The position numbers and the translations under genes are program-made. Positions 1 to 35,470 of a DNA stretch of 35,470 nt are shown piece by piece; positions within the stretch are counted from its first letter, which is position 1; each line of letters starts with the position of its first letter. Under the pieces are notes generated by a model that worked only from the letters and a program-made list of their open reading frames with translations, did not search any database and was not told where the DNA came from. The stretch is taken from the NCBI GenBank assembly GCA_003559575.1, contig PWKZ01000147.1, positions 1 through 35,470 of the forward strand. Reading direction: 5' to 3'. Source of the stretch: Bradymonadales bacterium (GTDB taxonomy: Bacteria > Myxococcota_A > UBA9042 > PWKZ01).

Positions 1-110
1 GGAAACAAGCCGAATTAGGCGGAGGCGTAGCAGCGCTACGTCGAGCACTAATTCGGTGCAGGTGACGCCGCAGATGGCCTCGTAGCGACGCGCGAATGCC
101 GGTGCAGGTG
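1..110 (+). repeat. Dispersed palindromic repeat family 1, copy A
   Basis: This copy lies just downstream of the minus-strand lipoprotein gene and is probably cut by the window edge. It shares the core GAGCACTAATTCG and the arm GCAGGTGACGCCGCAGATG with copies C and D. Its other end, GGAAACAAGCCG followed by TTAGGCGGAGGC, matches the reverse complement of the 31840-31857 end of copy D. It folds on itself: CCGAATTAG at 10-18 pairs with CTAATTCGG at 48-56, and CGTAGC at 26-31 pairs with GCTACG at 35-40. No ORF of note is inside. Confidence 0.75.
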
Positions 111-122
111 GGGAATTAGGGA

Positions 123-2003
123 TTAGTTGAATAGCTTGACTATCTTGGCGATTGGGCGAAGGGAGATGTCGAGGGCGAACTGCAGTTGGTTTGCTTCGAC
201 CGCGTGCAGCTCCACCGCGATGCCGCCGGCCGAGTCCAGCTCTTCGATGGCGGATCTCTTGTCGGCCAACGGCGGGATGTCGCCGACCGCCTTGAGCGCG
301 GCGATCGGATCAAAATACAGCAGCCCGCCGCCGGCCTTCATCCCTTCCCGGGCGGTGCGCAGCGTCGGGTTTGCGAGGAGCGGTTTCTCGCCGTCGAGCG
401 CCTCTTTGATTCGCTCCACCGCGTTCGGCCCCACCACCTGGTGGACCCAGTTGGGCGCGAACCCCATCGCCAGTTGGATCCTGCCGCCAACGAGCGCGCC
501 CAGGAGCTTTCGTCTCTCCTCGGTCAGCTCGGGCGCCTTGTCGTAGTTGAGCGTGATGTCGAGGTAGTCGATAGTGGCCCCTTTGTATTCTTCCTGCTTG
601 AGCCTCATGGAGACCCCCTGAGGAGCGAGGATCAGGTTGGCCGAGGCGATGACCGAGCCGAGATCCGTCAGATCGAGCTCCTCGGGGAGCTTTTCGCCGT
701 CTTCCTCAATCGACTTTTTGACGAGCGCGGCCACCTTGTCCCAGATCCGGTCGTAGAAGGCGAGTGCGATCTCGCGGGTCTCTTCGGCACCGGCCTCGGT
801 GGCGCAGATGTACTCGAGACCCACCGCGAACTCGCTGGCGCGGGAGATCCCAAACGCCTGGTCGCCGGTTTGGCGGAGCAACAGGCGACTGTACAGGGAG
901 GCCACATCCTCGGCCTCTTCTTCGTCGAACTCGAGGATCGAGACGAGGAAATCGATCCCTATTTTCGCCACGTCTTCGAGCCCCTTGGGGTCGGCGGCGT
1001 AGGCCATGATGAGGTAGCTGGCGGTCGGCAGCAGATCGACCAGCTCGCTCTTGTGGCCGATCATGCTCGCCAAGCGGTCGACAAACATTCCGGACTTTTG
1101 AGACGTCAACCAGAGATCCAAGCGCAATCGCTCCTCGGGGGTAGTGAGGGCCAGCTGGATGCTCTCGAGCTCGTGGAGGGTCTTGAACAGGATGTCATAT
1201 TGGCGCTCGATGGTGTCGTCGAGCGACGGCAGTGAAAAAGGTGACGGCTCGGTGGCGAGCCTCTTGGCCTCCTCTTCGAGCGCTCCTATCTCGTCGGCGA
1301 AGATCCGCCTCACATTGGTCATCGCCGAGGTCAGCTCGATGGGCGAGGTCCGCTCGACCTCGGTCAGACTCTCGGCGAATGGCCGGGCCTTGGCGTAGAC
1401 CCCGGCGCCCAAGGTGATCACCATGTACCCCTCGAGGAAGTTGGCGTAGTAGTTTCTAAATGAGGCCGAGAACACCATGTCGTTCTTGTCGTCGCCCTCT
1501 TCGGCGGTTTTCGGTAAGGCATTGCGCGCCGCCTCTTGCGAGGTCATCGGGAACATCAGGACGGCCGGTTGTGAGAGGCTCTTGGGGTTCATGACAAAGA
1601 AGTTCACCGGGCGGTCGCGGTCGAGCCAGGTCATGGTTTGCAGCCCCAGATTCTCCTTGAGCGCCTGGGTCAGGAAGAGCCCCACCGGCAGGGGTAAAAA
1701 TGGGCTCGTCACCTCGCCGGCGGCCTTGCTGAACCCACCGAAGCTCGCGAGCCCACCGTGGAGGATGACGTCGGGCGGCACCTCGAGCACACTCGGCGGC
1801 GCGGGGCCGGCCTTGACCGGCGCCGGTTTCTCGGCGACCGGCTCGACCGGGGCGGGGGCCTCGGCCTCGAGCTCGACTGTTGGCTCGGCGGTCGGCTCCT
1901 CCCGCTTCTTGCAAGTGGAGAGGGTCAGCAGCATTCCCGCTGACAACGCCAGTAGGATCAAGGCCGTTGTCGGCAGCCATAGTTTCGCGCGCCGTGTTTT
2001 CAT
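123..2003 (-). CDS. Large predicted lipoprotein of unknown function (626 aa)
   Basis: I do not recognise a family. The protein starts with a basic n-region (MKTRRAK), a hydrophobic stretch to about residue 30 and then LSTC-KKREE, which resembles a lipobox although Thr before the Cys is unusual. An acidic/Pro-Ala linker (about residues 35-75) follows, then a long mixed alpha/beta region without other membrane segments. ATG 2003 is chosen because the strand reads GGAGGGGACG just before it; an in-frame GTG four codons upstream (2015) has no comparable Shine-Dalgarno. The gene reads away from the sulfur/carbamoyl operon and ends at repeat copy A. The coding call is firm. The surface location is inferred from the N-terminus, and the function is unknown. 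Confidence 0.8.
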   Translation of the reverse strand: MKTRRAKLWLPTTALILLALSAGMLLTLSTCKKREEPTAEPTVELEAEAPAPVEPVAEKPAPVKAGPAPPSVLEVPPDVILHGGLASFGGFSKAAGEVTSPFLPLPVGLFLTQALKENLGLQTMTWLDRDRPVNFFVMNPKSLSQPAVLMFPMTSQEAARNALPKTAEEGDDKNDMVFSASFRNYYANFLEGYMVITLGAGVYAKARPFAESLTEVERTSPIELTSAMTNVRRIFADEIGALEEEAKRLATEPSPFSLPSLDDTIERQYDILFKTLHELESIQLALTTPEERLRLDLWLTSQKSGMFVDRLASMIGHKSELVDLLPTASYLIMAYAADPKGLEDVAKIGIDFLVSILEFDEEEAEDVASLYSRLLLRQTGDQAFGISRASEFAVGLEYICATEAGAEETREIALAFYDRIWDKVAALVKKSIEEDGEKLPEELDLTDLGSVIASANLILAPQGVSMRLKQEEYKGATIDYLDITLNYDKAPELTEERRKLLGALVGGRIQLAMGFAPNWVHQVVGPNAVERIKEALDGEKPLLANPTLRTAREGMKAGGGLLYFDPIAALKAVGDIPPLADKRSAIEELDSAGGIAVELHAVEANQLQFALDISLRPIAKIVKLFN

Positions 2004-2015
2004 CGTCCCCTCCAC

Positions 2016-2217
2016 ACTGCTGTAGTTTGCTCACTCGAGAAAGTGTCTCGCGCTGAACATCGGTCTGTTTCGATCACCGGGTGGAACATGTCCCCTTATC
2101 CAAACGCGAATACCGCGGTGGGCCGAAAAGTAGGGTAAAGTCGCGGTGCTGGACTGTCAAGCGACCTTGAGCTAGGCTTTACACCGGCTTGAGATTGGGA
2201 GGGCCAAGGCATAGCTT
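2016..2217. other. Divergent intergenic region, lipoprotein / PP-loop operon
   Basis: This 200-base gap must hold the promoters of two divergent transcripts. I see no convincing -35/-10 pair, strong hairpin or repeat copy. The best plus-strand candidate, TTGAGC near 2168 with TGAGAT 17 bases on, has a poor -10. Confidence 0.4.
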
Positions 2218-2949
2218 GTGACCGAGAGATTGCGTCAGACCTCACTCATGTTCTCCGGGGGTGTCGACTCCACCACCGCCGCCCTGATGCTCGCCGAACA
2301 GTTTGATCGCGTCCACCTGCTCACGTGGGGCAACGGTCATGGCCACTATCGCCTGGGCCGCACACGGCGGCGGGTCGCCGAGCTGCGACGCCACAGCGGC
2401 GACCGGTTCGTCCACACCCTCGAGTCCATCAGCGATCTCTTCGCGGACTTGATGCCCGCCCCCGAGGAAGAGTTCGACCGGTATCGCTCCGGGTTCATCT
2501 GGTGTTTGGGCTGCAAGATCGCGATGCACACCCGCAGCGTACTGTACAACCTCGAGCACGACATCAAGGAGATCGCCGACGGCTCGTCGCGCTCCACCGG
2601 CGAGATGGTCGAGCAGATGTTGCTCAGCACATTCATGATTCGCGATTTCTACTCGCGCTATGGGATAAGGTATCGTACCCCGGTCTACACCATGTCGCGG
2701 GAGAAGGAGATAGCGCTCCTCAAGGCCAAGGGGTTTCGGCTGGGGTTCAGGGTAGGCAGCCGCTTTTTGGGCATCCAACCCAAGTGCCGCCCGGGCGAGT
2801 TGTATTACCTGCCGTTTCTGCTGCTGAATCAGCCGCCCAAGCACGATGACGAACAGATCGCGAACTTTATCGAGGAGAAGACCGCGCGCGCCCACGTGCT
2901 CATTGAGGAGTGGTGTCGCGCGCGCGGCGTGTCGGCGCAGGAGTGCTGA
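2218..2949 (+). CDS. PP-loop ATPase, possible Fe-S-dependent sulfur transferase
   Basis: An N-terminal SGGVDS (residues 13-18) is the pyrophosphate-binding loop of N-type ATP pyrophosphatases, which adenylate a substrate before adding sulfur or nitrogen. A WCLGCK motif gives C96 and C99, and QPKC gives C190. CxxC plus one distant Cys is the arrangement that holds the [4Fe-4S] cluster in TtcA-type thiolases; the Cys pair is also followed by a helix ending in LY, as in TtcA. At 243 aa it lacks an obvious RNA-binding domain, so a small-molecule or lipid substrate is possible. GTG 2218 precedes the P-loop by 12 residues. It is the first gene of a six-gene operon that includes a cysteine desulfurase, which supports a sulfur role. 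A QueC-like or other PP-loop activity is the alternative. Confidence 0.75.
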   Translation: MTERLRQTSLMFSGGVDSTTAALMLAEQFDRVHLLTWGNGHGHYRLGRTRRRVAELRRHSGDRFVHTLESISDLFADLMPAPEEEFDRYRSGFIWCLGCKIAMHTRSVLYNLEHDIKEIADGSSRSTGEMVEQMLLSTFMIRDFYSRYGIRYRTPVYTMSREKEIALLKAKGFRLGFRVGSRFLGIQPKCRPGELYYLPFLLLNQPPKHDDEQIANFIEEKTARAHVLIEEWCRARGVSAQEC

Positions 2950-2964
2950 AAGGGACCTCTCGCC

Positions 2965-3225
2965 ATGGGATGCTGCAACAAAGAACTCACCGGCCGGCCC
3001 ATCGGGCGACTCCGCTATCTGGCGGGAGCCGGTGTCATTATCGCCGTCCACGGCGGAGTCTTCGCGCTTTTGAGCGCCGGGGCCTATCTCTCGCCGCGCT
3101 GCCGGCGAGTGTTGCCCTTCTATCGGGCCTATACGCGCGCCACAATCTCAGGCATCCTCAAGCGCGAGCGCATTCTCTTGGCCGGAGAGCGGGCCCCCAA
3201 CCCGGACTGTGAGCTTCCCAAGTGA
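2965..3225 (+). CDS. Small single-pass membrane protein (86 aa)
   Basis: The ORF starts MGCCNKELTG, has one hydrophobic segment (about residues 18-40), then an Arg-rich region and a C-terminal tail. It resembles no family I know. Reality is supported by context: it begins 15 bases after the PP-loop gene, has an AAGGGA stretch about ten bases before its ATG, and its TGA overlaps the next gene's GTG by four bases (GTGA), suggesting translational coupling. The paired cysteines at positions 3 and 4 could bind metal or be acylated; that is speculation. Confidence 0.7.
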   Translation: MGCCNKELTGRPIGRLRYLAGAGVIIAVHGGVFALLSAGAYLSPRCRRVLPFYRAYTRATISGILKRERILLAGERAPNPDCELPK

Positions 3226-4451
3226 CCGATCCGGCGCTCCACCCGGAGCTTTTGCGAATCAGAGCCGATTTCCCGGCGCTCGCCGCCAGGCCACGAGGCA
3301 AGCCGGTGATCTATTTCGACAACGCCTGTACGACACTGCGACCCGAGTCGGTGGCCGCCGCGATAGCCGATCAGGTGCGCACCGGCGCCGCTTGCCACGG
3401 TCGCTCCTACCACCGCCTCGGGCGCGCCGCGACCGACACTCTGGCCCGGGCGCGGCACGCCGTTTTGCGCCTGATCGGGGCCGAGCGGCCGGAGGAGGTC
3501 ATCTTCGTCCGCAGCGCGACGGAGGGGCTCAACATGGTGGCGCGTTCGCTCGGGTTGGGGCCCGGCGACGTGGTTCTGACCACCGACCAGGAGCACAACG
3601 CCAACCTCATCCCCTGGCAGCGGTTGACCCGCAGCCATCGCATTCGCCACGAGATCATGCCGCTTGGCTCCGGCTTCGACATGGCCGAGTTCCGGCGGCG
3701 GCTTCGCCGGGGGGTCCGGCTCGTCAGCGTATTTCACACCTCGAACTTGACCGGGGCGACCCTGCCGGTGGCCGAGATCTGTCACGAGGCGCGTCGTCAC
3801 AAATCGCTCGTCCTCATCGATGGGGCGCAGAGCGTCATGACCCACGAGATTGATCTGGCCTCCATGGGGGCCGACTTCTTTGTTTTCTCGCTGCACAAGA
3901 TGATGGGGCCGACGGGGCTCGGGGTGTTGTGGGGCCGCGCCGCGCTCCTCGAGCGCCTGGAGCCGCTCATCGTGGGGGGCGACACCGTGACGGATGCGAC
4001 CTACGGCGACTGCACCTTCGCGCCGCTGCCCGCGCGGTTGGAGGCCGGTGTGGCCAACCTCGACGCCGCCGCGGGGGTTGAGGCGGCCGTCGATTACCTG
4101 TTGCAGCTCGAGCGGCGACACATTCACAGCCATGTGGTAGCGCTCAACGAGATCGCCACCGAGGGGTTGCGGCGCATCCCTCGTGTCCGCGTGCTCGGCC
4201 CCCCGGCGCCGGCCGAGCGCGGCGCGATCGTCAACTTCACGATGGACGGTGTCGGCAGCCACAGCCTGGCGCGTCTCCTGGACGAGCGCGCCGGCGTGAT
4301 GGTTCGGCACGGCAAACACTGTGGGCACGCGTGGTACAATGCTCTCGGGGTGGAGGAGTCGGTGCGGGCCTCCTTCGCGGTTTACAACACCGAAGCCGAG
4401 GTGGAGGTCTTGCTGGAGACCGTCGCCAAGGTCGACGGCATGTTGGAGTAA
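3222..4451 (+). CDS. Class V aminotransferase, SufS/CsdA-type cysteine desulfurase
   Basis: The protein has the fold-type I PLP layout of group II cysteine desulfurases: YFDNACTT near residue 31, His125 in DQEHNAN stacking on PLP, Asp200 in LVLIDGAQ, and the Schiff-base lysine K226 in FSLHKMMGPTG. The RHGKHCGHAW motif supplies C367, at the position of the persulfide cysteine of SufS. Length (409 aa) is typical. It would turn cysteine into alanine and a protein-bound persulfide. No sufBCD genes are nearby, so it is probably dedicated to its operon, handing sulfur to the PP-loop protein two genes upstream. GTG 3222 overlaps the previous stop by four bases. Some family members act on other substrates (for example selenocysteine or isopenicillin N epimerase-like), so the exact reaction is inferred. 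Confidence 0.88.
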   Translation: MTDPALHPELLRIRADFPALAARPRGKPVIYFDNACTTLRPESVAAAIADQVRTGAACHGRSYHRLGRAATDTLARARHAVLRLIGAERPEEVIFVRSATEGLNMVARSLGLGPGDVVLTTDQEHNANLIPWQRLTRSHRIRHEIMPLGSGFDMAEFRRRLRRGVRLVSVFHTSNLTGATLPVAEICHEARRHKSLVLIDGAQSVMTHEIDLASMGADFFVFSLHKMMGPTGLGVLWGRAALLERLEPLIVGGDTVTDATYGDCTFAPLPARLEAGVANLDAAAGVEAAVDYLLQLERRHIHSHVVALNEIATEGLRRIPRVRVLGPPAPAERGAIVNFTMDGVGSHSLARLLDERAGVMVRHGKHCGHAWYNALGVEESVRASFAVYNTEAEVEVLLETVAKVDGMLE

Positions 4452-4454
4452 CGT

Positions 4455-5897
4455 TTGCGGCTCGTGCTCGTCAATCCGAGCTTTCAGACCCGGGTGCGGC
4501 GTATCGCCCAGACCAGCGTCGGGCCACCGCTCGGGTTGGCCTATCTGGCCGCCGCGGTGCGCGCCAAAGGCTTCGAGGTGCGCGTCGTCGACGCCAACGT
4601 CTTTGGTCTGAGCGAAGCGCGCGCGGCCGCCGCGGCGTTTGACTTGCAACCTGACGTGGTCGGCATCACGGCGGCGACCCCGACCATCGCCCGCGCGGGC
4701 GAGATAGCCGGCCACCTGAAAGCTCTCGACCCCGGTATCACCACGATCGTCGGCGGACCCCACGCCACCGCCTTGCCCGCGCGCACGCTGGCCGAGTTTC
4801 CCGCCGTCGACATCGTCGCGCGGGGGGAGGCCGAGGGCTCCCTGCCCGCGCTCCTCGCGGCCCTCGACCGGGGCGCTTCGCGGCGGGCGCTCACCGACGT
4901 GCCGGGGTTCGTTCTTCGCGAAGAAGGCGGGAGCGTCGTGGACACCGGGGCCGCGGCGCGGCTCGACTGTCTCGACCGCCTCCCCTTGCCGGCCCGCGAT
5001 CTGTTGCCGATGCGGCGCTATCGGACCGTCGATTCGGACCGCTTCACCACAATGCTGGCGATGCGCGGCTGCCCTTGTAGTTGCGTCTACTGTTACGTCC
5101 CCGAGCTGTTCGGCCGCCGGATGCGGTATCGCTCTCCGGCGGCGGTGGTGGCCGAGATGGACGAGGTCCACGCGCGTCATGGGGTCACGCTGGTCTCGTT
5201 CGTCGACGACACCTTCACGACTCGCCGCGAGTGGGTCGAGGAGTTCAGCGATCATGCGCAAACCTCGGGAGTGGCGCGCCGGGTTCGCTGGACCTGCCTG
5301 ACGCGGGCCGACATGGTGGATCGCGCGCTCCTCGCGGCCATGCGCCGCGCGGGCTGCTTGCGCATCGAGTTCGGGATCGAGAGCGCCTCCGCCGCCGGCG
5401 TCGCGTTTCTCGACAAGGGGCAGAGCGAGGAGAAGGTGTTGGCCGCGTTTCGTGATGCCCGCGCGGTGGGACTCTCGACAATGGGGTTCCTGATCCTGAA
5501 CATCCCGGGTGAGACCGAGGCCGACATCGTGAGTTCGTTCGAGCTCGCCCGCCGTGCCGATCCCGACTTCCTCCAGGTCTCCTTTCTGACCCCCTACCCC
5601 GGCACGGCGTTGCGCGCCGAGGCGGAGCGGCGCGGCTGGATCACCACCGACGACTGGTCGCGTTATCTGTTCTTGCGCGACATCGTCCTCGATCACGGCG
5701 GGCTGCCGCCGGCGAAGCTCGAGCGAATCTATTCGCAGCAGATGCGCCGCTTCTATCTGCGACCGCGGACGGCAATCAAATTTGGTCGTTTGGTATTGGG
5801 TGGGCGCAGCGAGCTGCGCCCGCTCATGCGCACCGTCATGTTGGGGCTGGCGGGGCTCTTGGCGGGGCAGAGCGAGGGCGATAGGAGGGAGCCATGA
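4455..5897 (+). CDS. B12-binding-domain radical SAM enzyme
   Basis: The N-terminal 130 residues are a cobalamin-binding Rossmann domain of the kind fused to class B radical SAM enzymes (PPLGLAYLAAAVRAKG, then DVVGITA, VGGPHATALP and ARGEAEGSLP). The radical SAM core follows with C206, C210 and C213 in CPCSCVYC (CxxxCxxC), which would bind [4Fe-4S] and SAM. FVDDTF and EFGIESAS are typical later strands. Family members methylate unreactive carbons or rearrange carbon skeletons. TTG 4455 is the only start before the first conserved strand, and it follows the desulfurase stop by three bases. The operon position argues for a tailoring step in the same pathway. The substrate cannot be told from the sequence. 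Confidence 0.88.
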   Translation: MRLVLVNPSFQTRVRRIAQTSVGPPLGLAYLAAAVRAKGFEVRVVDANVFGLSEARAAAAAFDLQPDVVGITAATPTIARAGEIAGHLKALDPGITTIVGGPHATALPARTLAEFPAVDIVARGEAEGSLPALLAALDRGASRRALTDVPGFVLREEGGSVVDTGAAARLDCLDRLPLPARDLLPMRRYRTVDSDRFTTMLAMRGCPCSCVYCYVPELFGRRMRYRSPAAVVAEMDEVHARHGVTLVSFVDDTFTTRREWVEEFSDHAQTSGVARRVRWTCLTRADMVDRALLAAMRRAGCLRIEFGIESASAAGVAFLDKGQSEEKVLAAFRDARAVGLSTMGFLILNIPGETEADIVSSFELARRADPDFLQVSFLTPYPGTALRAEAERRGWITTDDWSRYLFLRDIVLDHGGLPPAKLERIYSQQMRRFYLRPRTAIKFGRLVLGGRSELRPLMRTVMLGLAGLLAGQSEGDRREP

Positions 5898-6202
5898 TTT
5901 CGTTGTGGCAGCCTCTCTTGCAGGTCGTCGCCTTGCTCTACGGGTTCGTGTTACCCGGTGTGCTCATCGCGTGGCACGTCGCGGCCGATTGGAGCCGCCC
6001 CGTGCGGCTGGCGGTCGGTGTCTTCGTCGGCCTCCTGGTTACCCCGATGCTCTCCTTCGTGCTGGCCTGGTGGTTGGCGACCAGCATCACCCCGCTCGTC
6101 GTGATCGGGGCGGCGACACTGGTGAACGCCGCCGCCGGAGGCGCGCTCTTTTATCGCAAACGCAACGGCCGCGCGACTGTGGCCTCGAGCCCGACCGTAT
6201 GA
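5894..6202 (+). CDS. Small polytopic membrane protein (102 aa)
   Basis: Three hydrophobic segments are visible (about residues 5-27, 35-58 and 64-85), followed by a short basic tail (RKRNGR). No family is recognised. Its ATG overlaps the radical SAM stop (ATGA) and its own TGA overlaps the carbamoyltransferase ATG in the same way, so it is almost certainly translated with both. A GGAGG stretch lies just before the start. With the other small membrane protein at 2965, it suggests the pathway works at the membrane or on a lipid-linked substrate. Confidence 0.75.
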   Translation: MISLWQPLLQVVALLYGFVLPGVLIAWHVAADWSRPVRLAVGVFVGLLVTPMLSFVLAWWLATSITPLVVIGAATLVNAAAGGALFYRKRNGRATVASSPTV

Positions 6203-7923
6203 CGATTGATCCCACAAAAGGGCCGCTGGTCCTCGGCATCCATGAGGACACCAACGCCAACGCGGCGCTGCTCTGCGGGGGCACCATCGAGGCGGCGGTG
6301 GCCGAAGAGCGGCTGACCCGGACAAAGTTTCAAGGCGGTTTCCCGGCCCGCGCGGTGGCCGAGGTACTGCGCCTGGGCGGAGTCTCGGCGGCCGAACTCG
6401 ACGCGGTGGTGGCCGCCAACCGCTACCACTTCCTGCCAAGGCTGGCGGGGCGCGCGCCCATCGAGGGTGAGCACGATCTGTTTGGGCCGCTGCACCGCGG
6501 GTGGCTCGCGCTCCAAGACCACCTCGGCGGTGGAGGAGTGGCCGCGCGGTGCATGGAGCACCTGAACGAGCGCTTGCTGGCGCGGCGTTTCGCGCGCCCG
6601 GTGGATCTCATCGATCATCACACGGCGCACGCCTACTCGGCCTACCTGACCTCCGGCTTTCCGGAGGCGCTGGCGGTCTCGGTGGACAACCTGGGAGACG
6701 GGTTTGCCGCCAAGACGTTTGCCTGCCGAGGAGGCCGCTGTGAGCTGCTGTGGGGATCGCGCGCGCAGAACTCCCCCGGCCAGTTCTACGGTGAGATCTC
6801 CCAATTACTGGGGTTTCACGTGCTCATGGCCGGCAAGGTGACCGGACTGGCGGCGCGCGGCGATGCGCGCAAGCTCTACCCTCTCATGGAGCGTCTCTTC
6901 GCCCTCGAACGCGACGAGACCGATTTCCGGCTCTTGCCGGGCCTCCAACGTCGGCGCTCGGCGCCGCTGTTTGCCGAGCTCGCGGCCGCGTCCCGGGAGG
7001 ACGTCTCGGCCGCGGCGCAACAGCGCCTGGAGGATGTCCTGGTGGCTTATGTTCGGCGGGGGCTGAAAGAGACCAAGCTCTCGCACGTGGTGTTGGCCGG
7101 CGGCGTCTTTGCCAACGTGTTGGTCAATCATCGCCTCTGGAGCCTGCCGGAGGTCGAGGGGTTGTTCGTCCACCCCGCCATGAGCGATCAGGGGATGGCG
7201 GTGGGGGCCGCGTTGACACACTTGAGCGCATGTATGCCGCTCGCGCCACGGGCCATCGCCGACGTCTACCTGGGCCCCGGTTACGACGAGGAGGAGATCG
7301 GCCGGGCGGTGGAGGAGGCGGGAGCTCGCGCCACCCTCTGTCGCGACATCGACCTGCGGGTGGCCGAGTTGATAGCCGAGGGGAAGGTGGTGGCGCGCTT
7401 CACCGGGAGAATGGAGTACGGCCCGCGCGCGCTCGGGCACCGCAGCATTCTCTATCACACGGGCGATCCGAGCGTAAATGACTGGCTCAACCGGCGCTTA
7501 CGGCGCTCGGAGTTCATGCCGTTCGCGCCGGCGGTCCTGGCCGAGTACGCGCCGCGATGCTTCACCGACTACGGCCCGGGGGTGGCCCACACCGCGCGCT
7601 TCATGACCATTACGCTGCGGTGTGCCGAGGCGATGCGACGTTTGTCACCGGCGGTGGTGCATTTGGATGGAACCGCGCGGCCTCAGGTGGTGCACGAAGA
7701 GTTTACTCCGGGGTTCCATCGCATTCTGAGGCTCGTCCACGAGCGAACCGGAGTGCCGAGTATAATCAACACCTCGTTCAACATGCACGGGGAGCCGATA
7801 GTCTGCACGCCGAACGACGCCCTGCGCTCCTTTGCCGCCGGGCGGCTCGACGCGCTGGCGCTGGGGCCTTTTCTCGTCACCGGCGCGCGAGCCAATTCTC
7901 GAGGTCGACCGAGCTGCCGATGA
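6199..7923 (+). CDS. Carbamoyltransferase, NodU/CmcH/TobZ family
   Basis: This enzyme class transfers the carbamoyl group of carbamoyl phosphate, through carbamoyl-adenylate, to a hydroxyl of a sugar or natural product. The Kae1-like N-terminal domain shows [23 protein letters not shown], the metal-site histidines H140, H141 and H144 in [12 protein letters not shown], and later [12 protein letters not shown]. The C-terminal domain shows [29 protein letters not shown] and [13 protein letters not shown]. Length (574 aa) fits the family. ATG 6199 is fixed by its ATGA overlap with the upstream gene and by homology starting at residue 11; the open frame extends 139 codons further upstream without meaning. 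Its last 47 bases overlap the convergent peroxiredoxin gene. It ends the operon, so carbamoylation may be a late step. Confidence 0.9.
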
Positions 7924-8614
7924 GTTTCCCGTCGACGAAGACCTGCGGCACGGTGTCGGCGCCGCTAGTGGCGCGCAGGCCGCGCAAACTGGTCTCCTCG
8001 CCCACCACGATCTCTTCGAACTCCAACCCGGCGTCGGCCAGCTTCTCCTTCGCAGCTTTGCAAAACGGGCAGCCCGGCTTGGTGAACAGAAGCACATCCA
8101 ACGGCCGCCGCGCCTTGGGGGCGATGTACCCGAGCATGGTGTCGGCATCCGAGACTTCGAACGGATCGCCCGGTTTGTCCGGCTCGATGAACTGTTTCTC
8201 GATGACTCCGTCACGGACCAGCATCGAGTAACGCCACGAGCGCTTCCCAAACCCCACGACGCTCTTATCCACCAGCATCCCCATCCCTTCAGTGAACTCG
8301 CCGTTGCCGTCGGCCAGGAAGGTGAGTTGATCGGCCCCTTGCGAGGCCTGCCAGGCCTCCATGACGAAACCGTCGTTGACCGAGACACAGACGATCTCGT
8401 CGATCCCGTGCTCCTTGAACACGGGCGCCAGCTCGTTGTAGCGCGGCACGTGAGCCGACGAGCAGGTGGGGGTAAACGCCCCCGGCAGCGAAAACACCAC
8501 CACGTTGCGCCCCTTGAAGACATCGTCCGTGCGGATGACGTTCCAGTTGTTGTTAGCCCGGCAGTGGAATGTGACCTCCGGTACTCTTTGTCCCTCACGC
8601 GATTCCAGGCTCAT
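7877..8614 (-). CDS. Peroxiredoxin-glutaredoxin fusion (hybrid Prx5)
   Basis: Residues 1-165 form a Prx5-type peroxiredoxin with the peroxidatic Cys51 in [15 protein letters not shown] glutaredoxin domain follows from about residue 172, with C182 and C185 in [10 protein letters not shown] and the cis-proline in TVPQVF. Such fusions reduce peroxides with glutathione through the attached glutaredoxin. Length (245 aa) matches the known hybrid proteins. ATG 8614 is preferred over an upstream in-frame start at 8665 because GAGAGGAG lies just before it and homology begins at once. The stop lies inside the end of the convergent carbamoyltransferase gene. A 12-bp hairpin sits about 40 bases upstream of the start. 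Confidence 0.93.
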
Positions 8615-8653
8615 CGTTGACTCCTCTCCCGGTTGTGGACTTCTTGAACGGCG

Positions 8654-8689
8654 GGCTGCGACCACTCCGCGGGTGGTCGCAGCCGTTTT
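8654..8689 (+). terminator. Strong hairpin followed by GTTTT between prx and dacB
   Basis: GGCTGCGACCAC (8654-8665) pairs perfectly with GTGGTCGCAGCC (8673-8684) across a 7-base loop, and GTTTT follows on the plus strand. This looks like a plus-strand intrinsic terminator, but the nearest plus-strand gene ends at 7923, with the whole peroxiredoxin gene antisense in between. On the minus strand there is no T run, and the hairpin would lie in the peroxiredoxin leader. A leader element is the alternative. Confidence 0.45.
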
Positions 8690-8720
8690 GCAGCCAAGGC
8701 TAGCGCCCGGGAGTCACGGG

Positions 8721-8737
8721 GTCCATGATTCATGGAC
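8721..8737. promoter_or_regulatory. Perfect 7-bp inverted repeat, operator-like
   Basis: GTCCATG and CATGGAC flank a 3-base spacer. The site is about 110 bases upstream of the peroxiredoxin start and 94 bases downstream of the dacB stop, so it could be an operator for the redox gene. No regulator is known here, and chance occurrence is possible. Confidence 0.25.
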
Positions 8738-8830
8738 TAGGGATCTGAAATCAAAGCCGAAAATGGCGCAGTGGGCCGTGACCGTGACCGTCCTGAGGCG
8801 CGGAGCGCCGGAACAGAGTCAGCCTTGTTA

Positions 8831-10570
8831 TCAAGGCCCACAACCCCGGCTTATTGCCGCCACCATCCGGTCGAGCGCCTGGCGCACATCGGCGTGGGCC
8901 TTCGTGGTTTCGTTGGCGAGCAGGACAAAGACGTAGCGCGCGCCGTCCATGGACTGCACCAATCCGGCCAGGGTGTTGACGCGGTTGAGCGTCCCGGTCT
9001 TGCCGCGCGCGCGGCCCGCCGCCGGAGTATCGCGCATGCGGCGCCGGAGCGTCCCGTCTCGTCCGGCGATTGGCAGCGACTGCACAAAATCGGCGCCGCT
9101 CAGAGGATCGCGCGCCGCGGCACGCAGGACGTGGAACAGGAGCGCCGGCGAGACGCGGGTGGCGTCATATAGCCCGGAGCCGTTCGAAAACAGGTAGGCG
9201 TCACGGTCAAGCAGCGCGGCGGCGAACAGCGCCGGCGGGAAGAGGTCCTCGTCGCCGGCCGCGTGGGCGTATTCTTTGACCATCGCGGCGCCCACCTCGT
9301 CGAGATAGCGCATGACGGCGCGCTGGCCCTGCTCCCAGGTGGCCGGGTGGCCAAAGACCTCGCCGCCGAGGGCTTTCAAGATCATCTCGGCGTAGAAGTT
9401 GTCGCTGTCCTTGTTGAGCGGCCGCAGCAAAACACTCAGCGGTGCGGAATGATGCGTGATGCGCAGTTGGCGTTCGCTCGGCGTGGCGCCCAAGCGTGGG
9501 CCGCCACCGAGGGTGATGTCGAGGCGGGTGAGGGCTTCGCTGAAGGCATAGGCGGCGTGCAACTCCGGGTGTTCGGTGCGCCGCCGGGTCACCACTCGCG
9601 GCGCGCCCGATCCCATCTGGCCTGCGACCACCAGGCGCATGCGATCCCCCACGCGCTCGGTGGCCAAAGTCGGCTTGGAGGCCTTGCCGGCCACCGTCCG
9701 GCAGCCGTTGGAGAGCTCAAAGTAACGTCCGCCAAGCCCGAGATCGACGCGACAGGGGGCGCCGGGCGCGGGGCCCGGGTAGATGGCGACCCGCACCGCG
9801 CCGGAATAGGCCGCAAAAGCGCCCACCGCGGCCCGATAGGCGGCGTCGGTGGTGCGGCGCGCGAAGCCGGGCGGCAGCCGCTCGTCGTCAAAAGCGGCGC
9901 CGTCGACAATCACCCGCCCCTCGATCGCGCCGATCCCACGCTCGCGCAGCGCTTCGGCGAGTGAGAGGAGTGTCGCCGCGTCGATGGAGGGGTCGCCCCA
10001 GCCTCTCACATAGAGATTGCCCCGGATGCGATCCCCCTCTTGGGAGTCGCTCAGCACCTCGGTTCGGAAACGGTGCTCGGGGCCGAGGTGGTGCAGGGCG
10101 GCGGCGGCCACGAGCAGTTTGGTGGTGGAGGCCGGCAAGAAACTCTCGCCGGCGCGCTCGGAGAACAGCACCGCGCCGTCGTCGAGCCGCCCCACAAGGG
10201 CCCCCAGGCGGGCCTCGCGCAGCGCAGGCGCGGAGGCGAGCCGGCGCAGCCTCTCGCCGAGGCAGCGGCCGGTGTCCGACGGTGGGGGGCAGTCCGGCCG
10301 GTCACGCGGTGCGTCGGCGGGCGCGTCCTCCTCCCGGTCGCGCGGAGCGCCTGCGGGCGCGGCCTCCTCCCGGTCGCGCGGTGCGTCGGCGGGCGCGTCC
10401 TCCTCCCGGTCGCGCGGAGCGTCGGCGGCCTCCTCCGGAGACCCGCGCAGCAGCGCGTCGAGGTGTTTCGGCGAGGTCTCCCCGGCGGTCGCGGCGAGAG
10501 GCGGCGCGAGGAGGACGCAAACCAGGAGCAACGGGAGCAATGATGATGGGCGGGCAGTTGTGTGTTTCAT
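8831..10570 (-). CDS. dacB: D-Ala-D-Ala carboxypeptidase/endopeptidase, PBP4 (DacB) family
   Basis: This is a periplasmic S13-family penicillin-binding protein that trims or cleaves peptidoglycan peptides. A signal peptide covers about residues 1-29. The three active-site motifs are intact: S148-T-T-K151, S389-D-N391 and K524-T-G526, and NGSGLYD is also present. Between the signal peptide and the catalytic domain is a 12-residue tandem repeat (about residues 50-92) rich in Asp, Glu, Pro and Arg, encoded by a 36-base DNA repeat. ATG 10570 is chosen because it begins the signal peptide and has GAGG upstream; the open frame runs back to 10834 through an intergenic repeat. The linker may span periplasm or reach the wall. 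Length is 579 aa against about 480 for E. coli PBP4, the excess being partly the repeat. Confidence 0.92.
   Translation of the reverse strand: MKHTTARPSSLLPLLLVCVLLAPPLAATAGETSPKHLDALLRGSPEEAADAPRDREEDAPADAPRDREEAAPAGAPRDREEDAPADAPRDRPDCPPPSDTGRCLGERLRRLASAPALREARLGALVGRLDDGAVLFSERAGESFLPASTTKLLVAAAALHHLGPEHRFRTEVLSDSQEGDRIRGNLYVRGWGDPSIDAATLLSLAEALRERGIGAIEGRVIVDGAAFDDERLPPGFARRTTDAAYRAAVGAFAAYSGAVRVAIYPGPAPGAPCRVDLGLGGRYFELSNGCRTVAGKASKPTLATERVGDRMRLVVAGQMGSGAPRVVTRRRTEHPELHAAYAFSEALTRLDITLGGGPRLGATPSERQLRITHHSAPLSVLLRPLNKDSDNFYAEMILKALGGEVFGHPATWEQGQRAVMRYLDEVGAAMVKEYAHAAGDEDLFPPALFAAALLDRDAYLFSNGSGLYDATRVSPALLFHVLRAAARDPLSGADFVQSLPIAGRDGTLRRRMRDTPAAGRARGKTGTLNRVNTLAGLVQSMDGARYVFVLLANETTKAHADVRQALDRMVAAISRGCGP
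10301..10438 (-). repeat. 36-base tandem repeat inside dacB
   Basis: Three full 36-base units start at 10301, 10337 and 10373, and a partial fourth at 10409. Each encodes a 12-residue unit of the type REEDAPADAPRD. Copies differ at a few bases (for example an Ala-to-Gly change in the second unit), so the array is not freshly duplicated. Confidence 0.9.
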
Positions 10571-10643
10571 GGCGCCTCGAGATGGCTTGGCCGCACCGCG
10601 CAGCGCCAAAGGGATAACAGCCGGACAGGGTTCCAGGCAAGCG

Positions 10644-10766
10644 CCATAATCGGCGGTCCATCCTGGCGATTCGCGCGCGGATTGACGCACATCTGCGGCG
10701 TCACCGGCACCGAATTGGTGTTCGACATAGGCGCTGCGCTGGACTGCGCCTAAGCACGGATGGCTT
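10644..10766 (-). repeat. Dispersed palindromic repeat family 1, copy B
   Basis: This copy fills most of the divergent gap between dacB and the TatD gene and is inverted relative to copies A and C. It shares CCATAATCG, GGTCCATCCTGG, ATTCGCGCGCGGATT, ACGCACATCTGCGGCGTCACC and GCCTAAG with copy D. The central palindrome is more diverged (GTGTTCGACATAGGCGC). Confidence 0.75.
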
Positions 10767-10862
10767 GATTGGGTTGGCTGCGTTAAACTCAGCCGATACT
10801 CCTCGCGCCGGCGGGGAGAGTCTTGGCTCCTCAACGGCCTTTTTAAAAAGACTTATGCCCTT

Positions 10863-11618
10863 ATGCATGATCTCGTCGACGTACACTGCCACCTGACTCA
10901 CGAGGCTTTTGCACGCGATTTGCCGGCCGTTCTCGGTCGCGCGCGCGAGGCCGGAGTGACACGCCTCATTTGCATGGGGGAGACTCCCGCCGACAACCTC
11001 GAAGTGCTGGCGCTTAGCCGCGCCCACCCCGAGCTCCTGGCGGGGTTCGGACACTATCCGGCCCATCTGGACGAGTCGATGGTCGAGGAGACCTTGGCGC
11101 TGCTGAGGGCGCACGTGCACGAGGTGGTGGCGCTCGGCGAGGTGGGCATCGATCACCGTCTCGCCGCGGATCCCGAAGAGCGGGGCCGACAACACGAAAT
11201 TTTCAAGCGCTTGATCGAGGTGTCGCTGGAGCTCGATTTGCCGCTCTCGGTTCACTCACGCTCTGCCGGTCATCACGCCCTCAGGTTGCTCAAAGACAAT
11301 GGCGCACGGCGGGTCTGCCTGCACGCTTTCGACGGCAAGGCGGGCTACGCCGCCGAGGCGGCGGAGGCCGGGTACTACCTCTCGATCCCCCCCAGTGTGG
11401 TGCGCTCGCCGCAAAAACAGAAGCTGATCCGCCGGGTGCCGCTCGAGAGGCTTTTGCTCGAGAGCGACGCGCCGGTGCTCGGCCCGGACGCCGGCCAGCG
11501 CAACGAGCCGGCCAACCTTTCGCTGGTGGCCGAGGCGATCGCCGAGATCAAAAATCTCTCGCGAGACGAGGTGTGTCAGACAATCCGGGCCAACACCCGC
11601 GCGCTGTTCGGGGTTTGA
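10863..11618 (+). CDS. TatD-family metal-dependent DNase
   Basis: The protein has the amidohydrolase-fold metal ligands of the TatD family: H8 and H10 in DVHCH, E93 in LGEVGID, H131 in SVHSR, H154 in LHAFDG and D202 in ESDAPVL. At 251 aa it has the normal length. Members are 3'-5' exonucleases or deoxyribonucleases linked to DNA repair and degradation. ATG 10863 starts the first strand directly. Its leader (CCTTTTTAAAAAGAC) is AT-rich and carries no clear Shine-Dalgarno. The next gene, a radical SAM protein, starts one base after the stop. TatD-associated radical SAM proteins are known in other bacteria, so the pairing may be functional. Confidence 0.92.
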   Translation: MHDLVDVHCHLTHEAFARDLPAVLGRAREAGVTRLICMGETPADNLEVLALSRAHPELLAGFGHYPAHLDESMVEETLALLRAHVHEVVALGEVGIDHRLAADPEERGRQHEIFKRLIEVSLELDLPLSVHSRSAGHHALRLLKDNGARRVCLHAFDGKAGYAAEAAEAGYYLSIPPSVVRSPQKQKLIRRVPLERLLLESDAPVLGPDAGQRNEPANLSLVAEAIAEIKNLSRDEVCQTIRANTRALFGV

Positions 11619-11619
11619 G

Positions 11620-12804
11620 ATGCGCGCGCGGGAGGCTCGCCTCATTATCAAAGATCATTTTCGGGCCCTGTCGGCGTTGGGCGCTCCGCCGTGCCCGGGC
11701 TCGCGCGATGTGCTGGTGAGAAGCCAGGATGTGCTGCTGCGGACGGGGTTCGACGGGCGGCCGCTGCGGGCCGTACCGCGCCGGGGCCGCCCGATTCCGC
11801 GCGAGGGGTTCGGCAGCGAGCACTTTCTGTTCTTACCGCTCCGCGCCGGGGATCCCGCGAGTGCGCCCGGAGCGCGCCCGATCTCGCCGCCCTGGGATCA
11901 GGCGGCGCCCCAGGCGGCGCCCAGGCTGGAACCCCGCGCGCTCGAGGCAGCGTTCGACACCACTCCGCCGGCGGTCCTCCGCACCCCCGGAGATTGCGGC
12001 CAGGCTTGTCTCTTTTGTCGCGACCCAGCCTCCGGCGGCAGGCGTTCTCGAGGGGAGCGGGACAGTCCACACCGGCGCCTCGCGACACTCGCGCCCGGCC
12101 GGCGGCTGCTCATCGAAGGTGAGGATCCGCTCGGATGGGAGGGGATTGTCGGCCTGGTGCGGGCCGCATGCGCGCGCGGCTTCGAGGACATCGCGATCCT
12201 GACGCCCGGCGCGCGTCTCGGCGACTCATCGAAGGCGGTCGAGCTTGCGGACGCCGGGCTCGACCGTGTCGAGATCCCGCTCTACGGCGCCACGGCCGCG
12301 CGCCACGACGCCGTGACGCGCACGCCGGGCAGTTTCGCGAGGCTCCAGCGTGGGCTCGGACAGCTCGAGCGCGCCGGTGTGTTGGTGGTGGTCCACACGG
12401 CGCTGGTGTTGCCGGTGTTGGACGATCTGGCCGCCATCGCGGACCTGGCCGCCGACTCGGGGTTTAGTCTCGAGCGCCTCGAGGGGCTGGTGGCCGACCC
12501 CGGCCAAGAGGATCGCTATGCGCGTTGGGCGCCCGATGTGGCGCGGATCCGCGCCACGCTCGCCCACGCCGCCGCGCGCCTCCCCGCGCCGCTGGAGATG
12601 GTCGATTTGCCCGCCTGCGCCACCGGGTTGAAGTGGTTGAATCTGCGCTGGACACTGCGGCCCGGCCCGTGGCCCTACCGCCACCTGCCGGCCTGTGAAG
12701 GCTGCGGAGCGCGCCCCGCCTGCCCGGGAGCAAGCGTCGCCTACCTGCGCACTCACGGCAGCGGCGCGCTCGAACGGGTGAGTTCCGCCGGGACAAGCAG
12801 ATGA
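11620..12804 (+). CDS. Divergent radical SAM protein with N-terminal extension
   Basis: C126, C130 and C133 in CGQACLFC form a CxxxCxxC cluster site. The next motif is GEDPL instead of the usual GGEPL, and VEIPLYGATAARHDAVT followed by TPGSF matches the later radical SAM strands. A C-terminal group, CEGCGARPAC (about residues 364-373), could hold an auxiliary cluster. The 115 residues before the cluster are Arg/Pro-rich and match nothing I know. The gene follows tatD by one base and faces maf across four bases. The radical SAM call is sound; the reaction is unknown. Very high GC makes overlapping open frames common here, but this frame alone carries the motifs. Confidence 0.8.
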   Translation: MRAREARLIIKDHFRALSALGAPPCPGSRDVLVRSQDVLLRTGFDGRPLRAVPRRGRPIPREGFGSEHFLFLPLRAGDPASAPGARPISPPWDQAAPQAAPRLEPRALEAAFDTTPPAVLRTPGDCGQACLFCRDPASGGRRSRGERDSPHRRLATLAPGRRLLIEGEDPLGWEGIVGLVRAACARGFEDIAILTPGARLGDSSKAVELADAGLDRVEIPLYGATAARHDAVTRTPGSFARLQRGLGQLERAGVLVVVHTALVLPVLDDLAAIADLAADSGFSLERLEGLVADPGQEDRYARWAPDVARIRATLAHAAARLPAPLEMVDLPACATGLKWLNLRWTLRPGPWPYRHLPACEGCGARPACPGASVAYLRTHGSGALERVSSAGTSR

Positions 12805-12808
12805 TCAG

Positions 12809-13405
12809 CTACAGCGTGACGCCGAACTCCTCCAGCAGTGTCACCACAATGGTCAGCGGCAGCCCCACTATCGCCGTGTGGTCGCGGCCCTCCATGGCGC
12901 TGAAGAGCGTTACCCCGCGCGCCTCGACCTTGTAACTGCCGGCGCAGTCGAGAGGCTCATCATGGGCGACATAGCGCCTGATCCTGTCATCGGAGAGCGG
13001 CCGCATGGTCATGTGGTGCACGTCGAGCGCGGTACGTGTGCGCCCCGAACGGGGTTCGTGCAGTGCCACCGCGGTCAGGAGCCGGTGACGGCGGCCCGCG
13101 AGGCGCGTTAGCTGCGCGCAGGCCGCCTCGGGCGTCCCCGGTTTCAAGAGCATCGCCCCGTCGAGCTCGGGGATCTGGTCCGCGCCGATTATCAGCGCCT
13201 CGGGAAACCTGGTGCTCAAGCTTTGAGCCTTGGCCCGCGCCAGGTAGACCACCAGCTCATCCAGCGCCAGCGCCGGAGCGTCCTCTTCTTGGAAGTCGGG
13301 CGCGGCGACCTCGAACGGCACCCCGAGGCGATCGAGGAGCGCGCGCCGATAGCGGGAGGTGGAGGCCAGGACGAGCGGCCGCTCTCGTGGTGATGTCGCC
13401 GTCAT
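12809..13405 (-). CDS. Maf/YceF nucleotide pyrophosphatase
   Basis: LASTSRYRRALLDRLG is the Maf signature. A later GADQ supplies the catalytic acid, and DCAGSYKVEARG followed by MEGRDHTAIVGLPL is characteristic. The form of these motifs is closest to YceF, the 7-methyl-GTP pyrophosphatase branch, which removes modified nucleotides from the pool. Length (198 aa) is normal. ATG 13405 overlaps the upstream flavoprotein stop by four bases, so it is the last gene of a three-gene operon with an iron-sulfur flavoprotein and a radical SAM enzyme. Confidence 0.9.
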   Translation of the reverse strand: MTATSPRERPLVLASTSRYRRALLDRLGVPFEVAAPDFQEEDAPALALDELVVYLARAKAQSLSTRFPEALIIGADQIPELDGAMLLKPGTPEAACAQLTRLAGRRHRLLTAVALHEPRSGRTRTALDVHHMTMRPLSDDRIRRYVAHDEPLDCAGSYKVEARGVTLFSAMEGRDHTAIVGLPLTIVVTLLEEFGVTL

Positions 13406-13980
13406 TGGGCTAGCTTGGCGAGCAACCAGGCCATGTTTTCCCCCAGCGTGCGCATTGTCGCGAGGCCCTCCTCGTCATGGGCCACTTCACCGGCGGCTCC
13501 TCCCATGCCGAGGTTCCAGTAAGAGGAGCCGACAATCACCATCTGGCCGATGGTGAAGAAGTGGTTGAGTGTATCGAGGGCGTGCACCGCGCCGGCACGC
13601 CGGACCGCCACCACGGCGGCACCCGCCTTGCGCCGCAAGAGGTCGCCGTTTGCGCGCGAGACGAGCCCGGTGCGGTCGATGAGCGCTTTGATCTCCGCGC
13701 TCACGTCGGCGAAGTAGGTGGGCGAGGCGAGTACGATGCCGTCCGAGGCGACCATCTTGGCCAGGATCTCGTTGACGAAGTCGTTATCCGGCCCGTGGCA
13801 AGCGCCGTCCTGCTTGTGCTTGCACTTGAAGCAGGCGGTACAGCCGCGGATGGCGCGCCCGGCGAGCTGGTAAAGCTCGGTCTCGACCCCGCGGGAGTCG
13901 AGCTCGGCCAGCAATGTCGCGAGCAAGAAATTGGTGTTGCCGTTGGCCCGGGGGCTGCCGTTTATCGCCGTCACCTTCAT
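13402..13980 (-). CDS. Iron-sulfur flavoprotein (Isf/NADPH-dependent FMN reductase family)
   Basis: The flavodoxin-like fold begins with INGSPRANGNTN (FMN phosphate loop), and ASPTYFADVSAEIKALIDR is the second flavin-binding segment. C47, C50, C53 and C61 have spacing Cx2Cx2Cx7C, the compact motif that binds [4Fe-4S] in archaeal-type iron-sulfur flavoproteins. It probably moves electrons between a ferredoxin and an oxidant or partner enzyme. ATG 13980 is preferred over GTG 13986 because GAGAGGTGAAC gives a well-spaced Shine-Dalgarno. It sits 24 bases after the radical SAM gene and overlaps maf, so it may supply electrons to that radical SAM enzyme. Confidence 0.88.
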   Translation of the reverse strand: MKVTAINGSPRANGNTNFLLATLLAELDSRGVETELYQLAGRAIRGCTACFKCKHKQDGACHGPDNDFVNEILAKMVASDGIVLASPTYFADVSAEIKALIDRTGLVSRANGDLLRRKAGAAVVAVRRAGAVHALDTLNHFFTIGQMVIVGSSYWNLGMGGAAGEVAHDEEGLATMRTLGENMAWLLAKLAQ

Positions 13981-14004
13981 GTTCACCTCTCCACTCTGTC
14001 TCGT

Positions 14005-15027
14005 TCATCGTATGACCGGCGGGACCGGCACGAACTCCTCGTCGCCGAAGTGCTCGGGGTACTCGCGCCACGGTCCTTCGCAGACCGGATCGAAGCGGCA
14101 CCGGGCGCAGCCCTCAAACTTGCACTTCTGCTCGCTGCGCGCGCGGCGCCAGTCGCGGGTCTCCATGTCCAACTGTTTGTGAACCGCCCGGCCCTGCAGC
14201 GGCTTGCATGCGTATTCGGCCACATGGTGTTCAAACCCGCCCATCAGACACAGCGGCACCGCCTCGTAAAACAGGGTCGCTTGCTGACCATAGCGCGTGA
14301 GCGCGCGGTGGGCATCCGGCAGAATGTCACGGTAGCGGGGCACCACCTCGTCAAAACGTTCCCGCGCGGTCCCAAGGGCGTGGGGAAAGGCGACGTTGAT
14401 GGTGTCGACTCCGAGCGACAACAGGAGGCCGATTGTGGCCGTTTGGGCGTCGGCGTTATAGCGCGACAGCACCATCTTGCCGATCACCCGTTGCTCGAGC
14501 GCGCGCAGGTTGCGAATGCCGGCCACCGTCTGCTCGAACGAGCCCGGAGTTTCGGTCACCCGGTCGTGGATTTGGGCCGTGGGGCCGTGTAAAGCGACCG
14601 CATAGACGGCACGAATTGGGGCCAGCCGCTCGGCCAGCGGCCGGTGGGCCAGCATGCGGCCGTTGGTCTGAATATGGAGCCGGAACCCCAGATCTCGGGC
14701 GCGCTCCAAGATGACGGGAAGATCCTTGCGGATGGTGGGCTCGCCGCCGGTCACGACGACGTCGGAGTAGCCGCGGTGGTGGGCGTCGGCCAGCTCACGC
14801 AGCACCTCGGCGGTGCCGCGATCCGAGTCGCCGCGAATCCGCCGCGCGTGATCGCGCTGGTCGGTTATCACGCAATGCACGCAGTGGTTGTTGCAGGTGT
14901 ACCCAAGCTTGATGTCGGCCTTACCCGCCAATCGCACCTCCCACCAAGCATCTTCAGCCAAGCGCCGTCGGAACGTCAATCCCCGGCGCGGTTCGCTCAC
15001 ATACAGCTGACCGCGGGCGGCCGGCAA
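14005..15027 (-). CDS. Radical SAM protein with SPASM-like C-terminus
   Basis: C45, C49 and C52 in CNNHCVHC bind the SAM cluster. VVTGGEPT, HIQTNGR and ALHGPTAQIHDRVT followed by TPGSF complete the core. The C-terminal 60 residues hold CKPL, CKFEGCARC and DPVCEGPW, consistent with auxiliary Fe-S clusters of SPASM/twitch type. These enzymes often modify peptides or mature proteins. No precursor peptide is obvious next to it. The recorded start is TTG 15027, which has no clear Shine-Dalgarno; GTG 15000 would also keep the core, so the start is uncertain. It is first in an operon with an iron-sulfur flavoprotein and a Maf protein. Confidence 0.87.
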   Translation of the reverse strand: MPAARGQLYVSEPRRGLTFRRRLAEDAWWEVRLAGKADIKLGYTCNNHCVHCVITDQRDHARRIRGDSDRGTAEVLRELADAHHRGYSDVVVTGGEPTIRKDLPVILERARDLGFRLHIQTNGRMLAHRPLAERLAPIRAVYAVALHGPTAQIHDRVTETPGSFEQTVAGIRNLRALEQRVIGKMVLSRYNADAQTATIGLLLSLGVDTINVAFPHALGTARERFDEVVPRYRDILPDAHRALTRYGQQATLFYEAVPLCLMGGFEHHVAEYACKPLQGRAVHKQLDMETRDWRRARSEQKCKFEGCARCRFDPVCEGPWREYPEHFGDEEFVPVPPVIR

Positions 15028-15034
15028 TATTGAT

Positions 15035-15063
15035 TTGCCAGGGTAGTTGGGGTTGGTTAGGGT
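15035..15063 (+). promoter_or_regulatory. Candidate sigma70-type promoter for the CmcI-like gene
   Basis: TTGCCA (15035-15040) and TAGGGT (15058-15063) are separated by 17 bases, about 48 bases before the ATG at 15111. The -35 matches well and the -10 moderately. Confidence 0.4.
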
Positions 15064-15110
15064 ACGGACGAGGCCGCACAGCGGCCGCTCAACCGAGGAG
15101 TTTTATTAGG

Positions 15111-15974
15111 ATGCAAGACAAGCATGAGAGGCGGTCTCTTCGTCTGCACGTGTTGTTGGCCGGTATTTCGCTCACCTGTCTGGGCGTCGGGGTCGCGATG
15201 ATAGTCTACGCGCTCTCGCTGATGACGACCGGCGCGGTGGGAGACAGCCCGGTGCAGGTTGCCGAAGACGACTGTCCGCCGGTGGTCGCGCCGACACCGG
15301 CGAGGCTCTCACCGCAACAGCTCATCACCGAGTTTCACAAGCTCATTTACGACAGCAACGTCTGGCAGCGGATGGAGTGGATGGGTGTGCGGACCCTGCA
15401 GTATCCGCCCGACATGTGGGTGATGCAGGAGATTATCTATGATGTCCGGCCCGACTTCATCGTCGAGACCGGAACATTTCATGGCGGCTCGGCGCTCTTT
15501 TACGCCTCGGTGCTCGAGATCCTGGGGGGAGAGGGCAAGGTCATCACGATCGACATCGAGCCGCGGATCAGGGAGGCATCCCAATATCCGGTGTTTCGCG
15601 AGCGGGTCGAAGTGATAACCGGCAGCTCGACTGATCCCGAGGTGCTGGCTCAAGTGCGCGAGCGAGTTGCCGGTAAGACCGTGATGGTGACGATGGACTC
15701 GGATCACAGCAAGGAGCACGTCCTCGCCGAACTCCACGGGTTGGCGCCGTTGGTGAGTCTCGGAAGCTATGTGGTGGTCCAGGACACCAACTTGAACGGT
15801 AATCCGGTGGCTTCGGCCTACGGCCCCGGTCCGTTTGAGGCGGTCGAAAAGTTTTTGGAGGGCAACGACGAGTTCGAGCGCGATCCTGCGCGGGAGAAAT
15901 TTTTGGTGACCTTCTTCCCCGGCGGGTTCCTGAAACGCGTCAAGGCGGCGCCGGACGCCGCCCTGGAGCTGTGA
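15111..15974 (+). CDS. Membrane-anchored CmcI-like SAM methyltransferase (cephalosporin hydroxylase family)
   Basis: The C-terminal 200 residues match the CmcI/rhamnosyl O-methyltransferase family: IVETGTFHGGSALFYAS (SAM loop), ITIDIEPR, MDSDHSKEHV, GSYVVVQDTNLNGNP, GPGPFEAVEKFL, DPAREKFLVTFFPGGFLKRV. Despite the family name these are usually metal- and SAM-dependent O-methyltransferases. Unusually, one membrane helix lies at about residues 13-39 behind a basic N-terminus, so the catalytic part should be anchored at the inner membrane, probably facing the periplasm if the helix has N-in topology. SAM is cytoplasmic, so the topology deserves a test. ATG 15111 follows a GAGGAG box by about ten bases. 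The next gene starts four bases after its stop and encodes a secreted protein. Confidence 0.85.
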   Translation: MQDKHERRSLRLHVLLAGISLTCLGVGVAMIVYALSLMTTGAVGDSPVQVAEDDCPPVVAPTPARLSPQQLITEFHKLIYDSNVWQRMEWMGVRTLQYPPDMWVMQEIIYDVRPDFIVETGTFHGGSALFYASVLEILGGEGKVITIDIEPRIREASQYPVFRERVEVITGSSTDPEVLAQVRERVAGKTVMVTMDSDHSKEHVLAELHGLAPLVSLGSYVVVQDTNLNGNPVASAYGPGPFEAVEKFLEGNDEFERDPAREKFLVTFFPGGFLKRVKAAPDAALEL

Positions 15975-15978
15975 GCTT

Positions 15979-16722
15979 ATGCCAATTCGAGTGATTCTTT
16001 TGGCGTGTGGGGCGCTTTTGTGGCTGACCTCTTCGCTTTGGGCGGACGATTCTCGCGAGGACGAGGCGGAAGCGTCGCCGCCGCCCGCTTCGGCGGTCGA
16101 TCCCGAGGCTCCCGAGTGTCTGCGGATCGGGACTTCGAAGGTCTGTATCGACGCACTACAATTTACCAACGCTCGTTACGCGGCGTTCTTGCGAGCAAAC
16201 GGTGGCGAGTGCGACGGCGTCTCGTGTCTCGATCCCGAGGAGGAGGGGGCGAGGGTAGTCAAGCGAGAGAAGGATGGCGCCCGTCAGTGGACCGTCAAGC
16301 CCGGCTACGAGAACCATCCCGTCGTAACCGTTACCTGGCAGGGCGCCAAGGCGGCTTGCGAGAGGATCGGGCGCCGGCTGTGCACCGTCGCCGAGTGGCG
16401 CGCCGCCTGCGAGGGGCCGAACCGATCAAGGTTTCCGTACGGCAATGAGTTCGACCCCAAGGCGTGCAACGGTTTCGAGAGCGGGCGCCTCAAGACCGTC
16501 CCGGTGGGTAGCCTCGAAGATTGCGTCGGGGCGCTCGACGGGCTGTACGACATGAGCGGCAACGTCTGGGAGTGGAGCGCCACCTGTACGCCCCGCAAGT
16601 GCGTCGTCTTCGGAGGCTCCTATCGCTCGTACAACGAGTACTCGCGGTGCGACGTGACCGATGGTTTCACCCCCAGCTTGGGTGAACGCTTCACCGGTTT
16701 TCGTTGTTGCGCCGACCTCTAG
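15979..16722 (+). CDS. Secreted sulfatase-modifying-factor-like (DUF323) protein without catalytic Cys pair
   Basis: A signal peptide ends near WADDS (residue 22). The rest is a formylglycine-generating-enzyme fold: VTVTWQGAKAACERIGRRLC, VAEWRAACEG, RFPYGN, GLYDMSGNVWEW, VVFGGSYRSY and a final GFRCC. In true formylglycine-generating enzymes the segment after GGS carries two catalytic cysteines; here they align with serines (GGSYRSYNEYS). The protein therefore probably binds a partner or ligand and does not oxidise sulfatases. About a dozen cysteines suggest disulfides, in keeping with export. It follows the CmcI-like gene by four bases and is likely co-transcribed. Confidence 0.85.
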   Translation: MPIRVILLACGALLWLTSSLWADDSREDEAEASPPPASAVDPEAPECLRIGTSKVCIDALQFTNARYAAFLRANGGECDGVSCLDPEEEGARVVKREKDGARQWTVKPGYENHPVVTVTWQGAKAACERIGRRLCTVAEWRAACEGPNRSRFPYGNEFDPKACNGFESGRLKTVPVGSLEDCVGALDGLYDMSGNVWEWSATCTPRKCVVFGGSYRSYNEYSRCDVTDGFTPSLGERFTGFRCCADL

Positions 16723-16763
16723 GACTCCTCAATCACCCTCGGTTTTGGGTCACAATCGCCCTA

Positions 16764-16807
16764 TCCTCAATCCTCCACCCCTTCCGGGATTCGGGAAGCG
16801 ATTCGGG
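16764..16807 (+). repeat. Dispersed repeat family 2, copy 1
   Basis: This stretch matches 30157-30200 at about 34 of 44 positions, including a shared TCCTCAATCCTCCAC and TCCGGGA. Unlike the other copy, its arms no longer pair well. It directly abuts family 1 copy C. Confidence 0.55.
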
Positions 16808-16808
16808 C

Positions 16809-16945
16809 ACAAGTGCGGCGTCACCTTCACCAAATCGATGCTCGACGTAGCGCTGCTACGTCGAGCACTAATTCGTCTGCAGGTGACGCCGCCAATGAGC
16901 GCGGATCCGCGCGCGAATCCCAGGATGGGCCGACGATTATGGACG
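16809..16945 (+). repeat. Dispersed palindromic repeat family 1, copy C (large cruciform-like)
   Basis: Two nested perfect inverted repeats are visible. The outer pair is GCGGCGTCACCT (16815-16826) with AGGTGACGCCGC (16881-16892). The inner pair is TGCTCGACGTAGC (16839-16851) with GCTACGTCGAGCA (16855-16867) around a 3-base loop. The right flank contains 34 bases (16905-16938) identical to 34129-34162 of copy E. With copy 1 of family 2 it fills most of the 308-base gap 16723-17030. Confidence 0.85.
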
Positions 16946-16946
16946 A

Positions 16947-16975
16947 TTGCAACGCCCTACTCCTTGGCTTACACT
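16947..16975 (+). promoter_or_regulatory. Candidate sigma70-type promoter for the pseudokinase gene
   Basis: TTGCAA (16947-16952) and TACACT (16970-16975) are 17 bases apart, about 55 bases upstream of the ATG. The -35 box starts right at the edge of repeat copy C. Confidence 0.45.
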
Positions 16976-17030
16976 CTAAAAGTCGCTTGTTGTGCCTTGC
17001 CGGGCTGTATTTCGCGAATGAGGTGGAGTG

Positions 17031-19094
17031 ATGATAGGACAGGTCGTTGGCGGCAGATACGAGATCGTCTCCCCTTACTTCAAGGACGCCCTCGGGACTA
17101 CTTATGTCGCGCGCACGAGCGAGGGCGGCAAGGTGCTGCTGCTCATTTTATCCGAAGTCGCCGGGGACCGATCCGACTCCGTCCAAAATCTTTTGTCTCA
17201 GGCCGAGCGGCTCCAGGCGTTGTCGAGCGGACACATCGTGTTCGTCAACGGGAGCGGTCTGGCGGGCGAAAACCAGTTTCTCGTGATGCCTTTCCCGGAA
17301 GGTCTCTCGCTGCGCGAAGTGGTCAAACGGGAGCGTGGGCTCGAGACCTCTCGGATAGTCAATATCGCCACTCAGATCGCCCGGGCGGCGGCCGCTGCGG
17401 CCGAGGTGTCGGTTTACCATCACGGCTGGTCATCGGAGCTCATCCGTCTAAACGATGAGGGAGGCCAGAGCGACGTGGTACGGGTGTTGCGCTTTGGGTT
17501 CTCGGATCTACTGCCCGAGTACTCTCCTCGCGACAAGAAAGGGCCTCACTATGGGTTCGCCGAGTATTTGGCCCCCGAGACCTGCAGCGGCAAGGGCCGC
17601 GATGAACGGAGCGAGGTGTACGCCCTCGGCACTCTGATGTATGAGATGGCGGTGGGCAAACCGCCGTTCCAGTCGGTCAACGCCACCACCGCTCTCAAGC
17701 GTCAAATCTACGAGAAGCCGCTACCGCTCCATCTGATCAAGTCCCGCATGGAGCACGTCCATGAGTTCGAGAAGATAGTCCTCAAGGCGCTTCATAAGTT
17801 GCCGGCGCAACGCTACGAGACAATCGGAGAGCTTCGGCAAGCGCTGGAAGTGTTCCGCGCCGAGTTTGTGCCCGAGCAGCGGATCAGCGAACTCGTGGGG
17901 CCGGCGGCGACTCCGAAGTTGTCCGAGACGCGACAGCCCGGCAGCAGCCCGGCCCCCAAGCATCAGACTCTCATTTTCGGGGGGCTCTCGGCCAAGGAGC
18001 TCGAGCAGGTGGCGGCTGAGCCCGAGCCCGAGCCCGAGCCGGCACCCGAGCCGGAACCCGAGCCTGAGCCCGAGCCCGAGCCGCCGGTCGTGGCTCCTGC
18101 CCCGGATCCGGCGCTCGGGCCGATGCCCGCCCCCGAGGGTGCCGATTCAACCCAACAGGCGCAGGCCTCGCCACCTGATCGCTCGGCGACCCCCACCGTC
18201 CCCTCCGCACCGCCGGTCGGGATGCAAGAGGAGCGCGGTGAGAGCCCGAGAGCGAACGACTGGTTCTCGAACCCCTCCGAACAAGCGGCTCGCCGGAGAC
18301 CGGACCTCGATTATCTCGCCGAGCGTCGCTCCGGCGTCTGGTATTGGATCTTGCTCGCGGTCGTCGCGGTGGGTGTCATCGCGTTTGCCATCTGGTTCTT
18401 CATGGACGCCGCGTCGCGAGAACATCACGAGGTGGTGCCGCCCCCCGAGGAGGTGGCCCCTTCGGCGGAGGTTATCGCGGAGTACGAGGGATTGCTCGAA
18501 CGAAGCAAAGCGGCGGAGCGTGACGGCCACCTCGACTTGGCGCTGATAGCGGCGGTGGAAGCGAGCGATTTGGCGCCGCCCGGGGACCAACGCGCAGCGC
18601 GGCAGCGGGCCGCCCTGATGAAAAAAATCACCGAGGAGCGCCGAGCCGAGGAGGAGCGCCGGGCCGAGGAGGAGCGTCAGGCCGAGGAGGAGCGCCGGGC
18701 CGAGGAGGAGCGCCGGGCCGAGGAGGAGCGCCGGGCCGAGGAGGAGCGCCGGGCCGAGGAGGAGGAAGAAGAGCGTCGCTCCGAGGCGATACGACGTAGC
18801 GCCACGCGGTCACGCCCTCCACGGCAGGCTCCGCCGGCGCCACGCCCACCGCGTTCCCCCGCTCCCGAGCCCGCTCAGACTCCCGAAGCCATGGCGGAGC
18901 CCGAGTCGACTACCGCTCCCGGCGACGACCCACAGATCGAGGCGCGGCGCTTCATGCGGCTCGGGATGGAGGCCTATCAACAGGAGCAATTCAGTCTGGC
19001 GGTCCGCCATTTCGAGCGCGCCGCCGAGCTCGATCCCTCCAACCGAGCGATCGGCATGTACCTCCAGCGCGCGCGCGACGCGCTCAATCCATAA
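17031..19094 (+). CDS. Membrane Ser/Thr pseudokinase with Glu/Arg repeats and TPR
   Basis: Residues 7-285 have a eukaryotic-type protein kinase fold (GGRYEI start, EYLAPE activation-segment end, EVYALGTLMYEMAVGKPPF helix). The catalytic residues are gone: the glycine loop reads PYFKDALGTTY, the VAIK lysine is Leu in KVLLLIL, HRDLKxxN is HHGWSSEL (Asp to Gly at 132), and DFG is R154-F-G. Then come a Glu-Pro repeat (about 330-352), a transmembrane helix (about 437-458), a charged EERRAE repeat (about 535-580) likely forming a long helix, and a C-terminal TPR-like pair (about 640-687). It is probably a scaffold or sensor. ATG 17031 has GAGGTGGAG upstream; a GTG precedes it by one codon. Its last 11 bases overlap the convergent gene. 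Confidence 0.88.
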   Translation: MIGQVVGGRYEIVSPYFKDALGTTYVARTSEGGKVLLLILSEVAGDRSDSVQNLLSQAERLQALSSGHIVFVNGSGLAGENQFLVMPFPEGLSLREVVKRERGLETSRIVNIATQIARAAAAAAEVSVYHHGWSSELIRLNDEGGQSDVVRVLRFGFSDLLPEYSPRDKKGPHYGFAEYLAPETCSGKGRDERSEVYALGTLMYEMAVGKPPFQSVNATTALKRQIYEKPLPLHLIKSRMEHVHEFEKIVLKALHKLPAQRYETIGELRQALEVFRAEFVPEQRISELVGPAATPKLSETRQPGSSPAPKHQTLIFGGLSAKELEQVAAEPEPEPEPAPEPEPEPEPEPEPPVVAPAPDPALGPMPAPEGADSTQQAQASPPDRSATPTVPSAPPVGMQEERGESPRANDWFSNPSEQAARRRPDLDYLAERRSGVWYWILLAVVAVGVIAFAIWFFMDAASREHHEVVPPPEEVAPSAEVIAEYEGLLERSKAAERDGHLDLALIAAVEASDLAPPGDQRAARQRAALMKKITEERRAEEERRAEEERQAEEERRAEEERRAEEERRAEEERRAEEEEEERRSEAIRRSATRSRPPRQAPPAPRPPRSPAPEPAQTPEAMAEPESTTAPGDDPQIEARRFMRLGMEAYQQEQFSLAVRHFERAAELDPSNRAIGMYLQRARDALNP
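18633..18770 (+). repeat. 18-base tandem repeat inside the pseudokinase gene
   Basis: About seven near-identical 18-base units encode EERRAE. One unit carries a Gln in place of Arg. This is a coding repeat for a charged helix. Confidence 0.9.
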
Positions 19095-21612
19095 GCGTCG
19101 GTCCATCAGGGGCGGGCACATGGCGCAAGACATGCGCGACCACCGCCGCCACCGTCGTCATATCGATAACCCCCTCGCGTAGCCCCTGGAGATTACGGAT
19201 CGCCTCACCCAGCGAGCGAATGTGTCGCGCCGGGATCGAGGGCATCGGGCGCTTGTCGCTGCGGGCCATCAGGGGAGCGCTCAATCTTCGACAGAGGTTG
19301 CCGGGGATCGCCGCGGTGGGATAGCCGTAGATACGACAGAGCAGCGGTCGCATCTCATAGACCTCGCAGCGGCCCTCGGCGAGCAGGACACACGGGCTCG
19401 ACGGCCGCTCCATCAGTACGCCGAGCTGGGCCGGCGAGGCGCGCCAGATGTCCATCTCGCTGTCATGACGCGGAACTCCCAGTTGCTCGAGGAGTGCCTC
19501 TTGCCGGCCAAGTTGTTCAAGGGCGCGGGTCCGCAGACGCCGCCGGTCTTCATCCGTCGCAAGCAGCGCGCGCACCCCGCGCGCCAGCGCCACCCCCTCC
19601 ACCGGCCAGACCGGTACGAACTGGGCGCAACAGCGCGCGCAGCGCGGCGAGCAGGCCACACCGTGTCGCTCCCTGAAAGATCTGGTCAGCCGCTCGGCGG
19701 CGCCATAGATTCGCATCAGCCGCAGCGCCGTTCGCGACTCGTCGTCAGGGCGCTCGCGGAGGGGCTCGCTCTCGCCGCGGGCGGCATCGCGGGCTCGGGG
19801 GCCTCCTGGTGCGCGGAGCGCCACTACCCGCCGCAGCAGTGAAGCATTGTCGCTGTCGGGATCTTCGAGCGGTGCGCGCCGAACGTCGAGCCGCCCGGCG
19901 GTGAGGCCCGCCCGCGCCAGCCGCTCGTAGGCCAACTCCCGCGACACCGGCCGGTTCAGGAGCGTGCACACGTTGGGGCCCTCAATTACTTCACGAAGCG
20001 CCCTGCCATCGTCGGCGTATTTGCGCCTCCCCGAGGGCGTCACACGCGCGCTCACGCGAGCGACCGTCTGCGGCCACCAACCCCAGACGTCGAGCTCCAA
20101 CGGTAGCGCCGGCAGCGCGCTCAGCAGCGCCAGCCAGGCCTCGAGGGGCTCTTTGTGAGGGAGGCGCGCCCGAGTGACGCCGAGCCGCGCCAGCAACGCC
20201 ACCGCCTCGCGATTCCAGGCAGACAGACGATCTCCGGCGATTGGCGCCAGGCCGAGTTTGGCGGCGATTGCGAGCTGGCCGAGGTCCTCCACCTCGACCG
20301 CCCGCAGGCCACGTCCAGTGAGAGTCTGGAGCAGGCGCTGCAACGCGGCCGTGTCACGCGGGTAGGTGGCGAGGGGGAGAGTGACACGCAGGCGCGCCTG
20401 ATCCGCGTCTGCCGGATAGCTGTCCTGCAGTGCTTGCCAAGCGTGTGGATCCGGCCCGGCCGGAAACGCGGCGACGATATTCGGGTCGTGGGCCAACAGC
20501 CGGCGCGCGGCGCTGTGGTCGCGAACGAGACAGACCACCTCGGTGGTTGGGGCGCTCGGTGTGGCTCCGCCGGTTTCGCAAGCACTGAGGCGCTCCATGA
20601 TTGCGGCCCAGCGCTCTTTGGTCGCCTTGCGGATCGCGTCCCACAGCGCCGAGACTTTTGCGTCCACGTCGGCGACAGGGGCCAGCGGCCCTCCCCGCAA
20701 GGACACCGCGCGGATTTTTGCGTGTCCTTGCGCGTTATCCCATGGCAGATCTCTGATTTTCCGCCAGAGGGCGGGCGTGTCGGTGATCGAGTGATCGAAC
20801 GGCCAGCGGGCCTCCACCAGAGGTCCGCACACCGACCGGGCACGAACCACGAGCTCGCGGCCGCGGCGGTCGTTGTCGACCTCGAGCGAGACGGCCATCG
20901 ATCGGGCCGGGCCGTCGAGCGCGAGCGGCGCCGGGTCAGGCTCATCCGCCGCTTCGGAGGGCGGGATAGTGTCTCGCTGCGTCGGCGGGCGCCCATGCAG
21001 TGCGTGAGCGGTCTCCACCAGAAGATCAATCTCGCCGGATTGTGCGTCGTGATCGATCCGAATGGCGGCCGGCGGTGGCGCTTCAGCGCCACGGCTTTCG
21101 AGCGAAGGTCTCGGCGGGACCTCGAGCGAGATCGGGGAGCCCTCGATGAGCGTGGCTCTCTCCTCTTCAGTGAGGTCGGGCGAGAGGGCGACACGGGCGA
21201 GCCCAAGCCCCGCCACGAGCGCGAGCGCCTCGCGGCATGTCACCCCCGCCTTGGGGCTCAAGTAGAGCGGGACCTCCGGCAGCTCTTGGCGCAACAGTCC
21301 CACGAGCCCCAGATCGAGGACCTCGATCGCCTCGATCCCGCTCAGCAGATAATTCCAAAGAGTATGGGCCGCCGTCGCCAAATCTTGCTGGGGGATGTGC
21401 TCGTCGAGCGTCACCGAGAGCGAGACTCCGCGCGCCTCGGCGGCGCCCAGGAGCCGCGGGAGCAGGTCGGTCGAAAACGGGCTTGAAGACCCCTCGGTCA
21501 CTTTGAGGCGCAACCGAAGCTCGTCGGCCCCGGCCCGCAGGGCGGCCGCAAACCCCTCGAGATCGCCCACCACGACCACCACGCGGGGGCTTTGGGTTTC
21601 AGCTTGCACCAT
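19084..21612 (-). CDS. U32-peptidase-like protein fused to a YkgJ-type Fe/Zn-binding domain
   Basis: The N-terminus (VVVVGDLEGFAAALRAGADE) and LSPKAGVTCREAL resemble peptidase U32 barrels, and a second barrel-like half appears at about residues 400-560 (RAVEVEDLGQLAIAAKLGL, LELDVWGWWPQTVARVS). Known U32 proteins such as RlhA, TrhP and UbiU/UbiV act in RNA or quinone hydroxylation. From residue 654 a YkgJ-like domain begins: C654, C658, C661 and C662 (CxxxCxxCC), then C741, C749 and C759 with RPLLCRIYGYP. Such domains are thought to bind Fe-S or zinc. At 842 aa the fusion is long. ATG 21612 has GAGG only one base away; an in-frame GTG directly after it would be better spaced, so the start may shift by one codon. 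Confidence 0.75.
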   Translation of the reverse strand: MVQAETQSPRVVVVVGDLEGFAAALRAGADELRLRLKVTEGSSSPFSTDLLPRLLGAAEARGVSLSVTLDEHIPQQDLATAAHTLWNYLLSGIEAIEVLDLGLVGLLRQELPEVPLYLSPKAGVTCREALALVAGLGLARVALSPDLTEEERATLIEGSPISLEVPPRPSLESRGAEAPPPAAIRIDHDAQSGEIDLLVETAHALHGRPPTQRDTIPPSEAADEPDPAPLALDGPARSMAVSLEVDNDRRGRELVVRARSVCGPLVEARWPFDHSITDTPALWRKIRDLPWDNAQGHAKIRAVSLRGGPLAPVADVDAKVSALWDAIRKATKERWAAIMERLSACETGGATPSAPTTEVVCLVRDHSAARRLLAHDPNIVAAFPAGPDPHAWQALQDSYPADADQARLRVTLPLATYPRDTAALQRLLQTLTGRGLRAVEVEDLGQLAIAAKLGLAPIAGDRLSAWNREAVALLARLGVTRARLPHKEPLEAWLALLSALPALPLELDVWGWWPQTVARVSARVTPSGRRKYADDGRALREVIEGPNVCTLLNRPVSRELAYERLARAGLTAGRLDVRRAPLEDPDSDNASLLRRVVALRAPGGPRARDAARGESEPLRERPDDESRTALRLMRIYGAAERLTRSFRERHGVACSPRCARCCAQFVPVWPVEGVALARGVRALLATDEDRRRLRTRALEQLGRQEALLEQLGVPRHDSEMDIWRASPAQLGVLMERPSSPCVLLAEGRCEVYEMRPLLCRIYGYPTAAIPGNLCRRLSAPLMARSDKRPMPSIPARHIRSLGEAIRNLQGLREGVIDMTTVAAVVAHVLRHVPAPDGPTLMD

Positions 21613-21698
21613 GCCTCATCTCTGCGCCGCCCTGGGGACTAAGAGCGCCCCACCCCTCCAACGCTAACCCAAAACCTTACGAAAGACATACTGCGAAG

Positions 21699-21728
21699 TT
21701 GATCGATGATCATGCGCTTTGCTAGTGT
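21699..21728 (+). promoter_or_regulatory. Possible promoter upstream of xseB
   Basis: TTGATC (21699-21704) and TAGTGT (21723-21728) lie 18 bases apart, about 110 bases before the xseB start. Both boxes are imperfect. Confidence 0.25.
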
Positions 21729-21783
21729 GCTGTTTTGAGAAACGGCTCTCACCGAGCGACCGTGGCAGTTCGGGATCATTGCA

Positions 21784-21819
21784 AAGTCCCCCGCTCCAAG
21801 CCCGGGTTGGAGGGGACTT
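21784..21819 (+). promoter_or_regulatory. Hairpin in the xseB leader
   Basis: AAGTCCCC (21784-21791) and TCCAA (21795-21799) pair with TTGGAGGGGACTT (21807-21819) as a 13-bp stem with a 3-base bulge. It ends 20 bases before the TTG start and has no T run after it, so a leader element is more likely than a terminator. Confidence 0.4.
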
Positions 21820-21839
21820 ATTCGAAAGTGAGTTGAGCC

Positions 21840-22157
21840 TTGGACAACCAGAAGCCAGACAAGGAACCCGATGTGGGTAAGAGTGCGAGCGAGGGGGCCG
21901 AGCCGGCGTTCGAGTTGGTGCTGACGGAACTCGAGGAGATAGTCGAACGCCTCGAGACCGGCCAACAGCCGCTCACCGAGTCGCTCGCGGCGTTCGAGCG
22001 TGGCATCGAGTTGGCGCGCATCGCCGAGGAGCGGCTCGACAAGGCCGAGGAGCGCATCGAGGTGCTCGTCAAAGGTGCTTCGGGGGAGCTTGGGGTGCGT
22101 CCATTTGCCGAGCAATACCCGGATGTCGACTCCGTCCCGACAGATGATGACCTCTGA
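21840..22157 (+). CDS. xseB: Exodeoxyribonuclease VII small subunit
   Basis: The core FELVLTELEEIVERLETG, then LTESLAAFERGIELARIAEERLDKAEERIEVL, is the coiled-coil hairpin of XseB, which binds the XseA nuclease subunit to degrade single-stranded DNA. Length (105 aa) is slightly above the usual 80 or so because of an acidic N-terminus. TTG 21840 is the outermost start; GTG 21873 has AAGGA about eight bases upstream and would give 94 aa, so the start is open. It overlaps tlyA. In many bacteria ispA and dxs lie between these genes; here they are absent. Confidence 0.92.
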   Translation: MDNQKPDKEPDVGKSASEGAEPAFELVLTELEEIVERLETGQQPLTESLAAFERGIELARIAEERLDKAEERIEVLVKGASGELGVRPFAEQYPDVDSVPTDDDL

Positions 22158-22902
22158 GCGTATTGATCGGCTGCTGGTTCAGCGCGGCTTCGCAGAGAGC
22201 CGTGAGCGCGCGGCGGCGCTCGTCATGGCCGGGCTGGTGCTGGTGGACGAGCGGCGGATCGACAAGCCCGGGACCAAGGTGGCGCCGGATGCGCCGGTGC
22301 GGCTCAAAGGCAGCCACAACCCCTACGTTTCGCGCGGGGGCTTGAAACTGAAAGGGGCGCTCGAGTCGTTCGCGATCAACGTCGAAGGGCGGGTCTGCCT
22401 GGACGTGGGGGCTTCGACCGGGGGGTTCACCGACTGCCTGCTCCAGCACGGCGCGCGGCGCGTTTACGCGCTCGATGTGGGCCGTGGATTGTTGGCGTGG
22501 AAGATCGCCGGGGACCCTCGGGTGGTGGCCATCGAGCGCACCAACGCGCGCACCTGGGACGGCGCCGAGCTCACTGAAAGACCCGATTTGTTGGTCATCG
22601 ACGCGTCGTTCATCTCGCTGCGCTTGCTTCTGCCCAATCTTGTGGCGCTTGTGCCCTGCGCCGAGGTCTTGGCGTTGGTCAAGCCGCAGTTCGAGGTGGG
22701 CCGGGAGAGAGTCGGCAAAGGGGGAGTGGTCCGTGACGAGGCGCTCCGGCAAAGCGCCGTCGATGAGGTCCTCGCGGCGGCCAAGACTTTGGGCTACCGC
22801 TGTCTCGGGCAGGTGGATTCAGCCGTCGCCGGGCCGAAAGGTAATCGCGAGATCTTCGTCCGGCTCGCGCCGGTGGCGGCAGAGGACGCGCCGTCGCCCT
22901 AA
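22147..22902 (+). CDS. tlyA: TlyA-family rRNA 2'-O-methyltransferase (hemolysin A-like)
   Basis: Residues 1-60 are an S4 RNA-binding domain (ERIDRLLVQRGFAESRERA, then VLVDERRIDKPG). The FtsJ-like methyltransferase follows with CLDVGASTGGFTDCLLQ (SAM loop), YALDVGRG, LLVIDASFISL and LALVKPQFE. TlyA methylates ribose positions in 16S and 23S rRNA. Length (251 aa) is standard. ATG 22147 (or 22144) lies within the end of xseB, an 11-14-base overlap, so translation is probably coupled. No convincing Shine-Dalgarno is seen. Confidence 0.93.
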   Translation: MTSERIDRLLVQRGFAESRERAAALVMAGLVLVDERRIDKPGTKVAPDAPVRLKGSHNPYVSRGGLKLKGALESFAINVEGRVCLDVGASTGGFTDCLLQHGARRVYALDVGRGLLAWKIAGDPRVVAIERTNARTWDGAELTERPDLLVIDASFISLRLLLPNLVALVPCAEVLALVKPQFEVGRERVGKGGVVRDEALRQSAVDEVLAAAKTLGYRCLGQVDSAVAGPKGNREIFVRLAPVAAEDAPSP

Positions 22903-22929
22903 TGCCCTCAATCCCTCCCCCAAACGAGG

Positions 22930-23664
22930 TCAACGAGCGGATTTGAGTGTGGTCAGGTAGTAATCCTCGAGTGTTCGCCCTTCGGTGCGCAACCCATTGA
23001 GCGCGTCGCGGTCGAGCGAGTCCACCAGCCGTCCTTGGTGCAGTAGCAGGATCTTCGTGCAGAGCCGCTCCATCGTCCAAAGCAGGTGACTCGTGAGAAT
23101 GACGGCGTTTCCCTGGGCGGCGTGATCCTCGATCATCCGCTGGACCGTGGCCGAGGATTGGGGGTCGAGCCCGTTCAACGACTCGTCGAGCAACAGCAGC
23201 GGCGGCGCGCCGACGAGTGCCACGGCGATGGCCAGCTTGCGCGCCATTCCCTCGGAGTACTCCCGCGCCAGCCGATCGCTGTGTTCGGAGAGCTCAAGCG
23301 CGTCGAGGAGCTTTGCTGCGCGCTCGCGCCCGGCGGCGGGCGTGAGCCCACTCAGCTCGGCGGCCAGCGCCAGAATCTCATTGGCCGTCAGAAACGGAAA
23401 CAAGACGATTCTTTGGGGGACATGGCCCACCTGCCGGTGAGCCTTCATGTTTGCCGCGCTTACCTCAGAGCCGGCGATTCGCACCCGGCCTCGATCAGCC
23501 AACAGCTCACCGCAGATAATCGCCTGGGCGGTCGATTTACCCGCTCCATTGGGGCCGATGAGCCCCACGATCTCGCCCGGCCTTGCTTGGAATGAGATAC
23601 CGTCGAGGGCTTTCAACCGGCCGAACCGCTTTGTGACATCGAGGACTTCAAGCAGAGGAGTCAT
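22930..23664 (-). CDS. ABC transporter ATP-binding protein
   Basis: Walker A is GPNGAGKST and Walker B is LLLLDESLNGLD; the signature motif reads YSEGMARKLAIA, a variant of LSGGQ common in ABC-2 exporters. The switch His is in ILTSHLL. Length (244 aa) is normal. ATG 23664 is chosen because GGAAGTTAGG precedes it; the open frame extends four codons further. It starts one base after the permease stop, so the two form one transporter. The cargo cannot be inferred. Confidence 0.93.
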   Translation of the reverse strand: MTPLLEVLDVTKRFGRLKALDGISFQARPGEIVGLIGPNGAGKSTAQAIICGELLADRGRVRIAGSEVSAANMKAHRQVGHVPQRIVLFPFLTANEILALAAELSGLTPAAGRERAAKLLDALELSEHSDRLAREYSEGMARKLAIAVALVGAPPLLLLDESLNGLDPQSSATVQRMIEDHAAQGNAVILTSHLLWTMERLCTKILLLHQGRLVDSLDRDALNGLRTEGRTLEDYYLTTLKSAR

Positions 23665-23665
23665 C

Positions 23666-25069
23666 CTAACTTCCAATCAAGACCAACGTGAGCGCCACAA
23701 GCAGCCAGGCGCCGCGGTTGGCCCACGGCAACCAGGCGCCGCTGCGACGGCCGCGGATCCATAGATAGAGGAGCGAAGCCAGCAGCCCCGCGCCGACTCC
23801 GATCATCAAGAGCAGCAGCACACCGACCGGTTGGGCGGTCTTGATCCCATAACCGGCGGCCACGCTGATCGTGATCGGGAGCTGGTGGGTCAACGCGATG
23901 AGCACGCGCGCCGTGGTGAGCGCCGCCGCCGGGGGCCTGAAAAGGGCGTCGCAGCCCGGGGGAGACAACTCCCGGCCGGTCAGGCGGTAGATCGGAGTCA
24001 GCACCACGGCGACGGCAAGCAAGAGCAGCATCGCGTTCCAGGCCAAGAGCGCATCAAGGGGCAGTGTGGTGGCGAGGTTGAACCAGAAGAGGGCGCCGCT
24101 CGCCAGCACTGTAAACATCAAATCCAAGCGGTGGCGGCGACGCAAATTGAGCAGCATGGCAAGATAGAGCCCCCGCAGCGGTGGGCTGAAAAGGCGCGCC
24201 GGCGATTGCGCGTAGACTCTCACAGGCAGTGGCCCTTCGCGCCACGGCGGCAGCATCTCAGCCTCGCGGAAGCGCGCCCGAATGGCGCGCCAACTCCTCT
24301 TGAACAGCGCGGCCGAGTGCAGCACGAAGCCTGCGATGGCAGTAAAGACCAGGAGCGTACCCACCAACGCCGGCCCCGCTTGGCCGCTCGAAGAGAGCAG
24401 TGGTCGAAAGGCCTGCGCGAGCAGAATGGCGGCGCTCAGGCCGACTGCGAACACCGCCGCCGGCGAGTAGAGCATCAGCGCCGCCGAGTCGACTCGCATC
24501 CCGGCGCCGAAGAACTCTTTGATGAGTGAGGTGCCACGCAGCAGGCTCACTCCGGCCAAGGTGTGCAACCACAGCCCTGCCGCCGGCGTCAGCAGCCATA
24601 CAAGTGAGTCGATGGCGAACTCGACCGCCAACGCGCGCGGCGCCACCTCAATGAGTGGCGCCTGGAGCAGCGCGAGCGCCGCGAGGAGCGGCAGGTGGGC
24701 GAGATAGAGTGCCCCCAGACGGTCGATGAAGAGGCTCCGGGAGTCGAAGGGCAGCGCGGCGAGGTTGGTGGCGCCGCGGGCGCGGTAGAGCACTTCGAAG
24801 CTGCCGGCCCCAATGAGGAAGCACATCGCGGCGCGCAGCAGATAGCCGCGCTCGGCCAGCGCTTCGGCCAGCGCCTCCGGGGGCAAGTCGGCCGGCGGCA
24901 GAGTCGTTTGGCCCAGCATGAACAGCGCCGCCCCAAGGCCCCCGAGCCCGGGCACGAGTAGCCAGGGCAACAGGCCGCGGCCTGCGACCCGGAGGCGGTT
25001 CTTGCGTTCAAGGGCACGCAGCCGAACAATTACCCGCCACATACCTCGTCGCTCGCCATCGCCGCGCAT
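23666..25069 (-). CDS. ABC-2-like permease (467 aa)
   Basis: About ten hydrophobic segments are spread over the whole length, the first at about residues 34-54. There is no family motif I can name, but direct coupling to an ABC ATPase (stop and start one base apart) marks it as the membrane partner. ATG 25069 has GGGGAGGT eight bases upstream, clearly better than the inner ATG at 25042. Polytopic membrane protein is certain; direction and substrate of transport are not. Confidence 0.82.
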   Translation of the reverse strand: MRGDGERRGMWRVIVRLRALERKNRLRVAGRGLLPWLLVPGLGGLGAALFMLGQTTLPPADLPPEALAEALAERGYLLRAAMCFLIGAGSFEVLYRARGATNLAALPFDSRSLFIDRLGALYLAHLPLLAALALLQAPLIEVAPRALAVEFAIDSLVWLLTPAAGLWLHTLAGVSLLRGTSLIKEFFGAGMRVDSAALMLYSPAAVFAVGLSAAILLAQAFRPLLSSSGQAGPALVGTLLVFTAIAGFVLHSAALFKRSWRAIRARFREAEMLPPWREGPLPVRVYAQSPARLFSPPLRGLYLAMLLNLRRRHRLDLMFTVLASGALFWFNLATTLPLDALLAWNAMLLLLAVAVVLTPIYRLTGRELSPPGCDALFRPPAAALTTARVLIALTHQLPITISVAAGYGIKTAQPVGVLLLLMIGVGAGLLASLLYLWIRGRRSGAWLPWANRGAWLLVALTLVLIGS

Positions 25070-25206
25070 TCAACCGCACCTCCCCACCAGACCAAACCAA
25101 ACAAACCAAAGAGGAGACCTTGACCCTTGATTGGCCATTGGTCAAGCTTCGCTGGTGCGGGTCTCGCGCACCCATCACCCGCAGAGCGCGCGCCTGGAGA
25201 TCGCCG

Positions 25207-26805
25207 ATGCAGTTCGACAAACGTTTGGAGCCCACACCGGCCACCGCGGCCCACTGGGAGCGCGTCGGTATGCAGCGCCGGCATGGGGTGCTGGCGCCGC
25301 TCTTTTCCCTCAGAAGCGAGACCAGTGTCGGGATCGGCGATGTGGCGGACTTGGAGAGGCTTGTCGACTGGTGCGTCGAGATCGGCGCGACGGTGGTGCA
25401 GCTCCTCCCGTTGTTCGATCTTGGCCCCGACTCCGCGCCGTACGGAGCGATCTCGGCGTTTGCAAACGATCCGGTCTACATCGCCCTCGACAGGGTCCCT
25501 GCGGTGCGCGCGAGCCGAGAACTCAAGGCCGAACTCGCCGCCGCGCGGAGCGCGCTCGAAGGCGCCGCACGGATCCCGTACCCGCAGGTCCGCGCGGCCA
25601 AGATGGCCATTTTGGAAGCGGCCTTTGAACTCGATCGCGAGCGTTTGGCCGAGGCGCCCGATTATCAGGCCTATGTGACCGAACAAGCTCACTGGCTCGA
25701 CGATTATGCGCTCTTTCGGACGCTTCGCGAACACCACCACTGGCGGTCGTGGGAGGACTGGGGGGCGGGCTTCGAGAGCCCCTCCGCCCGCCGCGCGTTT
25801 AGTTCCAAGCACGCCGCCAGGCTGGACTTTCATCGCTACCACCAGTGGCTCCTGGACGGCCAGCTCATGGCGGCAAGAGACTACGCCGCACAACGCGGTG
25901 TGCTGCTCAAGGGGGATATCCCGATCCTGGTGGGGCGCGACAGCGCCGACGTGTGGTGTCGGCCGCAGCTCTTTCGGTTGGACACCGAGGCGGGCGCGCC
26001 GCCCGACTACTATTCGCGCGACGGACAAGTTTGGGGGTTCCCCACCTACGATTGGGGAGCGCTTTGGGAGGATGACTGTCGCTTCTGGCGGTGGCGCTTG
26101 GCCCACGCCGAGCGCTTTTTTGATCTCTATCGCGTCGACCATGTGGTGGGCCTCTTTCGGATCTGGACCGTGCCCCGCGGCGCGCGCCACGGGCGCGACG
26201 GAATGTTCGTACCTAGCGATGAGGAGCGCTGGGGAGATCACGGGCAGCGCATCCTGACCATGATGTTGGAGGCGTCCACGATGTTGCCGTTGGCCGAGGA
26301 TCTTGGAACGATCCCCGACGTTTGTCGCGCGACTCTGCGTGAGCTCGGGATTTGCGGCACCAAGGTGGTGCGCTGGGAGCGCCGTTGGCATGGTGACGGC
26401 GGCTTCATCCCCCCGAGCGAGTTTCACCCACTGTCGTTGACCACGCTCTCGACCCACGACACCGAGACCCTGCGGGGTTGGTGGAAGCACCATCCCGATG
26501 ATCGGCAGCTATTTTGGGAGTCCCTCGGCGGCACGGGACGGGCGCCGGAAGTGATGTCGCGAGAGATCCAGCTCGAGTGCCTCGCGCAAACGGCACAGGG
26601 GGGCTCGTTGTTCGTGATTCATCTGTTGCAAGATCTGCTGTCGCCCTTTGGGCTGCTCTGCGCCGACCCCGACGATGACAGAATCAACGTGCCCGGGACG
26701 GTCGGCTCTCACAACTGGACCTGGAGGTTGCCTTTCGGCCTGGAGCGACTGATCGCCGACGACCCCTTGAACTCGCGGCTCGAGCGCGTCCTCCGCCGGC
26801 ACTGA
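25207..26805 (+). CDS. malQ: 4-alpha-glucanotransferase
   Basis: This GH77 enzyme moves maltodextrin segments between glucans. The family motifs run in order: HGVLAPLFSLRSETSVGIGD, SAPYGAISAFANDPVYI, KGDIPILVGRDSADVW, GAPPDYYSRDGQVWGFPTYDW, DLYRVDHVVGLFR (nucleophile Asp), LPLAEDLGTIPD (acid/base Glu) and LSTHDTETLRGWW (third Asp). Length (532 aa) fits. ATG 25207 has TGGAG seven bases upstream; a TTG at 25120 also follows a GAGGAG box but adds 29 residues unlike the family. Genes for glycogen or maltose use are absent from the window, so its pathway partners must be elsewhere. It ends six bases from the convergent gene. Confidence 0.93.
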   Translation: MQFDKRLEPTPATAAHWERVGMQRRHGVLAPLFSLRSETSVGIGDVADLERLVDWCVEIGATVVQLLPLFDLGPDSAPYGAISAFANDPVYIALDRVPAVRASRELKAELAAARSALEGAARIPYPQVRAAKMAILEAAFELDRERLAEAPDYQAYVTEQAHWLDDYALFRTLREHHHWRSWEDWGAGFESPSARRAFSSKHAARLDFHRYHQWLLDGQLMAARDYAAQRGVLLKGDIPILVGRDSADVWCRPQLFRLDTEAGAPPDYYSRDGQVWGFPTYDWGALWEDDCRFWRWRLAHAERFFDLYRVDHVVGLFRIWTVPRGARHGRDGMFVPSDEERWGDHGQRILTMMLEASTMLPLAEDLGTIPDVCRATLRELGICGTKVVRWERRWHGDGGFIPPSEFHPLSLTTLSTHDTETLRGWWKHHPDDRQLFWESLGGTGRAPEVMSREIQLECLAQTAQGGSLFVIHLLQDLLSPFGLLCADPDDDRINVPGTVGSHNWTWRLPFGLERLIADDPLNSRLERVLRRH

Positions 26806-26811
26806 GCGGTC

Positions 26812-27912
26812 TCAGCGGAGACAGACCACCTGGTGGAGTGCCCGGCCCGTGCCGGCACGTTGTCCACCTTCAACGCCGAGGCGCAGCTCGTAACGGTTTT
26901 GGAAGCGGAGGAAGACCGGGTTGCCCATGATTCGGCCGACCAGCCTCCGCAGCGCCCAGCCCAGCTGCTCGAGGACAATATAGGCATCATGCGGCGCCTC
27001 TGTTTCCATACGAATCTCGACCGCCGGCACGTCGCCGCCGCCGCCGCGAAGACGCAGCACCTCGGGCCAGCGGCAGCCCTCCGGGCCCTCCGTCCGGTCC
27101 CGGAAAGTCAACTGGGGGGAGCGCGAAGCCAGCCGGATCCCTGAGCGGTCGCTCACCACCAGGTAGCTGAGCTGGTCGTGCAAGTGGGCATGGCTCGCGA
27201 GCGGATACCCGGCCATGAAGTGGACGGTCAGATCGTCGGCAAAGAGGTTCATCACGTAGACACGGCGTGCCCAGAGGGTAATCGCGCGGTTGGACGCCAT
27301 CAGCTCGAGATAGCCCGCCCCCGCGAGTTCATGGCGCTCATCGCCGTTAGAAAGCGTTCCTTTGATGTCGGCCCGCGGCACGAGGAAGAAGTACTTCATG
27401 AAGTGGCCCGCTTCCGGATCGACCTCGATGCGGCCGTCACCGAACTTGTACCCCGGTAGCCACGGTGTGAGGGTGACGTCCAGCTCGAGGCCGTCCAGGG
27501 TCGCCTGGAGGCGGTGGGTGTCGCCGCCGAAAGTGAGCTTCTGCTCGTCGGCGATTGAGATCTCACCCGTCCCGTCACTGGGCTCGTAGTGCTCACTGAA
27601 CCGCGTGGCGGGATATTGTCGCTTGAGCCGAGTTACCGTGCCGTCCGGGGCCGTCACCGAGATCGCGACCCCGGTGTTGCCGCCTCCACCGAGCCCCATA
27701 TTGGTGCGAAGCAAGCTCACATAGATGATGAAGCCTGTGTCGTCCTGCAGGACAGCGGTCCAGAAGACGGTATGCTGTTGCGCCTCTCCCGGCTGCCAAT
27801 ACCAATCTTCAGGCGCAAGTGGGCCGGGATGCTCGCGCGCCGCCAGACGGGAGGTCGGCGCGATTATCACCAACAGCGTCGCGGCACAAAGCGACAAAGC
27901 GATTTTGAGCAT
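26812..27912 (-). CDS. Secreted lipocalin-like (Svf1/CrtC-AttH-type) protein
   Basis: A signal peptide covers about residues 1-27 (MLKIALSLCAATLLVIIAPT). The mature part is beta-rich with DDTGFIIYVSLLRTN, ISVTAPDGTV, LDGLELDVTLTPW, AGAGYLELM, ITLWARRVYVMN, which together recall the two-lobed lipocalin-like fold of Svf1 and CrtC/AttH proteins. Those bind or modify lipids and terpenoids. The family call is by eye and tentative. ATG 27912 is preferred over GTG 27927 because TCGAGGCAACTT gives a spaced Shine-Dalgarno and a cleaner signal peptide. Confidence 0.7.
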   Translation of the reverse strand: MLKIALSLCAATLLVIIAPTSRLAAREHPGPLAPEDWYWQPGEAQQHTVFWTAVLQDDTGFIIYVSLLRTNMGLGGGGNTGVAISVTAPDGTVTRLKRQYPATRFSEHYEPSDGTGEISIADEQKLTFGGDTHRLQATLDGLELDVTLTPWLPGYKFGDGRIEVDPEAGHFMKYFFLVPRADIKGTLSNGDERHELAGAGYLELMASNRAITLWARRVYVMNLFADDLTVHFMAGYPLASHAHLHDQLSYLVVSDRSGIRLASRSPQLTFRDRTEGPEGCRWPEVLRLRGGGGDVPAVEIRMETEAPHDAYIVLEQLGWALRRLVGRIMGNPVFLRFQNRYELRLGVEGGQRAGTGRALHQVVCLR

Positions 27913-27984
27913 AAGTTGCCTCGACACCCTAGGTGATCGGTCTGAAGCGGTCGTTGCCGCTTACCCGACGCTCGAGAAGAGGCG

Positions 27985-28012
27985 ACAATACATTTCGGGG
28001 ATGTTTCCTCAA
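27985..28012 (-). promoter_or_regulatory. Candidate promoter for the lipocalin-like gene
   Basis: On the minus strand TTGAGG (28012-28007) and TATTGT (27990-27985) are 16 bases apart, about 70 bases upstream of the ATG at 27912. Confidence 0.3.
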
Positions 28013-28090
28013 TATGGCTTCGCAAATCAAGCCTGTTATTCTATCCTCGGTCATGGTTGCTGGAGAAATGAGGTTGCCGGGACGGCTCGG

Positions 28091-28116
28091 CCTCTCGGAC
28101 CGAGAGGAGGTTTTTT
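28091..28116 (+). promoter_or_regulatory. Terminator-like hairpin plus T6 overlapping a Shine-Dalgarno
   Basis: CCTCTCG (28091-28097) pairs with CGAGAGG (28101-28107) around GAC, then AGG and six T. The 3' arm shares GAGG with the Shine-Dalgarno GAGGAGG (28104-28110) and the GTG start follows the T run at once. It could act as an attenuator or as a ribosome-site lock for the next gene. Confidence 0.5.
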
Positions 28117-30150
28117 GTGAAAGTCGCACAGCACAGATTCTTCAAGACCGGTCAGGGCAGCGGCATGCCGCCGCGGGAGGCGCGCCTGTTGCGTTGCATG
28201 AAGGCTCTGGTTCGTCAGCTCTCGATTCCATTGTTGATCCTGGCGTTGGTGGGGTGCGACGACTCCGCCCCCGATGAGATCGACGGCGGTGGGCCGCTCG
28301 CGCCCCGCGAGGAGATGCGACCGACTCTCGCGAGTCGCGACGAGCTTCTGGCCGGCGCGCCCCACAAGGATTCACTAGTCACAATCGGCAAAGAGAAGAG
28401 CGATTACCCCACGAGATTCGACCTGGCCGACAGTCAATCGCCGGTGCGTAATCAAGGGCAACGCCCGCTCGGGGCGGTTTTTGCCGTCGTGGGGCTCATG
28501 GAGCACCTCTATCTCCTCGAGAACAGCCTCCCAGAGCCGAGCTTCTCGGCCCAGTTTCTGCAGTGGTCGACCAAGGTGGAGTTGGCGGCCTCTCCCGACA
28601 GCGAGGCCGCCAGCGCGGCGCTTGCCGTCGAGACCATCCACCGCCACGGTCTCGTGTTGGAAGAGTTTTGGCCCTATGTGCCCGCGCCGTGGGGCAGGGA
28701 CGAGGCCCCCGAGTGCTTCGCGGAGCCCGTCCCGCTCATCTGTCGCACCCTCGGCGAGCCCCCCGAGAGTGCGCTGCAGGCGCCACGTCACTCGCTCCCG
28801 CGGGGGCGCTTCATCAGCAGCACGCCACGGTCCATCAAGGCGTATATGCGAGATCGCGGTGCGGCCGTCGTCGCCACGATGGATTTCTTTTTTCAGGCCT
28901 GGAACCACGCCGACTCCGAGCTTCCCGTCAGCCGGATAAACTTCAGCGAAGGCTATGTGCCCTATCCAAATAACGCGGACATCGAGCGCAGCTCACGCCG
29001 CCGCGCCGGGCACTCGGTGCTGTTGGTCGGGTGGGACGATGAGCTGGAGGTGCCCGTTCGCGACGAGCGGGGGCGGCTGATGCGAGACCATGAGGGAGAG
29101 CTGATTACCGAGCGGGGGTTTTTCCTGTTCAAAAACTCTTGGGGGACCGAGGGGTTTGGGATCAGGAACGAGTTCGGGCCGGGCTACGGGTGGATCTCGC
29201 AGCGCTATCTCGAAGAGTTCGCGTTGATATTGACGGTCGAACAGCCGGTCTTCGAGGTGGTCGAAGACTGCCTTGACGGACTCGACAACACGGGTAACGG
29301 CTTGACCGACTGCGACGATCCTGATTGCTCCGAACACAGAGTCTGCCGCCGGCGCGGGAGCGTCGTCACGAGCCGGCGGGCGCGCGCCATCCCCGAGCTG
29401 GGGCCGATGGGCGAGACGACCGTCGATGTGCACGAGTCGGGGTATGTGGCCGACCTGTTTGTGACGATGAACATCCAGCACAGCGACATCAGTGATCTCG
29501 TGGTGTCGCTCGTGGCTCCGGGGGGCCAACGCGCGATGATCCACGACCGCGCCGGCAGGAGCGGCGACCCGTTTCCCGCCGTGCATCGCGTTGAAGGCCT
29601 GCGGGGCGTCCGCACCAAGGGCCCCTGGCAAATCGAGGTGGCCGACATGGCCCCGTGCGACAGCGGGAAGCTCACGCGCTGGTCGCTCGAGATCATCAAC
29701 GACGACAACTGGCTGTCGGAGTTATGCGACTACGAGGATCCCGACTGTGCGACACCCGACTGTGCCGAGCATCCACTTTGCCGCGGTGGGCGGCGGGTGC
29801 GGATGGAGTCCGACGGCGAGTCGCCATTCGGCGCCGACGATCCCGCGGCGCTCGTGAGCCGGTTGGAGTTCGATGAGATAGGATCGATTGCGAACCTCAG
29901 GATCGGGATCCATCTGACCCACCCCTACCGTGGCGACTTGAGGCTCTCGCTCATCGCTCCCACCGGCAACCCCCTCAATCTCTTCGAGCACGACGCTCAG
30001 TGCTATCCCAATGTCGTGGCCGAGTTCGATCTGCCCGAGTTCGCCGGTTTTCCTCTGGACGGCGCCTGGATGTTGCAGGTGGACAACCCCGGCAAGTTCG
30101 CCGCCGGAACCCTGCACTCCTGGTTCCTCGAGGCCACCCTCGAGCCCTAG
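28117..30150 (+). CDS. Papain-fold lipoprotein with catalytic Cys replaced, plus two P domains
   Basis: The N-terminus ends in the canonical lipobox LVGC (C47). Residues 100-370 have the C1A papain fold, but where active enzymes read NQGQCGSCWAF this one reads NQGQRPLGAVFA, so the nucleophile is Gly119. H299 (AGHSVLLVGW) and N340 (FKNSWGTEGFG) remain. A DGLDNTGNGLTDCDD cysteine repeat follows (about 388-402), typical of myxobacterial surface proteins, then two proprotein-convertase P domains (about 425-530 and 570-675) separated by a second Cys-rich segment. It is probably a surface-bound binding protein, not a protease. GTG 28117 has a strong GAGGAGG; an inner ATG at 28198 would give a shorter signal peptide but has no ribosome site. 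Confidence 0.85.
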   Translation: MKVAQHRFFKTGQGSGMPPREARLLRCMKALVRQLSIPLLILALVGCDDSAPDEIDGGGPLAPREEMRPTLASRDELLAGAPHKDSLVTIGKEKSDYPTRFDLADSQSPVRNQGQRPLGAVFAVVGLMEHLYLLENSLPEPSFSAQFLQWSTKVELAASPDSEAASAALAVETIHRHGLVLEEFWPYVPAPWGRDEAPECFAEPVPLICRTLGEPPESALQAPRHSLPRGRFISSTPRSIKAYMRDRGAAVVATMDFFFQAWNHADSELPVSRINFSEGYVPYPNNADIERSSRRRAGHSVLLVGWDDELEVPVRDERGRLMRDHEGELITERGFFLFKNSWGTEGFGIRNEFGPGYGWISQRYLEEFALILTVEQPVFEVVEDCLDGLDNTGNGLTDCDDPDCSEHRVCRRRGSVVTSRRARAIPELGPMGETTVDVHESGYVADLFVTMNIQHSDISDLVVSLVAPGGQRAMIHDRAGRSGDPFPAVHRVEGLRGVRTKGPWQIEVADMAPCDSGKLTRWSLEIINDDNWLSELCDYEDPDCATPDCAEHPLCRGGRRVRMESDGESPFGADDPAALVSRLEFDEIGSIANLRIGIHLTHPYRGDLRLSLIAPTGNPLNLFEHDAQCYPNVVAEFDLPEFAGFPLDGAWMLQVDNPGKFAAGTLHSWFLEATLEP

Positions 30151-30156
30151 ACGTTT

Positions 30157-30200
30157 TCCTCAATCCTCCACTTCATCCGGGACTCGGTGGACGATTGAGG
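30157..30200 (+). repeat. Dispersed repeat family 2, copy 2; hairpin between convergent genes
   Basis: CCTCAATCCTCCAC (30158-30171) pairs with GTGGACGATTGAGG (30187-30200), 14 bp with one mismatch. It lies between the stops of the papain-like gene (30150) and the sigma54 regulator (30240), so it could end both transcripts. No long T run is present. It matches 16764-16807. Confidence 0.6.
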
Positions 30201-30239
30201 TTGTTCAGGGTGGGAACTCAAGGATAGGTACCCCGGTCC

Positions 30240-31673
30240 TCAATTTTCGATTTCATGCTTCTTCATCAGCTTGCGAAAGTACTTGCGGTCGATTTCGGCC
30301 TCTTTGGCGGCGTGTGAGATGTTGCCTTGGTTGCGGCGCAGCAGGGTGAGGATGTAGTCGCGCTCAAAAGTCGAGACCCAGCCTTCCTTGGCGTTCTTGA
30401 ATGTCGCGCGGACGGCGAGATCGAGCTTCCCGGGCAGCGTGGGCGCCTCCTCGGTGGCGCGCGGCAATGGGGGCGGCGTGTCGACCAGATGGGCCGGCAA
30501 ATCCTCGGTCTGAATCGTCTCCTGCTCCGCAAACGAGCACGCGCGCTCGATGACGTTGGCTAGCTCACGCACGTTGCCGGGCCAGTGGTAGGTCAGCAAC
30601 AGATCGAGCGCCTCGCGACCCACTCCCTTGACCTTGGTTGCGCCTGCAGGGTCGCGGTTGAAGGGCATGGTGCGGAGGAAGTGTCTGGCCAGTAGCGGGA
30701 TGTCCTCGCGTCGCTCCCTGAGCGGAGGGACGCGAAGCCGCACCACCGAGAGGCGATAGAACAGATCTTCGCGGAACTCTCCTCGGAGGACCATCTCCTC
30801 GAGGTTGCGGTGGGTCGCCGCCAGCACCCGGACATCGACCCGCTCGGTGTGGTTGGCCCCCACCGGACGAATCTCGCCCTGCTCGAGAGCGCGCAGTAAC
30901 TTTGGTTGGAGCTCGATGGTCAGCTCGCCTATCTCGTCGAGAAAGATGGTGCCTCCGTCGGCCACCCGGAAGAGCCCCCGCCGGCCGGCGACGGCGCCGG
31001 TGAACGATCCCTTCTCGTGGCCGAACAACTCGCTCTCGATGAGCGCTTCGGGGACGGCGCCGCAGTCAACCACGACAAACGGCTGCCTGGCCCGTCGACT
31101 ACTCGAGTGAAGGCCGCGCGCCACCACCTCCTTGCCGGTGCCGGTCTCGCCCTCAATCACCACCGTCACGTCGGTGGCGGCGGTTTTCTCCAGGATGGCG
31201 AAGATCTCACGCATCCGCGGGCTCTTGCCGACGATCTCGCCAAACGACTCGCGCTCGCTCAGGGCCACCTCGACCCGCTCATCCAGGGATTGGAAATTGA
31301 GCACGCTGCGACCGAACGAGAGCATGCAGCCCGGCTTGAGATATGCCTCGATGACGCGGACACCGTTGACGAAAGTACCGTTGGTGCTGCCCAGATCGCG
31401 GATCCGGTAGTGGTCGCCGCAGAGCGTTATCTCGGCGTGGGAGCGCGACGCGCTGTCGTCTTGCAGCACCACGTCGTTGTCGCTCATGGCACCGATGCGG
31501 ATTGTAGGCTGATCGAAGACGTACTCGGTGGAAGAGCCGTTTTCATGCGCATGCAGGAGCGTGCATTTTCTAAGCCTCGTCACCGTGGGATGGGCTTCGA
31601 GCGTGCCAAATCCGGCCTTTGGCGTGAACTCGGGGGAGCGCTTGTCCAATTCGTACCTCAACCCTGAAACCAC
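30240..31673 (-). CDS. FHA-domain sigma54-dependent transcriptional activator
   Basis: An N-terminal FHA domain (IRIGAMSDNDVVL, RSHAEI, DLGSTNGTFVNG) should bind a phosphothreonine partner. The AAA+ domain follows with Walker A GETGTGKE, the sigma54-contact loop GSFTGA, Walker B GGTIFLDEIGEL and LRERREDIPLLARHF. A Fis-type helix-turn-helix (GNISHAAKEAEIDRKYFRKLMKKH) closes the protein. FHA-type activators of this order are frequent in myxobacteria, where Ser/Thr kinases control them. Length is 477 aa. GTG 31673 is the outermost start with only a weak GGGGAAG upstream; the real start could be 20-30 codons further in. The gene diverges from the CocE-like gene across a repeat. Confidence 0.93.
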   Translation of the reverse strand: MVSGLRYELDKRSPEFTPKAGFGTLEAHPTVTRLRKCTLLHAHENGSSTEYVFDQPTIRIGAMSDNDVVLQDDSASRSHAEITLCGDHYRIRDLGSTNGTFVNGVRVIEAYLKPGCMLSFGRSVLNFQSLDERVEVALSERESFGEIVGKSPRMREIFAILEKTAATDVTVVIEGETGTGKEVVARGLHSSSRRARQPFVVVDCGAVPEALIESELFGHEKGSFTGAVAGRRGLFRVADGGTIFLDEIGELTIELQPKLLRALEQGEIRPVGANHTERVDVRVLAATHRNLEEMVLRGEFREDLFYRLSVVRLRVPPLRERREDIPLLARHFLRTMPFNRDPAGATKVKGVGREALDLLLTYHWPGNVRELANVIERACSFAEQETIQTEDLPAHLVDTPPPLPRATEEAPTLPGKLDLAVRATFKNAKEGWVSTFERDYILTLLRRNQGNISHAAKEAEIDRKYFRKLMKKHEIEN

Positions 31674-31731
31674 CCAGCGCAGTCTTCCCCGTCAATGGTG
31701 CGTCTCTCTGGCAGTGGGGTCAACCGCAAAC

Positions 31732-31857
31732 CCATAATCGTCGGTCCATCCTGGGATTCGCGGACGGATTCACGCACATCTGCGGCGTCACCTGCAGAAG
31801 AATTAGTGCTCGACTTAAGCTCTGCGTTGGCCTCCGCCTAAGAACGGCTTGTTTCCT
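31732..31857 (-). repeat. Dispersed palindromic repeat family 1, copy D
   Basis: This inverted copy contains CCATAATCG, GGTCCATCCTGGGATTCGCG, ATCTGCGGCGTCACCTGCAG, GAATTAGTGCTCGAC and the end GCCTCCGCCTAA with GGCTTGTTTCC, the last shared with copy A. It occupies the middle of the 351-base divergent gap 31674-32024. Confidence 0.85.
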
Positions 31858-31979
31858 TGCACATGCACGCGACTCCACTTAGCGGGGCTCCTCAGAACGA
31901 ACCGGCGATTATGGTCTCCAATACGGTGTTGCGCATGAGGCCGCCGGTTCTGCTATATTCTCGCGTTCCCCTGCTCGGT

Positions 31980-31997
31980 GGGGCGGGGCGGGGCGGG
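31980..31997 (+). other. Putative G-quadruplex motif in the CocE-like leader
   Basis: Four G runs (GGGG, GGGG, GGGG, GGG) are separated by single C bases, 27 bases before the ATG at 32025. A TATATT box (31954-31959) lies just upstream, with TTGCGC 19 bases before it as a weak -35. Confidence 0.4.
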
Positions 31998-32024
31998 ACG
32001 AACCGAAGGAGACGCTGGCTGTCG

Positions 32025-34052
32025 ATGAAACTCGGAAAATCAATCGTTTTTTGTTCTCTCTTGTTTGTTTTGACAACTCCGTTGTCGCCTCCGGCCTTCG
32101 CCGACAGAGGCGACGTTCAATGGGTCAAGATGTCGGACGGTGTCGCGTTGCATACCATCGTCTTCTTGCCCGGCCACGGTGTCGGGCCGTGGCCCGTGCT
32201 GTTGGCGCGCTCGCCCTACGAGAATATCGGCGACGACGATCTCTTCTTGACGGAGATCCTGCCTTTTATCGGTCTTGTCGGTTTCGCCGCAGTGCTCCAG
32301 TACACCCGCGGCTTCGGCGGCTCGGAGGGGGAGCCGACACCATTTCTCCATGATCAGAGCGATGGAAGAGAGACGGTCGAGTGGCTTCTCGATCAGGAGT
32401 GGTGTGACGGGCGGGTGTTTGTTTTTGGGGCTTCGGCGCTCGGGATCCCCGCTTACCTGCTATCCCCCACGGCCCCCGAGGAGATGAGCTGCCAGACGGT
32501 TCTGATAGCGACGCCGGATGTCTTTGGGGCCGCCTTTCAGGGCGGGGTGTTCAAGCAACACGACGTCGAGCGCTGGGGCCGGTGGCTCGGCCGGCCCGCG
32601 GTGATGGCTGAAATACCCTATCAGCGTGATTGCGATGAGTTTTGGGAGTCTGTGATCATCGATCATCTGGGCGCCGATGTGCGTACGGCGGCGCTTCATG
32701 TGGGCGGCTGGTATGATCTCTTCGCGGAGGGCACTCTCGCGGCGTTCAAGATGTACGGCGAATCGGACTGCCCTTGGGCGGCCAGGCACCAGTATCTGGT
32801 GATGGGCCCCTGGGAACACAACAAGCTCGGGAGCGCGCGCGCCGGTGAGCTTCGTTTTCCGCCTGACGCGGGTTATGATCTGGTCGCCCTCTTCTTGCCC
32901 TGGCTGCGGTGGTGCAAGTCCGGTGGTCCCGCGCAAGGGATGAGCTGGCCGCGGGTGCGTTATTACACGATGGGCAGTGTCGAGTCCGACGACGCGCCCG
33001 GCAACGAGTGGCGCGAGGCCGACGACTGGCCGCCGTTCGACACCGTCGCGACTCCGCTGTATGTGGCGGCCGATGGTGCGCTCGCGTGGCAGCCACCGCG
33101 CGAGCCGCTCAAGCTCGAGATTGCCTTCGATCCGGCCGATCCCTCTCCCACCCGCTGCGGCCGCAATCTGTCGCTCGCCTCCGGGCCCTGCGATCAGCAG
33201 GCGGTGGAGGAGCGGGCCGACGCCGTGGTGTTCACCACGGCGCCCTTGGAGGAGCCGCTCGAGGCCACCGGGCTCCTCTCGATGACTCTGGCGGCGGCGA
33301 CTCCGGACAGAGACGCCGATCTAGCCGTGCGAGTGACCGATGTCTACCCGGACGGTCGCTCGATGCTGGTGGGCGACGGGATAATGCGCCTGAGCCGTCG
33401 GGGAGGTTGCCGCGGAGCGCTCGAGGTCACCCCGGGCGAGTTCTATGAGCTTGAGATCCCTCTCTTCAACACGAGCTATATCTGGAACCGAGGCCACCGC
33501 ATTCGGGTGGTGCTCACCGCCGGCAACTACCCGCGCTTCGAGATCAACCCGGCACATCTCGGTGAGGATGGCTCACCGGGCGCGGCGACGACAGTTCATG
33601 TCCTGACCGGTCCGGAGAAGCCGGCGGCGCTCTTTTTGCCCCTCCCGGCACCGAAGTCCAGACCGGTGGACGAGGGAGAGGTGGTGGAGGTACCGGTCGC
33701 CGAGCCGGTCGCCGAGCCGGTCGCCGAGCCGGTAGTGACGCCGGACGTTGTCACTCCCGACGTCTCGCGCAATGACCTGTCCGGGCCACTCCCACAGCCC
33801 TCGCCTGATTCGCGAGGCGAAGATCCTTGGGCGGATGATGATGTGGCCGCCGTACCCTGCGGCGACACCTCTTTTGAGGGGGCCGACACGGTCACTCCCG
33901 GGACCGAGCGGGCGACCTCGGGGGGGTGCGCCACCGCTGCGCCCAGCGCCGGTGGTCGTGCACCCAAGGTGTTGGTGCTGCTGCTTCTGACATTCTTGGC
34001 CCGGGCGGCCTTTCGTCACTGCGGTATGGGAATAATGCCGAGGTGCTCCTAA
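32025..34052 (+). CDS. Secreted CocE/NonD-type S15 hydrolase with MYXO-CTERM-like tail
   Basis: A signal peptide ends near AFADRG (residue 27). The alpha/beta-hydrolase triad is intact: S137 in FGASALG, D231 in GGWYDLF and H265 in GPWEHNKLG, with an oxyanion Tyr in ARSPYEN. The C-terminal jelly-roll half of the family follows (RVVLTAGNYPRFEINP). Members cleave esters, amides or X-Pro dipeptides. After a linker with a VAEP repeat (about 555-570) comes a Gly-Cys motif (SGGCAT), a hydrophobic helix (LVLLLLTFLA) and Arg residues, the layout of MYXO-CTERM sorting signals for the cell surface. ATG 32025 starts the signal peptide; AAGGAG is 13 bases away. The open frame extends back to 31857 into a repeat. 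Confidence 0.88.
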   Translation: MKLGKSIVFCSLLFVLTTPLSPPAFADRGDVQWVKMSDGVALHTIVFLPGHGVGPWPVLLARSPYENIGDDDLFLTEILPFIGLVGFAAVLQYTRGFGGSEGEPTPFLHDQSDGRETVEWLLDQEWCDGRVFVFGASALGIPAYLLSPTAPEEMSCQTVLIATPDVFGAAFQGGVFKQHDVERWGRWLGRPAVMAEIPYQRDCDEFWESVIIDHLGADVRTAALHVGGWYDLFAEGTLAAFKMYGESDCPWAARHQYLVMGPWEHNKLGSARAGELRFPPDAGYDLVALFLPWLRWCKSGGPAQGMSWPRVRYYTMGSVESDDAPGNEWREADDWPPFDTVATPLYVAADGALAWQPPREPLKLEIAFDPADPSPTRCGRNLSLASGPCDQQAVEERADAVVFTTAPLEEPLEATGLLSMTLAAATPDRDADLAVRVTDVYPDGRSMLVGDGIMRLSRRGGCRGALEVTPGEFYELEIPLFNTSYIWNRGHRIRVVLTAGNYPRFEINPAHLGEDGSPGAATTVHVLTGPEKPAALFLPLPAPKSRPVDEGEVVEVPVAEPVAEPVAEPVVTPDVVTPDVSRNDLSGPLPQPSPDSRGEDPWADDDVAAVPCGDTSFEGADTVTPGTERATSGGCATAAPSAGGRAPKVLVLLLLTFLARAAFRHCGMGIMPRCS

Positions 34053-34084
34053 TTCCCCATCTGCACCGACACTAGCTTGGGCCG

Positions 34085-34178
34085 CCTCGGAGTAATCTGC
34101 GGCGTCAGCTTCAGGTGTGCGTGCGTGAATCCGCGCGCGAATCCCAGGATGGGCCGACGATTGGCCGACGATTATGCG
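34085..34178 (+). repeat. Dispersed palindromic repeat family 1, copy E (centre deleted)
   Basis: The right flank carries 34 bases (34129-34162) identical to copy C, and the left arm CTGCGGCGTCA is present, but the central palindrome is missing. An 11-base GGCCGACGATT is duplicated in tandem at its end. It lies in the 228-base gap after the CocE-like gene. Confidence 0.75.
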
Positions 34179-34211
34179 GTTTGACGGTTACTTGGGGGCG
34201 GTGATACCCTC

Positions 34212-34239
34212 TTGACCCCTGTGGCGGTTGGGCTATGCT
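34212..34239 (+). promoter_or_regulatory. Candidate sigma70-type promoter for the amidotransferase-like gene
   Basis: TTGACC (34212-34217) and TATGCT (34234-34239) are 16 bases apart and 42 bases upstream of the ATG at 34281. This is the best consensus match seen in the window. Confidence 0.5.
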
Positions 34240-34280
34240 CATGCCTTTCCGTGGAGGGGACAAAGAAGGGTTTTTGCGAG

Positions 34281-35216
34281 ATGTCGCTCTCGATTGCAAT
34301 GTTGGTCAATGACCGTTTGCTCCAGCCCTGTGTATGCCGCGAGGTTGGTGACGAGCTCGCGTCGCTGCGGCAATGCGCAGCTCAAGTGGACGCCCCGGAC
34401 GGACTAGATCCGGCGCCCTCGGAGCTGGACCTTGGAGTCGGGCACTATCACGAGGGTGAGGCGCTGTTGACCCGGCGCCCGCTGACAACCGGCGACCCGG
34501 CGAGGGAACCGCACGAAGATGCCTTTGGCGCGCTGTTTTGTGCCGGGCGCTCGACTTGCACTTTGGCCCACGCGATGCGTCGCTCAGCGCGAGCGTTTCA
34601 ACCGAACGAGGTGCAACCCTTCCGGTTTCGCGATTGGTTGTGGGTGATGTCCGGCGATCTCGAGGAGCGCCCGGACTTCGATCACCAATCGTTGGCCATC
34701 CCCCCGTATATTCGGGGCAACATGCGGACGTGGCGACCAGCCGAGGTCGCGTTTCACCTCTTCTTGGCTTTTCTGCATCGCACAGCGACTCTGGAGACAT
34801 TTCACTGGGATCGGATGGGTACGCGGCGGGCGCTCTCCTCGGCGATCTCAATCTTGGCCGCACGCTATGTGGCGGCCGGATCCGGCGCCTCCCCCAGCTA
34901 CTCGATCCTCACCACCAACGGCGAGATGCTCTTGGGGGTCGGGGTCGGACGCCAACTTTTCGTGCGGCGATTGGAGGGGCTCGCGGATTGTCGATTGTGC
35001 GGCGCGGGACGCCGGCCTGGAAGCGACGCGGCCGGAAGTGTCGCGCATGAGCACCTCAAAGCGATTCTGGTGGCCGATCCGGCGCCGGCCGCGCCCGACG
35101 AGAAAGTCTCTCTCTGGCGACCTCTGAAGCCGGGGAGGCTTTTAGAGATAGACGCCGGGCTGGGGATCGAAGAGGGCCCGCTGACTCCACACGGCCCCCC
35201 AGACGCACCGGGGTGA
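34281..35216 (+). CDS. Degenerate class II glutamine amidotransferase-like protein
   Basis: The pattern LGVGHYHEGEALLTRRPL, then TLAHAMRRSARAFQPNEVQPF and DWLWVMSGDLE, and later YSILTTNGEMLLGVGVGRQLFVRR, follows the YafJ/EgtC-type Ntn-hydrolase fold, where active enzymes have GWG, HvR, NTHPF and AHNG. The essential N-terminal Cys2 is Ser2 here (MSLSIAML), HvR is HAM and AHNG is VMSG. The protein is therefore either inactive or uses Ser as nucleophile. Length is 311 aa. ATG 34281 is preferred over the longer open frame because it lies 42 bases after a good promoter and starts the expected first strand; AGAAGG is upstream. The role is unknown. Confidence 0.7.
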   Translation: MSLSIAMLVNDRLLQPCVCREVGDELASLRQCAAQVDAPDGLDPAPSELDLGVGHYHEGEALLTRRPLTTGDPAREPHEDAFGALFCAGRSTCTLAHAMRRSARAFQPNEVQPFRFRDWLWVMSGDLEERPDFDHQSLAIPPYIRGNMRTWRPAEVAFHLFLAFLHRTATLETFHWDRMGTRRALSSAISILAARYVAAGSGASPSYSILTTNGEMLLGVGVGRQLFVRRLEGLADCRLCGAGRRPGSDAAGSVAHEHLKAILVADPAPAAPDEKVSLWRPLKPGRLLEIDAGLGIEEGPLTPHGPPDAPG

Positions 35217-35228
35217 AGAGGGAGATTG

Positions 35229-35470
35229 ATGGGAGAGACGGAAATGCGTCAACCTGCTGGAATGCGGCTGGATGATTCCGACTACGAGACCCAATCCAGG
35301 CGAAACTACGATCCGGCGGCCGATGTCGACAGTGAGGCGCCCTCTCGGGGGTACGATCCGGCGGCCGATGTCGACGGTGAGGCGCCCTATGACGGTGAGG
35401 CGCCCTATGACGGTGAGACACCCTCTCGAGGGGAGGGGGCTGGATTTCAGGAGATCACCGAAGAGGAGGT
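35229..35470 (+). CDS. N-terminal part of an acidic repeat protein, cut by the window end
   Basis: ATG 35229 follows a GAGGGAGATTG box and stays open for 80 codons to the edge. The sequence is acidic and repetitive: NYDPAADVDSEAP, then YDPAADVDGEAP and two YDGEAP/T units, ending GFQEITEEEV. No domain is visible. It begins 12 bases after the amidotransferase-like gene, so the two are probably one transcript. Confidence 0.65.
   Translation, partial: MGETEMRQPAGMRLDDSDYETQSRRNYDPAADVDSEAPSRGYDPAADVDGEAPYDGEAPYDGETPSRGEGAGFQEITEEE

Follow-up and report, generated by a model that had tools for sequence, protein, structure and literature searches.

PP-loop ATPases that insert sulfur are known for RNA, for a few cofactors and for 6-thioguanine. 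In the staphylococcal 6-thioguanine (tgs) operon the SufS-like desulfurase TgsA is encoded together with the PP-loop sulfur transferase TgsB (PMC7994395), and in T. maritima LarE a CxxC-C triad binds a [4Fe-4S] cluster and relays sulfur obtained from a desulfurase (PMC9283937). Here we describe a six-gene operon in which probable sulfur insertion of the YcfA/LarE type with an apparently dedicated desulfurase, itself a known chemistry, is found in a setting for which a partial literature search found no description. The operon lies at positions 2218-7923 of a 35,470-nucleotide stretch of DNA (the window) from an uncultured Myxococcota bacterium, and direct reading of the open reading frames identified the following genes.

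2218..2949, + strand: P0001, PP-loop ATPase, YcfA/TgsB-like; GTG start; SGGVDS at residues 13-18; Cys triad C96-x-x-C99...C190
2965..3225, + strand: P0002, small single-TM protein; N-terminal MGCC, one C-terminal Cys
3222..4451, + strand: P0003, SufS-like (group II) cysteine desulfurase; GTG start; K226 in FSLHK; C367 in GKHC
4455..5897, + strand: P0004, B12-binding radical SAM protein; TTG start; CxxxCxxC at residue 206
5894..6202, + strand: P0005, small membrane protein with 2-3 TM segments; relatives precede carbamoyltransferases
6199..7923, + strand: P0006, TobZ/NodU-type O-carbamoyltransferase; Carbam_trans_C and Carbam_trans_N domains; HHTAH at 140

Three junctions are four-base overlaps of the ATGA/GTGA type (P0002/P0003 at 3222-3225, P0004/P0005 at 5894-5897 and P0005/P0006 at 6199-6202), whereas P0001 and P0002 lie 15 bases apart and P0003 and P0004 lie 3 bases apart. 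Direct reading of the DNA confirmed the layout proposed in the initial annotation, with a PP-loop protein, a SufS-like enzyme with persulfide C367, a B12 radical SAM enzyme, a carbamoyltransferase and two small membrane proteins. For P0006 the mechanical open reading frame begins at 5782; the credible start is the ATG at 6199, which overlaps P0005. The six-gene block is free-standing, with a divergent gene upstream and a convergent gene downstream. The former (123-2015, - strand) encodes a 630-aa predicted protein with a lipoprotein-like N-terminus and no Pfam match, and the latter (7877-8665, - strand) a peroxiredoxin-glutaredoxin fusion whose 3' end overlaps the P0006 gene by 47 bases. The operon is real and unusual.

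By sequence, the sole confident PDB match of P0001 was YcfA (9kq6, E 1.1e-17). An AlphaFold2 model of the protein (pLDDT 93) was used for a PDB fold search, in which ranks 1-20 were all YcfA of Erwinia amylovora (9kq7 and 9kq6 best; E 3e-15 to 2e-13), with E-values some eight orders of magnitude better than that of the next fold, QueC (E 7e-7). The search also retrieved the nitrile synthetase ArtA, which like QueC is a PP-loop enzyme without a sulfur reaction, and at rank 47 TtuA, all far weaker than YcfA. TM-scores to the YcfA fold were 0.74-0.78 by query and 0.81-0.87 by target; identity to YcfA and to TgsB of Staphylococcus chromogenes is only 25-30%. No LarE, TtuA or TtcA family model in Pfam or NCBIfam passed, and Pfam gave weak QueC and Asn_synthase matches; identification as QueC or as an asparagine synthetase was rejected because these sequence matches are weak and the fold is clearly that of YcfA.

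In S. chromogenes, plasmid homologues of YcfA lie in an operon matching the tgs gene content, where a SufS-like desulfurase gene adjoins the PP-loop gene; the window therefore pairs the same two enzyme classes as TgsA and TgsB. The companions of TgsB, in contrast, are NUDIX and HAD proteins and a DMT exporter, all absent from the window, which has a membrane partner and a carbamoyltransferase instead. The operon might make a soluble thio-nucleoside or thio-nucleotide kin to 6-thioguanine, subsequently carbamoylated and radical-modified to give an antimetabolite, as the closest characterised relative, the match of P0003 to TgsA and the structures of YcfA with GTP (9kq9 and 9kqd) would suggest. 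Given the low identity, the missing tgs companions, the two membrane proteins of the operon and its strong linkage to GT-C and GT2 glycosyltransferase genes (below), we consider such a product unlikely.

P0001 combines the SGGxDS motif with a CxxC...C triad (C96, C99 and C190), and in both respects resembles TtuA and the LarE of T. maritima, the latter also being fed by a cysteine desulfurase. A total of three cysteines is conserved in 39 of 40 homologous stretches of P0001, the exception being one distant sequence (L080) that is missing the third. This total is maintained through a positional swap: in nine of the 40 the first cysteine is replaced by phenylalanine, and a new cysteine near the third (CIQPTC) is present in 9/9 of these compared to 0/31 of the others. 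The nine sequences form a single clade (support 99/96), indicating one event in which the total of three was still kept. Judged from sequence, the triad is consistent with P0001 being a [4Fe-4S] sulfur insertase with three ligating cysteines, like TtuA and LarE. Because YcfA and TgsB have no such triad, cluster use would not be inherited from the closest characterised relative, and the swap offers a case, open to testing, in which a likely Fe-S ligand changed position within one fold.

The same motif class occurs in Fe-S tRNA thiolases, and TtuA is among the folds retrieved, so P0001 could conceivably thiolate RNA in the manner of TtcA or TtuA, with neighbours that are unrelated surface-polysaccharide genes. 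This is very improbable: the tRNA-thiolase models all failed, Pfam detected no RNA-binding domain, the protein has a membrane partner, and the P0001-type gene is patchily distributed (38 of 379 genomes) with conserved biosynthetic neighbours.

P0003 matches SufS over its full length (Pfam Aminotran_5, 1.5e-101), with the PLP lysine (K226) conserved and C367 aligned with the conserved SufS persulfide cysteine. Several features distinguish it from a housekeeping SufS. Its score against the SufS model TIGR01979 (388.5 bits) is under the curated cut-off of 475.1, and it has a fixed place after the PP-loop and MGCC genes, in that order in 7/7 members of the window's own clade. The SUFBD_core model, which matched 14/14 control genomes, found neither SufB nor SufD in the host genome, which is 92% complete, so that a SUF locus may have been missed. 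A NifU gene adjoins a NifS-like gene on another host contig (C140). A housekeeping SUF role was rejected on the missing SufB/D, and together with the NifU and NifS-like genes this makes P0003 look like a dedicated donor. NifU_N scaffold genes lie close to the gene set at three loci (L061, L066 and L074). Most other PP-loop genes have no adjacent SufS, and in Omnitrophota a GT-C gene fills its place. At one locus (L047, 8355-10464) a SufS-like gene (46% to P0003) and a divergent PP-loop paralogue are arranged head to head, a pairing that recurs independently. PP-loop genes also occur in tandem (L077, 2931-6395; L138, 9241-10751), with the L077 pair flanking a SufS-like gene.

The desulfurase might instead serve only Fe-S assembly for the radical SAM enzymes, with P0001 acting as an amidating, amidino- or nitrile-forming ligase akin to QueC, ArtA or asparagine synthetase. 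The folds ranked next after YcfA and the weak Pfam matches are consistent with this reading, but YcfA is far closer, the triad is conserved, the operon contains no glutamine amidotransferase gene, SufS would have no SufBD to build clusters with, and the host carries its NifU and NifS-like genes elsewhere; we regard it as distinctly unlikely. Sulfur insertion, by comparison, is well supported by the YcfA fold, the triad, the dedicated SufS without SufBD and the TgsA-TgsB parallel, in line with the sulfur chemistry originally proposed for the operon.

P0002 contains one hydrophobic segment and matched nothing in Pfam, NCBIfam or the PDB. The N-terminal CC is invariant in the alignment of its relatives (A2), and at locus L059 it is down to one Cys. 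In 24 of 31 loci a relative is encoded immediately downstream of the PP-loop gene, and these loci extend to Omnitrophota and to bins with an archaeon label. The MGCC small membrane protein is undescribed.

The remaining genes encode modifying enzymes and a second membrane protein. P0004 has the B12-binding (1.2e-26) and Radical_SAM (5.1e-24) domains and the CxxxCxxC motif that characterise cobalamin class B radical SAM enzymes, and no NCBIfam equivalog passed (best ApyD and BchE, 195 and 194 bits), which leaves the methylation first suggested as one candidate reaction beside cyclase or dehydratase chemistry. The 3.9-Mb host genome contains 26 places with a B12-binding domain. P0006 is clearly of the TobZ/NodU type, as expected from the carbamoylation first suggested: Carbam_trans_C (4.3e-57; 192.8 bits against a cut-off of 27) and Carbam_trans_N (5.7e-26; 92.2 against 24) are both present with the conserved HHxxH region, and the match to TobZ reaches 1.4e-56. 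Paralogues in the host genome are 35-41% identical. What differs from TobZ and NodU is the pairing with a small membrane protein, since a P0005-like gene directly precedes the carbamoyltransferase in the window and at seven other loci (L056, L059, L060, L061, L063, L066 and L068). At L076 a P0005-like stretch appears fused to, or overlapping, a GT-C protein. Matches of P0005 to a bile-acid symporter and to a sortase signal were both under the cut-offs and were rejected.

Carbamoyltransferases are also found beside other PP-loop proteins. In L044, L046 and L048 they lie next to a distant PP-loop subfamily (~30% identity), with a ~115-aa membrane protein without CC between the two genes in L044 and L048. 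On a host contig (C71; L099, 8758-13102) another carbamoyltransferase gene has in its vicinity a different kind of PP-loop protein, one resembling an N-acetyl sugar amidotransferase.

Among the loci compared, the complete six-gene order was found in the window only, and in this respect conservation of the order did not hold. Parts of it did: PP-loop and MGCC genes, the same pair followed by SufS, and P0005 with the carbamoyltransferase recur as sub-blocks, and locus L060 retains the order for five of the six (37-50% identity where measured; 44% for P0004). In that copy a U32-family gene (10963-12294; Peptidase_U32 1.6e-11) occupies the SufS position, flanked by the genes for the MGCC protein and the B12 radical SAM enzyme; known U32 relatives include proteins of oxygen-independent hydroxylation. 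Relatives of the same class carry Myxococcota or Deltaproteobacteria MAG labels, and the sub-blocks were found repeatedly in Omnitrophota and archaeal bins, with middle genes that vary by lineage. An order confined to the window and lineage-dependent middle genes are what would be expected if the six genes had no common product and were a loose sugar-modifying assortment, co-transcribed by happenstance. The L060 synteny and the repeated sub-blocks make this improbable, and the gene set is not due to chance, since the known enzymes score far over their family cut-offs or show strong conservation and other phyla share portions of the order. A defence system was rejected as well: none of the PP-loop, MGCC and carbamoyltransferase proteins matched in PADLOC, and the DndA/SspA matches to SufS were generic.

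The genes linked to these loci point to sugars. A carbamoyltransferase lies within 10 kb of the PP-loop gene in 15 of 31 loci, compared to about 4% expected. A polytopic membrane family without a Pfam match (A5) also recurs near PP-loop loci, and its model (pLDDT 79, moderate) folds like ArnT, OST and ALG3, all of the GT-C class. The best PDB match was the undecaprenyl-phosphate sugar transferase ArnT (E 4.6e-4), which shares the fold with the linked protein at 12% identity. Across 53 genomes, with thresholds of E<1e-60 for the PP-loop gene and E<1e-50 for GT-C, each was present in 15 and both in 14. GT-C therefore accompanies the PP-loop gene in 14/15 genomes, compared to 1/38 of those lacking it (Fisher 9e-11, kinship ignored), and presence of the two is scattered over six families. 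A separate host contig (C306; L098, 3737-10711) carries genes for a GT-C protein, an MBL-fold protein, a carbamoyltransferase, a GT2 and a 335-aa protein of family 8 (no Pfam match), and locus L053 joins most genes of this type with PP-loop, MGCC and SufS genes in one cluster. Together, the co-occurrence and these gene groups point to chemistry on a polyprenyl-linked sugar or surface glycan. A glycan context for the operon is moderately supported: where the product was first envisaged as a 'small molecule or lipid', the linked ArnT-like GT-C, GT2 and deacetylase genes point to a lipid-linked or surface glycan.

Taken together, these results somewhat favour a model in which the six genes provide sulfur insertion and carbamoylation within a pathway decorating a membrane- or lipid-linked sugar. 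As predicted from the genes, P0003 would draw sulfur from cysteine as a persulfide, and the MGCC protein P0002 would hold P0001 at the membrane. P0001 would then activate a substrate carbonyl or hydroxyl with ATP (adenylation) and swap the oxygen for sulfur borne on a three-Cys [4Fe-4S] cluster, in the way TtuA and the LarE of T. maritima do. Radical modification by P0004 would be accompanied by carbamoylation of a hydroxyl by P0006 together with its membrane partner P0005, and a polyprenyl-linked sugar would be handled by the GT2 and ArnT-like GT-C proteins encoded elsewhere in the host genome. The suggestion that no described pathway has this gene set has stood, as none was found within partial literature coverage.

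More tentatively, Myxococcota, Omnitrophota and archaeal bins may share an undescribed pathway in which a membrane-tethered Fe-S PP-loop enzyme sulfurates a polyprenyl-linked sugar or membrane lipid, with the MGCC protein as a new sulfur carrier or cluster ligand and a new carbamoylated thio-glycan as product. If true, this cross-phylum unit of PP-loop enzyme, membrane protein, carbamoyltransferase and polyprenyl-sugar transferase would extend sulfur chemistry to the glycans or lipids of bacteria and archaea.

Follow-up and report, generated by a model that had tools for sequence, protein, structure and literature searches.

The window analysed here, a contig stretch of 35,470 nucleotides from a Bradymonadales bacterium, carries at 28117-30150 on its forward strand one unbroken open reading frame, which runs from a GTG at 28117 to a stop at 30150 and encodes a protein of 677 amino acids, hereafter the window protein. 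The features of this gene, in order along the forward strand, are listed below.

28103..28110, + strand: Shine-Dalgarno-like AGAGGAGG (AGGAGG), read from the sequence, ending 6 nt 5' of the GTG
28117..30150, + strand: open reading frame of the window protein, a putative C1-like pseudopeptidase lipoprotein with two P domains; full-length orthologues at loci L071, L072, L073 and L008
28198..28257, + strand: predicted lipoprotein signal, residues 28-47 (MKALVRQLSIPLLILALVGC), with lipobox LVGC and Cys47, read from the sequence
28312..29241, + strand: C1 (papain-like) domain, residues 66-375 (profile A2, 547 bits over 310/310 positions; Pfam PF00112 sub-threshold)
28453..28455, + strand: Gln113, oxyanion-hole Gln, kept (117/117)
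28465..28479, + strand: residues 117-121, PLGAV versus GVCSI in relatives, altered N-terminus of the catalytic helix (alignments)
28471..28473, + strand: codon GGG for Gly119, in the nucleophile column, where relatives have Cys encoded by TGT/TGC (116/116 of the other homologues that have a letter here)
28549..28551, + strand: Ala145, versus Glu in 116/116 relatives (SEQ motif, aligned with papain SEQ; profile and homologue alignments)
28606..28626, + strand: residues 164-170, AASAALA versus GSxASxN in relatives, aligned with the papain NGG cleft segment (profile and homologue alignments)
29011..29013, + strand: His299, catalytic His, kept (116/116)
29134..29136, + strand: Asn340, catalytic Asn, kept (115/115)
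29263..29346, + strand: acidic double-disulfide repeat 1 (acid_disulf_rpt, NF033662), residues 383-410 (NCBIfam match at 382-410, E 1.8e-8, below the curated cut-off)
29362..29706, + strand: P domain 1, residues ~416-530 (Pfam PF01483, best stretch 446-525; local profile)
29728..29784, + strand: second acidic Cys repeat, degenerate and shortened, residues ~538-556 (alignment A1, columns 591-615)
29803..30147, + strand: P domain 2, residues ~563-677 (second PF01483 stretch; local profile)

The signal peptide, with a lipobox preceded by a hydrophobic stretch, predicts that the window protein is a bacterial lipoprotein, and the lipobox Cys47 is invariant in the five full-length members that were aligned (the window protein and its four orthologues). 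Because the hydrophobic stretch starts near Met28, the ATG at 28198 is a possible alternative start, and translation could begin either there or at the GTG at 28117. Membership of the C1 (papain-like) fold family is likewise predicted from sequence: a profile built from the C1 regions of five sequences, the window sequence among them, scores the window protein at 547 bits over 310/310 positions. The Pfam model Peptidase_C1 (PF00112) is matched by all 5 members of that profile, the window protein on its own scoring 17.9 bits, below the cut-off of 20.7. Pfam P_proprotein matches two stretches further downstream (E 3.5e-27), giving the domain order C1, acidic repeat, P domain, shortened second repeat, second P domain. 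The first-pass annotation had proposed two P domains and one Cys repeat; both P domains were recovered, while the acidic Cys repeats number two, the second being shorter than in sister proteins in the full-length alignment. No curated family in the libraries searched matched the whole C1-P-domain architecture. GC content at the three codon positions of the gene (0.66/0.47/0.82) is similar to that of neighbouring genes.

Upstream lies a 4-alpha-glucanotransferase (GH77) gene (25120-26805, + strand), overlapped on the opposite strand by a 487-aa ATG frame (25030-26493, - strand) that probably reflects high GC rather than a real gene. The frame at 26812-27927 (- strand) adjoins the C1 gene divergently and is one of several large frames in the window that had no Pfam match, the others being 34212-35216, 13477-14592, 3129-5696 and 123-2015. 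Downstream, a convergent gene (30240-31673, - strand) encodes an FHA domain fused to a sigma-54 activator with a Fis-type HTH. This gene neighbourhood is not conserved, as comparison with five orthologous regions revealed no shared neighbours.

Residues 112-123 of the window protein read NQGQRPLGAVFA, and the gap-free alignment with its orthologues places Gly119 in the nucleophile column. The family profile places this column opposite the Cys of both papain and Lpg2622, and later segments of the profile align with the His and Asn regions. The initial description of a papain-like lipoprotein with Gly as its nucleophile residue and with His299 and Asn340 intact was thus borne out in the homologue alignment. 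The motif from which the site was thought to derive, NQGQCGSCWAF, was not: the ancestral family motif is NQ(A/G)xRGVCSIF, i.e. NQ(x)2RGVCSIF, in which the papain-type motif's first Cys and its Trp are already absent. Relative to this ancestor the window protein carries G117P, V118L, C119G, S120A and I121V without a gap and reads R-P-L-G-A-V-F; the RGVC(S/T) motif is absent, with RPLGA in its place. Among the residues characteristic of an active C1 peptidase, the catalytic His and Asn and the oxyanion Gln are present, as is Trp342, and the catalytic Cys is missing. No Cys, Ser or Thr occurs at residues 114-126, and the C1 domain has two Cys only, at 200 and 209, both of which are family-conserved and present also in relatives with a normal catalytic Cys. 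No nearby Cys or Ser, then, takes the place of the nucleophile in the sequence, and such a loss without a neighbouring substitute marks the window protein as a putative pseudopeptidase. Two-sequence structure models of the C1 domain (window protein with L008, and the reverse) reached a pLDDT of 32 and a pTM of 0.25-0.27 and were unusable.

In the phylum, a search with the C1-domain profile hit 67 of 379 genomes, plus further genomes of one class, and the comparison set comprised 118 distinct domain sequences from the phylum (one domain being counted in two pieces). Over these 118 domains the nucleophile column holds Cys in 116 and Gly in the window protein alone, while one fragment does not cover the position. 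In the domains complete at all three catalytic columns, the triad is C-H-N in every other case (113/113) as against GHN in the window protein. With 116 Cys and Gly only here, the change is most simply one event on one branch, Cys being ancestral. The nucleophile loss is therefore lineage-specific and not a family trait, and the idea that Gly119 might be fixed among orthologues, for which an alignment had been proposed as a check, fails as a family-wide claim. Judging from their intact triads, the relatives are presumably active peptidases.

The C1-P-domain lipoprotein family occurs in about 18% of the sampled phylum genomes, with RGVC nearly invariant, and 67 of 71 homologues have one (35/71) or two (32/71) P domains. 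The window protein has the combination of lipobox, C1 domain and one or two P domains, the lipobox comparison covering five members. No relatives turned up when viral contigs were scanned. In its own genome, which is 92% complete, there is no second copy of the subfamily to which the window protein belongs. Two other C1 lipoproteins are encoded there (L114, G000:C228:17535-18176, and L115, G000:C211:10105-10719); they belong to different C1 subfamilies and have the motifs CGACWAF and RGTCAAF. Since both keep Cys, the organism retains apparently active C1 peptidases.

The NGG segment of papain lines the substrate cleft. The Gly164/Ser165 columns of the family align with this segment, and segment 164-170 would by this alignment line the cleft in the window protein too. 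The residues lost include likely substrate-cleft positions (E145A, G164A, S165A, N170A). Among the 83 columns conserved at 90% or more, 16 are changed in the window protein. These changes are clustered: 10 of 23 conserved columns are altered in residues 113-175 versus 6 of 60 elsewhere (Fisher p 0.0013), and the clustering persists when residues 117-121 are left out (p 0.026), although both p values are descriptive only because the regions were picked after the data had been seen. In the His/Asn lobe 2 of 36 conserved columns are changed. The window protein differs at 15% of columns that are at least 98% conserved versus 67-77% of variable columns, though much of this retained constraint could predate the nucleophile loss.

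The window domain has the longest terminal branch in a tree of 71 domains (1.15 versus a median of 0.24), in which it clusters with the two family f5 genomes (moderate support, 93/52). Its C1 branch is 4.3 times that of its sister, whereas the RpoB branch of the same genome is, in most comparisons, 0.61 times its sister's; it is thus the gene that has accelerated, not the organism as a whole. In the subset with two P domains, the ratios to the sister branch were 3.7 for C1, 4.2 for the first P domain and 1.3-1.8 for the second. Faster evolution of the P domains is compatible with general relaxation and equally with a new role.

We consider it probable that the window protein is a lineage-specific pseudopeptidase. 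Its ancestor would have been an envelope lipoprotein of the C1 peptidase family, in which relatives throughout the phylum have a complete catalytic triad. In one lineage the nucleophile changed from Cys to Gly, and the catalytic helix and putative substrate cleft were remodelled or eroded; the lobe with His and Asn is retained, as are the two Cys typical of the family, the lipid anchor and the two P domains. Because the nucleophile is missing, a thioacyl-enzyme presumably cannot form, and we infer that the protein has no C1 peptidase activity. Less certainly, the protein may have been kept for binding, without catalysis, at the surface or in the periplasm; its papain fold would then serve as a scaffold for a ligand or partner, and His299 and Asn340 would be retained mainly for the packing of their lobe. 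The first-pass annotation had likewise drawn a parallel with dead C1 proteins that bind ligands or partners; the absence of a nucleophile or nearby substitute agrees with the first half of that parallel, and a binding role is the most plausible reading of the second. A more ambitious version, in which the C1 scaffold was repurposed under directional selection as a receptor or peptide-capture protein, or uses its His/Asn pair without a nucleophile, appears improbable.

The main rival to a retained pseudopeptidase is a recently inactivated gene without remaining function, in which stop codons have not yet accumulated and conserved residues are eroding under relaxed selection. We regard this as rather unlikely but as a serious contender, in that the acceleration spans the whole gene, P domains included, that 16-18 conserved columns are changed versus a median of 2, and that the second Cys repeat is shortened. 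Decay of this kind sits less easily with a full-length frame that has a GC3 of 0.82, and with changes that are non-random, the His/Asn lobe being spared and the cleft region struck. In a rough neutral simulation, moreover, the frame remained open in just 0.7-2% of runs after ~19-27% of residues had changed. Long neutral decay is therefore disfavoured, but there is still room for a recent inactivation, given that some of the branch is older than the loss. Very improbable, in our view, is the proposal that His299 and Asn340 support a different reaction, for instance through activation of a water molecule or a substrate hydroxyl, or that a nucleophile located elsewhere replaces Cys119. Retention of Gln113, His299, Asn340 and Trp342 would suit such a function, and silicateins provide a C1 fold with an acquired activity, albeit one that has Ser in this position (PMC4671257). 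However, residues 114-126 offer no side chain with OH or SH, Cys200 and Cys209 are conserved in relatives bearing the normal Cys, and the likely substrate-cleft residues are gone along with the nucleophile, which leaves the different chemistry suggested for the pair at the outset without support.

More doubtful still is a diverged paralogue that works as a regulator or decoy beside an active copy in the same cell. Regulation of active homologues is a frequent role of pseudoenzymes (PMC4671257), and two or three family copies per genome are found in a few relatives (G146, G221, G237, G443), but the window protein's genome holds no second copy of its subfamily at its 92% completeness, and its other two C1 proteins fall in other subfamilies. 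The least probable account is an assembly or binning artefact, with Cys in the true gene. The Gly form is indeed known from one genome only, a draft assembly. A single-base error is nevertheless no explanation, because the altered codons differ from those of sister sequences at many bases and a check for slippage at the motif turned up no RGxC in any of the three frames; elsewhere in the gene, about a dozen other conserved positions are changed as well. Misbinning, for its part, is at odds with the grouping of the window protein with the two family f5 genomes and with the adjacent 4-alpha-glucanotransferase gene, which also has its best matches in family f5.

Among known systems, the closest to the putative pseudopeptidase are unnamed myxobacterial C1-P-domain lipoproteins, which match it over the full length at 37-45% identity. 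The four orthologues (L071, L072, L073 and L008) and about 110 more domains share the order lipobox, C1, acidic Cys repeat and P domains, but these relatives all have Cys in RGVC whereas the window protein has Gly and an altered cleft region. The best solved structure by profile E-value is Lpg2622 of Legionella (6a0n, E 1.7e-4), which aligns at the PV-Q...C, AGH...GYDDDLEV and RNSW segments, the latter two carrying His and Asn; it differs in having the catalytic Cys, and the matching profile stretches are short.

Glycine is also the residue that replaces the catalytic Cys in soybean P34. This papain-family protein (also Gly m Bd 30K), without the catalytic Cys, has been reported to lack enzymatic function (PMC2292165); likened here by description, it is a plant vacuolar seed protein and not a lipoprotein with P domains. 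Other papain-like proteins without the normal Cys include SERA5, shown to play a non-enzymatic role, and the silicateins, with another activity, both of which have Ser at the site (PMC4671257), as well as TINAG and TINAL, which are listed as inactive (PMC10318531). All of these resemble the window protein in lacking the Cys but are eukaryotic. Active-site loss has been listed as one of the forces that act on C1A peptidases (PMC10380794). Inactive C1 proteins are thus already known, and the window protein adds a bacterial case backed by a family of intact triads. Most bacterial pseudoproteases have been noticed merely as odd single sequences; here the loss falls on one branch of a well-sampled and otherwise triad-invariant family, which makes before and after directly comparable in protein, structure and fitness.

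The phylum-wide C1-P-domain lipoprotein family described alongside the window protein comprises loci L071, L072, L073, L008, L084-L113, L116-L154 and L179-L223. At L116 (G237:C45:26905-31410) three copies lie in tandem, all with Cys, one having RSVC instead of RGVC. At L223 (G432:C370:8956-9942) the C1 domain was matched in two pieces, suggesting an insertion, with the Cys and the His/Asn segments present.
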